In this document: positions 1-64,000 of the stretch, one piece after another
Position numbering within the stretch: the stretch's first letter is position 1
How the letters are laid out: each line of letters opens with the position of its first letter
NCBI GenBank assembly: GCA_009780915.1
Contig: WQZD01000005.1
Span: 1-64,000 of the forward strand
Length of the DNA: 64,000 nt
Direction of reading: 5' to 3'
Origin: Propionibacteriaceae bacterium
Lineage (GTDB): Bacteria; Actinomycetota; Actinomycetes; Propionibacteriales; Propionibacteriaceae
Position numbers and translations under genes: made by a program
The notes under the pieces: generated by a model
What the model saw: the letters and a program-made list of their open reading frames with translations, nothing else
Databases searched by the model: none
Told to the model about the DNA's origin: nothing

Positions 1-141
1 AGTCATCGGTGGTTCCTTTCAAGGTCTTAAGCAAACGGACAAAGCACCCCGGTGACTCGCCCCACGTCTACAACCACTGCGACTTTGTCACCAGGAATTA
101 CACCACTCTATGGGACACACCCTCTGGGTCACAGCGTTCTT
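1..141. other. Left flank of CRISPR array, no gene assigned
   Basis: This is the sequence between the window edge and the first CRISPR repeat. I see no convincing coding frame. If the array is transcribed on the minus strand, as the tracrRNA implies, this is the downstream flank of the array, where new spacers may enter in type II-C systems. cas1, cas2 and cas9 are not here and would lie further left. Confidence 0.4.
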
Positions 142-944
142 CAAGTCTACAGGGGGAAATAGGAACTGATTCCCAGCCCGCGTACGCGCGATATGGGGGT
201 CGCGCCAAGTCTACAGGGGGAAATAGGAACTGATTCCCAGCCCTCGTCGCACACAGGGATGATCGTCTTCAAGTCTACAGGGGGAAATAGGAACTGATTC
301 CCAGCTTTTCCGCCTCGGTCGTCGTGGCGTTTCCAAGTCTACAGGGGGAAATAGGAACTGATTCCCAGCTCATGTGCGTGCTCCTGCGTGGCGTTCCCAA
401 GTCTACAGGGGGAAATAGGAACTGATTCCCAGCAATAGCAATCCATGTAGGCGTCGAGGGACAAGTCTACAGGGGGAAATAGGAACTGATTCCCAGCATT
501 CGGGGATTTGAGCGATATATCTACGCAAGTCTACAGGGGGAAATAGGAACTGATTCCCAGCTACCACACAGCCAACCGCCACACTTGCCCAAGTCTACAG
601 GGGGAAATAGGAACTGATTCCCAGCTGATGGCCGCGAACCCGAGTGTCGCCGCCAAGTCTACAGGGGGAAATAGGAACTGATTCCCAGCCACATCTCATG
701 TGATCGTGATCGCGACGCAAGTCTACAGGGGGAAATAGGAACTGATTCCCAGCTCATGGTGATGGTCCCCTCCGCCTCGGACAAGTCTACAGGGGGAAAT
801 AGGAACTGATTCCCAGCGCACCCTGGTACGTCGTGCCAGACGCCGCAAGTCTACAGGGGGAAATAGGAACTGATTCCCAGCCATGGATGTTTACTGAAGT
901 CCGTAGACGCAAGTCTATAGGGGACATAGGAACTGATTATCGGA
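142..944 (-). CRISPR. Type II-C-like CRISPR array, 12 intact repeats plus one degenerate repeat
   Basis: Twelve identical 36-bp repeats start at 142, 206, 270, 334, 398, 462, 526, 590, 654, 718, 782 and 846, giving an exact 64-bp period and 28-bp spacers. On the plus strand each begins CAAGTCTACAGGGGG and ends GAACTGATTCCCAGC. A thirteenth copy at 910 is decayed: it has lost one G of the G-run, carries substitutions and has a different end. Read on the minus strand the repeat begins GCTGGGAATCAGTTC, resembling actinobacterial Cas9 repeats as I recall them. The nearby tracrRNA anti-repeat pairs with exactly that 5' end, which fixes crRNA transcription as minus strand, with the decayed repeat at the upstream end. 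No cas genes are in the window. Twelve unique spacers are preserved. Confidence 0.95.
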
Positions 945-1051
945 GGCAGCATTTCGCTTCGCCTTACCCAGCGAGCTACCCCTCTTTGCAACCACTCCTC
1001 TAGGTCGGGGAAGGAGAGACGGAGACTAATTGGTTGATATCAATGGGCATG

Positions 1052-1096
1052 AAAAACCGGGCGGTGGTTCCACGCATTTCCTCGTGGCCGCCCGGT
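1052..1096 (-). terminator. Rho-independent terminator of the tracrRNA
   Basis: An outer 8-bp stem (CCGGGCGG/CCGCCCGG, 1088-1095 with 1057-1064) encloses a second stem, CCACG/CGTGG, and is followed on the minus strand by five T residues (1056-1052). Confidence 0.85.
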
Positions 1097-1145
1097 GGAG
1101 CATTCAACCCGATAAGCAAGATCGAGCTTACTGAGAATCAGTTCG
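1052..1145 (-). ncRNA. tracrRNA of the type II CRISPR system
   Basis: Three elements follow one another on the minus strand. First is an anti-repeat at 1144-1130, GAACTGATTCTCAGT, which pairs with the first 15 nt of the crRNA repeat with only two G-U wobbles. Next is a nexus-like hairpin (TAAGC at 1130-1126 pairing with GCTTA at 1117-1113). Last is a strong Rho-independent terminator ending in a T-run at 1056-1052. This is the canonical tracrRNA order. An upstream AATAG (1155-1151) could extend pairing past a six-base bulge, but it also overlaps the predicted -10 box, so the 5' end is uncertain. The RNA would guide processing of the crRNA and be held by Cas9, which is not in the window. Confidence 0.88.
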
Positions 1146-1149
1146 CTTA

Positions 1150-1179
1150 ACTATTGCATGGAGGGGGAGCCAGCGTCAA
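1150..1179 (-). promoter_or_regulatory. Predicted tracrRNA promoter
   Basis: On the minus strand a TTGACG -35 box (1179-1174) is followed after 18 bp by AATAGT (1155-1150), preceded by TG as in extended -10 elements. A start about seven bases downstream would fall at about 1143-1145, exactly at the beginning of the anti-repeat. Confidence 0.55.
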
Positions 1180-1517
1180 CATCGACTGTTGGGGTCAACC
1201 TGCTCGTGGCGGTGTTGCCGAACGTCACCTTCGCGGTCGCACATCTCAAGAGAGTGATGGCGCCGGCCAACTGGGCGAGTCAGGGGTAAACGACAGCAGC
1301 CACACTCGGTAAGGGATGCGTGATGGTGGTGGGTCCTCCGAGGTGCTGGCTGACCGGTCGATTTCCATCCGGCAACCCGACAAAATCGCCAAGGTCAGGG
1401 CGCTCCGGTCGCACCGCTCCCATTGCAGTGACGGTTTCGCTGAGTTGCTCGTACCGACGACGATGAACCCGTCTTGCGCACAGGCCCTTCGCCACAGTTT
1501 CCCGCTACGATGGGCCA
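1180..1517. other. Gene-free stretch upstream of the UGPase gene
   Basis: About 340 bp between the tracrRNA promoter and the next gene. Short overlapping frames exist on both strands, but none has a good ribosome-binding site or recognisable protein. It presumably carries the promoter for the UGPase gene; I cannot place it confidently. Confidence 0.4.
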
Positions 1518-2882
1518 GTGAGCACAGGGAAAGAACTCGCCGTCGCGAAGATGCGCGCCCATGACGTCAGCCATACGGCCATCGCCATTTTCGAGTACTA
1601 CTGGGACCAACTCGAGTCGGGGGCGACGGGCATGATCCCCGAATCGACGATCTCGCCGTTGACGGATCCCGACCGCCTCGACGACCTCACCGCCACGCCC
1701 GCCGACGCGCAGGCACTGGCCTCGACGGTGGTCATCAAGCTCAACGGCGGGCTGGGCACGTCCATGGGCTTGGACAAGGCCAAATCCCTCCTGCCCGTCA
1801 CGGACGGGCTGACCTTTCTCGACATCATCGTGCGCCAGGTCCAGTGGGCGCGCAGGACGTACGGCGTACGCCTGCCCCTGCTCTTCCTGCACTCCTTCTC
1901 CACTCGCGCCGACGTGCTCGCCGCGCTGGACGCCTATCCCGACCTGCCGGTGGGCGACCTGCCCCTCGACATGATGCAGTCCGAAGAGCCCAAGCTGCTG
2001 CGCGGCGACCTGACTCCGGTCGACTGGCCCGCCAACCCGACCCTGGAGTGGTGCCCGCCCGGCCATGGGGACCTCTACCCCACCATGCTCGACTCCGGGA
2101 TCCTCGACACCCTCATCGACTCGGGGTTCCGATACGCCAGCGTGTCCAACTCCGACAACCTGGGCGCCGCCCCCTCGCCCGCCTTGGCGGGGTGGTTCGC
2201 CCGCAGCGGCGCCCCCTTCGCCACCGAGATCACCGAACGCACCCCCATGGACCTCAAGGGCGGCCACATCGCCCGGCGTCGAAGCGACGGCCGGCTCATC
2301 CTGCGCGAGTCGGCCCAGACGCTGCCCGAGGAGATGGGGCTCTTCACCGACCCCGCCATCCATCCGTACGCCCACTGCAACAACTTGTGGTTCGACCTCG
2401 TGGCGTTGCGCGAGACCTTGGCCCGGACGGGCGGCGTGCTGCGACTGCCCCTGATCCGCAACGGCAAGACCGTGGATCCCACCGACCCGCAGTCCCCGGC
2501 GGTGTACCAGATCGAGTCGGCCATGGGGGCGGCCATCGAGGCCTTCGACGGGGCCAGGGCCGTCGTCGTGCCCCGCTCGCGCTTCCTTCCCGTCAAGACG
2601 ACCAACGAACTCGCCCTGTTGAGGTCGGACGTCTTCGAGATGGGCGAAGACCACATCCCCGTGGCTCAGGTGAGCCCCCTGCCCGTGGTGAGCCTGGGCA
2701 CGGCGTACACCACCATCGCCGCTTTCGAGGAGAGGGTCCCCCATCCCCTGTCCCTGCGCGAGGCTCGTACGCTTCGCGTCACCGGCGACTGGTCCTTCGG
2801 CGCGGGGGTACGCGTCGTGGGCGACGCGGTGCTCGGCGACGCGGGCGGACGCGTCGAGGACACGACTGTGGGTGTAGGCTGA
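1518..2882 (+). CDS. UTP--glucose-1-phosphate uridylyltransferase, eukaryotic-type (UDPGP family)
   Basis: A 454-residue protein making UDP-glucose from UTP and glucose-1-phosphate for glycan, glycolipid and galactose metabolism in the cytoplasm. The nucleotide-binding signature LNGGLGTSMG lies at residues 75-84, followed by DKAKSLLPV, and the family motif VSNSDNLGA lies near residue 210. Both belong to the UDPGP (eukaryotic/Bifidobacterium-type) family rather than the bacterial GalU fold. The length is normal for the family. The GTG start at 1518 is the first codon that leaves a typical N-terminus; the ribosome-binding site is weak. It is monocistronic: a cobalamin riboswitch begins just after its stop codon. 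Confidence 0.93.
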   Translation: MSTGKELAVAKMRAHDVSHTAIAIFEYYWDQLESGATGMIPESTISPLTDPDRLDDLTATPADAQALASTVVIKLNGGLGTSMGLDKAKSLLPVTDGLTFLDIIVRQVQWARRTYGVRLPLLFLHSFSTRADVLAALDAYPDLPVGDLPLDMMQSEEPKLLRGDLTPVDWPANPTLEWCPPGHGDLYPTMLDSGILDTLIDSGFRYASVSNSDNLGAAPSPALAGWFARSGAPFATEITERTPMDLKGGHIARRRSDGRLILRESAQTLPEEMGLFTDPAIHPYAHCNNLWFDLVALRETLARTGGVLRLPLIRNGKTVDPTDPQSPAVYQIESAMGAAIEAFDGARAVVVPRSRFLPVKTTNELALLRSDVFEMGEDHIPVAQVSPLPVVSLGTAYTTIAAFEERVPHPLSLREARTLRVTGDWSFGAGVRVVGDAVLGDAGGRVEDTTVGVG

Positions 2883-2884
2883 TT

Positions 2885-2985
2885 CCACACAATCGCTTCG
2901 TGGGGGAAGCCGGTCGAAACCCGGCACTGACCCGCAACGGTGGATCGAGTCACTCGATGAGTCCGACAACCCACATCGCCGAGTA
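2885..2985 (+). promoter_or_regulatory. Cobalamin (B12) riboswitch
   Basis: The core contains GGGGGAAGCCGGTCGAAACC, then GGCACTGACCCGCAACGGTG, and then GAGTCCGACAACCCAC (2960-2975). This matches the conserved B12-aptamer order (GGGAA, GGT..GAAACCC, ACTGACCCGCAACGGT, B12 box AGYC-GA-ACC). A GC-rich hairpin at about 3003-3028 (GGGG/CCCC plus TCAC/GTGA) follows and may be part of the expression platform. The riboswitch precedes the two surface proteins at 3104-4896, so these genes should be repressed when cobalamin is plentiful. Confidence 0.85.
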
Positions 2986-3103
2986 TCGGCAGAGCGGCCC
3001 TCGGGGATCACCATGGTCGCGTGACTCCCCATCCGTCGAGGTCTACGAAGGGCATCCGTACAATGTACGGTCTCTTATGGATCGCTCACAGAAAGGCTGA
3101 CCT

Positions 3104-4327
3104 ATGCGTCATCTGTCGCGCATCCTCATCTGCGCACTCATCACCGTCATGGCCGCTGCTGCGGCCCCGGCCCACGCGGCCCCCCAAGCGAACGGCTCCG
3201 ACTCCGAACTGGTCGCGGGCTGGCTCGCCCGTACCCTGGCCTCGTCGAACGGCATCGCCGCGTCGGCGACCGGCGACCCCAACTATGCCAGCACGGCCTA
3301 TGCCGTGGTGGGACTGCGGGCCGCCGGTGTGGCGTCCGGACAGATCACCGCGTCCGCCACGGCGCTGGCCGCCACGAAGGACGACTTCATCGGCGATCCG
3401 AGCGTCACCGGGTCGAAGACGACGGCCATCGCGTTGATGATCCTCGCCATGACCGCGGCCGACCTGGACCCGTCCCAGTACGCCGGCGCCGCGGGGCCGC
3501 GCGACCTGTACGACGAACTGGCCACGACCATCCACACCGACGGCGCCATCGGCGACTTCCCCACCGCGTACTCCCAGTCCTTCGCCATCCTGGCCTTGCT
3601 GACCGCCCCCGGCAGCGCCCCCCAGGACACGGTCCAGTGGATGCTGGCCCAGCCCTGCGCCGACGCGACCGATCCCTCGTACGGGGGGTACGGATTCTCC
3701 GGTCCCGGCAGTTGTACGGACGCGGACCCCGACTCGACGGCGTTGGCGATCATCGCCGCCGTCGCCGCGGGCGTCGAGCCGAGCCAGCTGGCGCCATCGG
3801 GACAGTACCTCCTGTCCGTGCAGGACGCGTCCGGCGGGTTCGTCTCCCCCTTCTCGGGCGCCAACGCCAACACCACCGGGCTGTCCGTCGCCGCCCTCAA
3901 CCTGCTCAGCACATCCCCCTCGGACCACCTCGCCCAGGCGAAGGCGTACCTCGACTCCCTGATGTACGGATGCGACCTGGCGGGCGATGCCAGCACCTCG
4001 CCCGTGGTGGGCGCCATGGCCTACGACACGGCGACCCGCTCGTCCAACCAGATCTCCCCGCTGCCCGCCGACGTCCAGGCCGACCTCTTCCAGGCCAGCG
4101 CCCAGGGGTTGTTCGGCCTCGTGACGGCCGTGACCGTCCCCACCGCGTACCAGGCAGCGAGCACTGACGTCCCCGACGCCACCTCGTGCCCCTCCGCGAA
4201 GGCGACCACGACCCCGGACACCACCAGTTCCTCGGGATCGGGATGGTGGTGGGCCGGCGGCGGCGTCGTCCTCGTCCTCCTGGTCGTCCTGGCCTGGCGC
4301 TTCCTGGCGTCCCCCCGCAAACCGTGA
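3104..4327 (+). CDS. Secreted membrane-anchored alpha-barrel protein, transcobalamin N-domain-like
   Basis: A 407-residue protein with a signal peptide (about residues 1-26, ending AHA-A), a long alanine-rich alpha-helical body, a Ser/Thr-rich spacer and a C-terminal membrane helix (about 378-400) followed by R-K-P. The body repeats the pattern STAYAVVGLRAAG, DSTALAIIAAVAAG and TTGLSVAALNLL. This is typical of the alpha6/alpha6-barrel prenyltransferase/terpenoid-cyclase fold that also forms the N-terminal domain of animal transcobalamin and intrinsic factor. It lies behind a B12 riboswitch and is translationally coupled to a DUF4430-like lipoprotein matching the other transcobalamin domain. 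I infer a surface cobalamin-capturing role; the residues alone do not prove cobalamin binding. Confidence 0.75.
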   Translation: MRHLSRILICALITVMAAAAAPAHAAPQANGSDSELVAGWLARTLASSNGIAASATGDPNYASTAYAVVGLRAAGVASGQITASATALAATKDDFIGDPSVTGSKTTAIALMILAMTAADLDPSQYAGAAGPRDLYDELATTIHTDGAIGDFPTAYSQSFAILALLTAPGSAPQDTVQWMLAQPCADATDPSYGGYGFSGPGSCTDADPDSTALAIIAAVAAGVEPSQLAPSGQYLLSVQDASGGFVSPFSGANANTTGLSVAALNLLSTSPSDHLAQAKAYLDSLMYGCDLAGDASTSPVVGAMAYDTATRSSNQISPLPADVQADLFQASAQGLFGLVTAVTVPTAYQAASTDVPDATSCPSAKATTTPDTTSSSGSGWWWAGGGVVLVLLVVLAWRFLASPRKP

Positions 4328-4896
4328 CGAGTCGCGACCACGCGGGGAGGAGGGGCGCCCGTCGACGTCGGGTCCTCACCGCGCTCTTGGTCGTCCTCCT
4401 CCCGTCCGCCCTCGCCGGGTGTGGCGTCCAAGCGACGACCACGGGCGACCATCACGACGGCTACTGCACCGCGTCGGACGACCGGGCGGTGACCGTCGTG
4501 ATCGACTACGCCGACCTCGGCCCCGCGCCGTTCATCGGCTGCGCCCACAACCTCCCCGACCATGCCACGGGCCGCGACGCGCTGGCCGCGCTGGGGATAT
4601 CCGTCACCGAGGTGGCGCGTACCCCCCAGTTCATCTGCCGCATCGACGGGTACCCGCGACCGGGCCAGCCGGTGCCGATACCCGGCAAGCCCTCCTACAC
4701 GGAAGCGTGCGTGGACACCCCGCCCACAGCCGCGTACTGGACCTACTGGACCGCCGCCGACCAGGGAGGATGGACCTACTCCATCCAGGGGTACGCCCTC
4801 CACCAGGTCGCCATCGGCGGCTTCGAGGGGTACTCGTTCGCCCATGACACGCTCCCAGCCGACTCAGCCCCGAGCGTCGCCCCCGTCCGTCCCTGA
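4324..4896 (+). CDS. Lipoprotein with DUF4430 / transcobalamin C-terminal-like domain
   Basis: A 190-residue lipoprotein. The GTG at 4324 overlaps the preceding stop codon (GTGA), and starting there gives an Arg-rich N-terminus, a hydrophobic segment and a lipobox LAGC. The rest fits the DUF4430 pattern: RDALAALGISV, an IDGYP turn, then YWTYWTAADQGGWTYSIQGY and a final GFEGYSF strand. DUF4430 is the bacterial relative of the beta domain of transcobalamin. Together with the preceding gene it would reconstitute both halves of that cobalamin carrier, on one B12-controlled transcript. A longer frame begins at 4186, but that start lies inside the upstream gene and would bury the signal peptide. 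Confidence 0.8.
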   Translation: MTSRDHAGRRGARRRRVLTALLVVLLPSALAGCGVQATTTGDHHDGYCTASDDRAVTVVIDYADLGPAPFIGCAHNLPDHATGRDALAALGISVTEVARTPQFICRIDGYPRPGQPVPIPGKPSYTEACVDTPPTAAYWTYWTAADQGGWTYSIQGYALHQVAIGGFEGYSFAHDTLPADSAPSVAPVRP

Positions 4897-4914
4897 CCTC
4901 TGCGCCCCCGACCA

Positions 4915-4974
4915 CCCCGGACTCATCCACCCCGGACTCATCCACCCCGGACTCATCGACCCCGGACTCATCCA
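4915..4974. repeat. Four tandem 15-bp repeats
   Basis: Four consecutive copies of CCCCGGACTCATCCA, the third with one change (ATCGA). They fill the gap between the convergent lipoprotein and regulator genes and overlap the last codons of the regulator. A single related copy (CCCCGGACTCGTCCACC) is seen near 20038. Confidence 0.9.
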
Positions 4975-6071
4975 CCCTCCCGATGCGGCCCGGACGTGCC
5001 TCGCACGACCAGTTCGGAGCACAGGGCGAGGCGATGGAGGGCCAGGTCGGGGTCGACCAAGCGCCGGAAGAGCAGGGACGCGGCCTCGTACCCGATCTGA
5101 TGCTTGGCGGGACGGATGGCGGTCAGAGCCGGACTGGACAAGGACGCGATCTCGTCGTCGTGGGCCACGATCGCGAGATCCTGGGGGATGGACAGCCCGC
5201 GGTCCTGGCAGCGCTGCAGCAGGGCGATGGCCTCGCGGTCGGCGTGCACGATGACGGCGGTCGTGCCCGTCGACAGGCATCGCTCGATGATCCCGTCGAG
5301 GAGCAGGTCACGATCCGCTGTGGAGAAACTGGGGGTGTCCTCGCACACCACGTCGTCCATGTCCAGCCCGAGGGTACGACAGGCGCGGGACCACCCCTCA
5401 CGCGCGGCGGCGTGATGCGGAGTCCCCAGGCTCGTCAGCAATCCGACTTTGCGATGCCCTTGGGAGGCCAGGTGGCGCACAGCCAGTTCGGCGGACTGGA
5501 GTTGGTCGGTGGCCACCCATTCCAGCCGGGAGGGGAAGAAATCGGGCGGGGCCGTGCGCTCCATGAGCACCACGGGCACGTCGAGCGCGTCCAACCAGCC
5601 CAGCACCTCGTTGGAGGCCCGCATGAGCGGCATGGGTGCGACGAGCAGCCCGTCCACCCGGCCCTGGTCGAGCAGCCGCTGCATCTGGACCCGGTCGTCC
5701 TCCAGAGAGTACGAAGAACTGCGCAGGACCAACTGTCCACGATAGGCGTTCACCGCCGCCTGGACCCCGTTGACCACCTGGGGCCAGTAATAGTCCATGG
5801 ACGGTGTGACGATGCCCAAAGCCCGTTTCTTCGCCGTGGGTGCCACCGGGGTGGTCGTCCGCTCGCTGCGCCGGGCGACGGCCCCGCCATGGACCCTGGT
5901 CACCAACCCCTGGCGCGCCAAGGAGGTGATGTCGCGCCGGATGGTGACGGCGGAGACGCCCAGCCTCTCGACCAGGTCGTTGACATGGACAGACCCGTAC
6001 ACCCTCACCTCGTCGAGGATCTGCCGGCGCCTCTCCTGCGCGAACTGTGGCCCTTCCGCCATCGTCATCAT
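4968..6071 (-). CDS. DeoR-type HTH / LacI-type sugar-sensing transcriptional regulator
   Basis: A 367-residue protein. The N-terminal about 65 residues form a DeoR winged helix (RRRQILDEVRVYGSVHVNDL, then VSAVTIRRDITSL and RVHGGAV). From about residue 85 it is a periplasmic-binding-protein-like sensor as in LacI/GalR proteins (LGIVTPSMDYYWPQVVNG, ASQGHRKVGLLTS, DLAIVAHDDEIAS). Such hybrids sense a sugar and regulate the neighbouring catabolic genes. It is divergent from the glycan operon starting at 6297 and shares an AT-rich intergenic region with direct repeats, so it very likely controls that operon. The ligand cannot be read from the sequence. Its 3' end runs into the 15-bp tandem repeats. 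Confidence 0.88.
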   Translation of the reverse strand: MMTMAEGPQFAQERRRQILDEVRVYGSVHVNDLVERLGVSAVTIRRDITSLARQGLVTRVHGGAVARRSERTTTPVAPTAKKRALGIVTPSMDYYWPQVVNGVQAAVNAYRGQLVLRSSSYSLEDDRVQMQRLLDQGRVDGLLVAPMPLMRASNEVLGWLDALDVPVVLMERTAPPDFFPSRLEWVATDQLQSAELAVRHLASQGHRKVGLLTSLGTPHHAAAREGWSRACRTLGLDMDDVVCEDTPSFSTADRDLLLDGIIERCLSTGTTAVIVHADREAIALLQRCQDRGLSIPQDLAIVAHDDEIASLSSPALTAIRPAKHQIGYEAASLLFRRLVDPDLALHRLALCSELVVRGTSGPHREGG

Positions 6072-6094
6072 CTCGTTAACAGTTGTTACGTTTG

Positions 6095-6121
6095 TGATCG
6101 AATCTGATCGATATGATTATA
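6095..6121. promoter_or_regulatory. Direct-repeat operator candidate for the DeoR-like regulator
   Basis: TGATCGA occurs at 6095-6101 and again at 6105-6111, with a third TGAT-TAT at 6114, so the motif recurs about every 10 bp (one helical turn). It sits in an AT-rich island between the regulator and the glycan operon. DeoR-family proteins commonly bind such short direct repeats. Confidence 0.45.
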
Positions 6122-6296
6122 TCAATTGACGATAGCATCCACCATGGACGAGGCTAGTTTCTAAGACGAGGACCCCCGCACCGTGACGTGCGGCTCACCC
6201 CTCGCCACATCACCATCGCGCCGGGGAGACGCGCCGACCACAGCACAGTGACCATGCTTCCCGAGACGATCTGGACTCGAGCAGAAGGGCTCGCAC

Positions 6297-8414
6297 ATGG
6301 GGACCACCACCACCCGTACCGGTCTCATCGATGAGACCGCGGGGGATGGCCGCACCCCGACCCGCCGAGCGCGTCTCGGCCCGGCGTCCCTCCCCGACGA
6401 TCGCACCCTCAGCCCGTACACCGGATGGACCCGCGACCATTGGGTCGCCCTGGCCACCCAACTCCTCGACGCCGCCCGGCGGCACGGCTCCGACAACCAC
6501 GCGCGGATCCACATCCCCGGCGAGGAGGGCGGGTACGGCCACGACGTGGACGGCCTCGAAGGCTTCGCCCGTACCCTCCTGGCGGCGGGGTTCCTCGCCG
6601 CCGGCTCCGAGGGCGCCCATCTCGACCCGCTGGAATGGTACGCCGAGGGCTTCCGCCACGGCCCCAACCCGCTCCTCGACCCCTCTCGCCGCTGGGTGCG
6701 CCCGACCGAGCACGACCAGGCCAAGGTGGAGGCGGCCTCCCTCGCCCTCGTGCTCTGGTTGACCCGACCCCACCTGTGGGACGCCCTGAGCGCGTCCACG
6801 CGGGAGATGACCGTCGACTACCTCGCGGAGTGGATCCACGCCTCCTACCCCAAGAACAACTGGGTATGGTTCCGCCTGATCACCGAGCAGTTCCTGAAGT
6901 CCGTGGGCGGGCCGTGGTCCCGTGACGACCAGGAGGAGGACCTCGCCTTCCAAGAGACCTGCTACGCGGGCCAGGGGTGGTACCGCGACGGCAGCGAACG
7001 CGCCTTCGACCATTACAACGGCTGGGCCTTCCACGTCTATCCGCTGCTGTGGTGCGACATGGCCCCGGACGACCCCGACTCCGTGCGCCTGCGCCCGGTC
7101 TTCCAAGCCCGACTCGACCAGTACCTGGCCGACGCGCAGCGTATGGTCGGCGCCGATGGCGGCATGCTGGCCCAGGGCCGCTCCCTGATCTACCGCTTCG
7201 CGTCCGCCGCCCCCCTGTGGATGGCGGCGATCTCGGGCTCCACAGCCCTGCCCCTGGGCCTGGCGCGTCGAGCCGCCTCCGGGCTGACCAAAAACTTCAC
7301 GACCCACGGCACCCCCGACGAGCAGGGCCTGTTGTCGATGGGATGGTACGGCCCGTGGCGCGCGCTGGCCCAGTCCTATTCCGGACCGGGCTCCCCCTAC
7401 TGGGCGAGCTCCGGCCTCCTGGGCCTCATCCTTCCGGCGAGCCATCCCGTGTGGACCGTGACCGAAGAGCCGCTGCCCGTCGAGGTCGGCGACCAGGTCA
7501 GCGCCTGCCAGGCGCCCGGCTGGCTCGTCAGCGCCACGCGCGCCGACGGAATCGTCCGCGTCGTCAACCACGGCACCGACCACGCCCTGCCCGACTCCGG
7601 CCGCGCCGACTCGCCCCTGTATGCCCACCTCGGCTACTCCACGGCGACCTTCCCCCTGCTCGACGCCGACTCCTGGGCGGCCCCCGTCACCCAGTCGGTG
7701 TCGCTGATCGACTCCCGTGGCCGCGCCAGCCATCGCAGCGGCTTCCTGGCCCTGGGCACGTCGGTGAGCACGGACGGCCGCACGGGCATCGCCGCCAGCC
7801 ACGCGCATCCCCACTGGGTGGATCCCGATCCCGTCCAGACCCACCACGGGTCGGGCCTGGTCGGCGACAGCACCTGGGCGGGGGAGATGACGGTGGTCTC
7901 CGTGGTGCGCGGCCCCTGGGAGGTACGGGCGATCCACGTGGACGAGGCGTCGACCCGAGCCGAGCGGCTGCGCGTGGGCGGGTGGGCCATGACCGGCGAG
8001 CAGATGGTCTCGACCACCTCCTCGGACACGGTCGACGGCTTCGCGTGCGTGGAGACCGACACGCTCGTCTCGTCCGTGGGGACCTTGTCCTCCCAAGCGA
8101 GAGGCGGGATCCAGTTCCACTGGGACGCCTCTCCCCTGGGGGCGTCGTCCGCCGTCCCCTATCTCGATTTTCCTGTCCGCACAGGCACCTGGGTCAGTGT
8201 GCTCATCACCTTGTCAGGACAGGTTTCCCCGATCGCGTTCAGCGCAGGGGAAAAGGCCCGCACTGCTGCGGACATCCACTCAACAGGATCGTCGATCCGA
8301 GCCCACATCGTCTGGCCAGACGGCGTGGACACCGACTCGACCCTCCCGGTGAGCTTCACGACGGGGCGTGACGACAACCAGCCCCATCAACGGTCCAATC
8401 GGAACCTCAAATAA
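6297..8414 (+). CDS. DUF2264 (GH154-like) glycoside hydrolase
   Basis: A 705-residue cytoplasmic protein without a signal peptide. Its first about 400 residues match the DUF2264 (GH154) family: YTGWTRDHWVALATQLLDAA, WFRLITEQFLKSVGG, DHYNGWAFHVYPLLW and SLIYRFASAAPLWMAA are characteristic (alpha/alpha)-barrel segments. The C-terminal part is a beta-rich domain. The family is linked to glycoside or uronide hydrolysis. It begins the operon with an ABC sugar importer, so it probably acts on the imported oligosaccharide. The ATG at 6297 is supported by alignment with the usual family N-terminus; the first 30 residues are low-complexity and a later start is possible. Confidence 0.8.
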   Translation: MGTTTTRTGLIDETAGDGRTPTRRARLGPASLPDDRTLSPYTGWTRDHWVALATQLLDAARRHGSDNHARIHIPGEEGGYGHDVDGLEGFARTLLAAGFLAAGSEGAHLDPLEWYAEGFRHGPNPLLDPSRRWVRPTEHDQAKVEAASLALVLWLTRPHLWDALSASTREMTVDYLAEWIHASYPKNNWVWFRLITEQFLKSVGGPWSRDDQEEDLAFQETCYAGQGWYRDGSERAFDHYNGWAFHVYPLLWCDMAPDDPDSVRLRPVFQARLDQYLADAQRMVGADGGMLAQGRSLIYRFASAAPLWMAAISGSTALPLGLARRAASGLTKNFTTHGTPDEQGLLSMGWYGPWRALAQSYSGPGSPYWASSGLLGLILPASHPVWTVTEEPLPVEVGDQVSACQAPGWLVSATRADGIVRVVNHGTDHALPDSGRADSPLYAHLGYSTATFPLLDADSWAAPVTQSVSLIDSRGRASHRSGFLALGTSVSTDGRTGIAASHAHPHWVDPDPVQTHHGSGLVGDSTWAGEMTVVSVVRGPWEVRAIHVDEASTRAERLRVGGWAMTGEQMVSTTSSDTVDGFACVETDTLVSSVGTLSSQARGGIQFHWDASPLGASSAVPYLDFPVRTGTWVSVLITLSGQVSPIAFSAGEKARTAADIHSTGSSIRAHIVWPDGVDTDSTLPVSFTTGRDDNQPHQRSNRNLK

Positions 8415-8426
8415 AGGAGAAAGACA

Positions 8427-9758
8427 ATGAGATCAGGCAAAGCACTTGCCGCATTGACTATTGCTGGGGCTTTGGCCCTGAGTATGACGGGTTGCTCCAA
8501 CGGCAACTCCACCAACGGCGGCACGACGCCCACCGACACCGGGGGGACAACCCCCGTGACATTGTCGATGTCGGGCTGGTCGTTGAGCACGACGCCCGAG
8601 TTCCAGACCCTGGTGGACGCTTTCAAAACGAAGGAACCCAACGTCACCATCCAGATCAAGGAATACGACCCCAACACCTACGAGAACCTGCTGCTCACCG
8701 ACATGACGGCCAAGCAGGCGCCGGACATCATCACCATCAAGCAGGCCAAGTACACCTACCAGTGGGCGACGGGCAACCAGTTGATGGACGTCTCGGACAT
8801 CGTCTCCAGCCTGCCCTCCTCGGTGACCGGCGCCGTGTCCTACCAGGTCAACGGCAAGAGCTACGGCGTCCCGTACCGCCAGGACTCCTGGCTGTTGTTC
8901 TACAACAAGGACCTGTTCGACAAGGCCGGGGTCGCCATCCCCGACGGCAAGTGGACCTGGGACGATTACGTCAACACCGCCAAGGAACTGACGACGAACC
9001 TCAAGGCGGCTGGCAGCGCGGCACTGGGGACCTACGAGCACTCGTGGCAGTCCACGATCCAAGGGTTCGCCAACGCCCAGAAGGGTGACAACACCAACCC
9101 GTCCGGCCCGTACTTCTCCGGCGACTACTCGTACATGCTGCCGTACTACCAGAACGTGCTGTCCCTGCAGGACTCCGGCGCTCAGGTCGCGTACGCAGAC
9201 GTGACGACGAACAAGCTGACGTATCAGGCGCAGTTCGGCAAGGAGTCGGCCGCCATGATGCTCATGGGCTCGTGGTACATCGCGACTCTGGTGTCCCAGC
9301 AGAAGTCCGGCGACGCCGACCAGTTCACCTGGGGCATGGCGCCGGCGCCGCAGGTCGACTCCTCGACCTTCAGCACCCCCGTCACCTTCGGCGATCCAAC
9401 CGGGATGGGCATCAACGCCAACATCGATCCGAGCAAGCTGCAAGCGGCCAAAGACTTCCTCGCCTTCGTCGCCTCGCAGGACGCCGCCACGGCTCTCGCC
9501 GGAATCGGGATCACCCCCTCGATGTCGTCCGCCGCTGTGACCGCCGCCGTGTTCGCGGGGGCAGGGATGCCGACAGACACCTTGAGCCAGACCGCGTTCC
9601 AGACGCACAAGACCTATCCGGAGAACCCCTCCAGTGCGATCACGATGAACATCTCGACGGTGCTCAACGACGCCCACACGGCGATCATGAGCGAGTCCAC
9701 TGATCCGGCGACGGCCCTGGCCCAAGCCGGCACGAAGGTGCAGAACAAGGATTGGTGA
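8427..9758 (+). CDS. Sugar ABC transporter substrate-binding lipoprotein
   Basis: A 443-residue family-1 extracellular solute-binding protein. The lipoprotein signal peptide ends at lipobox SMTGC (Cys23), followed by a Gly/Thr/Asn-rich linker. The fold motifs VTLSMSGWSLSTTPEFQTLV and GVPYRQDSWLLFYNKDLFDK are typical of oligosaccharide-binding proteins. It has a strong ribosome-binding site (AAAGGAG) 12 bp after the hydrolase stop. It would deliver sugar to the two permeases downstream. No ATPase gene is in the operon, so a shared MsiK/MalK-type ATPase encoded elsewhere is expected. Confidence 0.93.
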   Translation: MRSGKALAALTIAGALALSMTGCSNGNSTNGGTTPTDTGGTTPVTLSMSGWSLSTTPEFQTLVDAFKTKEPNVTIQIKEYDPNTYENLLLTDMTAKQAPDIITIKQAKYTYQWATGNQLMDVSDIVSSLPSSVTGAVSYQVNGKSYGVPYRQDSWLLFYNKDLFDKAGVAIPDGKWTWDDYVNTAKELTTNLKAAGSAALGTYEHSWQSTIQGFANAQKGDNTNPSGPYFSGDYSYMLPYYQNVLSLQDSGAQVAYADVTTNKLTYQAQFGKESAAMMLMGSWYIATLVSQQKSGDADQFTWGMAPAPQVDSSTFSTPVTFGDPTGMGINANIDPSKLQAAKDFLAFVASQDAATALAGIGITPSMSSAAVTAAVFAGAGMPTDTLSQTAFQTHKTYPENPSSAITMNISTVLNDAHTAIMSESTDPATALAQAGTKVQNKDW

Positions 9759-9780
9759 TCCAATCCTGAGGAGGTGGGAA

Positions 9781-9813
9781 GCCGGTCGGCTCGATGCCAC
9801 GTCACCGACCGGC
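9781..9813 (+). terminator. Intergenic hairpin after the substrate-binding protein gene
   Basis: A perfect 9-bp stem GCCGGTCGG/CCGACCGGC with a 15-nt loop, followed by GTTTCC rather than a clean T-run. Such hairpins between the binding-protein and permease genes usually cause partial termination or protect the upstream message. Confidence 0.5.
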
Positions 9814-9957
9814 GTTTCCACCGTACGATAGTCCTATGACCGTCCAGGGGCGTCTCGGCGTCACACCCGGGACACCCCTGGACGACTCGCCGCACCGGGC
9901 CCGCCCGGTTCGGCTAGCATGGGAGCCGACACGCAGAACTCGATGACGAGGAGGATG

Positions 9958-11124
9958 ATGTCAACCACAGCCTCTGCGCCCCGCACACCACGTACCCCCC
10001 GCGCCACCGGCGCGTCCGGCGGCCGCCGGACATCCGCGTCACCTGGGCCCACACGCCACCACAACGCCCTGAGAAGGCGAAACACCGCCTTGGGCTGGAG
10101 CTTCATCGCCCCCAACTTCATCGGTTTCGCCCTGATCACGATGGTCCCGATCATCCTGCTCTTCTACATGGCCTTCACCGACTGGAACGCGCTGACCACG
10201 CCCAACTGGACCGGACTGGCCAACTTCGAGCGCCTCATGCGCAACACGACCTTCCGCGCGGCGGTGGCGCAGACCTTCTACTACGCCATCCCCCACATCA
10301 TCCTCACGGGAATCCTGGCCCTGGCCCTCGCGATCCTGCTGAACCAGAAGCTCAAGGGCGTGGCCTTCTTCCGGGCGGCCGCCTTCTTCCCGTACATCAC
10401 CTCCATCGTGGCCATCGCCATCGTGTGGAACCTGCTCTTCTCCCCCACGTACGGACCGATCAACGAGATCCTGCACTTCTTCGGGGTGGCCAACCCGCCC
10501 AAGTGGACGGTGTCGAGCACCTGGGCCATGCCGGCCATCATCATCGTGGGCACCTGGCGAGAAATGGGATACTACATGATCCTGTTCCTGGCCGGACTCC
10601 AGACCATCCCCCGGGAACTCTATGAGGCGGCCAAAGTGGACGGCGCCAACGCCTGGCAGCGTTTCGTCCACATCACCGTGCCCGGCCTGCGCCCGACCAC
10701 CTTCTTCGTCACCGTCATGCTGGCCATCCAGAGCTTCAAAGTCTTCGACCTCATCCAGGTCATGACCGACGGAGGGCCGGGCACCTCCACCTACGTCATC
10801 TCGTACTTCATCTATCAGAAGACCCTCGGCTACTATTCGACCGGCGAGTTCGGGTACGCCTCGGCGGCCAGCCTGGTCCTGTTCTTCATCTGTCTGACGG
10901 TGACCGTCTTGCAGTTCATCGTCAACCAGCAGGCCGACCTGGTCAAACCCTGGTGGTCGTCGCTTCCGATGATCGTCGGGTTGGTCTTCTTCGCCCTGGC
11001 CGTGTGGGGATTCTGCGTCGGACACGCCCTGATCATCGGCTGGGGATGGTACCTGGTGCTGTTCGTCCTCTGCTTCGTCGCCGTCGGCGTGCACACCTCC
11101 ATCCTGAGACGGAGGCAGTCATGA
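9958..11124 (+). CDS. Sugar ABC transporter permease (MalF-type)
   Basis: An integral membrane protein of about 388 residues. After a basic, Thr/Pro/Arg-rich N-terminal tail it has the usual six helices and the EAA loop (YEAAKVDGANAWQRFVHITVPG) that contacts the ATPase. Unusually, about 75 residues with two extra predicted membrane helices follow the normal C-terminus (near VNQQADLVKPWW). Start choice: GAGGAGG at 9948-9954 sits just before ATG codons at 9955 and 9958; an ATG at 9919 is in frame but has no ribosome-binding site. The gene overlaps the next one by 4 bp. Confidence 0.9.
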   Translation: MSTTASAPRTPRTPRATGASGGRRTSASPGPTRHHNALRRRNTALGWSFIAPNFIGFALITMVPIILLFYMAFTDWNALTTPNWTGLANFERLMRNTTFRAAVAQTFYYAIPHIILTGILALALAILLNQKLKGVAFFRAAAFFPYITSIVAIAIVWNLLFSPTYGPINEILHFFGVANPPKWTVSSTWAMPAIIIVGTWREMGYYMILFLAGLQTIPRELYEAAKVDGANAWQRFVHITVPGLRPTTFFVTVMLAIQSFKVFDLIQVMTDGGPGTSTYVISYFIYQKTLGYYSTGEFGYASAASLVLFFICLTVTVLQFIVNQQADLVKPWWSSLPMIVGLVFFALAVWGFCVGHALIIGWGWYLVLFVLCFVAVGVHTSILRRRQS

Positions 11125-11963
11125 TGGGCAAGGGTCTCCACCGGGTCGGCAAGGCCGTCCTGTACGTCTTCCTCGTCGCGTTCGCCGTCTTCCTGCTCGT
11201 CCCCTTCTTCTGGATGATCATGTCGTCCCTGAAGAAGAACATCGACGTGTTCACCATCCCGATCCGCTGGATCCCCCAGGTCTTCCAGTGGCACAACTAC
11301 GTCGACATCTGGACGCAGGCCGCCATGGGCACCTGGCTGCAGAACACCCTCATCCTGTCCGTCGTCGTCACCCTGCTCCAATTGCTGACCGGCTCGTTCG
11401 CGGCGTACGGCTTCGCCCGGGTCCGCTTCCCGGGCCGCGACGCCCTCTTCCTGGCGTACGTGGCGACCATCGCCGTGCCCTGGCAGGCGTACATGATCCC
11501 CCAGTTCATCTTGATGACCAAGATCCACCTGACCGGCAAGGGCTTGTGGCCCATGATCGTCCTCCAAGCCTTCGGGGCCTTCGGCGTGTTCTTGATGAAA
11601 CAGTTCTTCGAGACGATCCCCGAGGAGTTGTCGGAGTCCGCCCGCCTGGACGGGCTGAGCGAGTACGGGATCTGGCTGCGGATCATGCTCCCGCTGTCCG
11701 GCCCCGCGCTGGCCTCCCTGGCCCTGCTCACCTTCGTCACCACGTGGAACGATTACATGGGCCCCCTGATCTACCTGCGCAACCGGGCGTACTTCACGAT
11801 CCAGATCGGCCTGAAGACCTTCCAAGCCGACCCGCAGGGAAGCTCCCTCAACGCGCTGTTGTTCGCGGGGTCGGTGTTGTCGATCCTGCCCATCGCCATC
11901 ATCTTCTTGCTGGGGCAGCGGTTCTTCATCGAGGGCATCGCCACCTCGGGGATGAAGGGGTGA
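11121..11963 (+). CDS. Sugar ABC transporter permease (MalG-type)
   Basis: A 280-residue inner-membrane permease of the CUT1 family with six predicted helices and the EAA motif ESARLDGLSEYGIWLRIMLP. The ATG at 11121 overlaps the stop of the preceding permease (ATGA), indicating translational coupling. It pairs with the MalF-type permease to form the importer channel. The family's usual C-terminus is present (RFFIEGIATSGMKG). Confidence 0.93.
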   Translation: MMGKGLHRVGKAVLYVFLVAFAVFLLVPFFWMIMSSLKKNIDVFTIPIRWIPQVFQWHNYVDIWTQAAMGTWLQNTLILSVVVTLLQLLTGSFAAYGFARVRFPGRDALFLAYVATIAVPWQAYMIPQFILMTKIHLTGKGLWPMIVLQAFGAFGVFLMKQFFETIPEELSESARLDGLSEYGIWLRIMLPLSGPALASLALLTFVTTWNDYMGPLIYLRNRAYFTIQIGLKTFQADPQGSSLNALLFAGSVLSILPIAIIFLLGQRFFIEGIATSGMKG

Positions 11964-11964
11964 C

Positions 11965-12678
11965 ATGAGAGGGTTCTCAGGCGCCTTCCTGGCCGTGTCG
12001 GGGATGTTCTACATCATGTTGATGACCAACATCCTGATCGCGGTCACCTGCCTGCCCGTGTGGGTCCTGGGCCTGCTGGTCGACCTGCGCAGTTCCTGGC
12101 TGTGGGTCGCGGTCTTCGCGATCCTGCTGGCCCCCGCCCTCGCGGGGGCCGACGCGGTCTTCAAGGCCTACTCCCTGGACGCCTCCACTGCGGCCGTGCG
12201 CACCTTCTTCCGCGCCTGGCGCGACTCCTGGAGGCGGGTCGGCCTGGTCGGCCTCGGCTTCCAGGCGTTCTTCCTCGTCGTCGGGGTCGACTTCTACGTC
12301 CTGACCCTGTGGGGGTACGGCATGCTCGCCCTGCCGATCACCATCGTCCTGGCGGGGGTCGGCACCGTGACGGCGATGGTGTCCTGGGTGGGGCTGATGG
12401 ACAGGCCCGACCTGACCCGGATCGCGGTGGTGAAAGCCAGCCTCTATCTGGTGGTGCGCAAAGCCGGGTGGAGCGTGTTCTCCCTGGTCATCCTGGGTGT
12501 GGTCGGATCGGTCGTCTGGGTCCAGCCCGCCCTCGGCCTGGGGCTGTTGCTCGCGCCGGGGCTGTACGTCGTGTGGGGCAACTCCCGGCGGACCCTGTTC
12601 GACCTGCTGCCGACGACCGAACAGATCCATGACGACGACCCCCAACTCGTCCGCCGGATCCGGAAGGATCCCACGTGA
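11965..12678 (+). CDS. DUF624 (YesL-like) membrane protein
   Basis: A 237-residue protein with five predicted membrane helices, matching the DUF624/YesL family by its N-terminal segment (GFSGAFLAVSGMFYIMLMTN), the conserved LPVWVLGLL and the ADAVFKAYS region. DUF624 proteins are often encoded beside CUT1 sugar permeases and glycan hydrolases, and their role is unknown. It starts 1 bp after the MalG-type stop and overlaps the next gene by 4 bp, so it is part of the operon. Confidence 0.82.
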   Translation: MRGFSGAFLAVSGMFYIMLMTNILIAVTCLPVWVLGLLVDLRSSWLWVAVFAILLAPALAGADAVFKAYSLDASTAAVRTFFRAWRDSWRRVGLVGLGFQAFFLVVGVDFYVLTLWGYGMLALPITIVLAGVGTVTAMVSWVGLMDRPDLTRIAVVKASLYLVVRKAGWSVFSLVILGVVGSVVWVQPALGLGLLLAPGLYVVWGNSRRTLFDLLPTTEQIHDDDPQLVRRIRKDPT

Positions 12679-13679
12679 GACTCGCCGCTGCCCTGGAGCC
12701 AGCCGTGCGCCGGGGATTCTTCACACCAGCCCAATGGGACCGGCTGTGCTCGCTGGCCGAGGTGGACCTCCTGCCCACGCCCGTGGACCTCACCACCCAG
12801 GAGAGCCGGGCCGTCCTGGCCCATGCCGAGGGCCTTCTGACCGGCTGGGGCTGCCCGCCGCTGACGCCCGCGATCCTGGACTCCTGCCCCGAGGTGAAGG
12901 TGATCATCCACACGGGCGGATCGGTACGGGCCTTCGTGGGCGAGGAGGTCTACCGTCGCGGGATCCTCGTCACCTCGCAGACCGCCCTCAACGCCGAACC
13001 GGTCGCCCAGTTCTGCCTCGCCCATATCCTCTTGGGCGCCAAAGGGGCGAGCCAGGCCAGTCGGCGCTATGGCGCGGAGAAGAGCCTGAGCACCTTCGAG
13101 GACGGGTGGGCCACGACGGGCATCGGCGTGCGCGGCGCCACGGTCGCCCTGATCGGGTACGGCAGGGTGTGCCACCGCCTCATCGAGGTGTTGCGCCCCT
13201 TCGGTGCTCGCGTCCTGCTGGTCACCCCGTACCTGGACGAGGCCTCCGCCCAGGCCCTCGGCGTGGAACTGGCGCCTATGGAAGACGCCTTCGCCACCGC
13301 CGACGTCATCTCCCTCCACCTGGGCGACACGCCTGACAACCACGGCGTGATCTGCTCCCGCCTGCTCTCCCTCATCAAACCCGGCGCCACCTTCATCAAC
13401 ACCGCCCGCGGGATCCTGGTGGACGAGGCCGCCCTGGTGGGAGAACTGCTCACGGGCCGATTCGACGCGGTGCTGGACGTGACCTGGCCCGAGGTCCCCG
13501 CGCCAGACTCCCCGTTGTGGACCCTGCCCAACGTCACCCTCACCCCCCATTGGGCAGGCTCCCTAGGTCGAGAACTCACCCGGTTGGGCCAAGGGGCGGT
13601 GGACAATGTGCAGGAATACCTCGCGGGCCTCCCTCTGACCGGTCGGATCGACCCCACCATGGCAGCCCGGATCGCGTGA
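12675..13679 (+). CDS. NAD-dependent D-isomer 2-hydroxyacid dehydrogenase family protein
   Basis: A 334-residue cytoplasmic oxidoreductase. The Rossmann segment is VALIGYGRVCHRLIEVLRPF (about residues 156-175). The catalytic Arg lies in ATFINTARGILVDEAAL, the Glu position in VTWPEVPAPDSPLW and the His in LTPHWAG. This is the usual Arg-Glu-His set of the family. The GTG start overlaps the preceding stop by 4 bp. As the last gene of the glycan operon it probably handles a keto- or hydroxy-acid made from the imported sugar; the substrate cannot be read from the sequence. Confidence 0.88.
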   Translation: MRLAAALEPAVRRGFFTPAQWDRLCSLAEVDLLPTPVDLTTQESRAVLAHAEGLLTGWGCPPLTPAILDSCPEVKVIIHTGGSVRAFVGEEVYRRGILVTSQTALNAEPVAQFCLAHILLGAKGASQASRRYGAEKSLSTFEDGWATTGIGVRGATVALIGYGRVCHRLIEVLRPFGARVLLVTPYLDEASAQALGVELAPMEDAFATADVISLHLGDTPDNHGVICSRLLSLIKPGATFINTARGILVDEAALVGELLTGRFDAVLDVTWPEVPAPDSPLWTLPNVTLTPHWAGSLGRELTRLGQGAVDNVQEYLAGLPLTGRIDPTMAARIA

Positions 13680-13710
13680 GGGGGTGGCGACCGGCAAGAG
13701 CTTGGCGGAT

Positions 13711-13749
13711 CCCCGGCGCCACAGGAGAAATCCTCCGGACACGCCGGGG
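13711..13749 (+). terminator. Putative terminator of the glycan operon
   Basis: An outer stem CCCCGGCG (13711-13718) with CGCCGGGG (13742-13749) encloses an inner AGGA/TCCT hairpin. A G-run and GATTC follow rather than a T-run, so it is a hairpin of probable but unproved terminator function. Confidence 0.45.
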
Positions 13750-13789
13750 GGATTCAGATACCCTGACGATACTTTGCTAGGGTGAAACA

Positions 13790-16700
13790 ATGATTACAGA
13801 GAGTCTATTGACGCTAGCCGGCGTGCCACTCGGTTTGGTGACGAATCTGACCTCGGATCGAATCAACTCCTTCCTTGAGACACATGATTTCCTGGCCGAG
13901 GGCCTGGATGACATTTTCGTGGAGGCATTTCTCCGTGCGATAAAGCGCCACAAGAAGTCGCACGACAGTACTGCCCAATCCACGTTGGATAGTCTGGCTA
14001 AAAAAATCAAAAGGAACAAGAGCAGGTTCTTGAAGGTATTTTCGGGCCCCGAGACCATCCGCAGCCTCGGCAACGAGTCATATGTGACGGAGCGAGCTGA
14101 AATGCTCGCCCAGGAATACACAGTTGGCGACTGCGACCTCACGACCGTCCTGATCAAAGACTGCCTTCACGATTATCTGCACTGCTTCTTTGCGCACGTG
14201 TCCGAGCGGCAAGCGATGAGCATCATGATCACAGAGCTGTTCAAATGCAACGACTCTCTTGACGACGCTGCTGCCGTCTTGGCGCAGTTGAAGGCCACGA
14301 TTTCGGTGGACGACTTCTCGACCGTCCGAGACTCGGTCCTGGGTCATGTCACTCGCAATCACGAGGAGTACAAGCGAGCACTCGCCGACTACGATGACTA
14401 CGTCCAGGCACACTTCCGTGACCTGCCGCTCAGGGGCTATGCTCCGCGTATCGGTGGCGCCCTCGTAGCGATGAAGCTGGAAGACATTTATGTGCCTCTG
14501 CGACTCGATAAGGAGAAGGTGGAGCCGGGCTTCTCAATTAGGTATTCCCTTGAGGGGCCGGTGATGGATGAGGCCTTGGAGGTAGACACCTTGTTGAGCT
14601 ACAAGCGCACAGTCCTGTTGGGCAAGCCGGGGTCGGGCAAGTCCACCACTCTCAAGCACATGGCCGTCACAGCATCACAGCGACACGCGAACCCGGGGAC
14701 AAGCGGGCCGGTGCCAATTCTGTTCCGGGTCGCGGAATACGCAGAGCAGTACAAAGAAACACATGTGCCCCTCCATGAGTATCTGTGTGCTCAAGCGTTC
14801 GAATCGAAATTCCAGTGGCTCATTGACGTCACCCTGAGGTACTCGGACGCGCTGTTGTTGGTAGATGGTCTCGACGAAGTGACCGACAAGGCCTTGCGGC
14901 TTCAGGTGGTCGCCAAAATCGAGGACTTCCTCGACGCATACAGCAACTGCCAGTGCATTGTTTCATCTCGAATCATCGGCTATGACGAGGTTCGGCTCGG
15001 CCCGGGCTTCGCTCACTTTCAGTTGGATGACTTTTCGGCGTCACAAATCCGTATGTTCACCGAATGCTGGACATCCGCCATACATGAGGATTGGACCCAA
15101 GCTGAGATCGACCGCGAAGCCGCAGCCATGAACGCCGCGATATGCGCCCATGACTCGGTCTTCCGACTGGCAACGAACCCATTGTTGATGACCATCATCG
15201 CCATGATCTACTTCAGGGATATGAGGCTGCCCAACCGACGAGTAGCGCTGTACGAGTACAGCACCGAAACTTTCCTGGAGAACTGGGTACTCTTGCGGGT
15301 TGGCGATGAGTCCAAGCTCAAGTCGCGGGAGGACATCATTGAGATTCTGTCTCCGATCGCCTTCTACATGCACCGAGACAGGGCCGACAGCCAGATTCCG
15401 GAGAGCGAACTGCGGATCAAGTTTCAGGAACAATACCTGCGCATCCACACAAGAGCGAATGAAGACATCGCACGGCGGGAGACCAGCGAGTTCATCAAGT
15501 TCCTGAGGGAACAGGCCGGCTTTTTTTACGAGGTCGTTTCGCCGCCAGAAAGCGAGAACCTCTTCGGGTTCATGCACGGCACATTTGAAGAATACTTCGC
15601 TGGAATGTACGTCGCCAATGACTTCAACAACGGCGGGAATCTATGGCACACAGCGATTTACAAATCGCGATGGACTGAGGTGCTCCGTCTCGCGGCGGCT
15701 CACCTGAGTGTTCACATGGGCCGCGAGAAGACGACGGAGTTCATCCGAGCCATTATGGGCGTGCGGGACGACTTCCCCGAACTCGGTCGGCGCGAGATCC
15801 TGCTGTGCCGCATCTTCTCCGACGACATCACGGTCACCGACGACTGTCGACAGGACTTCATCCAGACGGTTGTCGACTTCTTCTCCCAAGACGTTTCTGG
15901 GCCTCTGCGGGACGGTCGAACCGTGAAGGAAGGCGTCGGCTTCGAGTCGCTCTTTCGGAGCAACGTTGGCAACGACTTCTGGCTAGCGTGCTTCGATAGG
16001 GCCCGAGCCCTTGACGCCAATAACGCGCTCGCAGGGCTGCTTTTGGACGTCATCGTCGACAGTGGCGCACCCCTAGACGAGAGCCGAATCAAGCTCGTAC
16101 GCCAGTACCTTGACGATATGCCGATGCCAGATCTGGCGCGGATCGTGGCTCGTCAGGGGTCGGTCCGCCTTCATGAAAACAATATGTCGAATCTATTGTA
16201 CGCCAGCTTCTGCGATCGGTTGCCCGAAGCGACGACAACCGAGTTTGAAGTCATTCTTCCAATTATGCGGGGCATCATCTTCCCCAAGACCCCTGCGCTC
16301 AAGTGGGTAATGATTTTTTCCCGTGGCCTGATGTCATCAATGGCGAACACCGCCAATTACAATCGCGTTAAAGCGCTCGTTCTTGGAGGTATTCTTGTCT
16401 ACTCATATACCCCCGAGGTTGAGAATGTGTTGCCTCACGGGTTTTTGACCAAGGATGACAACGCTTGGCTGCGTAGGGTTGATTATCATGAGGAGAGTGA
16501 TTTTCGCTACTCAGCTAGATACATTACATGTAGTGCGGTTCCTGGAAAGGACAACTGCCTCTGGGTAATACATGTCTCGCTAGACCACTTTGACCACCTC
16601 ATAGGTGTCACGGTATTTAATGCTACAACACGCGAAGAAGTGGTGATACCGCTAGATCCGCATCCATCCACATCGAACATCCCCGAGTTGGGGGGCCTTC

Positions 16701-17146
16701 CTCCCGATGTCCGGAAATGTGTTATCGCGCATCTCTTGGAGTTCGTCGACCCTGGGGAAGCCTCCCGGCATCTGTTCGACAGATTGCTCGCACTGGGTCT
16801 TGACGACATATCACCCTACTGGTGGTTGAAGTATATACGAGCACACGTTCACGAAGATGCCCGCTTAGAGCAGGCCTTCCTCATATCACGCCACTATTCT
16901 CGTTACAGCCCCGTTAACGTGCGCACAACGGCAGAATGCCTGGCAATGCCTTTCTCGTACAAGCCATCATCGCCGATGCAAGCCCTGATCCAACGAGCCC
17001 ATCAGACCCCGATTTCCCTGGATCTGTTGAAGCAGGTCCAGCAGTTCGCATTGATGGCCGATGAGCCGCTGAAAACCGCTGCCCTGTCTCTGCTGGGAGA
17101 ACTAGTAAATCAAGGAGATAACCCCGAGGAGTTTCGGTTCGAGTGA
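13790..17146 (+). CDS. Large NACHT-domain NTPase (bacterial NLR-like, probable antiphage protein)
   Basis: A 1,118-residue STAND-class protein. An N-terminal helical region of about 240 residues precedes a NACHT module with Walker A GKPGSGKST (278-286), Walker B LLLVDGLDEV (about 355-364) and a sensor-like SSRIIGYDEV. Behind it are a winged-helix-like segment (NPLLMTIIAMIYF, then FMHGTFEEYFAG) and a long helical C-terminus without recognised repeats. Bacterial NACHT proteins of this layout protect against phages, with the N-terminus as effector and the C-terminus as sensor. No N-terminal nuclease, TIR or membrane effector motif is visible, so the effector is unidentified. The gene stands alone between the glycan operon and a toxin-antitoxin remnant, and its base composition is less GC-rich than its neighbours. 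Confidence 0.85.
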   Translation: MITESLLTLAGVPLGLVTNLTSDRINSFLETHDFLAEGLDDIFVEAFLRAIKRHKKSHDSTAQSTLDSLAKKIKRNKSRFLKVFSGPETIRSLGNESYVTERAEMLAQEYTVGDCDLTTVLIKDCLHDYLHCFFAHVSERQAMSIMITELFKCNDSLDDAAAVLAQLKATISVDDFSTVRDSVLGHVTRNHEEYKRALADYDDYVQAHFRDLPLRGYAPRIGGALVAMKLEDIYVPLRLDKEKVEPGFSIRYSLEGPVMDEALEVDTLLSYKRTVLLGKPGSGKSTTLKHMAVTASQRHANPGTSGPVPILFRVAEYAEQYKETHVPLHEYLCAQAFESKFQWLIDVTLRYSDALLLVDGLDEVTDKALRLQVVAKIEDFLDAYSNCQCIVSSRIIGYDEVRLGPGFAHFQLDDFSASQIRMFTECWTSAIHEDWTQAEIDREAAAMNAAICAHDSVFRLATNPLLMTIIAMIYFRDMRLPNRRVALYEYSTETFLENWVLLRVGDESKLKSREDIIEILSPIAFYMHRDRADSQIPESELRIKFQEQYLRIHTRANEDIARRETSEFIKFLREQAGFFYEVVSPPESENLFGFMHGTFEEYFAGMYVANDFNNGGNLWHTAIYKSRWTEVLRLAAAHLSVHMGREKTTEFIRAIMGVRDDFPELGRREILLCRIFSDDITVTDDCRQDFIQTVVDFFSQDVSGPLRDGRTVKEGVGFESLFRSNVGNDFWLACFDRARALDANNALAGLLLDVIVDSGAPLDESRIKLVRQYLDDMPMPDLARIVARQGSVRLHENNMSNLLYASFCDRLPEATTTEFEVILPIMRGIIFPKTPALKWVMIFSRGLMSSMANTANYNRVKALVLGGILVYSYTPEVENVLPHGFLTKDDNAWLRRVDYHEESDFRYSARYITCSAVPGKDNCLWVIHVSLDHFDHLIGVTVFNATTREEVVIPLDPHPSTSNIPELGGLPPDVRKCVIAHLLEFVDPGEASRHLFDRLLALGLDDISPYWWLKYIRAHVHEDARLEQAFLISRHYSRYSPVNVRTTAECLAMPFSYKPSSPMQALIQRAHQTPISLDLLKQVQQFALMADEPLKTAALSLLGELVNQGDNPEEFRFE

Positions 17147-17253
17147 GTGTGACACCCCGTCATCCGCATTCCGCATACGTCACTCTCCGCCACTCCAGCC
17201 GTCCGTACCACACCGGCGTCAGACGAGTCCATGCCGTACCCTCAGCCCGTGCG

Positions 17254-17352
17254 TCAGCCGATCAGGCGCAGGAACTGGGCGGGAGTAAGCATCTGGGGAC
17301 GCTCGAGGTCGGCGTCGAGGAGGTCCTTGTCGCCGGTGACGATGGCGTCGGC
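17254..17352 (-). pseudogene. C-terminal remnant of a PIN-domain toxin
   Basis: Immediately after the antitoxin stop codon, and in the same frame, 32 codons encode ADAIVTGDKDLLDADLERPQ and then MLTPAQFLRLIG before a stop. IVTGDKDLL is the hallmark C-terminal motif of PIN_3-type VapC ribonuclease toxins. The start codon and roughly the first 100 residues, including the first catalytic Asp, are gone, so no toxin can be made. Confidence 0.8.
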
Positions 17353-17628
17353 TCACGCCCGCCGAGCCTCCCGGCGCATTTCGGTGACGTAGTCGGTCAC
17401 AGAATCCTCGTCCGGGAACCCGGCTTCCTCGGCCTTCCCGACCATCTCGGCCTGAAGCATACGCATGGCGTACAACGCGGGGTTCATCATCACCACTCGG
17501 TCGGTGTCCCAGATCAATGCGACCCTGTCGCCCGTCTCGACGGACAGCTTCTGACGGATGTCTCTAGGCAGCGTGATCTGGCCTTTCGCCATCACTTTCG
17601 CCACCTCGAGCAGCACGGGAGCACTCAT
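17353..17628 (-). CDS. AbrB/VapB-type antitoxin
   Basis: A 91-residue swapped-hairpin AbrB protein. VMAKGQITLPRDIRQKLSVE and the following GDRVALIWDTDRVVMMNP form the DNA-binding barrel; the acidic helical tail would bind the toxin. It has a strong ribosome-binding site (AGGAAGGAG) and a palindromic operator just upstream. Its cognate PIN toxin is reduced to a C-terminal scrap behind it. It may now act only as an autorepressor or neutralise related toxins elsewhere. Confidence 0.85.
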   Translation of the reverse strand: MSAPVLLEVAKVMAKGQITLPRDIRQKLSVETGDRVALIWDTDRVVMMNPALYAMRMLQAEMVGKAEEAGFPDEDSVTDYVTEMRREARRA

Positions 17629-17647
17629 CGCAGCTCCTTCCTATTAT

Positions 17648-17661
17648 CCCTACATATAGGG
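17648..17661 (-). promoter_or_regulatory. Palindromic operator of the antitoxin
   Basis: CCCTA-CATA-TAGGG, 20 bp upstream of the antitoxin start and overlapping an AT-rich -10-like stretch on the minus strand. The position and symmetry fit autoregulation by an AbrB-type dimer. Confidence 0.5.
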
Positions 17662-17815
17662 TAGCACCGGCTGTTCTCATCGAGTGGCAAGTGAACACAT
17701 GAGGAGCCGGAGCGGCGATCCAATGGCCCGAGGTACGGCGCAATACATGCGCTGACGCAGGTGGATGACGCAACTCGGCAACTCCGGTTCGCGAAGGTCC
17801 CCGCACAAGCCGCTG

Positions 17816-18646
17816 TCAGCCAGCACTAACGGCCGTGTATGGCTTGATCTGGTCTCCATCATCCACCATCTCAGGACTACGGAATGGAGGCGGTGATGGC
17901 GGAATGGGCATCTGGGACCTGGTGACCGCTACTTGGATTCTGTGGGCCTCTTTGACATCAGAACTGACCTGCGTCAAGGGCTGCAAGACACTGAACAAGT
18001 ACTCGACCTGATCCACAGTCAGAACAGCGTTTCCACTGGTGGCCCGGAGGGCCTTCGCCAGCCCGTCGCGTTTGACGGTCATCGCTGTGGGCGTATTGGC
18101 TGGCACCTTCGCCAGCGAGCATCGCACGCTGAAGACAACAATCGAGTGAATGATCGATGGGTCTAGCCAAGGCAGGAAGGCAGATAGGGCGGTGATATGC
18201 CCCTGGTTCTGACGAAGAGGGTTGTACAGCCGCTCCTTTCGGCGGCCGCCAGCCAGGACGACGGTCCACTGTCGGTCGTCCCGTGACCCGTACACTGCCC
18301 CGCTGTAGTTCTTTGACTCGATGACGTAGACACCGGATTGGTGGATGAAAACTAGGTCGATCTCTGAGGTTGTCCCGTCAGCCTTGGGCACATACAGGTT
18401 GTAGAGCACACGATGATAACCAGTGAGGCTCTCCACCTCGAGGCCAGTCAGGTACTCGCCGTACCGTCCTTTGTCAGCCACGACCGAACGATAAGACGAC
18501 CCAGTCAGTGAGCGGTACGCACTCCGGTTGTATCGGCGACGTCGGAGGAGTGCTGGAACTGCGGACACCACCAGGAGTAGAGCGAACACAGGGATGACGA
18601 TTGCCGCAAGCGTTCGCAACATCGGAAACATAAAGTCGTACGACAC
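17816..18646 (-). CDS. NERD-domain (nuclease-related) membrane protein
   Basis: A 276-residue protein with one N-terminal membrane helix (about residues 8-30), then a NERD domain: GRYGEYLTGLEVESL, NLYVPKADGTTSEIDLVFI and VYVIESKNYSGAVYGS. The E-x(n)-D..ESK pattern is the nuclease-like core of the family, related to PD-(D/E)XK nucleases. The C-terminal tail is Pro-rich. It stands alone between the two toxin-antitoxin remnants, which suits a defence role, but no function is established. Confidence 0.85.
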   Translation of the reverse strand: MSYDFMFPMLRTLAAIVIPVFALLLVVSAVPALLRRRRYNRSAYRSLTGSSYRSVVADKGRYGEYLTGLEVESLTGYHRVLYNLYVPKADGTTSEIDLVFIHQSGVYVIESKNYSGAVYGSRDDRQWTVVLAGGRRKERLYNPLRQNQGHITALSAFLPWLDPSIIHSIVVFSVRCSLAKVPANTPTAMTVKRDGLAKALRATSGNAVLTVDQVEYLFSVLQPLTQVSSDVKEAHRIQVAVTRSQMPIPPSPPPFRSPEMVDDGDQIKPYTAVSAG

Positions 18647-18782
18647 GAACTCAGCATACTGTGGCGCCCAACCATGCCACCGATTCGCGAGGTGTCATGG
18701 AATTCCCGATACCATACCCATGTGAGCCCCGGACGGGGCCGTCTTCAGGCGGCCGGCGCGTCGGGGCACTGCTTTGCCACAG

Positions 18783-18986
18783 CTATTCTGCCAGGCTGGC
18801 GGGTGCGTCCCATGGGGTGGTGTGATTCCCGGTGACAATGTCGCGGTAGGTTTTCAACACCCACAGGCGGCGCACGAGCGGCTCGCTGAAAGGACGTTTG
18901 GAGTACCAGGCGAGGTCGTACAGGTCGCGGGCACCCCGCACTCCTTGGTAGTGACGAGTCAGATAGCCCTCAGTGATTCGGCTCAT
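18783..18986 (-). pseudogene. AbiEii-type nucleotidyltransferase toxin with deleted core
   Basis: A 67-codon frame whose ATG overlaps the antitoxin stop (ATGA), as in intact AbiE operons. The first 15 residues (MSRITEGYLTRHYQG) look like a normal AbiEii N-terminus. The rest (ARDLYDLAWYSKRPFSEPLV, then RRLWVLKTYRDIV) looks like its C-terminal region. About 200 residues in between, containing the nucleotidyltransferase active site, are missing without loss of frame. The product is probably inactive as a toxin. Confidence 0.75.
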
Positions 18987-19801
18987 GCGCCCACACCTCC
19001 TTCCAAGTAGGGGTGTAAGCTCACGTCGGAGACTTTGGTCACGAGGTCGTAGCGTGCTCCGGCGGCACGTGCACCCCCGAACCATGCCGGTGTGGTGGGT
19101 GGATGAGCGGTCAGGAGTTCCTCGGCGACTGGGATGGCGCCAGCGATGCGGGCGAGATAGGCTGCTCGCTGCCACGCCGCTGCTGGCGTGTCGTGCAGGC
19201 AGGAGGCCATGGTGTCGGCGTCGAGTCGTGGGCCAACATCGGGCAGCCATTGAGCTAGCCCGGCGAGGTCCGTGTAACCCGAAGGTCGGATTGCGATCCC
19301 AGCGACCAGTCCGTCGAGAGTCCAGTGCGGCAGGCCGTCATGAACGTCACGGCCCTCCGGTGGTAGGTCAACAGTGACACAGCGCCATTCGTACATGGCC
19401 TTAGGAAGAGCAGACGTTTTCGGCAGAGCCACGACTTCGCGGTCTGGGACGTGCTGGCTCAAACCGAGCAGGCTGGCAGCTGATTCCATCGCGAGCACAC
19501 CTGGCCAGTCCGGGTTGACCGCTTGTTGCGCGCGGAACTCGATGAACCTGTCACCGGAGCCGTACGCGCCAGCACGCGCACCGGGATAGAACTCCCACAC
19601 CCCTTTGGTGCGCACCTTGCCGAGCCAGCCGAGCTCTTGCAGCCAGTAGACGAGCTTCGGCGCGTCCTGCACTCGGTGACACGCCCCGGTCTCGACCGCG
19701 ATCCGGGACAATTCAGGCATGGTGACGACGCGAGGCTGGTCAAGCTCCATCTGTTCGACCATGCCCGCAAGACGTTGCGGCAACGACCGCTGTGCTGTCA
19801 T
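18983..19801 (-). CDS. AbiEi-family type IV antitoxin
   Basis: A 272-residue antitoxin: an N-terminal winged helix (PRVVTMPELSRIAVETG, VYWLQELGWLGKVRTKGVWE) that binds its own promoter and a C-terminal AbiEi domain (RFIEFRAQQAVNPDWPGVLA, ESAASLLGLSQHVPDREVVA) that opposes the toxin. The ribosome-binding site AAGGTGG precedes the ATG at 19801. The gene looks intact, whereas the coupled AbiEii toxin has lost its catalytic core. In intact AbiE systems the pair aborts phage infection. Confidence 0.85.
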   Translation of the reverse strand: MTAQRSLPQRLAGMVEQMELDQPRVVTMPELSRIAVETGACHRVQDAPKLVYWLQELGWLGKVRTKGVWEFYPGARAGAYGSGDRFIEFRAQQAVNPDWPGVLAMESAASLLGLSQHVPDREVVALPKTSALPKAMYEWRCVTVDLPPEGRDVHDGLPHWTLDGLVAGIAIRPSGYTDLAGLAQWLPDVGPRLDADTMASCLHDTPAAAWQRAAYLARIAGAIPVAEELLTAHPPTTPAWFGGARAAGARYDLVTKVSDVSLHPYLEGGVGA

Positions 19802-19813
19802 CTACCACCTTAG

Positions 19814-19831
19814 TTTCGCTATATAGAGAAA
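19814..19831 (-). promoter_or_regulatory. Operator/promoter of the AbiEi antitoxin
   Basis: TTTC-G-CTATATAG-A-GAAA, an 18-bp near-perfect palindrome containing a TATATA -10-like core, 13-30 bp upstream of the antitoxin ATG. It fits negative autoregulation, as known for AbiEi. Confidence 0.55.
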
Positions 19832-20458
19832 GCACAGGTACAAATGACTATACCACCAAGCACGGCGAAGTCTCGGCATCGCAGACTTCGCCTTGACCAG
19901 GTAGTGCGGGGTGTTCCAGGCCAGGTCGATGGTACTCCGGATATCGGCCACCCGGAACTGGATCGTACGGACAGCCCCTTTTTCAGCAACTATGGAGTGA
20001 AGGCCCCCCCTCACCCATCTCACCCAGGCGCAGGATGACCCCGGACTCGTCCACCTGAATGGCGGTGGGACTCTACACCGGCCTGCCGATAGAACCCGTC
20101 AGTGAGGTCGCGGATACTGCAGCCCCCGTCTCAGCAGGATGCTCGGTATCCTGGCCCTGCTCTCGGTCGGGGCTACACCTCGATCTGCACCACGATCATG
20201 GGTGCGTCCAACCGGGGGGCTCGCCCGCCAGCGAGTCCCGCAGGGTCTGTCGTTCCTCGCGCCTGACAGGCCAGCACCTCGACAACCGGACGCTCGCTGG
20301 CCCCAAGAGAGCGCCACCACTCACCCATCCCCTCGCCAAATCCCTCAATATTCTCTATTGACAAGGAAATATACAGATCCATAGGATGGTACTACCTTTG
20401 AGGGCGAGGCACGAGGAACCCTGGGGCCTGGAAGAGCAAGAAGAGGAAAAACTCAGAC
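19832..20458. other. Region without a convincing gene, upstream of the bacteriocin cluster
   Basis: About 630 bp with only short frames. A minus-strand frame at 20173-20382 (69 codons, containing WWRSLGASERPVVEVLACQA) and one at 19802-20023 (containing IDLAWNTPHYLVKAKSAM) read like protein but lack ribosome-binding sites and match no family I recognise. They could be gene remnants. The second runs into the antitoxin promoter, so it is unlikely to be expressed as is. Confidence 0.4.
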
Positions 20459-20497
20459 AACGAGATCATTTCCCGCCAGGAAATGATGAGTCTCGTT
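20459..20497 (+). promoter_or_regulatory. Long imperfect hairpin upstream of the bacteriocin peptide gene
   Basis: The outer arms AACGAGA/TCTCGTT and inner arms TCATTTCC/GGAAATGA form a 15-bp stem with a 4-nt bulge (TGAG) on the 3' side and a 5-nt loop. It lies about 150 bp before the peptide start. No T-run follows, so it may be an operator or an mRNA control element rather than a terminator. Confidence 0.5.
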
Positions 20498-20644
20498 GTT
20501 ACGCCGGAGCGCGTACAACTAACCGCCTCAGCCCGAATGCAACGAGGAATGGCAGTGCGATCGGTATTCGATTGTCCAACGTCAGAAAACAATACTACCG
20601 AAGAATCTGCCATCCGCCAACACGATATGAAAGGAAGCCTTCCA

Positions 20645-20887
20645 ATGGAAGCAGGATACCTAATAGGAAAGTGGATCAAGAGCAAGCTGAGCACCATGGG
20701 CACCAATGGTGTCATTTCTTGGCTGGCAGGCAAGGTCGGACAGACAATCGCAAAGAAAATCGTCACCAAGGTTGTCACGGTCGGCGTGACAGCGGCGGCA
20801 GGCTATGTATCGGCCACCCTCGGCGCCAGTGGTTCAGTCGCAGGCCCGCTCGGCATCATCACCGGTGGTGCGGTCGGATGGCTGTGA
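20645..20887 (+). CDS. Putative circular or leaderless bacteriocin precursor peptide
   Basis: An 80-residue peptide with seven Lys, one acidic residue (Glu2) and no Cys. Residues 5-42 form a cationic amphipathic part (GYLIGKWIKSKL, WLAGKVGQTIAKKIVTK). Residues 43-80 are uncharged, Ala/Gly/Val-rich and end GGAVGWL. I chose the ATG at 20645 because AAAGGAAG lies 8 bp upstream; in-frame ATGs at 20627 and 20483 have no such site. The peptide is followed by membrane proteins, a SpoIIM-like protein and two ABC systems in the same order of functions as the enterocin AS-48 cluster. I infer a membrane-active bacteriocin, possibly head-to-tail circularised after removal of a very short leader. No close match to a known bacteriocin comes to mind. 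Confidence 0.65.
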   Translation: MEAGYLIGKWIKSKLSTMGTNGVISWLAGKVGQTIAKKIVTKVVTVGVTAAAGYVSATLGASGSVAGPLGIITGGAVGWL

Positions 20888-21003
20888 CCATCGACTGATG
20901 ACACCGCACACGGTCAGGGCAAGCGGGTTCACTCGCACAGGGAATCCTACACACAGTAGATGGTTCACACCCCGCTTGCCCCGACCCGAGGAAGGAGACA
21001 TCC

Positions 21004-21549
21004 GTGCACCCAGAACCCACATCTATTCCCACGACATCCACACTTCTCGAACCATCCAAGACGGGCTCACTGCTGGGAAAATTCGTTCCACTTCTCCTCA
21101 CCTTGTATGTCGCCAGTTTAGGTTGGATGGGGTATCTCTCAGCTGACGAAGGACTGGTGGCCTCTTTCGAAGGACCGAAGACGTGGCTCCTCGTGATCGG
21201 CCTGATGTGTTTCTACGCTCTCCCCACGATGGTGAGCCTGTGGCTCATTACTCTCCTGTTCACCGTGACATACAAACTTGCCTCCCCCGTCCCAATCAAT
21301 CCGCGTGCCGTACGAAGCCAAGGGAGGATCCTGCTCGTTGCCCTCTTCTTCTGCCACGCCACGGCATTCTACGTCCTCCATTTCACATCCACGATGTGGG
21401 GAGCGACTTCCTTCGTGGTGGGCCTTGCCGTTGTCACTATTGCAGTCGCCCGTGACAGGGTGCTCCAAGGGGCCAAGAGGTTCATCGCGCCTATCCCCCT
21501 CTACACATATGCGGTAGCAGACCTAGCGCTGGTCGCCGCGAGCACGTAG
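21004..21549 (+). CDS. Multi-pass membrane protein of the bacteriocin cluster
   Basis: A 181-residue protein with four or five predicted membrane helices (FVPLLLTLYVASLGWMGYL, WLLVIGLMCFYALPTMVSLW, ILLVALFFCHATAFYVLHF, TSFVVGLAVVTIAVA and a C-terminal segment). The GTG start is preceded by GAAGGAGAC. No family is recognised. It lies between the peptide gene and the SpoIIM-like gene, so a role in maturation or self-immunity is plausible but unproved. Confidence 0.7.
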   Translation: MHPEPTSIPTTSTLLEPSKTGSLLGKFVPLLLTLYVASLGWMGYLSADEGLVASFEGPKTWLLVIGLMCFYALPTMVSLWLITLLFTVTYKLASPVPINPRAVRSQGRILLVALFFCHATAFYVLHFTSTMWGATSFVVGLAVVTIAVARDRVLQGAKRFIAPIPLYTYAVADLALVAAST

Positions 21550-21557
21550 GAAGTCCC

Positions 21558-22142
21558 ATGACCCTTGCCACCATGCTCATTCCGAGACTGCCCACCCGAC
21601 ATCGCAACAGACTCACTGACATCATCGTTTTCCATGTGTGCCTGGCAGCCTTCTTCCTCATTATCGGGTTCCTCCTTCATGAGCTGATGATGAGTGTAAT
21701 CAACCCACATATGCCAGTCGAACTGTCGCCAACTACGGCTATCGGCATCTCATCCACACGAACACAACTGGTGGCGATTTGGCTCAATAACATTGCATTC
21801 TTTCTCATCGTCTCAGTATTGCCAATCGTGGGGTCCGCCATGGCAGCCGTCCAATTCATCCTGCTGGGAGGGTTGATCCACGGCATCCGGCACCTGCCAC
21901 TCTCAACTCAGACAGATTTGCTGTTCAGACATGCGGGCTTCGAGGTCGTGGCACTCCTGGCGGCAGTGACGATCAGCTACATCCTGCTCATGTCATTGAA
22001 TGAGTTTCTCCGAACCTCCGAGGATTCCGCCCGATCCACATTACTATCAGCCCTCTCCTCCACCATGCCGTTCTATGCGCTCATCTTCACTACGACCACT
22101 GTAGGAGCCATCCTGGAAGGATCTGCAGTTGTACAGCTTTGA
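21558..22142 (+). CDS. SpoIIM/DUF95-like membrane protein of the bacteriocin cluster
   Basis: A 194-residue membrane protein with about five helices. The segment FILLGGLIHGIRHLPLSTQT followed by FRHAGFEVVALLAAVTISY resembles the conserved lipid-facing H-x3-E region of the SpoIIM/DUF95 family. DUF95 proteins are near-universal in circular bacteriocin loci, where they act in maturation or export and immunity. It starts 8 bp after the previous stop and overlaps the ATPase gene by 14 bp. The family assignment is from motif appearance and needs a profile search. Confidence 0.65.
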   Translation: MTLATMLIPRLPTRHRNRLTDIIVFHVCLAAFFLIIGFLLHELMMSVINPHMPVELSPTTAIGISSTRTQLVAIWLNNIAFFLIVSVLPIVGSAMAAVQFILLGGLIHGIRHLPLSTQTDLLFRHAGFEVVALLAAVTISYILLMSLNEFLRTSEDSARSTLLSALSSTMPFYALIFTTTTVGAILEGSAVVQL

Positions 22143-22725
22143 CCAAGTTTCATTCAGATACCATGAACACATCTTCCGGGACTATACAGACGAGATCACC
22201 ACGGCCAAGATCGGGATCATCGGACGCAATGGAATTGGTAAGACAACGTTACTTCGTCTACTTGATCATCAACTCTTCCCCGAGAAAGGAGAGGTCCGTG
22301 TCGACGGCTCGACCTATCTCGTGGACTTCGACCTAGAGAAGTATGGTGCATTCCTCATCGAAGACCTCCTCGACGTCTGCTCGCACTTAGCATCCTTCGA
22401 CACATCCACATCAAGCACAGTAATGGCGTCTTTATCGCTCGACGGATATCGAAGAGTTCCAATCTCAGACTTATCGAAAGGTACCAAGAAGAAGATTTCT
22501 CTCCTTTTGGGCCTGTTGGCGACTCCGTCAGTTCTCCTCCTAGACGAACCGTTCGAGTCCTTAGACCCCGAGTCCAACGCCGCACTTGTCCACTACATAC
22601 AGCAGCGTGAGGGAGGTGTGGTCATTGTCAGCCATGAACACCACCTCCTCTCAAGCTGCGTCGGGGAGATCTTCGAGGTGACAGGCCAACGACTGGAGAA
22701 AGCTCATGACGACATTTTGGGTTAG
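22129..22725 (+). CDS. ABC transporter ATP-binding protein of the bacteriocin cluster
   Basis: A 198-residue stand-alone ATPase, shorter than the usual 220-240. It carries Walker A GRNGIGKTT, a variant signature LSKGTKKK in place of LSGGQ, Walker B VLLLDEPFESLD and the switch His in VIVSHEH. It starts with TTG (22129), supported by GGAAGG 8 bp upstream and by overlap with the preceding gene. It overlaps the next gene by 20 bp, so it very likely energises that membrane protein, forming a transporter for peptide export or self-protection as AS-48C/D does. Confidence 0.85.
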   Translation: MYSFDQVSFRYHEHIFRDYTDEITTAKIGIIGRNGIGKTTLLRLLDHQLFPEKGEVRVDGSTYLVDFDLEKYGAFLIEDLLDVCSHLASFDTSTSSTVMASLSLDGYRRVPISDLSKGTKKKISLLLGLLATPSVLLLDEPFESLDPESNAALVHYIQQREGGVVIVSHEHHLLSSCVGEIFEVTGQRLEKAHDDILG

Positions 22726-24019
22726 CTGGGCCAGGATACACGTGCGTCGCGTTAGCCATGACAGGGCCAGAGAAGCGGGCTTGGGCTGCGCGTTTGGCGC
22801 ACTCATGGTCTTCGCGTCCACCTTGAATGCAGCCTGGTCCATGTTCGTTCTCGCGTTGTATTTCTACCTCATCCAAGTTGTCGTGATGACGACCAATAAG
22901 GTATTTATGTCGTTTGCCGACTTCATGCGCATCGGGTTTCGCCGGCCCACAGCTGGATATAAGGTCGCTTACATCATCCACTACACGCTTCGGGATAAAT
23001 ACATCGCAAATACGTGTGCGCTCACCGTCTCGTGCTCAGGGCTGATCGTTACCAACAAGGCAGAATGGTCTGTGTTCATCTTCTGTCTCTATGCCGCCAA
23101 CCTCATGGTGATGCCGAGCCACGTCCACCTCAGTCATATGCTCACAGCACGTGCGCTGCACATGTATCTCATAGCCCTCCTACTGCCATTTCCGCTCGTG
23201 GCCTGGCGTCTCTTTCACGGCCATGACTTCAGCCCAACAACAGTTCTCATGTGTGCCACCGGATGGATGATCGCCGCAGGTGGGTACTCCGCAGCCATCG
23301 ACCGGGCTTCCTTGCGCATGAGGGCCCATAATCGTGGATCATGGAAGAGGCGTAGGCTCTTGCTTCCAATCAAAGGCCTCTCCATATTCCTCTTCAAGGA
23401 CCATCTCCTCTTTCAGGGAATCCTCATCCAGAATCTCATCATGGGCGTTGCCCTATTCGTCCTCCTCGCACAGGGAACACCACGAGAATTTCTCCCCTCG
23501 TGCGCGCTCTTCGCCATCGCGACAAGCAGCTTGCTCATGTCCAGAAAGGACAAGAAGTATCGCCTCCTGCATGACGATTCGCTCTTTCGTGAGCAGGCCC
23601 TGCCTCGCGACCAACTCCTCCTGAGAAGGAGGAAACTCCTCACGCTTGCGAGTGGCACCCTCGTTCAGTTACTGGCCTATTGTGTGGTTGTGTCGATGGT
23701 CAGTGCATTCCACTGGCGGCAAATCCCCCTGGTCACCGGAATCCTCATCACCACGCTCGTCATCGATGCCTCTCTCCTGCATCACAGCTCCCCGACCGCC
23801 CGCTGGCTAAGGACATCATTGAAGTATTGCTTGAGCGCACTCTTCCTGGTCGTCAGCTACACAAGCACATCTCATCTGAGCATATGGATTTTCTGCGCCG
23901 TTCTAGCCGGAGCATATGGCCCCTTCGCCATCCGCGACTTGATCCCCTCCCACCTAAACACCCCGAAAACAAGCAGGCCGCTCTCGCCGAAAACCCCTGA
24001 CTTCAGTCGATCGTCATAG
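22706..24019 (+). CDS. Large polytopic membrane protein (ABC permease-like) of the bacteriocin cluster
   Basis: A 437-residue protein with about ten predicted membrane helices and a basic cytoplasmic loop near the middle (RMRAHNRGSWKRRRLLLP). No enzyme motif is visible. Its position directly after the ATPase, and the translational overlap, make it the likely membrane partner. In size and place it resembles the large multi-spanning protein (AS-48B type) that is required for production of circular bacteriocins. The sequence alone does not distinguish permease from maturation enzyme. Confidence 0.7.
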   Translation: MTTFWVSWARIHVRRVSHDRAREAGLGCAFGALMVFASTLNAAWSMFVLALYFYLIQVVVMTTNKVFMSFADFMRIGFRRPTAGYKVAYIIHYTLRDKYIANTCALTVSCSGLIVTNKAEWSVFIFCLYAANLMVMPSHVHLSHMLTARALHMYLIALLLPFPLVAWRLFHGHDFSPTTVLMCATGWMIAAGGYSAAIDRASLRMRAHNRGSWKRRRLLLPIKGLSIFLFKDHLLFQGILIQNLIMGVALFVLLAQGTPREFLPSCALFAIATSSLLMSRKDKKYRLLHDDSLFREQALPRDQLLLRRRKLLTLASGTLVQLLAYCVVVSMVSAFHWRQIPLVTGILITTLVIDASLLHHSSPTARWLRTSLKYCLSALFLVVSYTSTSHLSIWIFCAVLAGAYGPFAIRDLIPSHLNTPKTSRPLSPKTPDFSRSS

Positions 24020-24030
24020 AAAGGACACTC

Positions 24031-24372
24031 ATGACCATGGATAACGCCATCCGCCCACTATTAACCCTAACCAAGGACGGGGATGCCATCTATGCGCTCA
24101 CCCGAAAGAGACAATCTTCGGGATGCCGACGATTCTTCGACCTAGTCCTCGACTTCTTCTTCCTGGCTGGAGGCACAGACGCAGTGGCAGATTCCCTGGC
24201 AGGAACCTGGTACCTCCTCGCTTCCGACTCTGACGGCCGTCTCGTGAAGCTCCATCATGGGGTCATTAATGAGACCACCGTAATCCCCCAGTGGGATGCG
24301 AAATGGAAGGAGTCATTCTCCAAGGTGTCACTCGACGGGTTCGACTACAAAAGACTTCATCGGTTGGTGTGA
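24031..24372 (+). CDS. Hypothetical protein of the bacteriocin cluster
   Basis: A 113-residue protein with one possible amphipathic or membrane-dipping segment (FFDLVLDFFFLAGGTDAVAD) and a soluble C-terminal part rich in Lys and aromatic residues. The ribosome-binding site GAAAGGA precedes ATG 24031; a second ATG is at 24037. No family is recognised. It is the shortest non-lipoprotein in the cluster and therefore one candidate for a self-immunity protein. Confidence 0.6.
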   Translation: MTMDNAIRPLLTLTKDGDAIYALTRKRQSSGCRRFFDLVLDFFFLAGGTDAVADSLAGTWYLLASDSDGRLVKLHHGVINETTVIPQWDAKWKESFSKVSLDGFDYKRLHRLV

Positions 24373-24376
24373 GGAG

Positions 24377-24865
24377 ATGACACGTATATCACGACCCACC
24401 TCCGTCATCACCTGGTTCTTCGCGTGCCTCGTCCTCTTGTCTGGATGCTCGCTGCCGCCACTGAACCCCGACTCAACAGCCAACGTTGACACGCCCATAC
24501 TCGAACTGATCACACAGACAAGGCAGCTCTATGAATCGGGGCGATACCAGGGGTGGTTTATTGTGACCTCCAGTGATGCGGGAATGGAGTCGCTGAGCCT
24601 ACAGGACTTCTCTCCCCGCGAGCATCCCGTGCCCTCGCACCAAGAAGTCGTGAGCTACGGCCATGTCACCATCGGAGAACTGTCGGAATTGAGCATTGAA
24701 GTATGGGTCCAAGAAGGACCGGGGATGTACTACTCGGCGACAGTAGATCCCCAAAACTCACAGATCAGATCAACCGATGGCGAGTGGTTCATGACAGGGG
24801 ATCCCACTGACTATGTCACCACGCAGGTCGACCTCATGGTGACGTTCCTGTCGAGCCTGGCATGA
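24377..24865 (+). CDS. Lipoprotein of the bacteriocin cluster
   Basis: A 162-residue lipoprotein with a signal peptide and lipobox LLSGC (starting at ATG 24377, 4 bp after the previous stop). The mature part is acidic and soluble (ITQTRQLYESGRYQGWFIVT, SIEVWVQEGPGMYYSATVD). No family is recognised. Surface lipoproteins protect producer cells in several bacteriocin systems, so it is another immunity candidate. It is followed after 24 bp by the membrane-fusion-type protein. Confidence 0.72.
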   Translation: MTRISRPTSVITWFFACLVLLSGCSLPPLNPDSTANVDTPILELITQTRQLYESGRYQGWFIVTSSDAGMESLSLQDFSPREHPVPSHQEVVSYGHVTIGELSELSIEVWVQEGPGMYYSATVDPQNSQIRSTDGEWFMTGDPTDYVTTQVDLMVTFLSSLA

Positions 24866-24889
24866 ACATCGGAAGAAAGGACCCCCACC

Positions 24890-26182
24890 ATGACTTCTCC
24901 CTCCATACACGACCTGCCCTATACCACTAACGGACGCCGGGCGCTGGCCACGCGCATCGCCATCGCCGCAATCGTCATGGGGGTGATGGCAGTGCTGGCC
25001 GGCTGCGGGCCGGCAGCCGGCCCGACCATTGAGACGATCACACTGGCTCACGACCAGTACTCCTTCACGGGAAACCTGGTTCCCGAGGCCAGCCATCTCG
25101 TCGACGTGCGCCCCGAGGACCTCGCCCACACCGATGGAGCGTGGGTCTCGATGGGCGACGAGCTGCGCGCCCAGACGCCCGCGGTCCTCAGGGCCCTCAC
25201 TGACCTCCAGAGCAGGATCGAACATCATCTCGCCGAGCAGGCACGGGCGTCACGAGCAGCGAAGGCCGTGGGGAAACAGGCGTTCTCCTACTCGTGGCCC
25301 TTGGACACGGCCCCCGGATCGGGTGAGATCCACACCATCGGGCACGCCATCCAGTCCGCCCTGATCGCCGATGCCCGGGCCGCCTCCGCCGCCTCGCGTC
25401 AGACTCGCGACAACCAGGCCGACCTTGCGTCCCTTCACGCCCAACTGGGCGCCGCCACGGCGTGCCCCACGTCGCCTGGAGGGGACGTGGCCGGTACACC
25501 CGACCCATGCACGGATGCTGCGACCCTGGAGAGCCTCAAGCAGCAGATCATCGATGTGGAGAGGGCGACCAGAGCGGTTGAGGCGGATCAGTACTTCGCA
25601 CGACAGGAGACGGACAACCAGTTGGCCACTCTGTTCGGCCAACTGGTCGAGGCTTATGCGCAGGTGATCGAGGCCGACTCTGCCTCCCGGGACTCCTACC
25701 ACGTCCCCTCTCCGGCCGACGGACGCGTCGAGGTCCGTGGGCACGAAGTCTGGGTCTCCTCGTCCGCCTTCACCCTCGTCTACACCGCCACACAAGCGCA
25801 GGCCGACAGCCTGACCGCGGCGTCCGGGCTGCGCGTTGAACAGGGGGGTACGACGCTGGCCGACGCCCAACTCCGTTCTACGACGTTCAGCGCCGAGGCC
25901 ACGAGCGACCTGAAAGCCCCCAAATACACCATGACCTTCTCGCTGACACCGATCCAGTCCGGCCTCGATGTCCGCCCTCAGAGCACAGCCACGTTGACGT
26001 ACAGCTCGGACACGTTGGTCATCCCATCCGCTTTCCTGGGCACCGACGGCGCCACCCAGTACGTCATCCAGGACGGTCGCAGGGTGAGCGTCACGGCGTC
26101 CAAGGATCTGACCGGACAATGGGTCGTCCGTCCTGGGGTCCTCCAAGCAGGTGCCGAGATCGAGAGGATCGGCGGTAGATGA
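24890..26182 (+). CDS. HlyD/MacA-like membrane-fusion protein of the bacteriocin ABC exporter
   Basis: A 430-residue lipoprotein-type or signal-anchored protein (hydrophobic segment about residues 22-44 ending VLAGC). A long helical region with coiled-coil character follows (SRIEHHLAEQARASRAAKAV; LESLKQQIIDVERATRAVEA), then beta-barrel-like segments (SPADGRVEVRGHEVWVSS, YTMTFSLTPIQSGL) and a C-terminal strand domain (VSVTASKDLTGQWVVRPGVL). This is the layout of periplasmic adaptor proteins in MacAB-type systems and AS-48F. The gene overlaps the ATPase gene by 4 bp. Confidence 0.8.
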   Translation: MTSPSIHDLPYTTNGRRALATRIAIAAIVMGVMAVLAGCGPAAGPTIETITLAHDQYSFTGNLVPEASHLVDVRPEDLAHTDGAWVSMGDELRAQTPAVLRALTDLQSRIEHHLAEQARASRAAKAVGKQAFSYSWPLDTAPGSGEIHTIGHAIQSALIADARAASAASRQTRDNQADLASLHAQLGAATACPTSPGGDVAGTPDPCTDAATLESLKQQIIDVERATRAVEADQYFARQETDNQLATLFGQLVEAYAQVIEADSASRDSYHVPSPADGRVEVRGHEVWVSSSAFTLVYTATQAQADSLTAASGLRVEQGGTTLADAQLRSTTFSAEATSDLKAPKYTMTFSLTPIQSGLDVRPQSTATLTYSSDTLVIPSAFLGTDGATQYVIQDGRRVSVTASKDLTGQWVVRPGVLQAGAEIERIGGR

Positions 26183-26847
26183 TACGCCTGGCAGACGTCG
26201 GCAAGGTGTACCGGGGCCGTAACTTCGAGGTCACAGCCCTGGACGGGATATCCCTCGACATCCCACCCGGGCAATTCGTCTCCCTCGTCGGGAAGAGCGG
26301 ATCGGGGAAGTCCTCGTTGCTGAAGATCCTCGGGTTGGTCGACTTCGATCACTCCGGCCGGTACTGGCTCGACGGTTCGACCTATCACGGCGCCCGCGAC
26401 ACGGAGGTGGCAAGGGCCCGAAAGTGCATCGGCTATGTCTTCCAGGACTTCCGGCTCATCGGGCGGCACACCATCTGGAAGAACCTCCAGATGGCGGCGG
26501 TCATTCGCGAAGGACACGTCGATGTGGAGGAGATCCGTGCCTGCCTCGACCGCGTGGACCTCGCTGACAAGGCGTTGAGCTACCCTGATGAGCTCAGCGG
26601 CGGACAAAAGCAGCGGGCTGCTGTGGGCAGGGCGATCGTCGGCCGTCCGCGCCTGCTCATCGCCGACGAGCCGACGGGTTCCCTGGACCAAGCCACCGCC
26701 ACACAGATCATGTCACTCCTAACAGACCTCCACACAGAGCTTGGATGCACCCTCGTCCTCGTGACGCACGACATGGACATCGCCATGCAGGCCGAGCGGG
26801 TGGTCGAACTACGGCAAGGGAGGATCCACGATGACTTTCTTCATTAG
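26179..26847 (+). CDS. MacB/LolD-type ABC transporter ATP-binding protein
   Basis: A 222-residue ATPase with Walker A GKSGSGKSS, Q-loop GYVFQDFRL, signature LSGGQKQR, Walker B LLIADEPTGSLD and switch LVTHDMD. It belongs to the LolD/FtsE/MacB group. It overlaps the upstream adaptor gene by 4 bp and the downstream FtsX permease by 17 bp, so the three form a single MacAB-like exporter. In the AS-48 locus the equivalent EFGH system adds immunity or export. Confidence 0.92.
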   Translation: MIRLADVGKVYRGRNFEVTALDGISLDIPPGQFVSLVGKSGSGKSSLLKILGLVDFDHSGRYWLDGSTYHGARDTEVARARKCIGYVFQDFRLIGRHTIWKNLQMAAVIREGHVDVEEIRACLDRVDLADKALSYPDELSGGQKQRAAVGRAIVGRPRLLIADEPTGSLDQATATQIMSLLTDLHTELGCTLVLVTHDMDIAMQAERVVELRQGRIHDDFLH

Positions 26848-27958
26848 GAACTGTGTGGCGGGTCTGTGGTTCAACCGTCTTCGCTCGACCCTGACCGGAA
26901 TCGGCGTCCTGGTCGGCGTCGCCTCCGTCGTGCTCATCATGGCCCTGTCCGACGCCCTGATCGCCACCATTGACGACGAGGATGTGACCTCGTGCCAGAT
27001 CGCCCTGATGAGCAGCGCCGAGGCTGATGCCGACGTGCTCGACGCCATGAGCAGCCCCGACATCGTCGCACGGCTGCAGGGTGTCGCTCAGCGCACAGAT
27101 GTGGCATCCTTCGCCCCCGAGGCACAGCGACACATCGTCGAGGTGTCATTGCCCACGGGCGTGAGCATCGGATCGATGGTCGTCAACTTCACCGACAGCG
27201 TCCCCGTGATCGCCGGTGAGCCGTTCACCCGCGCCACGGGCGATGTCGTGATCATGCGCCCCAATCCAGATTTCTCGAATGTGACCATTGGCGACCAGAT
27301 CGTCATCAACGGGCAGTTCTTCCAGGTGATCGGCACGACCGACAGCCATGGGATGACGCCTGACACCAAGCTCTTCCTGCCCGAACGCATGTCCTCCCTG
27401 GTGGACGTCGACCAGCTCTCGACCACCGGCACCCACCTGCTCATCGGCCAACAGGGCTTCCCGTTCTCCGAGGTGCGCCAATCGGTCATCGACCAACTCA
27501 ATGATGGTATCGACCCTGACATGAAGTTCTTCGACATGAGCGCGGAGATGGCATCCGGGCTGCGTGACGCCCTGGGCACGATCCAGATGGTCCTGGGCGC
27601 TATCGCGTCGGTCTCGTTGGCCGTGGCCGCCCTCAACATCGTCAACACCATGTATATCGCGAGCCTGGAACGGGTGGACGAGATCGCAGTGTTGAAATCC
27701 ATGGGAATGACCCGTGTCCAGGTGATGGCGCTCTTCCTCCTAGAGTCTGTCCTCCTCGTCACGATCTTCGCCCTCCTTGGCGCCCTGATCGGCAACCTCT
27801 GCGCCGCATTGATCCTGACCTACGCGGACATCCCCATGGCGTTCTCCTGGATGGCGCTGGCCACCCTCGTCCCGGTCATCGTCCTCGTCGGCGCTGGAGG
27901 AGGGTTCTACCCCGCCCATCGAGCCGCCAAGATCGACCCCGTGAGACTGCTGCGCTGA
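26831..27958 (+). CDS. FtsX/MacB-type ABC permease
   Basis: A 375-residue permease with the MacB layout: an N-terminal helix (LTGIGVLVGVASVVLIMAL), a large extracellular MacB_PCD domain (about residues 40-250) and three C-terminal helices with the FtsX motif ASLERVDEIAVLKSMGMTRV. The final KIDPVRLLR is typical of the family. It is the membrane partner of the adjacent ATPase and adaptor, and the last gene of the bacteriocin cluster. Confidence 0.92.
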   Translation: MTFFIRNCVAGLWFNRLRSTLTGIGVLVGVASVVLIMALSDALIATIDDEDVTSCQIALMSSAEADADVLDAMSSPDIVARLQGVAQRTDVASFAPEAQRHIVEVSLPTGVSIGSMVVNFTDSVPVIAGEPFTRATGDVVIMRPNPDFSNVTIGDQIVINGQFFQVIGTTDSHGMTPDTKLFLPERMSSLVDVDQLSTTGTHLLIGQQGFPFSEVRQSVIDQLNDGIDPDMKFFDMSAEMASGLRDALGTIQMVLGAIASVSLAVAALNIVNTMYIASLERVDEIAVLKSMGMTRVQVMALFLLESVLLVTIFALLGALIGNLCAALILTYADIPMAFSWMALATLVPVIVLVGAGGGFYPAHRAAKIDPVRLLR

Positions 27959-27964
27959 TGCTCA

Positions 27965-28742
27965 TCACTGGGAGGCGCCCACCTGGTCGATACTCGACAG
28001 GCTCGCTGGCGCGAGACGAGGGACGGCGATGAGCCCAGCCAGGATGAACAGGATCGAGAGCACGATCGTCCCCTCACGCCCAAACTGTCATGCCCAAACT
28101 GTCATGCCCAAACACCAGCGTTGAGCAGAACCCAGCCAGAACAGCCGTCAAAGGATCAACTCCCCATGTGAGCGTTCTCACGAGGCCTGAGACGCCCGAC
28201 ACACGACCAGCAGGCACGAGCGACTGTCGAGCGCTCCTGGCGATGACTAAGGAAATGATCGCACCCGAGCCGATCAGTGCGAGCCCGAGCGACAGAATGC
28301 ACGCACCACCCACCATCGGCAACCGCCCAGCCGATGCGATCAAAGTGAAACCGACCGCTGCCCCGATATAGGCAGCGATGAGCGTGGTGCGAGCGCCGAG
28401 ACGGACCCCCATCATCCTGACCAGAAGCCGCGCCAGTGTGCCGAGCGCCACAGCAGGAACCGAGAGGAGACCGAACATCCATACCGGCATGCCGATTGCC
28501 TCGAGAGCGTAAGGCGCCAACAAGGTGGTGACTAAGGCGATAGCCACATTGAAGAGAGCGCCAGCGACAGCCATACGCACATGAATGCGATGGCTGGCCC
28601 ATACCGAGAAAATCTCTCGGATATCCCCCACGTGCGCCGCGACCTGTTGAAGCAGTGGTCTTCTGGCGGATCGCGGCTCGCGCGTCTCCTTCGGTGAGTT
28701 GATGTCGGCTGGCCTGACAAAGACGGCTAGTGCGACAGACTC
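27965..28742 (-). pseudogene. MFS transporter remnant, 5' half missing and frameshifted
   Basis: Codons from about 28742 encode the C-terminal half of a major-facilitator permease (AVAGALFNVAIALVTTLL, PVWMFGLLSVPAVALGTLA, GGACILSLGLALIGSG). The N-terminal six helices are absent; the frame upstream of 28742 is not MFS-like. At 28085-28112 two extra copies of a 14-bp unit shift the frame, giving a premature stop at 28074. Past the insertion the original frame resumes (FGREGTIVLSILFILAGLIA) and runs to a stop at 27965-27967. Two independent lesions make this a decayed gene. Confidence 0.85.
28071..28112. repeat. 14-bp tandem duplication within the MFS remnant
   Basis: Two exact copies of CTGTCATGCCCAAA (28085-28098 and 28099-28112) adjoin the related original CTCACGCCCAAA (to 28084). 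Removing both copies (28 bp) restores the MFS frame, so the repeat is the frameshifting lesion. Confidence 0.9.
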
Positions 28743-28962
28743 ATGACATATCTCAGGAGAAACCACCAGCCTCCCCGCCAAGTGAGCCACCCCCAGGGGC
28801 ACGAACTGTACCCCGCCATCCACGGGGGCACGAACCGTGCATTTCACCCTGAAAACGGACAGTTCGCACCCCCGGCCACATCCAAGGCCTCGCACCACAG
28901 GCCACATCGAGGACCCTGTGCCCCCTACACCGGCCACCGCCTACGCAGGCGAGGACACACGA

Positions 28963-29002
28963 GGACCCCCGGGACCAGCCACCGCCTGGATCCCGGGGGT
29001 CC
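28963..29002 (-). terminator. Terminator-like hairpin after the HbpS/GlcG gene
   Basis: A perfect 12-bp stem GGACCCCCGGGA/TCCCGGGGGTCC with a 16-nt loop, just past the stop codon of the last gene of the minus-strand catechol operon. No T-run is present. Confidence 0.6.
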
Positions 29003-29008
29003 GACACG

Positions 29009-29446
29009 TCAGAACTTGGCTTCGTCGCCCACGATGGCGCCCGCGCCGGCGGCGGCCACCTCGGCGTCTTGATCCGACGAGCCGCCCGAGACGCCCACGG
29101 CGCCGACGATCTGGCCGTCGACGCGTACCGGCACACCTCCGCCGAAGATCATCAGCCGATCGGCTTTGACGATACCGTGCAGTAGGGCCGGGTCGTCGGC
29201 GATCATCGGATACCACTCCGAGGTCGCCAGCCCGAAGGCGGTCACCGTGTACGCCTTGTCCTGGGACAGGCGGATGGACAACACGGGCGCGCCGTCCATG
29301 CGGTGGAACCCGACGAGTTGCCCGGCATGGTCGACGACGGAGATGCACACGCACACCCCCATCGCCTCAGCCGCGGCGATCGCCGCGTCGATACAGGCAG
29401 ACGCCCCGTCGGCGGTCACGGTGCCGATAGATGTCACGTACGACAT
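29009..29446 (-). CDS. HbpS/GlcG-family (DUF336) protein
   Basis: A 145-residue protein matching the GlcG/HbpS family along its full length: CISVVDHAGQLVGFHRMDGA, SIRLSQDKAYTVTAFGLATS, FGGGVPVRVDGQIVGAVGVS and the closing GGSSDQDAEVA. Family members bind haem or accompany aromatic and glycolate catabolic operons; their exact role is unsettled. It lies 135 bp downstream of the catechol dioxygenase gene on the same strand and is probably its co-transcribed last gene. Confidence 0.9.
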   Translation of the reverse strand: MSYVTSIGTVTADGASACIDAAIAAAEAMGVCVCISVVDHAGQLVGFHRMDGAPVLSIRLSQDKAYTVTAFGLATSEWYPMIADDPALLHGIVKADRLMIFGGGVPVRVDGQIVGAVGVSGGSSDQDAEVAAAGAGAIVGDEAKF

Positions 29447-29581
29447 GAACTCCTCCTCATCGCTCTTCCTTCCTCATCACTGTTTCCTCCTCACCACGGT
29501 CTCCTCCCCACCATGGGTCGCGGCCCGCACGCCAGAAGGGGTCCCAACTGGCGCACGAGCCGCGAGCTTCTCACCTACCAA

Positions 29582-30502
29582 TCATGAGAAGACTGTGAGG
29601 AAGGTCTCATTGAGGTTACGGTCGACGGTGCTCAAGCCACGGCCGAGCAGGTCGAGCGACCACAGGACGCAGGGACGGTCGCGCTGGGCGACGTACCCAT
29701 CAGCGAAGACCTCGTTGCGGTTGCCCGCGGGGTCGAAGTAGTAAATCGTCTTGCCGCGCGTGATGTTGTGCTGCGTGGGACCGAGGTCGACGGGGACGTC
29801 GTCGATGGCCATGATCTGACCGGCGCGCAGAATGGCGTTCCAGTCTTCCAACTGGAAGGCGATGTGGTGCAGCTTGCCGCTGTAGTTCTCGCCGCCGATC
29901 AGGGCGATGTCGTGGGTACGGTTGCCGTTGGACAGCCACGTGGCCACCGAGACGTCCTGGTGGTCCATGTCCGGGACCAGGCGCTCGACGGGGAACATGC
30001 CGAACACGTCGATGAAGAACTGCTCGGAGGTGTTCACCTCGTCGCAGCCCAACAGGGCGTGGTCGAGTCGTGGCACGCCGATGCCCATCAGGTCGCGGGG
30101 GAAGGGGAAGGGGTTCACGTCCCCGACCTCGAGCCCCACCAGCGTCTGCTCGTGATAGACCTCGATGGTGTGCATGGACGGCAGGAAGAACCTCAGGCCA
30201 TCAGAGACCTCGGGGTTGTCACCCTTGCTCATGCGCTCCGTCGTGACGCCGAACGTCCGCGCCTTGGCTTCGATGTCGTCGAGGTCTTCGACCTTGGCGA
30301 CCTTGAATCCGACCTTGACGACGCCTACGCCGCCTTCTTCCAGGACGACCGAGTGGTGGTCCCATTCATCCCATCCCTTGAGATATACCCTGTTGCCAAC
30401 CTCCAACGTGGGACGCAGTCCCATCGTATAGATATAGTGCCTCTTGGCCGCTTCCAGATCAGTGACGCGAATGTGCGCGTATCCGAGTCGTAGAATTCCC
30501 AT
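29582..30502 (-). CDS. xylE: Catechol 2,3-dioxygenase (extradiol)
   Basis: A 306-residue cytoplasmic Fe(II) enzyme opening catechol to 2-hydroxymuconate semialdehyde. Two tandem VOC/glyoxalase modules are present. The iron ligands appear as His in RLDHALLGCDEV, His in LHHIAFQLEDW and Glu in PAGNRNEVFADGY. The start is ATG 30502 (MGILRLGYAHIRV), preceded by AAAGGAG; an upstream in-frame ATG at 30523 would add seven residues. The length equals that of classical XylE enzymes. It lies downstream of the ferredoxin and semialdehyde dehydrogenase genes in a complete meta pathway. Confidence 0.92.
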   Translation of the reverse strand: MGILRLGYAHIRVTDLEAAKRHYIYTMGLRPTLEVGNRVYLKGWDEWDHHSVVLEEGGVGVVKVGFKVAKVEDLDDIEAKARTFGVTTERMSKGDNPEVSDGLRFFLPSMHTIEVYHEQTLVGLEVGDVNPFPFPRDLMGIGVPRLDHALLGCDEVNTSEQFFIDVFGMFPVERLVPDMDHQDVSVATWLSNGNRTHDIALIGGENYSGKLHHIAFQLEDWNAILRAGQIMAIDDVPVDLGPTQHNITRGKTIYYFDPAGNRNEVFADGYVAQRDRPCVLWSLDLLGRGLSTVDRNLNETFLTVFS

Positions 30503-30575
30503 TGTTTTCTCCTTTAACGTCATTGTATGTTCTGTTCAGTCGATCCAGAACGAGTTGTGTTCATTATTCCCACAA

Positions 30576-30603
30576 GAGGCAATACGCCTCTCCCCTAGCG
30601 GGG
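30576..30603 (-). other. Paired small hairpins between ferredoxin and dioxygenase genes
   Basis: GAGGC/GCCTC (30576-30590) and CCCC/GGGG (30592-30603) form two adjacent small hairpins within the 150-bp gap, which otherwise holds no gene. They may mark an mRNA processing or partial termination point. Confidence 0.4.
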
Positions 30604-30656
30604 AAAATACGAGGATCACCGGCCTATCCGGTGTGCTGCACGCAGCTTTCCCCTTG

Positions 30657-31037
30657 TCACTCAGTCGCCGTGTCCCCCATGGGGGTGCCACGATGCCTGA
30701 CGCGATCCTGCTCCCGCAGGACGTACTGAGTGATGAGCGGTGCGATGCACCGCAACCTACCTTCCTCCGGCACCGATATCGTCACATCTGAGACGGGTAC
30801 GGACCGGCAAGCCAATATGATCCCCTGTTCCCGTTCCCAAGACGGCAGGACCGTCTCGGCAACTGTTGAGTTGTACTCGGTGACACCTGAGTCCACATGG
30901 ACTCTGCACAACCCACACCCCCCACGTTTGCATGCGAGCCGCATCATGTAGCCGGTTCGCAGCAAGGTGCTCGTCAGGGGCTCACCCTCGCGGCTTTCGA
31001 GGGTGACGTCCATACCGACGAGGGTCACGGCGCTCAT
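30657..31037 (-). CDS. 2Fe-2S plant-type ferredoxin (XylT-like)
   Basis: A 126-residue [2Fe-2S] ferredoxin with the cluster motif CKRGGCGLC and a distant fourth Cys in IILACRSVPV. Ferredoxins of this type in meta-cleavage operons (XylT) re-reduce the catalytic iron of catechol 2,3-dioxygenase when substituted catechols oxidise it. It starts by overlapping the stop of the upstream dehydrogenase gene by 4 bp and lies just before the dioxygenase gene, supporting that job. Confidence 0.87.
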   Translation of the reverse strand: MSAVTLVGMDVTLESREGEPLTSTLLRTGYMMRLACKRGGCGLCRVHVDSGVTEYNSTVAETVLPSWEREQGIILACRSVPVSDVTISVPEEGRLRCIAPLITQYVLREQDRVRHRGTPMGDTATE

Positions 31038-32482
31038 GGCCGTCCCCCGCCTGAGTCACGGGTGATCTGCATGACCACCGCCTTGGGCTCGGTGAAGAAT
31101 TCGCGGGAGAAGTTCCCGCCCTCACGACCGATCCCCGACGCGCCGACCCCGCCGAAGGGGGCGCGCAGATCACGGATGAAGAAGCAGTTGACCCATACCG
31201 TCCCGGCCCGCAAGCGGGCGGACACCCGATGGGCCCGCGACAGGTTCTCCGTGAACACCATGGCGTTCAGACCGTACTGGGTGTCGTTCGCCAGATGGAC
31301 GACCTCGTCCTCGGTGTCGAAGGCGTTGACCACCACGACCGGACCGAAGATCTCTTTGCAGTACTGCGAGGCCGTCAGCGGAAGGTCGACGATGATCGTC
31401 GGCTTCACGAAGAGCCCCTCGCCCAATCCGCCGGTGAGGATCCGCCCGCCCTCGGCCTCGACCGAGTTCACGAACCCCGACACCTTCGCATAGTGCACGT
31501 CGGAGCTCAACGGGCCGAAGTCCACGCCGGGCGCCATCGGGTCGCCGATCCGCAGCGCCTCCGCCTTGGCCTGGAAGGTCGCCAGGAACTGGTCGTAGAT
31601 CCCGCGCTGGAGGAAGAGGCGCGACCCGGCGAGGCAGACCTGCCCGGCGTTGCGGAAGATGGCCTGGACGGCCCAGTCGGTCGCGTTGTCCAGATCGGCG
31701 TCGTCGAAGACGATGTTGGCGCCCTTGCCCCCCAGTTCGAGGGACACCGGCACGAGGTTCTTCGAGGCCGCCGCCTGGATGGCCTTGCCCGTCGTGGACT
31801 CCCCTGTGAACGTGATCCGGTCCACCCTGGGATCGGCCGTCAGCAGGGCGCCGGTCTCGCCGTACCCCTGGACGACATTGAAGACCCCGGCGGGGATCCC
31901 GGCCTCCAGCGCCAACTTGGCGAAGAGGACCGCCGACGCGGGGGTGAACTCGCTGGGCTTGAGGACCACCGTGTTCCCCCACGCCAGCGCCGGCGCGACC
32001 TTCCACGACTCCATCATGAGCGGGAAGTTCCACGGCGCGATCGCCACGACCACGCCCGCCGGTTGGTACAGGGAGTACGCGTGGTGGCCCGACCCCATGG
32101 GGTACGCCTCGCCGGTGGCCATGACCTGGTGATCGGCGAAGAAACGGATGTTCCACGCTGAGCGCTCCACGTCGACGAGGGCCTGTGGCGTCGGCTTGCC
32201 CATGTCCATGGTGTCAAGCCGGGCCAGGTCGTGGGCGTGGTCCATCATCGCCTCGGAGAAGCGCCGCAACACCTTCTGCCGCTCCTGCGGATCCATGTGG
32301 GGCCAGGGCCCGGAGTCGAACGCCCGGCGCGCGGCGTCCAGGGCGGCGTCCACGTCCGCCTGCCCGCCCCACGCGGCCTGGGCCCAGGTCTGCTGTGTGT
32401 ACGGGTTCATGGAGTCGAACCGCCTGCCGTCGACGGACTCGACTTCCCGTCCGTCGATGAGATGCCCGAAGAACTCGCTCAT
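31034..32482 (-). CDS. 2-hydroxymuconic semialdehyde dehydrogenase
   Basis: A 482-residue aldehyde dehydrogenase oxidising the ring-cleavage product to 4-oxalocrotonate with NAD+. Motifs: WNFPLMMESWKVAPALAWGN, FTGESTTGKAIQ, catalytic Glu in SLELGGKGANIVFDDADL and catalytic Cys in NAGQVCLAGSRLF. The ATG at 32482 (MSEFFGHLIDG) gives the family's N-terminus; a longer frame upstream runs into the tautomerase gene. It overlaps the tautomerase and ferredoxin genes by 4 bp each. Confidence 0.92.
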   Translation of the reverse strand: MSEFFGHLIDGREVESVDGRRFDSMNPYTQQTWAQAAWGGQADVDAALDAARRAFDSGPWPHMDPQERQKVLRRFSEAMMDHAHDLARLDTMDMGKPTPQALVDVERSAWNIRFFADHQVMATGEAYPMGSGHHAYSLYQPAGVVVAIAPWNFPLMMESWKVAPALAWGNTVVLKPSEFTPASAVLFAKLALEAGIPAGVFNVVQGYGETGALLTADPRVDRITFTGESTTGKAIQAAASKNLVPVSLELGGKGANIVFDDADLDNATDWAVQAIFRNAGQVCLAGSRLFLQRGIYDQFLATFQAKAEALRIGDPMAPGVDFGPLSSDVHYAKVSGFVNSVEAEGGRILTGGLGEGLFVKPTIIVDLPLTASQYCKEIFGPVVVVNAFDTEDEVVHLANDTQYGLNAMVFTENLSRAHRVSARLRAGTVWVNCFFIRDLRAPFGGVGASGIGREGGNFSREFFTEPKAVVMQITRDSGGGRP

Positions 32483-32673
32483 GTCGCATCCCTTTCCGCC
32501 AGAGTCTGGTCGCCCGCGGCGAAGTGCGTACGCGGAACCTCCCGCAGGATCACCCGCACGGACGACTGCGGCGCCTGGATGGAGTCCATGGCCGCATGCG
32601 TCAGAGCGGAGATCAGGGCCCGCAGTTGTTCGGGGGTACGTCCCTCGGCTATCGTCACGTCGATGATCGGCAT
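32479..32673 (-). CDS. 4-oxalocrotonate tautomerase
   Basis: A 64-residue tautomerase. Starting at ATG 32673 exposes the catalytic N-terminal Pro (M-PIIDVTIAEGRTPEQLRALI), which defines this enzyme; an upstream GTG would bury it. A conserved Arg follows in SSVRVILREVP. It converts the enol form of 4-oxalocrotonate to the keto form, used by the decarboxylase just upstream. It overlaps the next gene by 4 bp. Confidence 0.92.
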   Translation of the reverse strand: MPIIDVTIAEGRTPEQLRALISALTHAAMDSIQAPQSSVRVILREVPRTHFAAGDQTLAERDAT

Positions 32674-32675
32674 GA

Positions 32676-33458
32676 TCACTCACCTCCCATGATGTGGATG
32701 GAGCCCAGATGGGCGAAATGGAAAGCCAGCTGCGCCCCGGCCGGCACGGGGTACGCGTCGGTCATCCCGCCTGTGAGGACGATCTGGCCGGCGTGGATCC
32801 TCAGCCCGCGCTCGGCGAGTTGGTTGGCCGCCAGGGCGAGGGCCTCGCCGGGGTGACCCAGGATCGCCGCGCCGGTGGCGGAGTCCACGATCTGCCCGCC
32901 GATCTCCACGGACACCGCCTCCCCGCCCAGGTCGATCTGATCGGGACGCAGGGCGATGCCGCCGGTGACGTACGCCGCCGAGGAGGAGTTGTCGGACACC
33001 ACGTCGGGGGCCCGGAAGCGGAAGTTCGCAAATCGGGAGTCGATGATCTCGACCCCGGCCACGACCCACTCGACGGCGGCCATGGCGGTGGCCGCGCTGA
33101 TTCCAGGACCGACGAGGTCGCGTCCCATGACGAACACGATCTCCGGCTCCACCCTCGGATGGATGAAACGGGAGGCGCTCACGGGCGTGCCGACGGGGAG
33201 GATCATCGCGTCGGTGAGCCATCCCAGCAGCGGACGCGTGAGGTTCATGCGCTCCTGCTTCGCCTTCGAGGTGAGCCCCAGCTTGACCCCGGTGAGGTGC
33301 TCCCCACGCGCCAGTCGACGGCGCAACGCCTCGTCCTGGACCGCGTACCCCTCCCAGAGCGTCATGTCCTCCCACTCGTCGGTGAAAGGCTCGCGTTCGC
33401 GGCGCTCGGCCTCGCAGGCCAGCACCTCGGTCGCGATCGAATCCATGGACCAGGTCAT
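32676..33458 (-). CDS. 4-oxalocrotonate decarboxylase
   Basis: A 260-residue member of the FAH-like hydratase/decarboxylase family, close to XylI/DmpH. It carries [14 protein letters not shown], the metal-ligand region [33 protein letters not shown] and [20 protein letters not shown]. It removes CO2 from 2-oxo-3-hexenedioate to give 2-hydroxypenta-2,4-dienoate. It is a paralogue of the hydratase at 35470, with which it normally forms a complex. Its ATG overlaps the aldolase stop. Confidence 0.9.
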
Positions 33459-34513
33459 GCGTGACTCCCTTCAGAAACTTTCTCCAGTGCGATGTCGATG
33501 AGCATGTCCTCCTGGCCGCCCACGTACCCGCGACGCCCGGCCTCCTGCAACAGTTCGACGACGGGGATGCCGTACCTGTCGGACACCCGCTCGGCGTGCA
33601 GGAGGAAGGAGGAATAGACCCCCGCGTACCCCTGGATGATCGAGCCCTCGTCCATGAAGGGGAGGCGGGCGATGAAGGGACGGACGACGTTTTGGGCCAG
33701 CGACATCAGCTTGGGGACGTCCACCTCGGTCGCCACCCCCAGACGGTCGAAGACGGCCGCCATCACCTCAGTGGGGGTGTTGCCAGCGCCCGCGCCCAGG
33801 GAGCACAGGGCGACGTCGATTTGGCGGGCTCCGGCCCGCTGCGCCAGGACGGAGTTGGCCAAACCCAGGGAGAGATTTTGGTGGCCATGGAATCCGACCT
33901 GGGCGCGGTCGCCGACAGCGTCCACCAGGGCAGCCACCCTGTCGGACGCCTGCTCCAGAATGAGCGAGCCCGCCGAATCGACGACATACACACACTGGCA
34001 CCCGGCGTCCACCATGATGGTCGCCTGTCGCGCCAACTGCGCCGGATCAATGCGGTGGGCGAGCATGAGGAAGCCCACCGTCTCCATCCCGATCTCGCGG
34101 GCGGCCCCGAAGTGCTGGATGGAGATGTCCGCCTCGGTGCAGTGGGTCGCGATGCGGGCGACCCGGGCGCCGGCGGAGTACGCGTGCTTCAGGTCCTCGA
34201 TCGTGCCCAGGCCCGGGAGCATCAGGCAGGCGATCTTGGCCCGCTTCGCCTCCTCGGCGGCCGCCTCGATGAGCCTGAAGGTGTCCACCAGAGAGAAACC
34301 GTAGTTGAAGGACGAGCCGCCCAGACCGTCGCCGTGGGTGACTTCGATCACTTCGATCCCTGCGTCGTCGAGCCCGTGGACGACGTCGCGCACCTGCTTC
34401 TCCGTGAAGCGGTGGCTCATCGGATGGGAGCCGTCGCGCAGCGTGGTGTCCGTCAGACGGACCTCGCGCTGGGTGCCGATGACGTTCCCGTCCTTGTCGG
34501 TGGTGAGTGTCAT
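33455..34513 (-). CDS. 4-hydroxy-2-oxovalerate aldolase
   Basis: A 352-residue HMGL-like TIM-barrel aldolase (DmpG/MhpE family). [18 protein letters not shown] holds the metal-binding Asp; [14 protein letters not shown] and [19 protein letters not shown] are family signatures. It splits 4-hydroxy-2-oxovalerate into pyruvate and acetaldehyde. The start ATG 34513 is preceded by AAAGGAG. Its partner, the acylating acetaldehyde dehydrogenase, lies 14 bp upstream, so acetaldehyde can be channelled. Confidence 0.93.
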
Positions 34514-34527
34514 GTCCGCTCCTTTCC

Positions 34528-35457
34528 TCACGCGGCCTTGGCGGGGTTGATCCTGCGCTGGGCGATCAGGTCGCCGACCTGGGCCGCTGCGGAGGTGATG
34601 ATGTCGAGGTTCCCCGCGTACGGGGGTAGGTAGTCGCCCCGGCCGGTCACCTGCATGAAGACCGCCACGCGGGCCATGCCGTCCCAGATGTCGAGAGGGG
34701 CGTCGAACTGCGGGTCGGCCCGAAGCTGGTAGCCGGGCACGTACGTGGACTGCACGCCGGCGACCATCTGGTGGATCGACTCCGTGATCCGGTCCTGGAG
34801 GCCCTTGTCGTCCAGGACCGAGGTCGGGATCGAGCAGAAGATGGTGTTGCGCATCATCATGGGCGGCTCGGCGGGGTTCAAGATGACGATGGCCTTGCCC
34901 TTCGCAGCCCCGCCGACCTTGACCAGCGCGTCCGAGGTCGTCTCGGTGAACTCGTCGATGTTGGCGCGGGTCCCGGGCCCCGCCGACCGCGAGGAGATCG
35001 AGGAGACGATCTCGGCGTAGTCAACGTCGACGACGCGGGACACGGCCGCGACGATGGGGGTGGTCGCCTGGCCACCGCAGGTGACCATGTTGAGGTTCAT
35101 CTGGTCGAGGTTGGCCTCCAGGTTGACCTCGGGCACGCAGTACGGCCCGACGGCGGCAGGGGTGAGGTCGATGGCCACGATCCCGGCCTGCCTGTAGCGT
35201 GGGGCGTTGGCGAGGTGGGCGCGGGCGGACGTGGCCTCGAAGACGATGTCCGGACGCTCGTCTTGGGCGAAGAGCCAGTCGACGCCCTCGGCCGAGGCGA
35301 CCAGCCCCTCACTCGCCGCGCGGGCCAGCCCGTCGGAGGCCGGGTCGACGCCGACCATGTACCGGGCCTCCATGTGCTCGCTGCGTCGCAGCAGCTTGTA
35401 CATGAGGTCGGAACCGATGTTCCCCGACCCGACGATTGCGGCGATAGCGTGTGACAT
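34528..35457 (-). CDS. Acetaldehyde dehydrogenase, acylating (DmpF family)
   Basis: A 309-residue enzyme turning acetaldehyde and CoA into acetyl-CoA. Rossmann motif [14 protein letters not shown] (residues 11-24), catalytic Cys in [20 protein letters not shown], and [20 protein letters not shown] are DmpF signatures. It normally forms a heterotetramer with the aldolase encoded just downstream. It is preceded by the hydratase gene with a 12-bp gap and a good ribosome-binding site. Confidence 0.93.
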
Positions 35458-35469
35458 ATCCCTGTCCTT

Positions 35470-36270
35470 TCAGGAGAAGACCGCTGTGACGGATCCGAGA
35501 CCGGTGAACTCCGCACGGGCCACCGAGCCAGCGCGGACGTCCTTGGCGACGGTGATGGAGCCTGGCAGGATCACGTCCCCTGGCTTGAAGGAGATCCCCC
35601 GCGCCCCCAAGGTGTTGCACAGCCACACGAGCGCGTTGATGGGTGAGCCGAGGACGGCCGACCCCGCGCCGGTGGCGACAAGCTGGGAGTCCACCGTCAG
35701 GTTGCAGCCGACGGTGGTCAGGTCCACGCCGTCGAGCTTGGTGGGCTTCGAGCCGAGGATCACCCCTCCGGACGACGCGTTGTCCGAGATCGTGTCCACG
35801 ATCCCGATCTTCCAGTTCTCGACCCGCGAGTCGATGAGTTCCAGGGAGGGGAGGACGAAGTCGACCGCCCGGATGGCTTCCGCCACGTTCACGCCAGGCC
35901 CCGAGAGCTCTTTGCCCATGACGAACGCGATCTCGGGCTCGACCCTGGGCTGGAGGTAATCGGCGGCCGGGATCGGCATGTGCTCGAGGTGGAACATGTC
36001 CCTCATCAGGTGGCCGAAGTCCGGCTGATCGACGCCCACCATCTTCTGCATGGCCACGGACGTGATGCCGACCTTGTAGCCGCGCACGAGGTTCCCCTCG
36101 ACCAGGCGCTCGCGGATCTGGCACATCTGGATCTCGTACGCGTCGTCGATGGTCAGCTCCGGATGGGACTGGATCGGCGGCGGGACGGCCTGTTTCGTGA
36201 CATACGCGTCAGCCAGCGTCCGCGCGATCTCTTCCAGTTTGCGCGTGTGCCCGTCTTCAGATGGGGACAT
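35470..36270 (-). CDS. 2-keto-4-pentenoate hydratase
   Basis: A 266-residue hydratase of the FAH-like family (XylJ/DmpE/MhpD). VRGYKVGITSVAMQKMVGV, RVEPEIAFVMGKEL and LELIDSRVENWKIGIVDTIS form the active-site region. It hydrates 2-hydroxypenta-2,4-dienoate to 4-hydroxy-2-oxovalerate. Start ATG 36270 with GAGGAGG upstream; a longer frame to 36561 lacks support and would run through the operator sites. It is the first gene of the catechol operon. Confidence 0.9.
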   Translation of the reverse strand: MSPSEDGHTRKLEEIARTLADAYVTKQAVPPPIQSHPELTIDDAYEIQMCQIRERLVEGNLVRGYKVGITSVAMQKMVGVDQPDFGHLMRDMFHLEHMPIPAADYLQPRVEPEIAFVMGKELSGPGVNVAEAIRAVDFVLPSLELIDSRVENWKIGIVDTISDNASSGGVILGSKPTKLDGVDLTTVGCNLTVDSQLVATGAGSAVLGSPINALVWLCNTLGARGISFKPGDVILPGSITVAKDVRAGSVARAEFTGLGSVTAVFS

Positions 36271-36386
36271 GGATACCTCCTCGACTGCCTGGACTGGTGA
36301 TCGCCGGGAACCTTCCCCATTTCCGCCGATCATCATTGTCATTTCCAGATATTCTGGGGGTCGCGGACGGGCCGCACAATCCCCCC

Positions 36387-36427
36387 GTCTCACCCATTGG
36401 GACATCAAAGGTCTCACGGATTGAGAC
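36387..36427. promoter_or_regulatory. Two tandem IclR-type operators
   Basis: Two related 17-bp inverted repeats lie 24 bp apart: GTCTCA-CCCAT-TGGGAC (36387-36403, one mismatch) and GTCTCA-CGGAT-TGAGAC (36411-36427, perfect arms). They sit in the 364-bp divergent region between the catechol operon and the IclR gene, the expected place for the regulator to act on both. The rest of the region holds no gene I can support. Confidence 0.6.
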
Positions 36428-36634
36428 GACAGGGAACTCTTCCTTGCACAGGGAAGCGGTGGGCGCCGCGTCGCCCCGCCGGTCGTCCGACAGTGGAAAT
36501 CCATGGTGACATGGGAGGACGCCCCGCATCTGAAGGCTCGCGACCGGCCTGTCCCCCACACCCCCGTCTCGGCGTACGTTCACGGGTGTTTCTCATGTCT
36601 TCCGCCCACGGATTCGAGATGCTATCGTCTCGGC

Positions 36635-37393
36635 ATGGTCAGTGAATCCGACGGGGGAATGAGCAGCATCGCACGCGCTCTGGCTTTGTTATCTGTCTAC
36701 CAACCGCGAGACCGAGAGTTGTCGGCCGCGGAGATGGCTCGACGCTCGGGCCTGCCACGCTCGACTGCGTACCGCATGTCCGGGGAGTTGGCGAACCTGG
36801 GGATCCTGGAACAGACGCCTGACGGCCAGTTCCGGCTCGGTCTGAAATTATTCGAACTGGGCCAGTTGGCCCTCTACCAGCAAGGGTTGCGCGAGTCGGC
36901 GGCCAGTTTCTTGGCCGACCTGTCCAACGCCACCCGCCAGACATCCCATCTGGCCATCCTGGACCACTGTGATGTCGTCTACCTGGACAGCATCCGCCCC
37001 TCGCCCCCGCCACGGCTGCGGGCCCGCGTGGGCGGACGGCTCCCCGCGACCGTCACCGGCGTCGGCAAGGCGATCCTCGCGTTCTCGTCACCAGAGACCA
37101 TCGACGAGGTGATCGCCCGCGGCCTGCCGCGCCTGACGACGAACTCCATCACCGACGAGGCGAGGCTCCGCGCCGAGTTGGCCAAGGTGCGACGCACAGG
37201 CTTGGCCTTCGACCATCAGGAGCAGGCGGTCGGCACGAGTTGCTGCGCGGCGCCCATCTTCGGGGTGCACCAACGGGTGGTCGGCGCGGTGTCAGTGTCC
37301 GGACACACGTCCAACATCCGACTCGACCTCGTGGCCGCGGCGGTGCAGTCGGCGGCGGCTGGCATCTCACGGGTGCAGGGCGGCAAGGGATAA
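36635..37393 (+). CDS. IclR-family transcriptional regulator
   Basis: A 252-residue regulator: N-terminal winged helix (SIARALALLSVYQPRDRELS, then AAEMARRSGLPRSTAYRMSG) and a C-terminal IclR ligand-binding domain with VGGRLPATVTGVGKAILAFS and FDHQEQAVGTSCCAAPIFG. The ATG at 36635 gives the usual N-terminus; longer frames start in the operator region. It is divergent from the catechol operon and likely controls it in response to an aromatic acid or a pathway intermediate. Confidence 0.9.
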   Translation: MVSESDGGMSSIARALALLSVYQPRDRELSAAEMARRSGLPRSTAYRMSGELANLGILEQTPDGQFRLGLKLFELGQLALYQQGLRESAASFLADLSNATRQTSHLAILDHCDVVYLDSIRPSPPPRLRARVGGRLPATVTGVGKAILAFSSPETIDEVIARGLPRLTTNSITDEARLRAELAKVRRTGLAFDHQEQAVGTSCCAAPIFGVHQRVVGAVSVSGHTSNIRLDLVAAAVQSAAAGISRVQGGKG

Positions 37394-37413
37394 CACGGGG
37401 CACGGGCTCCCGC

Positions 37414-38763
37414 TCACGCGGACCCGACCTCCGTCAGGTCACCGCAGCGATCGGCACGCTCCACCACACACATCTGCGGGTCGCCGCCCTCCTCGATCGC
37501 GATCGCGGACTCGTCGGCGACCACCGGGGCGTACAACTGCGACCCCGGGCCTCCTCGAAGCGCCATCGCCACCAGGATCACGATCCCTGCCGCACCGGCG
37601 GCGAACGCCATCCACGACAGGTTCATGTGGTCGGCCAGCGGGCCGATGACCGCCATGCCCAGGGGGCCGCACACCGTCATGATCAGGGTGATGAATCCCA
37701 TCACACGTCCCATCATGGCCTCCGGGATATGTTCCTGCAGGGAGGTCAGAGCGGGGGTGTTCACCATGGGCAAGGTCAATCCTTGGATCACCATCACGGC
37801 CAGGAAGAGCCAGATGTTCGGCATCATCCCCATCACCATCACGCAGACCGCGAGGAGGCACGTGCCGAGCATGAGCATGGTCATACGGTTGCGAGTGCCA
37901 CCCCAGGCCGCCAGGACCAGCCCTGCGATCACCATGCCGACGCTCCACAGGATCTCCGTGGCGGCGAGCATCCACTGCTGGGATCCGTACAACCGGACGA
38001 CGAAGACAGGCGTCAACTGGGCGAAGGGGACGAGCAGGCCCGCGATCAGGAGCACGAGCATCACTCCCCTTCTCAAGCCGGGGATCGCCAACGTGTGCCG
38101 CACAGCCTCGCCCATGTGGGACACGTACCCCACCAACCCCTCGGGCCGTGGCGCGTCGGGGTCCAGCCGTAGACGAGGGATGCGGATGAACACGGTCACC
38201 GTGATGCCGATGATCGCTGTGGTGACATCCACCATCAGGATCCAGCCCAGCGGGAAGTAGACCAACAGGACTGCCGCCAGCGCTGGCGCCGCCACCTGGA
38301 TGACCGCCTGGATCGCCTGATTGATGGAGTTGACGCGCATCAACTTCTCGGCCGGGGCGATCTGCGGCAGAGCGGCGTTGACCGCCGGGGACTGGATCCC
38401 CGACCCGAGGCCGCGGATGGCCAGGGCGACGGCGATGACCCAGACCGACTCCAGGCCGTTCAGCATGAGCACGGCCAAGACGACCGTGACCGCCGCGACG
38501 CCGGCGTCCGAGCCGATCATCAACGCCTTGCGCCAGTACCTGTCCGCCCAGATGCCGCCGGGGATCGTGGTGACGGCCATGGCCAAGGAGGAGGCGATCA
38601 GCAGGAGGGCGAACTGCCCGCCCGAGCCGGTCTTCAAGGTGATGTACCAGATGACCGAGTAGCCGACGATCGCCGATCCGAACAGGGACACGGACTGGCC
38701 GAAGAGGAAGAGGGTGACATTTCGGATCCAGGGGGTGCGCGGCGACTCCTGGTTGTCAGGCAT
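37414..38763 (-). CDS. MFS transporter (DHA-like)
   Basis: A 449-residue permease with twelve predicted helices. Typical MFS loops appear after helix 2 (PGGIWADRYWRKALMIGSDA) and in helix 4-5 (RGLGSGIQSPAVNAALPQIA, PAEKLMRVNSINQAIQAVIQ), as in enterobactin-exporter-like and drug exporters. The last about 50 residues are a hydrophilic tail. It is transcribed towards the IclR gene, with a 20-bp gap between their ends. The substrate is unknown. Confidence 0.87.
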   Translation of the reverse strand: MPDNQESPRTPWIRNVTLFLFGQSVSLFGSAIVGYSVIWYITLKTGSGGQFALLLIASSLAMAVTTIPGGIWADRYWRKALMIGSDAGVAAVTVVLAVLMLNGLESVWVIAVALAIRGLGSGIQSPAVNAALPQIAPAEKLMRVNSINQAIQAVIQVAAPALAAVLLVYFPLGWILMVDVTTAIIGITVTVFIRIPRLRLDPDAPRPEGLVGYVSHMGEAVRHTLAIPGLRRGVMLVLLIAGLLVPFAQLTPVFVVRLYGSQQWMLAATEILWSVGMVIAGLVLAAWGGTRNRMTMLMLGTCLLAVCVMVMGMMPNIWLFLAVMVIQGLTLPMVNTPALTSLQEHIPEAMMGRVMGFITLIMTVCGPLGMAVIGPLADHMNLSWMAFAAGAAGIVILVAMALRGGPGSQLYAPVVADESAIAIEEGGDPQMCVVERADRCGDLTEVGSA

Positions 38764-38934
38764 GAAGCTCCTTCAGATCAGGGACTTTCCATCGTACGGC
38801 AAACTCAAGCCTCTCCCTTGGTTCCAACCTGATCGAGCAATGAAAAAGTACTGAGCCTTCCCCCACTTTCTTGGGGGATTAGGTAGCATAGGTGACGGTG
38901 ATCTGCGTTCGTCAACCGGAAAGGAGGCTCATCG

Positions 38935-39642
38935 ATGGGATTCTTTTCCCAAGCTGAGAAGAAGCTGGAAGGCGCTGTCGGCGGTATTTTCGCACGCGCT
39001 TTCAAAGGCGATGTCCAACCTGTCGAGATCACGCACCAATTGTGCAAAGAACTCGACTCGCAGGCTCAGATCCTCGCCCAGGACAAGCGCCTGGTGCCCA
39101 ATGATTTCTTGATCTCCTTGTCCAAGCACGATTATGCCCGACTCTTCCCGTATTCCAAGACCCTGACTGCCGAAATCACGACGGATCTGCGGGAGTACGC
39201 GGCCGAGCACGAGTACATCTTCAACGGCCCGATCTCCATCCAGTTGGAGGAGCGCCCCGACCTGCCGGTGGGTCGTTTCCAGGTCGCGTCCGAGACGGTG
39301 GCCGAGGTGGACAAGCCGTACGCGTCCCCATCCACGATGCGCGCGGCCGGTCTGGTCTTGGAGGTCAACGGCGTGCGTCACCCCTTGACACCTCCCGGAT
39401 TCACCGTGGGACGCGGCGCCGACGCCGACGTGCGTATCAACGATCCGGGGATCTCCCGGATCCACGCCCAGTTCCAGGTCAGCGGCTCCGGCCACTCGCT
39501 GCACGTGAAGATTCTGGACTTGAACTCGACCAATGGCATCCTGGTGGACGGCCGCAAGGTGCTGGAAGCGGACTTGGGGGATGGCTCACGGATCGACATA
39601 GGCAAGACACAGATGCTTGTCTACGCTCCGTCGGGAGGCTGA
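38935..39642 (+). CDS. fhaA: FhaA-like protein (DUF3662 + FHA domain)
   Basis: A 235-residue cytoplasmic protein, shorter than mycobacterial FhaA. Residues about 1-120 form the DUF3662 domain (MGFFSQAEKKLEGAVGGIFA); about 145-230 form an FHA phosphothreonine-binding domain (VGRGADADVRINDPGISRIH, LNSTNGILVDGRKV). It begins the conserved kinase/cell-shape operon and would recruit phosphorylated partners of PknB at sites of cell-wall growth. The ribosome-binding site GAAAGGAGG precedes ATG 38935. Confidence 0.9.
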   Translation: MGFFSQAEKKLEGAVGGIFARAFKGDVQPVEITHQLCKELDSQAQILAQDKRLVPNDFLISLSKHDYARLFPYSKTLTAEITTDLREYAAEHEYIFNGPISIQLEERPDLPVGRFQVASETVAEVDKPYASPSTMRAAGLVLEVNGVRHPLTPPGFTVGRGADADVRINDPGISRIHAQFQVSGSGHSLHVKILDLNSTNGILVDGRKVLEADLGDGSRIDIGKTQMLVYAPSGG

Positions 39643-39643
39643 T

Positions 39644-40126
39644 GTGGCCGCCTTCACCGTGCTCGTCCTCAAAATCGCCTTCCTGGTGATTCTGTGGCTG
39701 TTTATCATCGTGGTCGCCGCCGTGGTGAACGCCGACATGATCGGGCGGCGACAGAAGAAAGCGGCGCGCGACGACAGGCCCGCCCCGGATCCGGGACCCG
39801 TGCCGAAGAAGAAGCCCGCCCGCCGACGCAAGAAGGACCCGTGGGTCCTCGCGATCGATTCGGGGATCCACGCCGGAGACCGGTTGCAGTTGGTCCCCGA
39901 GGTGCGCATCGGGCGCTCCGAGTCGTGCGAGCTCGTGCTCGACGACGACTACGTCTCCAGCATGCACGCCCAGCTCAGCCATCGCGACGACGGCGTGTGG
40001 ATCCTCACGGATCTGGGCAGCACGAATGGGACGTACGTGAATTCTGCTCGACTCACCTCTCCCACCATCGTGACCGTCGATGACGTCATCCGCATCGGTG
40101 AGGTGCAGATGAGGCTGGAGGCCTGA
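39644..40126 (+). CDS. fhaB: FhaB/FipA-like FHA-domain protein
   Basis: A 160-residue protein starting at GTG 39644, one base after the FhaA stop, with GGGAGG as ribosome-binding site. It has one N-terminal membrane helix (VLVLKIAFLVILWLFIIVVA), a basic linker and a C-terminal FHA domain (RIGRSESCELVLDDDYVSSM, LGSTNGTYVNSARL). The homologue in Mycobacterium is phosphorylated by Ser/Thr kinases and links them to division. Confidence 0.9.
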   Translation: MAAFTVLVLKIAFLVILWLFIIVVAAVVNADMIGRRQKKAARDDRPAPDPGPVPKKKPARRRKKDPWVLAIDSGIHAGDRLQLVPEVRIGRSESCELVLDDDYVSSMHAQLSHRDDGVWILTDLGSTNGTYVNSARLTSPTIVTVDDVIRIGEVQMRLEA

Positions 40127-40127
40127 C

Positions 40128-41648
40128 GTGGCCCTGACTCTGCGACCCATCGCACACTCCGAGATCGGGTTGGTCCGCAAGACCAACCAGGACTCGGGCT
40201 GCGTCTCGACGACCGCATTGTTCGTGGCGGATGGCATGGGCGGGGCCGCCGGCGGAGACCTCGCCTCGGCCCTGGTCGTCCTCGCCGTGTGCCATCTGGT
40301 CGAGAGCCAGGTGACGGGGCCGGACGCCACCGATCTGCTCAAAGAGACGGTCTTCGCCGCCAACGCCGAGATCGCGGCGCTCGTCGACGACAACCCCGAC
40401 CTGGACGGCATGGGCACGACGATCTGCGGCGGCATCTTCGACGGGGTGGATTTCCACATCGTCCACATCGGCGACTCACGGGCCTACGTGATGTCCGACT
40501 CCACCCTTCGCCGCATCACCCATGACCATTCCTATGTGCAGTCCCTGATCGACGAGGGTCGTCTGGACCGGCGCAGCGCCATGACCCACCCCCACCGCTC
40601 TTTGCTCCTGCGCGTGCTCAACGGCCAACCGGAGATCCAGCCCGACTTCCTCAGGTACGCCGCCCAGCCGGGCGACAGGATCATGCTGTGCTCCGACGGG
40701 CTCTGCGGGTTGGTGGACGACACCGTGATCGCCGCCGCCCTCAACCTCCCCGACGCCGAGGACGCCCTGGACACCCTGACCAAACTGGCTCGCGCCGCGG
40801 GCGGGACTGACAACATCACCATCATCATCGCCGACGTCGTCGAGTCCGACGCGGAAGCGGCCACCCCGGCGGACATCGACGAGCACGCCCGTGCCGCGGA
40901 CGAGACCGAGGACGACACCACCGACGAGAACCACACCACGGACGAGAACGAGGACGAGGCCGACAACGCGGAGGAGACCACGGACGCAGACGCCGATGCG
41001 TACGCCGACGCGCAGGCGGAACACACCCTCCTGCTCCCGACCGCCACCGCCCAGGACGCCCTGGTCCCAGCCCCCTCGATCCCCTGGACCACCTCGGGCC
41101 TCATCGGCGCCGCCGCCGATCCGCATGTCGTCTCCCTGTTGCGCGCCCTGCGCCACGCGGCAGTCGACCACGAGCCGTCACCGACGGTGACCCGCAGGGC
41201 CGCTTCGCAGACGCCAGGGGCCCACCCCCCGCTGGCCCTCCAGGAACGCCAGCGCTACACACCGTCGGCCAAGAAGCCCCGCCGGATCTTCTGGTGGATC
41301 GCCGCGCCGATCATCCTGGTCCTCGCCGGCGGCGGCTGGGGCGTGTCCGCGTACATCTCCTCCCAGTACTACATCGGCGACAACAATGGCATGGTCGCCA
41401 TCTATCAGGGCCTGCCGGGGACCATCGCGGGGATCGACACCTCGCGGCTGTACGAGACGACGACGATCTCCTTGACCGACCTGCCGATCTCCTGGCGTGA
41501 CAAGGTCACGGCCACCATCGCGGCCAACGAAGGCGGGCTCGACCAGGCTCGCACCACCGTGTCCCAGTTGCTCGCCAAATCCACCCAGTGCGTCCACGAC
41601 CGTGCCGCTCGCCCCGCTGGCACACCGACCCCTGCGGACGGGTGCTGA
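40128..41648 (+). CDS. pstP: PP2C-family Ser/Thr protein phosphatase (PstP)
   Basis: A 506-residue membrane-anchored phosphatase removing phosphate from PknB substrates. The N-terminal PP2C domain has metal-binding Asp residues in LFVADGMGGAAGGDL, in HIGDSRAYVM and CSDGLCGLVDD, and GGTDNITIIIADV. A highly acidic Glu/Asp/Thr-rich linker (about residues 250-300) precedes the single membrane helix (about 387-405, FWWIAAPIILVLAGG) and an extracellular domain. Start GTG 40128, one base after fhaB. The acidic linker is unusually long. Confidence 0.92.
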   Translation: MALTLRPIAHSEIGLVRKTNQDSGCVSTTALFVADGMGGAAGGDLASALVVLAVCHLVESQVTGPDATDLLKETVFAANAEIAALVDDNPDLDGMGTTICGGIFDGVDFHIVHIGDSRAYVMSDSTLRRITHDHSYVQSLIDEGRLDRRSAMTHPHRSLLLRVLNGQPEIQPDFLRYAAQPGDRIMLCSDGLCGLVDDTVIAAALNLPDAEDALDTLTKLARAAGGTDNITIIIADVVESDAEAATPADIDEHARAADETEDDTTDENHTTDENEDEADNAEETTDADADAYADAQAEHTLLLPTATAQDALVPAPSIPWTTSGLIGAAADPHVVSLLRALRHAAVDHEPSPTVTRRAASQTPGAHPPLALQERQRYTPSAKKPRRIFWWIAAPIILVLAGGGWGVSAYISSQYYIGDNNGMVAIYQGLPGTIAGIDTSRLYETTTISLTDLPISWRDKVTATIAANEGGLDQARTTVSQLLAKSTQCVHDRAARPAGTPTPADGC

Positions 41649-41649
41649 C

Positions 41650-43476
41650 ATGGCGCCCGAGACGCGCGCCTACCGCATCCGAGGAGCGGCGCAGTTAGTC
41701 CTGATCCTGTTCGGCCAGTCGATCGGGTTCATCGGCTACCTCCTGACCGGGCTGTTCCGCGACAACGCCTGGCCCACGATGTGGCCGATCATCGCCATTT
41801 GCTGGTACGGGTTGGGGATCGTCATCCACATCGGGGTCCGTGTCGCGATCCCGTACGCCGATCCCATCATGACGCCCCTCGTCCTCACCCTGACAGGGTT
41901 GGGCCTGGCGGAACTGCACCGCATCGACCTGACCAGCGACACCTCGCCCATGCTGTACACGCAGTTCTTCGCGACGCTGATCGGCGTGGCGGCGTTCCTG
42001 GCCGTCATCTTCCTCCTCAAAGATCCCCACCGCCTGAAGGGTTACCCCTTCCTGCTGTCGGCCCTGGGATTCGTCCTGCTCCTGCTGCCGCTGATCCCCG
42101 GCCTGGGCACGTCGGTGTACGGGTCGCGCATCTGGATCAACATCGCCGGGTTCTCCTTCCAGCCGGCGGAGATCGCCAAGATCGTCCTGGCGGCCAGCTT
42201 CGCCGCGTACCTGGCCGACAAACGCGAGGTGCTGTCGTCGGCCGGACGCCGGGTCCTCGGCGTCGACCTGCCCCGCATGCGCGACCTGGGTCCCGTCATG
42301 GTGATGTGGGGACTGTCCCTGGCCATCATGGTCTTCGAGAACGACCTGGGAACCTCCCTGCTCTTCTTCGGCTTGTTCGTCATGATGATCTACGTCGCCA
42401 CGGGCAAGGCGTCCTGGATCATCCTCGGGCTGGCGCTGTTCGCCGCCGGTGGCGCGGCCGTGATCAGGTTCGCCGGCCACGTCCAGCGCCGGATCGACTT
42501 CTGGCTGCACCCCTTCGACTATCCCGACGACGCCACCCAGATCATCCAGGCCCAGTTCGGCTTGTCGCACGGCGGTCTGCTCGGTTCGGGCTGGGGACTG
42601 GGACGACCCGATCTGATCATCTTCTCCTACTCCGACATGATCTCCGCGGCCCTCGGCGAGGAGATCGGCATCGTCGGCCTGATGGCGGTCATCGTCCTGT
42701 ACGCCCTCCTGGTCTTCCGCGGTCTGAAAACCTCGCTGCTGGCAATGGACCCGTTCATCAAGCTCTTCGCCGCCGGTCTGAGCTTCGCCTTCCTGCTCCA
42801 GACCTTCGCCATCATCGGCGGGGTCACCCGTCTGCTGCCCCTGACCGGGTTGACGACTCCCTTCTTGTCCCAGGGCGGCTCCTCCGTGATCGCCAACTGG
42901 CTCCTGATCGCCATCCTGATGGTGATGTCCCACCGGGCTCGCAGCCCCCTCACGCAACTGGAGGTCAGCGCCTCGGGCGTGACCGAACTGGCCGAGGAGC
43001 ACACCCAGGTCTTCTCCACCCGCGAGCTGGCCCAGATCGGCACGGGCGCCATCCATCCCGTCCAGTCGATCACCGCCCATCAGGTGCGTCTGGGACCGGA
43101 CGGGCGTCCCCTCGACACGGTCGACGACACGCCCAAGGAAACCGGCGCCGACACGCCTGACTGGTCGGGTGACGAGGAACTGACCCAAGCGGCGTCCGTG
43201 CCCGGCCTGGGCATGACACAGCCCTTCACCCCCTTCACCGGGGATCACGCGCAGGGCGAGGAGATCACCACTCACCTGGACCCAGCTTCAGCGACAGGCG
43301 TGGAAATCACCCGCCACCTGGACACCGCTTCAGCGACAGGCGAGGAGGTCACCACCTTCTTGGACACAGCCCCGGCGACAGGCGAGGACGCGTCGGCCCC
43401 CCGCCCGACCCCACCTGACACGCGCACCGGCGCCGACCCCGCCGATGACGACTACTTCGGAAGGGGCACAGAGTGA
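41650..43476 (+). CDS. rodA: RodA/FtsW-family SEDS peptidoglycan polymerase with repeat tail
   Basis: A 608-residue protein. The first about 430 residues carry the SEDS helices and the conserved motifs DLGTSLLFFGLFVMM and GGVTRLLPLTGLTTPFLSQG, typical of RodA/FtsW. It polymerises glycan chains and works with the PbpA transpeptidase encoded next. ATG 41650 follows the PstP stop by one base. The cytoplasmic tail is unusually long (about 170 residues) and holds three 14-residue repeats. Confidence 0.93.
   Translation: MAPETRAYRIRGAAQLVLILFGQSIGFIGYLLTGLFRDNAWPTMWPIIAICWYGLGIVIHIGVRVAIPYADPIMTPLVLTLTGLGLAELHRIDLTSDTSPMLYTQFFATLIGVAAFLAVIFLLKDPHRLKGYPFLLSALGFVLLLLPLIPGLGTSVYGSRIWINIAGFSFQPAEIAKIVLAASFAAYLADKREVLSSAGRRVLGVDLPRMRDLGPVMVMWGLSLAIMVFENDLGTSLLFFGLFVMMIYVATGKASWIILGLALFAAGGAAVIRFAGHVQRRIDFWLHPFDYPDDATQIIQAQFGLSHGGLLGSGWGLGRPDLIIFSYSDMISAALGEEIGIVGLMAVIVLYALLVFRGLKTSLLAMDPFIKLFAAGLSFAFLLQTFAIIGGVTRLLPLTGLTTPFLSQGGSSVIANWLLIAILMVMSHRARSPLTQLEVSASGVTELAEEHTQVFSTRELAQIGTGAIHPVQSITAHQVRLGPDGRPLDTVDDTPKETGADTPDWSGDEELTQAASVPGLGMTQPFTPFTGDHAQGEEITTHLDPASATGVEITRHLDTASATGEEVTTFLDTAPATGEDASAPRPTPPDTRTGADPADDDYFGRGTE
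43273..43398 (+). repeat. Three 42-bp tandem repeats encoding 14-residue units in the RodA tail
   Basis: Units of 14 codons begin HLDPASATG, HLDTASATG and FLDTAPATG, near residues 542, 556 and 570. The third is the most diverged. The Thr-rich units are candidate kinase or FHA targets. Confidence 0.85.
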
Positions 43477-44903
43477 ACAGGCACATTCGTTTCGTCTCCC
43501 TCGTCTCGGCCCTGATGGTGTTCGCCCTGCTGGGCAACCTGACCTACATCAACCTCGCCCGGGAGGATTCCCTCGAAGCCAGCCCGTACAACACCCGGGC
43601 CCGGCAGGCGGACTTCGACGTCCACCGGGGACAGATCCTGGCCGGGGACACGGTCATCGCCGACTCGGTTCCCTCCACCGACCAGTCGTCGTTCACCTAC
43701 CAGCGGGTGTACGCCAACGGCCCCTTGTACGCTCCCATCACGGGCTTCTTCTCATACATCTACGGCACCAGCCGCATCGAGAACTCGTACAACCGGGACC
43801 TGGCCGGGTCGAGTTCCTCCCAGTGGCTCCAACACCTGATCGACGTCGCCAGCGGTCGCACGCCCCAGGGCGCGTCGGTCGTGACCACGATCAACCCGAC
43901 TCTCCAGCAGGCCGCATGGAACGCCTTGCAGGGGTACGACGGCGCCATCGTGGCGATGGACCCCCACACGGGCGCGGTCCTGGCCCTCGTCACGTCCCCC
44001 AGCTACGACCCCAACCTGCTCGCGTCTCACGATCTGGGCGCCGTCCAAGATTCGTGGGCCCAGTTGACCACGGACCCGACCGACCCCATGACCGACCGTG
44101 GCACCCGCGAGACGTACCCCCCAGGCTCCACCTTCAAACTGGTCGTCGCCTCCGCCGCCCTGGAGAAGGGGTACACCCCCGACACCATGATCGACACCCC
44201 GAGTTCCCTGCAACTGCCCAACTCATCCAGTTGGTTGTCGAACTCGACCAACTGCGGGGACACCCAGGTCACCTTGGCCCGGGCGCTCCAGATGTCGTGC
44301 AACACCGCCTTCGCCAACCTCGGCGCGGCGCTCGGGCAGGACGCCATCCGCGCCCAGGCCGACAAGTTCGGCTTCGACACGACCCATCTGCCGGAGCTGG
44401 GCGGCGCGGCGAGCCGCTTCCCGACAGGGCTCGACGACGCCCAGCTCATGCTCAGCTCCATCGGACAGTTCAACGTGGCGGCGACTCCCCTGCAGATGGG
44501 GATGGTAGTGTCCGCCCTTGTCAACGGGGGACAACTCGCCGAGCCGTACCTGGTCGACGAGGTCCGCGCGCCCGATCTTCAGGTCCTGTACACCCACGAC
44601 ACCCACGTCACCCAGGTCGTCTCACCGGCCACCGCCCAGTCCATGCAAGACATGATGGTCGCGGTCGTCGCCAACGGGACGGGCACGGCCGCACGCATCC
44701 CCGGCGTCACCGTGGGCGGCAAATCCGGGACGGCCGAGACGGACTCGGACAACCCGAACTACGCATGGTTCGTCAGCTATGCGCTCAACCCGGACATCGT
44801 CGTGTCCGTGTTCCTCCAGCGTGACGAGAAGACCCCCGTCGACTTGTGGGGTGGCGCGAACGCCGCCCCACTAGCCAAGGAGGTGATCCTCGCAAGCCGA
44901 TGA
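43473..44903 (+). CDS. pbpA: Class B penicillin-binding protein (PbpA-like transpeptidase)
   Basis: A 476-residue inner-membrane transpeptidase starting at GTG 43473, overlapping rodA by 4 bp. N-terminal membrane anchor (FVSLVSALMVFALLGNLTYI), then the active-site S-T-F-K (Ser219 to Lys222), a second motif SCNTAF and the KSGTAE motif (about 417). With RodA it forms an elongasome-type synthase. The order rodA-pbpA-pknB is the conserved actinobacterial arrangement. Confidence 0.93.
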   Translation: MNRHIRFVSLVSALMVFALLGNLTYINLAREDSLEASPYNTRARQADFDVHRGQILAGDTVIADSVPSTDQSSFTYQRVYANGPLYAPITGFFSYIYGTSRIENSYNRDLAGSSSSQWLQHLIDVASGRTPQGASVVTTINPTLQQAAWNALQGYDGAIVAMDPHTGAVLALVTSPSYDPNLLASHDLGAVQDSWAQLTTDPTDPMTDRGTRETYPPGSTFKLVVASAALEKGYTPDTMIDTPSSLQLPNSSSWLSNSTNCGDTQVTLARALQMSCNTAFANLGAALGQDAIRAQADKFGFDTTHLPELGGAASRFPTGLDDAQLMLSSIGQFNVAATPLQMGMVVSALVNGGQLAEPYLVDEVRAPDLQVLYTHDTHVTQVVSPATAQSMQDMMVAVVANGTGTAARIPGVTVGGKSGTAETDSDNPNYAWFVSYALNPDIVVSVFLQRDEKTPVDLWGGANAAPLAKEVILASR

Positions 44904-44939
44904 GTTTTCAGCTTCCTCTCAGCAACTCAGGACAGAATA

Positions 44940-44969
44940 GTGTCACGTCGCGATATCGCACGGTGACAC
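44940..44969. promoter_or_regulatory. 30-bp dyad upstream of pknB
   Basis: GTGTCAC (44940-44946) and GTGACAC (44963-44969) flank a centred 10-bp palindrome, GCGATATCGC (44950-44959). The 3-bp spacers differ. It lies in the 150-bp gap between pbpA and pknB, suggesting separate control of pknB. Confidence 0.5.
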
Positions 44970-45054
44970 CGCTCCACTCGCATCACTGGGTCCCGCGTGA
45001 CACGAGATTCACACCCACGCGGTGCCTGCTACCCATCTTTGGGAAAGGACGACT

Positions 45055-46872
<1,818 letters not shown>

Positions 46873-46878
46873 AGCTGG

Positions 46879-47577
46879 TCAGCGACGTGCCATCCCCACC
46901 GTCACAGTGGCGGTGGGGACCTCCCATTGAGTCGCTACCATGTTGACTCGAATAGAACCGATGGCGACATCACTGAGGCGAGACCCCAAGTCCCCGACTC
47001 GTTGAATCTCGTCTTGCGTCAATGCGAGTGCTGGGTCCACCGTGATTCTCACCGGTCCCATCCCAGTGACATGAATTGCACTAGGGTTGCCGCCAACCCT
47101 CACATCGGAAATCGATCGAGGGTTGATGGAAACAACAATCTCGGGCGATAGAGCGGTTGGAACAATCTCAATAACTGTGCCAGGAGCATCACGATTGATG
47201 ATGCCAACGATTGCCGAGGAGACCTCGTCGACATCTCGCAATGAGAAGCCCACGTTCGTCAATGCCTCGTAGCGAGCGGGGAACTGCGACAGAACTTTCA
47301 ACCCTGCGGCAGGGACGCCAGCCTTGAAGCCCACGATGTAGCGCCCGTCGCGGATCGCGGAGCCTGCGTAGTCATCTGGCGCGATGAGGCCCACACGTGA
47401 TGTCAGAACGGCCCATTCTTGTTCCAATGGTGCGGCGCGAACGCCTGTGTGCTCATACAACCATTCTTGATCAGGCGAAAGGTGGGATCCAGGTGGATCA
47501 GCATACGCATGCGAGGCAGTAGCCAGCAACAACGAGGCCACTATGATGGCGATCACTGTTCGGCGGAGTTTCTTCAT
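46879..47577 (-). CDS. Secreted protein of unknown function
   Basis: A 232-residue protein with a Sec signal peptide (MKKLRRTVIAIIVASLLLAT, cleavage after SHA-YA) and no membrane anchor. The mature part alternates helices and strands (IAPDDYAGSAIRDGRYIVGF, VDEVSSAIVGIINRDAPG, MGPVRITVDPALALT). I recognise no family; the fold reminds me weakly of trypsin-like protease pro-regions. ATG 47577 is supported by AAGGGAG. It converges on pknB with only 6 bp between the stop codons. Confidence 0.75.
   Translation of the reverse strand: MKKLRRTVIAIIVASLLLATASHAYADPPGSHLSPDQEWLYEHTGVRAAPLEQEWAVLTSRVGLIAPDDYAGSAIRDGRYIVGFKAGVPAAGLKVLSQFPARYEALTNVGFSLRDVDEVSSAIVGIINRDAPGTVIEIVPTALSPEIVVSINPRSISDVRVGGNPSAIHVTGMGPVRITVDPALALTQDEIQRVGDLGSRLSDVAIGSIRVNMVATQWEVPTATVTVGMARR
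46893..46919. terminator. GC-rich hairpin at the convergent pknB / secreted-protein junction
   Basis: TCCCCACCGTCAC pairs with GTGGCGGTGGGGA (12 Watson-Crick pairs plus one G-T), 20 bp after the pknB stop and inside the last codons of the secreted-protein gene. It could serve both strands; no T-run is present. Confidence 0.4.
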
Positions 47578-47832
47578 TGTATTCTCCCTTATCAGACAGG
47601 GTATTGCCTGACACCAGGATAGCGAATTGGGGCCGAATTGGCCATGCTCGGATTCCACCTCGCACGATAGTGTTCCGTGACTCACGAGCGTGCAGCTCCT
47701 TCTTGTGAGTGACCATTTCTACGTTGTGACCCGCATAAGGTGTCGCGCTTCGATTGGAACTCGGGCAAAAGGATAAACTACGTGGAACAGCGTATCCTTG
47801 TAGGGTACGTACGTCAGAAAGGCGGTGGGCTG

Positions 47833-48120
47833 GTGCCCGAGTCAAGAATTCGTCCTGAGGCAGCTCAAAAGAGGAAACTGCGTCGGCTCGAACAGGTAGC
47901 CGAAATCCAGCACGACAAAGAGCGGGTCGGTCGTCCGGGCGAGCGTCGCTGGGTGCCGCCGGTCTTCGTGACGGTCATGCTGCTGGGCGTGGCCTGGATC
48001 GTCGTGGCCAACGTCGCCGCCGCGAACATCGGTTTCATGGCCGCGATGGGGAACTGGAACATCCTGATCGGCATGGGCCTGATCGCTTTGGCGTTCGTGC
48101 TCATGACCCTGTGGAAGTAG
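47833..48120 (+). CDS. crgA: CrgA-like cell-division inhibitor/regulator
   Basis: A 95-residue membrane protein. Residues near the N-terminus read PESRIRPEAAQKRK, as in CrgA, then a basic linker, and two helices (VPPVFVTVMLLGVAWIVVAN and MGNWNILIGMGLIALAFVLM). The GTG at 47833 gives the family's N-terminus and usual length; the longer frame from 47740 has no ribosome-binding site. CrgA interacts with septal enzymes (FtsI, FtsZ) and is conserved near the pknB operon in Actinomycetota. Confidence 0.85.
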   Translation: MPESRIRPEAAQKRKLRRLEQVAEIQHDKERVGRPGERRWVPPVFVTVMLLGVAWIVVANVAAANIGFMAAMGNWNILIGMGLIALAFVLMTLWK

Positions 48121-48135
48121 GCTTGTCAACCGGCG

Positions 48136-48555
48136 ATGTGGTCGAAACGGAAGAGCGTTGATTACAGCTTCCAACGCCGACGTACCCTCGAAGAGCTCCA
48201 GGGCGCTTTGCGCACCATGGTCAGCCACGAGGCGCTCGACGCCGACCCGCTGCTGGTTCGCGCCGCCCTTCATCACGGGACGTTGACCGACCGGCGCTGC
48301 CCGGTCAACAATTGTGGCCGCCTGATCACACTGAACTACACCTTCGGCGATCAACTGGGCCAGTACTCCGGGCGCATCAAATCCGACGATGAGTTGCTCG
48401 AGATGGAGAACGAGTACGGGGAGTTCACCGTCTACGTGGTGGAAGTGTGCCCCGAGTGCGGCTGGAACCATATCATCGAGTCGTACGTCCTCGGCGATGG
48501 AGTCACCCGCAAACCACCCCGCCGGGTCCCCACTGTCGAGGATATCTATGGCTGA
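48136..48555 (+). CDS. DUF5318 family protein
   Basis: A 139-residue protein of the actinobacterial DUF5318 family: VDYSFQRRRTLEELQGAL, VRAALHHGTLTDRRCPVNNC and VCPECGWNHI. The four Cys (two pairs, CPVNNC and CPEC) suggest a zinc ribbon. The function is unknown. It overlaps the glycosyltransferase gene by 8 bp and probably shares its message. Confidence 0.78.
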   Translation: MWSKRKSVDYSFQRRRTLEELQGALRTMVSHEALDADPLLVRAALHHGTLTDRRCPVNNCGRLITLNYTFGDQLGQYSGRIKSDDELLEMENEYGEFTVYVVEVCPECGWNHIIESYVLGDGVTRKPPRRVPTVEDIYG

Positions 48556-50008
48556 GAAGACAACCACCCGCCGCACGACGCCTGTGCCCTGGGACCTCCG
48601 CGTGTACCAGTACGTGACCACGCGCCTGCCCCGTACCCTCACCCGTCGCTTGGGAGGAGTGAAGGGCACGCACGCCGGGCGGGTCTCCGCTGGGTTCGCG
48701 TACCTCCTGGCGGCGGTGTCCTTCCTGATCTGCATGATCCGGCAGGCGCCCTGCCGCCAGTCAGTGCCCACGGACTCCCCCGACCGATTCGGGTGGATGT
48801 GCTATTCCGACATCACGGCTTTGTACTTCAGCCGCGGACAAGGCACCGGCGCGGTCCCGTACGTGACCATGAACTGGGAGTACCCCGTCTTGACCGGGTA
48901 TTTCGCCGCCATCGCCAACACGATCTCCCAGTTCTTCGGCGCGGTGCTCTCACCCGACGCCGAGGGCCAGCAGATCCTCGACAACGGCAACATCTACTTC
49001 GCCATCAACGCCGTCGGCCTCTTCCTGTGCCTGATGTGGCTGATCTCCTCTCTGTTGAGAGTCACCCCCGGCTCCCCTCTCGTGGCGATGATCGTGGCCA
49101 TCTCCCCGGCGATCTGGACCACCGCCCTGATCAACTGGGACCTCCTGGTGGTCGCCCTGACCGTGGCGGGGCTGGCCGCCTGGGTGGAGGGCCGACACAC
49201 GTGGGCCGGAGTCTGGTGGGGACTGGCCATCGCCGCCAAGTTCTATCCGCTCGTCATCGTGGGCGCCCTGGCGGTCCTGGTCGTGCGCCGGGACGCGTGG
49301 CGCACCCGTGCCCTGCGCTCCTGGGTCACCATGGCGCTCACCGCCGCGGCGACCTGGCTCCTGGTCAACCTCCCCCTCATGGTGTCGAACATGACGGGCT
49401 GGAAGTACTTCTACACCTTCAATTACGCCAATCGAGGGGCCGACCTGGGCTCGTTGTGGTACGCCCTCAACCTGGCCGGGTTGGATCTGGGCCATCCCAG
49501 CTGGTGGTCGCGCGCGGTCATGCTCCTGGGGTACGCCGGGCTGGCGGTGCTGATCTATCTCGCCCCCAGGAAGCCCTCCGCCTCCCAGATCGCCTACCTC
49601 GCTGTGGCGGTCATGATGGTGGGGAACCTCGTCTACTCGCCCCAGTACGTCCTGTGGCTCCTCCCGCTGGTCGTCCTGGCCCGCCCCAAGGCGCTCGACG
49701 TCCTCGTGTTCACCTTCTGCGAACTGTTCTATTTCGTCTTCATCTGGCTCTACTTGCGCGGTGACAACCTGACACTGGGGTTCTCTTCTGTGCCCTGGTT
49801 GTACGTCCTGTCCATCATCGTGAGGATCACGGGGTGCGTGTGGGTGATGGGACGTGTCGTCGTGGACGCCCTCCAGGTTCCGCCGCCGCTGCGTGGGCGC
49901 GCCCCGGCGCCCGTCCCGAGCGACACCGACGAGACCCCGTGGGTGCCGGCGCCTGCCGACCCCCCGCGGACGCGGGTCGACGCCCAGTGCGCGATGGCGA
50001 CTCCGTGA
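48548..50008 (+). CDS. GT87-family polyprenyl-phosphate glycosyltransferase
   Basis: A 486-residue membrane glycosyltransferase with about ten helices. Short segments such as CYSDITALYFSRG near the N-terminus and YFAAIANTISQF, with WVEGRHTWAGVWWGLAIAAK and ANRGADLGSLWYAL, match GT87 (DUF2029), the family of mycobacterial polyprenyl-phosphomannose mannosyltransferases. ATG 48548 lies within the end of the DUF5318 gene. It likely adds mannose or another sugar to envelope glycans or glycolipids. It overlaps the next gene by 4 bp. Confidence 0.85.
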   Translation: MAEKTTTRRTTPVPWDLRVYQYVTTRLPRTLTRRLGGVKGTHAGRVSAGFAYLLAAVSFLICMIRQAPCRQSVPTDSPDRFGWMCYSDITALYFSRGQGTGAVPYVTMNWEYPVLTGYFAAIANTISQFFGAVLSPDAEGQQILDNGNIYFAINAVGLFLCLMWLISSLLRVTPGSPLVAMIVAISPAIWTTALINWDLLVVALTVAGLAAWVEGRHTWAGVWWGLAIAAKFYPLVIVGALAVLVVRRDAWRTRALRSWVTMALTAAATWLLVNLPLMVSNMTGWKYFYTFNYANRGADLGSLWYALNLAGLDLGHPSWWSRAVMLLGYAGLAVLIYLAPRKPSASQIAYLAVAVMMVGNLVYSPQYVLWLLPLVVLARPKALDVLVFTFCELFYFVFIWLYLRGDNLTLGFSSVPWLYVLSIIVRITGCVWVMGRVVVDALQVPPPLRGRAPAPVPSDTDETPWVPAPADPPRTRVDAQCAMATP

Positions 50009-51195
50009 CCTCGGCGCCCGACCAGGACCAGGACGAGGCGTCGGGCGCGCCACGCGCCCTGTTCGCCCCCCATCAGGCTGGTCGCCTCGCCGTCCAAGGG
50101 TGGCTGGCGTCCCGACTGGTCCTCCTGATCGTGGCGTTGGTGCTTGTGCGTTCCCAAGGGTTCACACTGGCGACCGCGTTGAACCGGTGGGACGTCGTCC
50201 ATTTCATCGCCGTGTCCCAGCACGGCTACACGGACCTGACCCAGACCGCCTTCTTCCCCGGCCTGCCCGTGCTGCTGGCAGCGTTCTCCTGGCTCGGGGT
50301 CCCGCCGCTGGTCACCGGGGTGCTCGTCAGCCTGGCCGGGTCCGGCATGGCCGCGTGGGCCTTGTACCGGATCGCCGGAGGGTCCGTCCGTGGGACCGTC
50401 GCGGTGTGGGCCTGGTCTTTCGCCCCGATGGCCGTCTTCACGTTCGTGCCCTACACGGAAGCCATCTTCTGCGCCTTCGCCTTCTGGGCGTTCTGGCAGG
50501 CCCGCCGCGATCGCTGGGCCCTCGCCGCCGTCCTGGCCGGGGCCGCATGCGCCTTCCGTGTGTCGGGCGTGTTCTTGATCGCCGCCCTCGGCCTGATGGC
50601 ACTGGTCGGGCGCCCCGGGACCGACGCGCCCGACGCCCCCAGCACCCGGCCGACATGGGCGTCCCGCCTGATCCGGGTGTTGTGGCTCGCGATCCCCGCA
50701 GCCGTGGTGGCGGCGTACATGATCTTTCTGAAACTGCGCTTCGGATCGTGGACCACCTGGTTCCAAGCCCAGGTCGAAGGGTGGGACCGGGGGTTCCGAT
50801 GGCCGTGGGTGGCGCTCGACCAGACCCTCGGCGCGGCCGGGCTCATCGGAGACGCCCACTACGCGACCGCGGTGATGTTCCGGTGGGAACTGGCGGCCCT
50901 CGTCGTCGGGGTCGTGGTCACCGTGTGGTGTCTGGCGCGCAAGAAGATCCCCGAAGGCGCCTGGGTCGGCATCCAGGTGGTGGCCCTCACCTGCCAGGTG
51001 TGGGTGATCTCCCTGGCCCGCTCGATGGTCTTGTGGTTCCCGCTGTTCGTCGCCTGGGGCGGCCTAGGGGCTGGTGTCGCCTCGCCCGGGTCCAACACTG
51101 CGCGTCGGGTCCTCCTCGCCATCGGGTTCTGTGTCGAGGCGGTCGCCATGATCTGGTGGGCCAGCCGTTTCTTCTGCGGCGCCTGGGCCGGCTGA
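50005..51195 (+). CDS. PIG-V-like mannosyltransferase family membrane protein
   Basis: A 396-residue protein with about ten helices. The N-terminal RWDVVHFIAVSQHGYTD and FFPGLPVLLAAFSWLG match the luminal Asp-containing loop of the Mannosyl_trans2/PIG-V family, which uses polyprenyl-phosphate mannose. GTG 50005 overlaps the GT87 stop (GTGA). Its last 132 bp overlap in antiparallel with the neighbouring ligase-like gene. Confidence 0.85.
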   Translation: MTSAPDQDQDEASGAPRALFAPHQAGRLAVQGWLASRLVLLIVALVLVRSQGFTLATALNRWDVVHFIAVSQHGYTDLTQTAFFPGLPVLLAAFSWLGVPPLVTGVLVSLAGSGMAAWALYRIAGGSVRGTVAVWAWSFAPMAVFTFVPYTEAIFCAFAFWAFWQARRDRWALAAVLAGAACAFRVSGVFLIAALGLMALVGRPGTDAPDAPSTRPTWASRLIRVLWLAIPAAVVAAYMIFLKLRFGSWTTWFQAQVEGWDRGFRWPWVALDQTLGAAGLIGDAHYATAVMFRWELAALVVGVVVTVWCLARKKIPEGAWVGIQVVALTCQVWVISLARSMVLWFPLFVAWGGLGAGVASPGSNTARRVLLAIGFCVEAVAMIWWASRFFCGAWAG

Positions 51196-52473
51196 CCATA
51201 CGAGCGCCCGCCCCTGGGGGGACTCGATGTGCCTGGCGAGGAGGGCCAGCGTCGCCACGACGAGGGCGGACAAGGGGAAGTTCAGCCACTGAGCCTGGAG
51301 AGAGGTCGTGATCGGCAAGGTCAGGATCACCAGGGCGAGCCAGAACGCCGGCGCCCGTTCAACCGACCTGAGCGGGCCGCCCCTGGTCTGCCACAGCCGT
51401 ACGCCGCACCACGCCACGGCGCCGATCAGGGCGCACATGAGGACGACGCCGACGGCGGCGCCGTACTGGCTGGCGATCTCCATGAGGGCCGAGTACGGGC
51501 CGCGATAGCCCACGAAGGTGTCTGGCCAGTGCGAGGCCAGTCCGCCCGGGCCCACCCCCAGGAAATGAGAGTCGCGGAGGATCGTCCATGCGGCGTCCAG
51601 CAGCCGGGAGTGGACGGTCGCGTCGAGCGGGGGCTCCATGCCGACGTCCGCCCACCTCAGGGGCACGCCGCCGGGGCGGAAGATCAGGGTGACCACCCCG
51701 GCCACGAAGACGAGGGCGGCGGTGATCGTCCAGCGCTCCAGAGCGAGCCACACGAGGAGGATCGCGACGGCGACGGCGAAGCCCACGCTGCGGTGCGTGG
51801 TCCACACAACCCAGGTCGCGACGACGGCGATGACCGGGTACGCCCAGCGTAAACGATGGTCCTTTTCCAACGCGAAGCCCACCGGCATGAGAAAAATCCC
51901 AGCGACCATCGACCCGGCGAGATACCCGGGCGTCGGAAATGGGCCCGACAATGCGGGCAGATCTTGGGTGACGCGCTGGTAGACGGTGATGCCTCCGAGG
52001 ATGGCGACAGCGTACATCCACCCCCGGATGACGGTCAGCACCGTCGCCTCCCCGCGGTAGAGCTGAACCAATGTCAGCGCGAGAGCGATACACGATATCA
52101 TTGCAACACTCTGCACAGCGGCGCCGCCCACGGGGGGCCGGTACGCCGCCATGGCGACGACAGCACTGACGACGATAGCAATCGACAAGCCGAAAATAGT
52201 GAGCATGGTCCGAGACTTGTCGAAGAAACGTCGCCAGTCCCAGATCGCAGCGATGACGAGAACCATGGCAACTAGCTGAAACAACGGGAAGGTCCCCAGC
52301 AGCCATGTGCCCAGGATGGACAAACTCGGCATGGCGATGAGCACCCACCCAATCCATCGTGGCATTGGCCGTTGCTTTGCCTGAAGAACGGGCTTCGTCA
52401 ACGAGTGGGTCGTGGCCCATGAACCAGGGCCTTCACTCGACATTGTTGACACACGATTTTGGCGACACATCAT
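51064..52473 (-). CDS. O-antigen ligase/polymerase-like membrane protein
   Basis: A protein of about 469 residues with around ten helices and a large extracellular loop with the Wzy/WaaL-type signature HSRLLDAAWTILRDSHFLGV followed by GPGGLASHWP. Such proteins join or polymerise surface glycans. The start is uncertain: ATGs at 52473 and 52470 (preceded by GAGGAAA at some distance) or ATG 52443. The C-terminal Gly/Glu/Asp-rich tail is encoded opposite the end of the PIG-V gene, with a 132-bp antisense overlap. Confidence 0.8.
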   Translation of the reverse strand: MMCRQNRVSTMSSEGPGSWATTHSLTKPVLQAKQRPMPRWIGWVLIAMPSLSILGTWLLGTFPLFQLVAMVLVIAAIWDWRRFFDKSRTMLTIFGLSIAIVVSAVVAMAAYRPPVGGAAVQSVAMISCIALALTLVQLYRGEATVLTVIRGWMYAVAILGGITVYQRVTQDLPALSGPFPTPGYLAGSMVAGIFLMPVGFALEKDHRLRWAYPVIAVVATWVVWTTHRSVGFAVAVAILLVWLALERWTITAALVFVAGVVTLIFRPGGVPLRWADVGMEPPLDATVHSRLLDAAWTILRDSHFLGVGPGGLASHWPDTFVGYRGPYSALMEIASQYGAAVGVVLMCALIGAVAWCGVRLWQTRGGPLRSVERAPAFWLALVILTLPITTSLQAQWLNFPLSALVVATLALLARHIESPQGRALVWSAGPGAAEETAGPPDHGDRLDTEPDGEEDPTRSVGPGRGDTSP

Positions 52474-52601
52474 GACAGAAGTTTCCTCTTCACGCAATTC
52501 TAGTCTAAGCTTGGTAACAGGAAGTGTTGGATATACCCGCTTCCTCAAGGATCAGGCACCGGAGGAGTGTACTGGCCCCCTAGTAGAACACGGAGAATAT
52601 T

Positions 52602-52856
52602 GTGGAAAAGACCGATGAAAAGGTTGTCCTGACAGCCAGTGAGAAAAACCGCATTCGCGGCAAGGAGGCTCTGAAGGCGTCAACTGTCTTGCAGAACATT
52701 CAGAAGCTCAAGAAAGAAGCCACGTCAGCTCAGCAGGCCCTGGATAACGCCGTTATCAAGGCTCGTGCAGAAGGCTACTCCTGGGTAGCTATCGCCGCTG
52801 GCTTGGGTGTGTCCCCGCAGGGTGCTCGCCAGAAGTACCTGCGCGTCACTGCGTAA
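52602..52856 (+). CDS. Small helix-turn-helix protein
   Basis: An 84-residue basic protein starting at GTG 52602 with GGAGA upstream. After a charged helical half (NRIRGKEALKASTVLQNIQK) comes an HTH-like segment, GYSWVAIAAGLGVSPQGARQ, ending KYLR. It may bind DNA as a small regulator. It is monocistronic and followed by a strong terminator. Confidence 0.72.
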   Translation: MEKTDEKVVLTASEKNRIRGKEALKASTVLQNIQKLKKEATSAQQALDNAVIKARAEGYSWVAIAAGLGVSPQGARQKYLRVTA

Positions 52857-52870
52857 CCTCTCAATACGTC

Positions 52871-52906
52871 GAAGACCCCCCGATCTTTCCCGGTCGGGGG
52901 GTCTTC
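52871..52906 (+). terminator. Strong terminator after the small HTH gene
   Basis: A perfect 13-bp stem GAAGACCCCCCGA/TCGGGGGGTCTTC with a 10-nt loop. It lies between convergent genes and may also stop the ABC exporter transcript. Confidence 0.8.
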
Positions 52907-52967
52907 GCGTCTTCGCAGGGGCCGCGCGCCCGAGCGCCATGTCTGGGGCCGGGCGACGATGTCGCGG

Positions 52968-55265
52968 CTACCCCTCCTCGTGCCCTCCTGAGAACTGGGA
53001 CTGGTACAGGGTGTAGTACGGGCCCTTGGCCGCCAACAGGGTCTCGTGGTTGCCCTGCTCGACGATGTCCCCATGCTCCATGACGAGGATGGTGTCCGCG
53101 TCGCGGATGGTGGACAGCCGGTGGGCGATCACGAAGGAGGTACGCCCTGTGCGCAGCGCGCCCATGGCGCGTTGGACGAGGACCTCCGTGCGAGTGTCCA
53201 CCGAGGAGGTCGCCTCGTCGAGGACCAGGATGGCCGGGTCCGCGAGGAAGGCGCGCGCGATGGTCAGCAACTGCTTCTCACCGGCCGACACGTTCGACCC
53301 CTCCTCGTCGATGACCGTCTGGTACCCCTCGGGGAGGGACTTGACGAAACGGTCGACGTAGGTGGCCTTGGCGGCGGCCATGATCTCGTCATCGGTGGCG
53401 TCGGGTCGGCCATACGCGATGTTCTCCCAGATGGTGCCATGGAAGAGCCAGGTGTCCTGGAGGACCATCCCGACCTCCGAACGGAGCTGGGACCTCGGCA
53501 CGGTGAGGGTGTCCACGCTGTCCAAGGAGATGTGGCCCGACGAGATGTCGTAGAACCGCATCAACAGGTTGACCAAGGTGGTCTTCCCCGCGCCGGTGGG
53601 CCCGACGATGGCGATCATCTGGCCCGGCTCGGCGGTCAGGGACAGGTCCGTGATCAGCGGCTTGTCCGGGTCGTACGAGAAGGCCACGTCCGTGAACTCC
53701 ACCCTGCCGGCCAGCGGCTCGGGGAGTTCCGCCGTGCCGTCCGGGGTCTGCTCGGTCGAGTCCAGGACCTCGAAGACCCGCTCGGCGGAGGCCACACCGG
53801 ACTGGAGCAGGTTCATCATCGACGCGATCTGGTTGATCGGCTGGGTGAACTGCCGGGAGTACTGGATGAACGCCTGGACGTCGCCCAAGGAGATCCGCCC
53901 GTTGGCCACCTGGAGGCCACCGACCACGGCGATGACGACGTATCCGATGTTGGAGATGAACCCCATCAAGGGCATGATCGTGTTGGACAGCGCCTGCGCG
54001 CCGAAGGCGGCCTCGTACATCTTCTGGTTGGCCTTGTCGAACTCGGCCTCCACCTCGCGGTGGCGTCCGAAGACCTTGACGAGGGCCTGCCCGGAGTACG
54101 CCTCCTCGACGATGCCGTTGACTTCGCCGGTGTTAGCCCACATGGCGGCGAACCGCTTCTGGCTCCGCTTGGCGATCTGCATGACGGCCAGGATGGACAC
54201 CGGAATCGTCACGAGCGCCACCAGAGTCAGCCATCCGGAGATGGTCAGCATCATGATCAAGACGCCCAGCACCATCAGGACGGATTGCAACACTTGCTGC
54301 ATGCTCTGTTGGAGCGACTGGGAGATGTTGTCGATGTCGTTGGTCACGCGGCTGAGCAGCTCCCCGCGCGGTTGCTTGTCGAAGTAGGACAAGGGCAGGC
54401 TGTCGAGCTTCTCGGCCAACTGCTGACGCATGGTATAGACGGTGCGCTGGATGATCCCGTTGAGGAGCCATCCCATGGTCACCATCAGCAGCGCCGAGGC
54501 GATGTACAACCCGATGGCGAAGAAGATGAGCATGGCGAGGTGGTGGAAGTCGACGCCCACGCCCGGGGTGAAGTCGATGGACGAGATCATGTCCATCATC
54601 GCCTTCGGGATCTGCGGCGCCTGGCTGTCGGGCATCTGGCTCATCAGGTTCATCATGTCCAGCACGTTCTGCTTGGTCAGATTCGTCGGATCGCACCCGA
54701 GCTGTTGGCACATCTGCGGCAGAGCCGCCTGGATCTGCGGGTTGTTCAACTGATCGCCGACCAGAGTGCCGATCACCCCGGTGAAGATGGTGTCGGTCAC
54801 CTTCCCCAAGAGCTTGGGGGCGTACACGTTGAGGCTGACGCCGATGATCCCTGCGATGAGGACGATCAGGAGCCTGCCCTTCTCCGGCTTGAGATAGGAG
54901 ACGAGCCTCTTCAGGCTGGGCCAGAAGTTGATCGCCTTCTCGGCCGGACCCCGGCCGCCCATCATCCCGCCGTGGCGACGGTTCGGGCCGAACTGGGGAC
55001 GCGCGTTGGCGACCTTCTTCGGGGCCTCGGGCTCCGGGGCAGGTTCGGGAGTGGTGTCGAGCACAGGCTCGGACGTGGCATCGGCCTGGACCTCGGGCGC
55101 CGAGGACGACACCTCCTGGTCCTGGACGGTCACATCGGCACCCTCGACCACCGTGTCAGCGTCCTGGACGGTCGTCTCCTCCGGCTGAGCCGACTCCTCG
55201 ACCACCGTCACATCGTCGGTCGCAGCTGGCATGGGCTTCGCCTTCTTGTTCTTGTTCTTGCTCAT
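52968..55265 (-). CDS. Heterodimeric ABC exporter subunit with intact catalytic site
   Basis: A 765-residue transporter half-molecule. It has a low-complexity acidic N-terminal tail (about residues 1-110), six helices, and a nucleotide-binding domain with Walker A GPTGAGKTT, a variant signature VSAGEKQLL in place of LSGGQ and Walker B LVLDEATSSVD retaining the catalytic Glu. The partner has the opposite pattern: normal signature and degenerate Walker B. This split is typical of heterodimeric exporters such as TM287/288 and LmrCD. It overlaps the partner gene by 4 bp and is controlled by the upstream TetR protein. Confidence 0.92.
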   Translation of the reverse strand: MSKNKNKKAKPMPAATDDVTVVEESAQPEETTVQDADTVVEGADVTVQDQEVSSSAPEVQADATSEPVLDTTPEPAPEPEAPKKVANARPQFGPNRRHGGMMGGRGPAEKAINFWPSLKRLVSYLKPEKGRLLIVLIAGIIGVSLNVYAPKLLGKVTDTIFTGVIGTLVGDQLNNPQIQAALPQMCQQLGCDPTNLTKQNVLDMMNLMSQMPDSQAPQIPKAMMDMISSIDFTPGVGVDFHHLAMLIFFAIGLYIASALLMVTMGWLLNGIIQRTVYTMRQQLAEKLDSLPLSYFDKQPRGELLSRVTNDIDNISQSLQQSMQQVLQSVLMVLGVLIMMLTISGWLTLVALVTIPVSILAVMQIAKRSQKRFAAMWANTGEVNGIVEEAYSGQALVKVFGRHREVEAEFDKANQKMYEAAFGAQALSNTIMPLMGFISNIGYVVIAVVGGLQVANGRISLGDVQAFIQYSRQFTQPINQIASMMNLLQSGVASAERVFEVLDSTEQTPDGTAELPEPLAGRVEFTDVAFSYDPDKPLITDLSLTAEPGQMIAIVGPTGAGKTTLVNLLMRFYDISSGHISLDSVDTLTVPRSQLRSEVGMVLQDTWLFHGTIWENIAYGRPDATDDEIMAAAKATYVDRFVKSLPEGYQTVIDEEGSNVSAGEKQLLTIARAFLADPAILVLDEATSSVDTRTEVLVQRAMGALRTGRTSFVIAHRLSTIRDADTILVMEHGDIVEQGNHETLLAAKGPYYTLYQSQFSGGHEEG

Positions 55266-57007
55266 GCCAGAGCCTCCTCTGCGGTCATCTGAGACTCGAC
55301 GATCTCTTGGTAGGTGGGACAGGAGGCCAACAACTCCTCGTGGCTTCCGCTGCCGACGATCCCGCCCTCGTCCAAGACGACGATGCGGTCGGCGTGGCGG
55401 ATCGTGGAGACCCGTTGCGCCACGATCATCACCACCGCGTCCTCGGTCTCCTCAGCCAAGGCGGCTCGCAGACGCGCGTCGGTGGCCACGTCCAAAGCGG
55501 AGAACGAATCATCGAAGACATAGATCTGGGGCTTCTTCACGAGGGCCCGCGCGATGGACAGCCGCTGGCGCTGACCACCGGAGACGTTCGTGCCCCCTTG
55601 GGCGATCGGCTCGTCCAGCTTGCCGGGCATCTCCTGGACGAAGTCGGCGGCTTGGGCCACCTCCAGGGCGTGCCACAGTTCTTCGTCGGTGGCGTCGGGT
55701 TTGCCGTACCTCAGGTTCGAGGCGACGGTCCCGGTGAACAGGTACGGGCGTTGCGGCACCAACCCGATCTTGGACCACAGCAGTTCCTCGTCGATGTCGC
55801 GGACGTCGACCCCGTCGAGGCTGACCGTCCCCTCGGTGGCGTCGTACAACCGGGGGACGAGGTTGACCAGGGTGGTCTTGCCCGCGCCGGTGGCGCCGAT
55901 GATGGCCGTGGTCTGGCCCGGCTCCATCGTGAAGGTGATGCCCGAGATGACAGGCTCGGCCGCCCCGGCGTACCGGAACGCGACATTGTCAAAGGCGAAG
56001 GGGCCGGTCAACGGCAGCTCCGTGACGGGATTCTCCGGCGGGGCGACGGACGAGGTCTGGTCGAGGACGGCCATGATACGACCGGCGCACACGGCCGCGC
56101 GCGGGACCATGACGATCATGATCGCGGCCATCATCACCGACATCAGGATTTGCATCAGGTAGGTGATGAACGCGGTGAGGGAGCCGACCTCCAAGGTGCC
56201 GGCCTCGATCTGCTTGGCGCCGAACCACATGACCCCCACGGACGACATGTTGAGAATGAACATGACAAGGGGGAACATCGTCATCATCAGACGCCCGACG
56301 CGCACGCCGACGTCTTTCAGCTCGGAGTTCGCCTTCTCGAAGCGCTGGGCCTCGTAGGGCTCGCGGACGAAGGCTCGCACCACGCGGATGCCGGTGATGT
56401 GCTCACGCATGACGCGGTTGATGTTGTCGATCCGGGTCTGCATCTTGGCGAAGAGCGGCCCCATCTGGGAGACGATGACCCCGGCCATGACGCCGAGCAG
56501 GACGACGGCGGCCAGGATGAGCCAGGACATCCGCCAACTGGTGCGCAGCGCCATCACGACGCCGCCCACCATGGTGATGGGGGCGCCCAGGATGATGATG
56601 CAGCTCATGAGGACGAGCATCTGCACCTGTTGGACGTCATTGGTGTTGCGGGTGATCAAGGAGGGCGCCCCGAACTTGTTCACCTCGCGGGACGAGAAGC
56701 TCAGCACCTTCTTGAACAGCGAGCCTCGGGCGTCGCGCCCGAAGGACATGGCCATCCTGGACCCTAGAATCACGGCGAGGATCTGACAGGCGGCCTGCCC
56801 GAGGGCGACGGCCAGCATGTACCCGCCGTACTGCCAGATGTAGGCGGTATTGCCTTTGGTGACGCCGTTGTTGATGATGTCGGCGTTCAGGGTCGGCAAC
56901 TCCAACCCCGCGATGGCCGCCCCGAATTGCAGGATGATGACCACGAGGAGCCACCATCCATACGGCTTGAGAAATCGGAAGACCATCCGATTCAAAGGAC
57001 TCTTCAT
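55262..57007 (-). CDS. Heterodimeric ABC exporter subunit with degenerate catalytic site
   Basis: A 581-residue subunit with six helices and a C-terminal nucleotide-binding domain. It carries Walker A GATGAGKTT, a canonical signature NVSGGQRQRL, and Walker B YVFDDSFSALD, where the catalytic Glu is Asp. It pairs with the larger subunit downstream. The substrate is unknown; drug or lipid-like export is usual. Its gene overlaps the TetR gene by 4 bp. Confidence 0.92.
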   Translation of the reverse strand: MKSPLNRMVFRFLKPYGWWLLVVIILQFGAAIAGLELPTLNADIINNGVTKGNTAYIWQYGGYMLAVALGQAACQILAVILGSRMAMSFGRDARGSLFKKVLSFSSREVNKFGAPSLITRNTNDVQQVQMLVLMSCIIILGAPITMVGGVVMALRTSWRMSWLILAAVVLLGVMAGVIVSQMGPLFAKMQTRIDNINRVMREHITGIRVVRAFVREPYEAQRFEKANSELKDVGVRVGRLMMTMFPLVMFILNMSSVGVMWFGAKQIEAGTLEVGSLTAFITYLMQILMSVMMAAIMIVMVPRAAVCAGRIMAVLDQTSSVAPPENPVTELPLTGPFAFDNVAFRYAGAAEPVISGITFTMEPGQTTAIIGATGAGKTTLVNLVPRLYDATEGTVSLDGVDVRDIDEELLWSKIGLVPQRPYLFTGTVASNLRYGKPDATDEELWHALEVAQAADFVQEMPGKLDEPIAQGGTNVSGGQRQRLSIARALVKKPQIYVFDDSFSALDVATDARLRAALAEETEDAVVMIVAQRVSTIRHADRIVVLDEGGIVGSGSHEELLASCPTYQEIVESQMTAEEALA

Positions 57008-57756
57008 TCAGTTCCCTTTCTAGGATTCGTGAGAGCACGCAATGTCAATGCCGCCACGGTGTCGGTGTCCATGGCGGGGAAAGCCGACCTGGCCATGAGC
57101 GAGGCCAGTCCGGTGGTGAGAATGTATGTGGCCGCGACGTCCAGATCGACGCCCACCTCGGCGGCATGGGGCGCCAGGGTCGCCGCGATGGCGTCCCGCA
57201 ACCGACCCGCGTGGGTCGCGAACTGGTGATGCGGATGATGTGGATCGTCAGTTCCGGGGAAATCAGTGCGGACGTCCTGCCCAAGACCGTGCGCACCGTC
57301 GCCCGCCTGCCCGATCTTGAGCCCGAAGCTGTTCCACAATGTCGCCCCAGGGGCGAGCCTCCCTTCACTCGAGGCGTCCGCGCCCATGCGCGCACGCAGT
57401 TTCATCGCGGCCTGGAAGCTTCGCCCCCTCATCGCCATCATGAAGGTTTGCACGCGGGTGGCCGACTCTTGAACGATATCCAAGACCTCGGACAGTTTTT
57501 CCTCCAGGGTCCCCGCCGGGTCGATGGCGTCGATGCGCGCGATGAGATCGGCGGGGTCCATCACGGAATTGACGGCGGCACGTAGAAGCTCTTGCTTCGT
57601 GGAGAAGACGCGGAAGACTGTCCCCTCGGCGATCCCGGCGGCGTCGGCGATCCTCCGCGTCGAGACGGCGAATCCTTCTTCTTCGAGCAGTGGTACAGTA
57701 GCCGCGATGATATCGCGTCTGCGTTCTTCAACTGACATGGGAGTCGACCGGGTCAC
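57004..57756 (-). CDS. TetR-family transcriptional regulator
   Basis: A regulator of about 250 residues. The N-terminal HTH reads EERRRDIIAATVPLLEEEGF, STRRIADAAGIAEGTVFRVF, then the inducer-binding helices and a His-rich loop (DDPHHPHHQF). The start is uncertain: GTG 57756 or ATG 57738; ATG 57786 overlaps the palindromic operator and is unlikely. Operon order TetR-ABC-ABC suggests it represses the exporter. Confidence 0.85.
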   Translation of the reverse strand: MTRSTPMSVEERRRDIIAATVPLLEEEGFAVSTRRIADAAGIAEGTVFRVFSTKQELLRAAVNSVMDPADLIARIDAIDPAGTLEEKLSEVLDIVQESATRVQTFMMAMRGRSFQAAMKLRARMGADASSEGRLAPGATLWNSFGLKIGQAGDGAHGLGQDVRTDFPGTDDPHHPHHQFATHAGRLRDAIAATLAPHAAEVGVDLDVAATYILTTGLASLMARSAFPAMDTDTVAALTLRALTNPRKGTE

Positions 57757-57771
57757 GAGGACCAAGTGTAA

Positions 57772-57789
57772 TGAGTGAGTACTCACTCA
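57772..57789. promoter_or_regulatory. 18-bp perfect palindromic TetR operator
   Basis: TGAGTGAGT-ACTCACTCA is perfectly self-complementary and lies just upstream of the regulator gene, at the expected promoter position. TetR proteins with ABC efflux pumps commonly recognise such TGAGTGA-type sites. Confidence 0.75.
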
Positions 57790-57826
57790 CGCAAACATGA
57801 CCACATCCTGACCATCGAGTCCCCTG

Positions 57827-57945
57827 GTCGGACACGTCCTCGCATAGGACAGCCCCCGTCGGTCACGTCCCAGTGGGACACGTCCCCGTGGGAGATCCCG
57901 TGTCGGACACGTCCTCGTAAAGGACAGCCCCGTACCGGCCACGTC
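57827..57945. repeat. Imperfect 44-bp direct repeat containing small hairpins
   Basis: Two copies (57827-57870 and 57902-57945) begin GTCGGACACGTCCTCG and share most positions. Each contains a hairpin (GTCCT-CGCAT-AGGAC and GTCCT-CGTAA-AGGAC), and a third hairpin (GTCCCAGTGGGAC) lies between. They occupy the leader of the MFS gene. Confidence 0.7.
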
Positions 57946-57971
57946 CCGCGGACTTTGGCTAAGGTGGGGTC

Positions 57972-59162
57972 ATGCGGTCCTTGGACTCCCCTCGCGCCAT
58001 CGTGGCGGTGATTCTGCTGTTCGCGTACAACGGCCTCGTCATCGGGGTGTACGCGGCCGCGATCCCCATCTTGCGCGAGAAGATGAGCCTCGATCCCCTC
58101 CGCCTGGCGGCCCTGTTCGTCCTCACCGGCGCCGCGGCCGTCGCCACGATGCAGGTGTCGGGCCGAGTCGTGGACTCCCATGGCGCGCGCCGGATCTGCC
58201 TGGCCATGATCGTGCCCCTGATGCTGGCCGCCACGGGGTACGCCCTCGCACCCACGTACCCCCTGCTGCTCGTCGCCGGAGCGCTCCTGGGCATCGGCAA
58301 CGGCGGGATCGACGTGGCCATGAACGCCCTCGCCGTCCAGGTGGAACGCCACCGGATGACCGGGGGCAAAGGGCCCATCATGAGCTTCTTCCACGGCATG
58401 TGGGCCATCGGGTGTTTCCTGGGGAGCCTGGCCATCTCCCTCGTGGGCACGGTGATCGGGCTGAGCCCCGTCCACACCCTGCTCGCCTGCGCCTCCTCGG
58501 TCGCCGCGGTGGCCGTGCTCGTGTGGGTCCTCGCGTACCTGGTCACCCCCGAGACGGAACCAGTCGCCCATGTCACCACCACCGGGCGGAGAGCACCCGT
58601 CCCCCGGGCCGCGTACCTCATGGGCCTGATGGCCATCGCCTTCGGGCTGGGCGAGGGCACGGCCTCGGACTGGTCGGGCACCCACGTGGCCACCGTCGCC
58701 GGAGTCGACCCCCGTACCGCCGCCTGGGCCGTCACCGCGATGACCGCGTGCATGGTGGCCATCCGCCTGAGCGGCGACCGCCTGGTCACCCTCCTCGGAC
58801 GCCGAGTCCTCGTGCGGGCCGGAGGGACCGTGGCCGCGCTCGGCTACCTCGTCGCGACCCTCGTCGACGGCTTCCCGCTGTTGGTGGCGGGCTGGGCGCT
58901 GGTCGGGCTGGGCACGGGGGTCATCGCCCCTCAGGTGTACGCGGTGGCCGGGCACATGGCCGGCGGACGGGGACTGGCGGTGGTGACCACCTTCGGGTAC
59001 ACCACCTTCTTGGTCGGCCCGGCAGTCATCGGCGCGTTGATCCACGCCGTCGGCATCCACCACGCGATGGCGGCGCCCGCGATCCTGCTCGTCTGCCTCG
59101 TCGGGTTGGCCGGGATCGCGATGAGGGACGTGTCGGAGGTGTCTCCCCCTCTTGATAGATGA
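57972..59162 (+). CDS. MFS transporter
   Basis: A 396-residue permease with twelve predicted helices (VAVILLFAYNGLVIGVYAAA; GPIMSFFHGMWAIGCFLGSL; YTTFLVGPAVIGALIHAVGI). The pattern resembles fucose/sugar-like MFS proteins such as FucP relatives. It precedes the sugar kinase gene, which is compatible with sugar uptake; the kinase has its own predicted promoter. Confidence 0.86.
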   Translation: MRSLDSPRAIVAVILLFAYNGLVIGVYAAAIPILREKMSLDPLRLAALFVLTGAAAVATMQVSGRVVDSHGARRICLAMIVPLMLAATGYALAPTYPLLLVAGALLGIGNGGIDVAMNALAVQVERHRMTGGKGPIMSFFHGMWAIGCFLGSLAISLVGTVIGLSPVHTLLACASSVAAVAVLVWVLAYLVTPETEPVAHVTTTGRRAPVPRAAYLMGLMAIAFGLGEGTASDWSGTHVATVAGVDPRTAAWAVTAMTACMVAIRLSGDRLVTLLGRRVLVRAGGTVAALGYLVATLVDGFPLLVAGWALVGLGTGVIAPQVYAVAGHMAGGRGLAVVTTFGYTTFLVGPAVIGALIHAVGIHHAMAAPAILLVCLVGLAGIAMRDVSEVSPPLDR

Positions 59163-59180
59163 GATTAATCATGATATTAA
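59152..59180 (+). promoter_or_regulatory. Predicted promoter of the PfkB kinase gene
   Basis: TTGATA (59152-59157) and TATTAA (59175-59180) are separated by 17 bp in an AT-rich stretch overlapping the 3' end of the MFS gene. ATCATGAT (near 59168-59175) forms a small palindrome in the spacer. Confidence 0.5.
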
Positions 59181-59358
59181 CTATCTATACATTCAAGATG
59201 GGTCATTTTAACTACCCCGGCGTGCTACAGTCATGATCTCAGCGTGGAACTCGTCGCCCCGATGTGCTCGTGGCGACATGGCGACCTCGAGGGTCGCCCA
59301 ACCCCCCACGCGACCCGGGACGTGTCCCACGGTTGAGGTCTGCGACGAAAGGAGGCCC

Positions 59359-60294
59359 ATGGACCCGGACATCCTTCTCATCGGCGAGGCGCTGATCGAT
59401 GTCGTGTGCCGCCCGGGACAGGCGCCACAGCGAATCCCCGGCGGAAGCCCCCTCAATGTCGCGGTCGGCCTGGGCCGGTTGGGCCACGCCCCGATGCTGG
59501 CGACATGGTTGGGATCGGACGCGGACGGCCAGGCCATCCGTGCCCAATGCGCCTCCTCGGGGGTGAGCATCCTCCCCGGTTGCGACCACGCGATGTACAC
59601 CTCGACCGCCGAAGCGACCATCGACGCGGCTGGGCATGCGAGCTACGTCTTCTTCCTCGACTGCCAGATGCCGCCCATCCGACTGGAGACGCCGCCCGGA
59701 GTCATCCACACGGGATCCCTGGGCGCCCTGGTCGATCCCGGCGCCGAGGTCGTGCTGGACTACGTCGAGGCCCATCGCCACCACAGTTTCATCACCTTCG
59801 ACCCCAATGTGCGCCCGATGATCATGGACCCGCCGAAGCGACTGCTCGAGCGGGTGGGACGGTACGTGGCGGCCAGCGACGTGGTGAAAGTCTCCGACGA
59901 GGACCTGGCCTGGCTCTATCCGGGCACGAAGTCACGACGCCACCTCATCGCCCGGGCACGCGAATGGCTGGCGATGGGCCCCGACGTCGTGGTCGTGACC
60001 CGTGGAGCGCAAGGGGCCCTCGTCGCCACCGCGTCCGGGGACCTCACCGTCCCCGCCGACACCACGCGCGCCCTACGCGACACGATCGGCGCCGGCGACT
60101 CCTTCATGGCCGGCCTCATCCACGGCCTGGTGACCCACGGCTACGCCACCGGGGGCCGGCGCCCGTCCGAGAACTGGACCGACCTGCGCTCCATCCTCGC
60201 CCAAGCCAGCATCATCGCCGGCATCACAGTCTCCCGAGTCGGCGCCGATCCGCCCTGGCTTGCGGAGCTCTCCCCGTACGCCAGCAACAGTTGA
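59359..60294 (+). CDS. PfkB-family carbohydrate kinase (fructokinase-like)
   Basis: A 311-residue sugar kinase. It carries the N-terminal GGSPLNVAVGLGRLGHAPML motif (PfkB signature 1) and DTIGAGDSFMAGLIHGL with the catalytic Asp (signature 2). ATG 59359 is preceded by AAAGGAGG; longer frames begin in the promoter region. It phosphorylates a sugar using ATP; fructose or ribose is likely, but not shown by the residues. Confidence 0.9.
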   Translation: MDPDILLIGEALIDVVCRPGQAPQRIPGGSPLNVAVGLGRLGHAPMLATWLGSDADGQAIRAQCASSGVSILPGCDHAMYTSTAEATIDAAGHASYVFFLDCQMPPIRLETPPGVIHTGSLGALVDPGAEVVLDYVEAHRHHSFITFDPNVRPMIMDPPKRLLERVGRYVAASDVVKVSDEDLAWLYPGTKSRRHLIARAREWLAMGPDVVVVTRGAQGALVATASGDLTVPADTTRALRDTIGAGDSFMAGLIHGLVTHGYATGGRRPSENWTDLRSILAQASIIAGITVSRVGADPPWLAELSPYASNS

Positions 60295-60302
60295 TCACTC
60301 GG

Positions 60303-61124
60303 TCACCACCCGAGCACGCCGGCATCACCGGGGTCCTCGTCCACCCCCACGTCCCCCTCGACCACGTACTCCACCCAGGGGTGACTGCCCTGCTCGCGAA
60401 TGGTGTCGACCATGAACGAGCGCACGGCGTCGCGCAGGACTCCTTTCGGGTCGGGGGATCCCTGCCACGCCTCCGGCAGGATGGCCGGACCGACGGTCAC
60501 GGTCAGATGCGGGGGGCGCCAGGTGAGCCAGCGGCGACGCCGATAGGTCACCACGTACGGCACGACCGGGGTCGCGGTACGAACGGGGTAGGTGAACGAC
60601 GCCGACGAGAACTCCCTCACGCCGGTGAAGTACGGCCACAAGTGCGCCTCGGGGAAGACGGCCACCGACTCACCCCGTCGCACGGCCGCGTCCAGGGCCG
60701 ACCGGAAAGCGATCTTGCCCGCCACGGTGGTGTTCAGGGGGACCCCGCCCAGCATCGGCACCAGCGCCTTCGCCACCGGCACGGACACCGCCGTCGGCCC
60801 GGCGACCACGACGGCCCGCGCCGGGAAGGACAGCAGGTACGGGACGAGCACGTCGGTCCAGTGGCTGTGGTTGCCGTAGAGATAGCACCCGCCTTGGCGC
60901 CGCACCGTGGAGCGGCCGACGAACCTCATGCCGTACACCCGGGAGATCAGGTACAGCGGGATCGGCGCCACGATGTAGTACATGACCCAGGAGACGAGCC
61001 GCCATAGGGGATTCCTGTGCGCATACTGGTACGTCTCGTCGACGTTGACCGTACGCACCCGCTGACTCGTGCTGCCGAAATCGTCCGTGAGGGGGTCCCG
61101 GACCGTGATTGTCTGCCTCTTCAT
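60303..61124 (-). CDS. PlsC-like lysophospholipid acyltransferase
   Basis: A 273-residue acyltransferase. The catalytic NHx4D motif appears as NHSHWTD, and FPEAHLWPYF is the second PlsC motif. An N-terminal membrane-associated segment (LVSWVMYYIVAPIPLYLISR) is present. ATG 61124 starts shortly after the neighbouring glycosyltransferase stop; a longer frame overlaps that gene. It probably acylates a lysolipid or glycolipid, in line with its neighbour. Confidence 0.85.
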   Translation of the reverse strand: MKRQTITVRDPLTDDFGSTSQRVRTVNVDETYQYAHRNPLWRLVSWVMYYIVAPIPLYLISRVYGMRFVGRSTVRRQGGCYLYGNHSHWTDVLVPYLLSFPARAVVVAGPTAVSVPVAKALVPMLGGVPLNTTVAGKIAFRSALDAAVRRGESVAVFPEAHLWPYFTGVREFSSASFTYPVRTATPVVPYVVTYRRRRWLTWRPPHLTVTVGPAILPEAWQGSPDPKGVLRDAVRSFMVDTIREQGSHPWVEYVVEGDVGVDEDPGDAGVLGW

Positions 61125-61158
61125 CCGATCATCCGCCCTTCGCCCGATCCCCGCCTCG

Positions 61159-62373
61159 TCACCCGACCGCGTCCTCGATGCGCGCCACGATGCGCTGGGC
61201 ACCGTCGTGGATCATGTTGGCCTGTTGGTGGGCACGCATCCAGTCCACCTTGGCCTCGTCCTCCAGCAGCCAGGACACCAGGCGGGCGGCCTCGCCGGGG
61301 CGTTGGTTGTACAGGCACATGCCGCGCTCGGCGAAGAAGCGCGCGTTCTTGACCTCGCCGCCGGGGATGGCGGCCGTGTGGACGAGCGGGAGTCCCAGGA
61401 CGGCCGCCTCCGTGGAGGAGACCGCGCCGGGCTTGGTCAGCAGGATGTCGGCGGCGGCCATGTAGTCGGGCACGCGGTCGGTGAACGGGACGACGCTCAC
61501 CCGGGGGTCCACCTCGTACCGGCGCGTGATCGACGTGAACAGGTCTTCGCGACGCCCGGTGAGGATGACCACCCGGACCCCCTCGCCCCCGTCGGCCAGG
61601 AGACGGTCGCACGCCTCGCCCGTGAACATGCTGCCCACGCCTCCGGACATCAGCAGGAAGACCGGCCTGTCCTCGGGAAGCCCCAGAGCCTGCCGAGCCT
61701 GGCTCTTGCTCGGCGGCTGGCTGAAACGCGAGGACACCGGAAGCCCTTCCGCGTACGTCAGAGCCGCTGGCAAGCCGTGTCGGCGACAGTCGGCGGCCAT
61801 GTCCGGGTGCGGGGTGAAGTACCCGTCCAGCCTCGGCTCAGAGAAGAAGGGTGTGCACGAGTAGTCCGTCAACACCCCGTAGTAGCGGACGTGGGAGCGG
61901 TACCGCGCGCGCACGGCCGACAAGGTCTCCTGCGGGAACAAGTGCGTGGACACCACCACATCGAACTCCCGCTCCTCGATGTAGTCGTAGGTGAGGCTCG
62001 CGTACTGCTGGTTGTGGAAGAAGATCGGTGAGGGGATGCGGGTACGGGAATAGACGTCGCCGATGTTGTAGACCGTGCCGAACAAACTGGGCATCTTCAA
62101 CGCGGCCCAGCCGTACAAGGTCGCGGACACGTCCGACCTGCTGCGTCGCCGCGGGGCGCTGGCCACGACCTGCGACTCGCCACCGGCTGCGGCGACGAGC
62201 TGGTGGCGGCTCTTGGACGCGTCGAGATCTTCGCCACCCCTGTTGACCAGGCGAAACGCGTCAGTGACCTCGCACACATGCCCGTGGGACTCCATGACTT
62301 GCTTCAGCGCCAGAGCGACCCGATTGTGCCCCTCGCCAGTGCTGCGCGTCAGAACCAGTGCCTTCACCCTCAC
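61159..62373 (-). CDS. MGDG-synthase-like diacylglycerol glycosyltransferase
   Basis: A 404-residue GT28-type protein. It has the N-terminal GEGHNRVALALKQVMESHGH motif of MGDG synthases and a C-terminal UDP-sugar-binding region with LLMSGGVGSMF, PFTDRVPDYMAAADILLTKP and SSTEAAVLGLPLV. Such enzymes make monoglycosyldiacylglycerol (the UgtP/MGD1 family). It would use UDP-glucose or UDP-galactose and lies upstream of the acyltransferase gene with a 34-bp gap, so the pair could build a membrane glycolipid. GTG start at 62373, with AAAGG upstream. Confidence 0.87.
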   Translation of the reverse strand: MRVKALVLTRSTGEGHNRVALALKQVMESHGHVCEVTDAFRLVNRGGEDLDASKSRHQLVAAAGGESQVVASAPRRRSRSDVSATLYGWAALKMPSLFGTVYNIGDVYSRTRIPSPIFFHNQQYASLTYDYIEEREFDVVVSTHLFPQETLSAVRARYRSHVRYYGVLTDYSCTPFFSEPRLDGYFTPHPDMAADCRRHGLPAALTYAEGLPVSSRFSQPPSKSQARQALGLPEDRPVFLLMSGGVGSMFTGEACDRLLADGGEGVRVVILTGRREDLFTSITRRYEVDPRVSVVPFTDRVPDYMAAADILLTKPGAVSSTEAAVLGLPLVHTAAIPGGEVKNARFFAERGMCLYNQRPGEAARLVSWLLEDEAKVDWMRAHQQANMIHDGAQRIVARIEDAVG

Positions 62374-62672
62374 GCCTTTCTGTCAGGTGCGCGCGGGTGA
62401 GCCCAACCGCCCTGCGCACTCGCCCCCTCGGCCAGGAGACTGTCGTGTATCCGGTGTGTGACAGATGCCATGTTTCCATGACACGGCTGCCGTGTCCACC
62501 ACCGGCGCGTGGATGGACGCCGATGTCCCATCCCGGGAAGATTCCCACACGGGGGTCTGGACATGAGCTAGTCTCATAGCTGTGGGGGCCGACGACGACC
62601 CCCGCTCGACAACAACAGTGGCCCACCCCCGTCACGGGAGCCATCGGGCCACCTCGGACCGACGGAGGTGCC
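62374..62672. other. Divergent intergenic region with palindromic operator
   Basis: About 300 bp between divergent genes, without a supported gene. It contains GACACGG-CTG-CCGTGTC at 62480-62496, a perfect 7-bp-arm palindrome that may be an operator. Confidence 0.5.
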
Positions 62673-63551
62673 ATGGCGACCCAACCATTGGTGGAGCTGA
62701 GGGATGTCCACTTGAGCTACGGGCGCACGGAAGTGCTCCACGGAATCGATATCGACGTCCCTGCCGGGCAGATCACGGGCCTGCTCGGGCCGTCCGGCCA
62801 CGGGAAGACCACGCTGGTCAACCTGATCGTCGGCGCCCTGGTCGCCACCTCGGGGGCGATCACCGTCCTCGGCGAGACCGCCCCGCCCCGGAAGGTGAAG
62901 CCGTCGATCGGGTACATGCCTCAGTCGGACGCCCTGTACGACGACCTGACCGCCACCCAGAACCTGCGCTTCTTCGGGTCCTTGTACGGGATGAGCCGCA
63001 AGGACATGGACCAGGCCATCCCCACCACCTTGGAGACCGTGTGCCTCCAGGAGGAGATGGGGCGTAAGACAGTCGGCGCGTTCTCGGGGGGCATGAAGCG
63101 GCGATTGTCCCTGGCCATCGCGCTGCTGCATTCCCCACGCCTGTTGGTCCTCGACGAGCCCACGGTCGGGCTCGACCCCGTTCACCGGGTACGTCTATGG
63201 ACGGCGTTCCGCCGCTTGGCGGCGGCGGGCTCCACCCTCCTCATCACCACACACGTCATGGACGAGGCCGTCAATTGCGACGACCTGGTGATGATCCACG
63301 AGGGCAGGGTGATCGCCCAGGGGTCCCCGGCCCAGCTCATCGCGACGGCGGGCACGGCGACCTTGGAGGAGGCGTTCTTGGACTACGAGGCCAGGGCGGA
63401 AGCCGAGGTCCACGCACGGGGTGAGACGCCCGGCGATGGGCCAGCCGTCACGGGCATGGCGAGCGCCCCGGGCACGACGAGCACCACGAGCCCGACGAGC
63501 ACCACGAGCCCGACGAGCAGGAAGACCAAGAAGGGCAAGCATCATGCGTAA
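62673..63551 (+). CDS. ABC-2-type exporter ATP-binding protein
   Basis: A 292-residue ATPase with Walker A GPSGHGKTT, signature FSGGMKRRL, Walker B LLVLDEPTVGLD and switch LITTHVMD. A Thr/Ser-rich C-terminal tail includes two 18-bp tandem copies (63476-63511, GACGAGCACCACGAGCCC) and ends in a Lys-rich patch. Start ATG 62673 with GGAGGT. It overlaps the permease gene by 8 bp and supplies energy for export of an unknown substrate. Confidence 0.9.
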   Translation: MATQPLVELRDVHLSYGRTEVLHGIDIDVPAGQITGLLGPSGHGKTTLVNLIVGALVATSGAITVLGETAPPRKVKPSIGYMPQSDALYDDLTATQNLRFFGSLYGMSRKDMDQAIPTTLETVCLQEEMGRKTVGAFSGGMKRRLSLAIALLHSPRLLVLDEPTVGLDPVHRVRLWTAFRRLAAAGSTLLITTHVMDEAVNCDDLVMIHEGRVIAQGSPAQLIATAGTATLEEAFLDYEARAEAEVHARGETPGDGPAVTGMASAPGTTSTTSPTSTTSPTSRKTKKGKHHA

Positions 63552-64000
63552 CACTTTCGCCCAAGCCAAGCGTATCTGGCAGCAGTTCTCGCACGATCCG
63601 CGCACCGTGGTCATGTTCATCGTCGCCCCGATCCTGGTGTTGTGGCTCTTCTCGGCCATGCTGTCCACCACCCCCGGCGAGCCGCGCCTGGCCCTGGTGG
63701 GAGTGCCCGGCCCGGTCGCGACAGCCCTGGACGGGGTGGCCGAGGTCACGACCCCCGCCCTCGCTGACGCCGAGTCACAACTGGCGAGCCGTGACATCGA
63801 GGCCATCGTGTCCATGTCCGGCACGACGCTGACCGTCGAGGTCGAGGGCACCAACGCGGGCACCACCGCCCGTACCCTGGCCGCCATCCAATCGGGGCTG
63901 AAGGACATGGCGAGCACCCAGGCGTCGACCATGCCCGCCCTGGACGTGACATACCTCCACGGCTCGTCCTCGTGGACGGGCTTCGATTACCTCGGCCCGG
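63544..64000 (+). CDS. ABC-2-type permease, truncated by the window edge
   Basis: The first about 152 residues of a membrane permease. ATG 63544 lies inside the ATPase gene's end. It has a basic N-terminus (MRNTFAQAKRIWQQFSHDPR), one helix (TVVMFIVAPILVLWLFSAML) and the start of an extracellular domain, as in ABC2_membrane_3/YhgE-like exporters. The rest lies beyond 64000, so I cannot give its full length or family. Confidence 0.8.
   Translation, partial: MRNTFAQAKRIWQQFSHDPRTVVMFIVAPILVLWLFSAMLSTTPGEPRLALVGVPGPVATALDGVAEVTTPALADAESQLASRDIEAIVSMSGTTLTVEVEGTNAGTTARTLAAIQSGLKDMASTQASTMPALDVTYLHGSSSWTGFDYLGP

Follow-up and report, generated by a model that had tools for sequence, protein, structure and literature searches.

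A type II-C tracrRNA gene at the old end of a CRISPR array in a Propionibacteriaceae genome

Does a short minus-strand segment beside a CRISPR array encode the tracrRNA of a type II system, and what does its position mean for the locus around it? We analysed a stretch of 64,000 nucleotides (the window) from the start of contig C5, in a genome of 2.78 Mb and 45 contigs. The genome is related to uncultured Propionibacteriaceae.

Anatomy and conservation of the tracrRNA gene

An earlier note, made from the DNA letters, had proposed a complete tracrRNA gene here, and its main elements were recovered. The anti-repeat (1130-1144, minus strand) is complementary, at 15 of 15 nt and with two G-U pairs, to nt 1-15 at the 5′ end of the crRNA repeat. 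It is followed on the same strand by the nexus hairpin (1107-1127), whose stem is backed by covariation, a GAATGCTCC motif conserved 3′ of the nexus in 46 sequences (1097-1105), and a terminator (1052-1096) made of a bulged, GC-rich hairpin (1056-1096) and a T-run. Nexus and terminator fold as the note had stated (−36.1 kcal/mol, z −2.87). The bulged terminator was absent from the output of a simple terminator scan. Rfam gave nothing at gathering score across the whole window and no tracrRNA match. Elsewhere in the window, we observed a cobalamin riboswitch-like element (2903-2972, plus strand; RF00174, 26.1 bits, below the gathering score of 31.5), and the open reading frames downstream of it, at 3104 and 4186, had no Pfam match.

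The predicted promoter, TTGACG-18-AATAGT, was found upstream of the anti-repeat at 1179-1150. Its −35 element TTGACG (1174-1179, minus strand) was identified by promoter scan and comparison; its −10 element AATAGT (1150-1155, minus strand) is preceded by TG and keeps its position in relatives. The note had also mentioned a possible extension of the anti-repeat, overlapped by this promoter. We rejected that extension, as own duplexes were no better than swapped ones (mean −7.34 vs −7.36 kcal/mol, 47 loci). Between 939 and 5000, with G-U allowed, the other runs of at least 11 nt complementary to the minus-strand repeat measured 14 and 11 nt and lay on the same strand as the anti-repeat. The plus strand of this interval held no run of at least 11 nt complementary to the repeat, and the plus-strand repeat found no such run there.

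Taken alone, the complementarity and the promoter match are near chance level. When a 10-kb stretch was dinucleotide-shuffled 200 times, 24 of the shuffles contained a run of at least 15 nt to some part of the repeat; for the promoter, the scan returned one site where 0.8 were expected. Complementarity by itself was set aside as proof of a tracrRNA. Judged from sequence, it is the comparison across loci that raises the call above chance.

A single-sequence Cas9 query of genome contigs returned no relatives, and an alignment query returned 98. The locus set comprised 80 cas9 loci from genome contigs, the top-ranking 80 among 98 that were confirmed, together with additional loci of the same family. 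Motif-based tracrRNA picks were initially made in 56 of 64 loci. Five picks between cas2 and the array were wrong, being inverted repeat copies, and were dropped; without these and L124, 50 listed picks remained. Alignment A2 held 41 of the 50 plus the window, L064, L051, L054 and L055, added by hand; alignment A3 held 36 sequences. Covariance model R1 used 46 sequences, window included. Model R2 used 36 other actinobacterial tracrRNAs and excluded the window, its closest relative L064 and L122.

R2, built without the window, scored it at 55.8 bits (E = 4.7e-11, 110,874 bases), and the second-best match inside the window reached only E = 1.4. R1 gave exactly one match in the whole genome, the window tracrRNA. 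Standard pairs filled 87.3% of 315 nexus-stem cells compared to 56.5% in shuffles (46 sequences, 45 distinct, window included), and two-sided changes numbered 102 compared to 32.8 (0 of 500 shuffles as high). Stems slid out of register were 33-47% paired. The nexus-stem differences between the window and L064 all preserve pairs. Across 48 loci, anti-repeats paired on average 14.5 of 15 nt with their own repeat and 12.0 with the different repeats of other loci, a test that also left out L124, L091, L082, L077, L103, L104 and L139 with their shifted or inserted anti-repeats. Two-sided exchanges between anti-repeat and repeat occurred at positions 2, 8, 10 and 13.

Promoter spacing is likewise conserved. 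Of 51 loci, 45 have a TANNNT box that begins at −15 to −10 relative to the anti-repeat (2/51 and 1/51 in control intervals of equal width); the window's own AATAGT starts at −11 yet does not fit TANNNT. TTGA at −38 to −32 occurred in 13 of 51 loci (controls, 4/51 and 3/51). The sequence, predicted structure with covariation, single copy and location of the gene are established. An anti-repeat against the 5′ part of the repeat, a nexus hairpin and a 3′ terminator, by which a type II-C tracrRNA is recognised, are all present, and the R2 score bears out the claim of a tracrRNA gene. We regard it as confirmed that minus-strand 1052-1144 encodes an ordinary type II-C tracrRNA. In the proposed mechanism, transcription from the sigma-70-like promoter would begin at the anti-repeat and yield an RNA of about 93 nt, of which 15 nt would pair with the 5′ half of every repeat RNA. 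Trimming of the duplex would presumably fall to RNase III, and the tracrRNA would be bound by the Cas9 that another contig encodes.

Array polarity and the position of the tracrRNA gene

The array (142-881, minus strand) holds 12 perfect 36-nt repeats and 28-nt spacers, with its newest, cas2-side end at 142. The anti-repeat is complementary to the 5′ portion of the repeat as read on the minus strand, which makes the crRNAs minus-strand products running toward window base 1 and agrees with the polarity first proposed. A decayed extra repeat, placed upstream in the earlier note, does sit at the 5′ (oldest) end of the array (910-944, minus strand). It is altered in its tracrRNA-pairing half, with the changes in the first nucleotides, and its duplex with the tracrRNA is weaker than that of the consensus repeat (−12.8 vs −23.7 kcal/mol). 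In the predicted fold, the stretch that would serve as guide in the extraneous crRNA is covered by a hairpin (943-982, minus strand; −19.4 kcal/mol, z −2.28, 2 of 200 shuffles equally good).

According to the available part of PMC12080349, II-C spacers are reportedly added at the last repeat (acquisition polarity is also treated in the available part of PMC6008519), every repeat is reported to have its own promoter, and 60% of II-C systems reportedly show mutations in the extra repeat that comes first. If repeats carry promoters as that part describes, a start site upstream of the decayed repeat is not required for transcription of the array. A TANRCT box, identified by motif match alone, lies near the repeat 3′ end in 47 of 51 relatives, as expected at sequence level for repeat-borne promoters. 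The same part of PMC12080349 proposes three ways of silencing the extraneous crRNA, which the weak pairing of the decayed repeat, the upstream tracrRNA terminator and the guide hairpin match. The terminator precedes the decayed first repeat by about 107 nt and may also protect the array from read-through. With the array as query, no phage record matched and no protospacer was found; 22-nt parts of 5 of the 12 spacers had no match in viral contigs.

R1 matched 68 of 80 surveyed loci at E up to 0.01 and left 12 without a match at that level; many of the 80 were in its training set. The tracrRNA gene lay upstream of cas9 on the same strand in 63 of the 68 and upstream on the opposite strand in 4; in one (L105) it lay beyond the array. 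The window tracrRNA, on the crRNA strand, is found at the far (old) end of the array and not beside cas9. These data suggest that the gene probably moved within this lineage, though not uniquely, from the usual cas9-side site to the old end of the array. Our literature search, by titles and abstracts, recognised no account of a tracrRNA beyond the array.

Three systems are instructive for comparison. TD116_bin66, an uncultured member of the Propionibacteriaceae (L064/L032), shares the anti-repeat, nexus shape, GAATGCTCC and terminator hairpin sequence with the window. Unlike the window, it has its tracrRNA upstream of cas9, and no array was found on its contig piece. This closest relative has a Cas9 59% identical to that of the window genome. 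Its cas9 carries one in-frame TAG (L032 4138-4151; G011 C102), so L032 Cas9 may be broken or misassembled. The II-C locus of Gardnerella swidsinskii GS 9838-1 (L105) resembles the window: its tracrRNA is encoded on the crRNA strand past the array, and a hairpin separates the two. It differs in its repeat and in its intact cas2-side array hairpin. Bifidobacterium bombi (L118) likewise has a predicted II-C tracrRNA, but upstream of cas9 and on the plus strand; the available part of PMC4521832, the source for this locus, took its crRNA boundaries from RNA-seq. In L122/L035, also Propionibacteriaceae, the array is on the cas9 strand, unlike in most relatives.

The cas genes and the probably interrupted acquisition side

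Window base 1 is the contig end, and nothing is assembled to its left. The genome's one Cas9 (RuvC_III) match is on contig C25. This protein has Pfam Cas9 domains, scores 160 bits with TIGR01865 (cut-off 100) and aligns with Cas9s from other actinobacterial cas9-cas1 loci. A type II cas1 follows downstream (TIGR03639, 215 bits, above cut-off), and both genes are open frames. We observed 3′ of cas1 a frame that resembles, by eye, the start of relatives' cas2 and is cut after about 16 codons. The cut stub is established as an observation. Its 23 residues had no Pfam or NCBIfam match, and no Cas2 family match was found anywhere in the assembly (E up to 10). The sequence that cuts the frame recurs at four other places with 98-100% identity, all of them contig ends.

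On the window side, a repeated, IS-like element end occupies 1-122, placing the contig break 20 bp from the newest repeat. Six further copies occur in the genome, one of them 100% and five 76% identical, and each lies at a contig end. Two distinct repeated elements mark many contig ends, one being window 1-122 and the other the C25 end (L002, about 14909-15031). In relatives the array follows cas2, and the window contig breaks at that point. On this gene order, C25 and C5 would once have been neighbours, and IS-like elements would have broken the locus between cas2 and the array. As one IS-like contig end falls inside cas2 and another 20 bp from the newest repeat, adaptation was probably lost. 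The elements would have cut cas2 and the acquisition end, and the 12 spacers are probably a frozen memory. The remainder of Cas2 could sit in an unassembled gap.

We hold with high confidence that the segment is the single tracrRNA gene of a II-C CRISPR-Cas9 system; in this reading the gene probably moved to the old end of its array, and IS-like elements would have cut the acquisition side. That the anti-repeat arose by chance, or is an old inverted repeat fragment joined to the terminator of another small RNA, would accord with the 15-nt runs in shuffled DNA. We give this next to no credence: the fit of the entire 48-nt core to a model built without the window is strong counter-evidence, and the core stands at the conserved promoter distance.

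A decayed, unexpressed relic in a dying locus, with cas2 broken, the array cut and the gene displaced, is the better of these alternatives and still improbable in our judgement. The IS-like ends beside the array and in cas2, the lack of a Cas2 match in the genome and the spacers without known targets all speak for it. Decay is hard to square, however, with nexus-stem differences from L064 that all keep pairs, with 12 identical repeats and with cas9 and cas1 frames that are still open, and interference survives loss of adaptation.

A hairpin at the cas2-side array end in relatives

In related arrays, part of the array's repeat sequence recurs in inverted orientation in the cas2-side flank. At least 8 contiguous Watson-Crick pairs between 3′ flank and own repeat occurred in 31 of 60 loci; the proportion was 6.9% when flanks and repeats were swapped between loci, and the 5′ flank had such a run in 4 of 54. 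At least L083 is misoriented in this count, its 16-bp run appearing on the 5′ side, an error that, if anything, reduces the contrast. Against mononucleotide shuffles of the flank, the last repeat and flank folded with z below −2 in 53 of 60 cases, compared to 10 of 54 for 5′ ends; both sets of counts refer to loci, not independent events. Seven hand-chosen junctions folded alone gave z −5.3 to −7.0. Such junction hairpins lie, among others, at L090:14514-14584, L105:14804-14874, L117:14721-14791, L067:14589-14652 and L120:14663-14737.

The 3′ half of the newest repeat would form the 5′ arm and the inverted partial copy in the flank the 3′ arm, leaving the tracrRNA-pairing half (nt 1-15) free. 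Lying between the array and the cas operon, which converge, the hairpin could terminate transcription of both, or it could be a DNA anchor guiding Cas1-Cas2 to the newest repeat. In the window locus, the IS-like element 20 bp from the newest repeat probably removed it. We see the arguments as evenly balanced on whether actinobacterial II-C arrays generally end, on the cas2 side, in a hairpin with one of these roles that the element probably cut off here. Our literature search recognised no description of such an array-end hairpin; the available part of PMC13187072 does not mention it, and that of PMC12080349 concerns the upstream side of arrays.

For this genome, array polarity and guide-RNA anatomy are settled. 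The census indicates that tracrRNA genes can relocate within II-C loci and still retain their core and the distance to the promoter. Should the array-end hairpin prove functional, it would be relevant to how transcription of II-C arrays stops or to how the newest repeat is marked for spacer insertion.

Follow-up and report, generated by a model that had tools for sequence, protein, structure and literature searches.

A candidate circular-bacteriocin operon in a Propionibacteriaceae bacterium and its possibly permuted peptide gene

The peptide gene and its operon

The stretch of DNA analysed here (the window, 64,000 nucleotides) raises the question of whether the small peptide encoded at the head of one of its operons is a bacteriocin of the circular class and, if so, in what order its gene encodes the ring. 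The proposed precursor gene, which would specify an AS-48-type ring in circularly permuted order, lies on the + strand at 20645-20887, with its ATG at 20645, its stop at 20887 and 80 codons; the peptide contains 7 Lys, no Arg, one Glu and no Cys, is uncharged past residue 45 and ends in GGAVGWL. The ribosome-binding site AAAGGAAG (20630-20637, + strand) is read from the sequence 7 nt 5' of Met1, and the description in an earlier note of an 80-residue, Cys-free peptide with such a site was borne out in each of these respects. A second genome of the same genus carries an equivalent operon (the sister operon), in which two 80-residue homologues stand in tandem, and encodes, away from that operon, a copy 78% identical to peptide 20645-20887; this peptide, the copy and the tandem pair form the four-peptide set used below. 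A Shine-Dalgarno-like site stands directly 5' of Met1 in all four and an in-frame start upstream is absent for two of them, so Met1 is taken as the true start. Comparison with the 78% identical copy gave dN 0.15, dS 1.5 and a dN/dS of about 0.10, which argues for a genuine coding gene. The promoter-like site TTGACA-18-TAGGAT 5' of the gene (20358-20387, + strand) is weak, the consensus scan giving one match against 0.5 expected.

The peptide gene heads a nine-gene operon on the + strand that ends at 27958, and the genes at 21004-27958 all run in this direction with overlaps or close spacing, as had been described before. A 181-aa membrane protein with no assigned function (21004-21549; sister-operon homologue 33% identical) is followed by a 194-aa membrane protein (21558-22142) which the earlier note took to be SpoIIM/DUF95-like. 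A direct search of this protein with Pfam PF01944 (SpoIIM/DUF95) gave no match, but the assignment is upheld by profile-profile comparison (hhalign) with the SpoIIM proteins of seven circular-bacteriocin loci (93-95.6%, E about 1e-8, or 1.2e-8, at 95.6%) and by its homologue, which matches PF01944 at E 7.7e-5. The earlier note had counted a failing DUF95 profile as a refutation; to the letter this outcome applies to the 194-aa protein, but it does not hold once relatives are brought in. Next come an ABC ATPase with a TTG start (22129-22725), which matches the D-type ATPases of AS-48 (99.8%), and a multi-pass membrane protein of 437 aa that occupies the place of AS-48B (22706-24019), for which no relation to AS-48B-type proteins was detected in a comparison where the reference proteins mostly miss one another too. 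A 113-aa protein with no assigned function (24031-24372; weakly similar to an 82-aa protein of the sister operon) and a lipoprotein recognised in the sequence by its lipobox LSGC (24377-24865) stand before the putative exporter. Of the adaptor-ATPase-FtsX exporter previously proposed, the ATPase (26179-26847, AS-48G/MacB type) and the FtsX-type permease (26831-27958, AS-48H/MacB type) match their AS-48 counterparts by profile (100% and 99.6% against the reference set), whereas the adaptor is assigned by position: the protein at 24890-26182 is a lipoprotein with lipobox LAGC, has no Pfam match and shows no detectable likeness to the HlyD-type adaptors of AS-48 or other bacteriocins (only 1.8% against the reference adaptors). 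When the peptide, the membrane proteins and the small proteins were scanned directly with Pfam and NCBIfam, most of them gave no match.

The sister operon keeps the whole gene order at 28-65% protein identity, minus the lipoprotein 24377-24865, and because this order is conserved in another genome of the genus the grouping is beyond chance. Circular-bacteriocin clusters comprise a precursor, a SpoIIM (DUF95) protein and a transporter ATPase (PMC8659200, PMC8534725), and a candidate precursor, a SpoIIM-like protein and such an ATPase are all present here. The locus has in common with that of enterocin AS-48 (plasmid pPD1) its kinds of gene, for a peptide, a SpoIIM protein, a D-type ATPase, large membrane and small proteins and an ATPase-FtsX exporter, and differs from it in a big membrane protein and an adaptor that are not recognisably related, and in its actinobacterial host. 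The suggestion of an AS-48-like cluster is sustained by the SpoIIM-like protein, the adjacent ATPase, the second ATPase with FtsX and the kinship of the peptide with circular bacteriocins. This cluster type is rare and actinobacterial: no match was found by a peptide pattern scan across 84,980 species, by tblastn of the peptides and the 437-aa protein against plasmids or by scans of viral contigs, and the scan with the SpoIIM-like protein returned the sister operon as its sole match. Low-scoring peptide matches inside large ORFs of other actinobacteria were judged to be chance, and two weak small-ORF matches (G003:C75 and G012:C235), without operon partners, were rejected.

Comparison with circular bacteriocins in ring order

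A known circular-bacteriocin gene encodes a leader followed by helices 1-2-3-4-5, and the host joins helix 5 to the start of the ring (W70-M1 in AS-48). PF09221 and the NCBIfam models matched none of the four peptides at E 10, and no match of the peptides is significant database-wide. Recognition of a precursor by these models is a database criterion and lies outside the definition of the circular-bacteriocin class. Against 177,635 distinct PDB sequences, the four-peptide profile found a single match, AS-48, in two segments of swapped order (peptide 33-53 to AS-48 9-29, and 7-26 to AS-48 51-70), which at E 9.9 is weak alone. Linear-order HMMs of ten database circular bacteriocins (group i) made none of the four peptides stand out. 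When the profile was placed in tandem (a doubled, or ring, profile), so that an alignment may cross the usual ring-closing point, all four spanned the ring junction in one register, with AS-48 helices 4-5 encoded ahead of helix 1; shuffles reached the score in 3 of 4000 cases for peptide 20645-20887, 0 of 4000 for the 78% copy, and 53 and 40 of 4000 for the tandem pair. Profile-profile comparison with the doubled ring scored 22.2, reached by 0 of 940 column shuffles and 0 of 300 heptad-preserving shuffles, with 94 membrane-protein decoy windows scoring at most 11.6 and the reversed ring 10.9; one control was anomalous, in that the near-identical pair of peptide 20645-20887 and its copy scored 23.1 against the reversed ring profile. 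The best score was obtained with the ring cut at helix 3/4, group ii rings gave the same register (score 20.0; 0 of 200 shuffles), and the register was identical in all subsets, ring homology being found irrespective of the start point.

In this register, residues 7-26 (20663-20722) match helices 4-5 of AS-48 by PDB hmmsearch, doubled profiles and AF2 helices, and share their cationic character. G19 and W26 align with G63 and W70 of AS-48. In each of the ten database group i rings a Gly precedes the ring C-terminus by exactly 7 residues, and all four peptides have one 7 residues ahead of position 26. The codons of W26-L27 (20720-20725) match the usual ring-closing bond, here contiguous in the gene, and residues 27-50 (20723-20794) match the N-terminal end and helix 1 of AS-48, reaching into helix 2. 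The hydrophobic residues 51-80 (20795-20884) are expected to form helices 2-3; no reference could be aligned with them, and their AGP-x-G and G-x-L end are invariant among the homologous peptides. The halves of the peptide, scored singly by HMM, were too short for power. AF2 models of two paralogues, of modest confidence (pLDDT 70-76), contain helices 2-18, 20-31 and 33-57/62, interrupted at G19 and G32, a single helix running through W26-L27; Foldseek found no PDB match for the model and VIA-align likewise none, which is uninformative. The earlier note did not recognise the family of the peptide; the sequence comparisons indicate kinship with group i and ii circular bacteriocins, the permuted order being the best-supported reading.

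Leader, ring segment or linear peptide

Residues 1-21 resemble ring sequence more than a leader. When they alone were shuffled, the group i score was reached in 35 of 4000 cases for peptide 20645-20887 and 16 of 4000 for the 78% copy, with weak support from the tandem peptides (826 and 343 of 4000), and the group ii score in 12 of 3000 for peptide 20645-20887 and 28 of 3000 for the first tandem peptide; residues 1-18 alone were not significant for three of the four. In a leave-one-out control with five real precursors, 0-3 leader residues aligned. Within the peptide, constraint is strongest on residues 1-27 (dN/dS 0.04 vs 0.19 for residues 51-80), which sets them apart from typical leaders (PMC8659200).

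Because residues 1-21 resemble helices 4-5 only to a modest degree (p about 0.004-0.2, depending on the peptide), a conventional circular bacteriocin can be envisaged, although we consider it unlikely: residues 1-21 to 1-26 would form a leader, cut after Asn21 (compare ...TAN before IYW in group ii) or between Trp26 and Leu27, and a core of 54-59 residues would be circularised in normal order. The helix 1 stretch alone does match group i linearly (score 17.5, 0/200), and group ii (gassericin A, acidocin B, plantacyclin B21AG), which has in common with the peptide the IxWxAxxxG and helix 1 region and a hydrophobic tail, aligns at the core start (ISWLAGKVG to IYWIADQFG); residues 24-80 number 57, one fewer than the 58 of group ii, and known leaders have 2-48 residues, with an Asn site used by group ii (PMC8659200). 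Group ii rings, however, start at IYW after a 26-33-residue leader ending in Asn, whereas here the equivalent point is internal. Furthermore, two or three of the four peptides show the ring-like signal in residues 1-21, which carry the invariant Gly at -7 within the most constrained part and resemble none of the reference leaders, the Asn position varies (21 vs 25), and no segment of residues 48-80 could be aligned to the C-terminal end of group ii.

It is improbable that the order is permuted and the product linear. With the former junction contiguous in the gene, ring closure would no longer be needed, and the gene would specify a leaderless bacteriocin, starting with formyl-Met or Met, of saposin-like fold. 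This would agree with a gene structure that gives no sign of a leader and with the two tandem peptides of the sister operon. Bacteriocins of the leaderless class (aureocin A53, lacticin Q, enterocin 7) have a saposin-like fold and are often multi-peptide (PMC6131525). However, leaderless clusters lack a DUF95/SpoIIM protein (PMC11580447), so the SpoIIM-type gene found here, which together with the D-type ATPase marks the circular class, points to that class and away from an aureocin A53-like arrangement. Leaderless bacteriocins are also shorter and have no sequence match to the peptide, no Pfam or NCBIfam bacteriocin model matched it, and conservation is among the highest at its two ends, as expected of a ligation site. 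Very improbable is a reading without a bacteriocin, in which a hydrophobic small membrane protein (for instance a holin or a signal peptide) would lie ahead of an ABC operon by chance; for it, a weak, borderline PHROG holin match (phrog_9284, E 0.0074, two of four peptides) can be adduced, against the absence of phage lysis genes beside the peptide among the genes examined (the neighbours being ABC/SpoIIM genes), its tight linkage to SpoIIM, ATPase and exporter in two operons, its tandem copies and its ring similarity.

Proposed permutation and its meaning

We regard it as an even call that the operon serves to produce and export a circular-class bacteriocin (AS-48/uberolysin/gassericin) whose gene order is a circular permutation of that in every known member. 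Compared with AS-48 (helices 1-2-3-4-5, 70 residues), the gene would encode helices 4-5-1-2-3 in 80 residues, without the long leader and with the new ends in the helix 3/4 loop; given this order, the usual joining point would be an ordinary internal Trp26-Leu27 bond. With assurance just short of even, we further propose that the ring, opened by the gene, is closed by the cell at another bond, in the helix 3/4 loop, which would show that maturation does not depend on the Trp-Leu helix junction of the known members. Apart from Met1 or the first few residues, the precursor would lack a leader, and its ends would be joined head to tail, Leu80 to Met1/Glu2 up to Tyr5; in circularin A, a Met-only leader is sufficient (PMC10028692). 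As to size, a ring of 76-80 residues is larger than the references used (58-71), which counts against permutation. The SpoIIM-like protein, the first ATPase and the 437-aa membrane protein would serve maturation, primary export and part of immunity, and the folded product would permeabilise membranes of competing Gram-positive bacteria. For AS-48 EFGH, second-line immunity by expulsion of the peptide has been proposed, and the lipoprotein/ATPase/FtsX set may act in the same way here.

In the literature searched, no report of a natural circular permutation of such a bacteriocin gene was found. Artificial permutated forms of AS-48 (Biochimie 2011, cited in PMC4284732 and PMC5695211), with the ring opened elsewhere and expressed linear, are, in the accounts of them consulted, laboratory constructs that tended to aggregate, in contrast to the apparently natural order in its own operon described here. 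Natural circular permutation of a saposin-type fold occurs in the swaposins of plant aspartic proteases (PMC3320104), where it concerns a disulfide-bonded eukaryotic insert that is neither ring nor bacteriocin.

The cutting and closing of circular bacteriocins are unsolved, and the ligase has not been identified (PMC8659200). If the permuted reading is true, a natural permutant would separate the functional needs of the ring from the recognition needs of the closing machinery, since the former joining point would have become ordinary sequence and its replacement would fall in a loop. Such a permutant would also account for the failure of precursor-based and PF09221 searches to find genes of this kind, and it suggests looking near SpoIIM genes with doubled (ring) profiles.

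Gene order and the start of the peptide gene

In the source genome (2.78 Mb, 99% complete), the 80-residue peptide gene (20645-20887, + strand) is followed by nine same-strand genes, overlapping or closely spaced and reaching 27958, in agreement with the one-direction operon described in the earlier note. The operon recurs in a second genome of the genus (G004), where two tandem peptides stand in place of one. Each has exactly 80 residues and shows roughly one-third identity to the window peptide; the downstream genes keep their order, with the lipoprotein missing. G004 also holds a 78% identical copy of the peptide (L009 1-470, on contig C43), which lies 230 nt from the contig end and is adjoined by the inverted repeat GTTCATTAGAGAG/CTCTCTAATGAAC. 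The ribosome-binding site previously reported before Met1 is indeed present, as it is at the equivalent place in all four peptide genes, two of which have no in-frame start further upstream, and Met1 is therefore the start, with no long N-terminal extension. The gene is under purifying selection (dN 0.15 and dS 1.5 against the 78% identical copy).

Circular permutation or leader

A profile of the four peptides searched against 177,635 distinct PDB sequences gave a single weak match, to AS-48 (E 9.9), in two stretches of swapped order, peptide residues 33-53 corresponding to AS-48 9-29 and residues 7-26 to AS-48 51-70. Linear HMMs of circular bacteriocins did not match the four peptides; when an alignment of ten circular bacteriocins, drawn from PDB or genome records, was repeated end to end so that matches can cross the ring-closing point, all four aligned over the junction in one register, with W26-L27 placed on W70-M1 of AS-48. 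The profile-profile score rose from 17.6 (linear) to 22.2 (doubled ring). Controls consisting of 940 column shuffles, 300 heptad-preserving shuffles and 94 membrane-protein windows all stayed below this value, and the match was best when the reference ring was cut between helices 3 and 4. The independent set of gassericin A-type (group ii) rings gave the same register as the AS-48-type (group i) rings, and six more group i sequences, used only in the sets labelled 'all', left the picture unchanged. The C-terminal 30 residues aligned to no reference ring. The peptide family (20645-20884) also matches the phage holin family phrog_9284 weakly (E 0.0074, two of four members), perhaps only through shared helical hairpin character.

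On its own the W26-L27 match is no proof of permutation, given that the start of group ii genes lies three residues ahead of it, and residues 1-21 could instead be a leader. When these residues alone were shuffled, the observed group i score was reached in 35 of 4000 shuffles for the window peptide, 16 of 4000 for its copy, and 826 and 343 of 4000 for the tandem pair; against group ii the counts for the four peptides were 12, 90, 28 and 588 of 3000. In leave-one-out precursors with real leaders, 0-3 leader residues align. Gly19, seven residues before position 26, occurs in all four peptides, and a Gly holds the equivalent place in every group i ring taken from PDB or genome records. Helix breaks at residues 19 and 32, with a single helix through W26-L27, are predicted by AF2 models of two paralogues, and helix 5 of AS-48 likewise runs across the closure site. 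Whereas leaders tend to be the part of a precursor that varies most (PMC8659200), residues 1-27 here are under the strongest constraint in the gene (dN/dS 0.04, against 0.06 and 0.19 for the parts that follow). Taken together, this evidence favours permutation over a leader moderately, though not decisively.

Operon proteins, relatives and neighbouring genes

The DUF95 assignment of the 194-aa protein (21558-22142) failed as a direct PF01944 match and held through homology: aligned with its homologues, the protein matches, over nearly its full length, the SpoIIM of seven circular-bacteriocin loci (AS-48, Listeria, Anoxybacillus, Paenibacillus, aureocyclicin and two Rubrobacter-like), at 93.2% with two sequences in the alignment and 95.6% (E 1.2e-8) with three, against 0.1% for reversed and ≤1% for unrelated membrane-family controls. 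Its G004 homologue, searched alone, matches PF01944 with E 7.7e-5 and narrowly misses the curated cut-off. The first ATPase (22129-22725) matches D-type ATPases. As for the proposed adaptor-ATPase-FtsX exporter, the second ATPase (26179-26847) and FtsX permease (26831-27958) match their counterparts AS-48 G and H, while the protein in the adaptor position (24890-26182) does not match F-type adaptors. The 437-aa protein (22706-24019) does not match AS-48B, and reference B-type proteins mostly fail to match one another too.

In a third genome (G016, L064 2921-5302, on contig C53) a SpoIIM-like gene lacking its 5' part, an ATPase and the 437-aa protein were found with neither peptide nor exporter; the locus may be a remnant of this system or serve as an orphan immunity locus. 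Further relatives were found neither by peptide (392 genomes of the order), SpoIIM-like protein (294 of the order) or 437-aa protein (296 of the phylum), nor by scanning 84,980 species with a pattern; the system is either rare or diverging too fast for the searches used. Rubrobacter-like actinobacteria (L049, L050 and L051, in G480, G404 and G502) carry AS-48/NKR-5-3B-type clusters of conventional order, which exceed the PF09221 cut-off and are useful as actinobacterial references.

Upstream of the operon lies a defence-like neighbourhood (13790-19801) with a NACHT NTPase (13790-17146, +), a MazE-type antitoxin (17353-17628, -), a NERD-domain protein (17816-18646, -) and an AbiEi antitoxin (18983-19801, -), followed by the AbiEii toxin (18783-18986), of which only the C-terminal part is present, so that the AbiE pair looks broken. 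Directly after the operon, a short MFS transporter gene (28074-28937, -) matches only the C-terminal half of MFS_1 and is probably truncated.

Precedents and proposed mechanism

In the open-access literature, the only permutation found for circular bacteriocins was in laboratory permutants of AS-48 (PMC4284732, PMC5695211). Swaposins illustrate that natural permutation is tolerated by this type of fold (PMC3320104). Gene order, relationships and the absence of an obvious long leader are established for the present system. By analogy with its bacteriocin class, the peptide would be closed head to tail, maturation, export and immunity would depend on SpoIIM and ATPase (for SpoIIM roles, see PMC5695211 and PMC7132975), the FtsX exporter may act as second-line immunity, and the product would permeabilise membranes. 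A leaderless ring precursor is plausible because circularin A needs no leader beyond Met, and its recognition signal is probably located in the core (PMC10028692). If the precursor is leaderless, the invariant peptide ends, M-x-A-G-Y and G-x-L, may be the closing signal.
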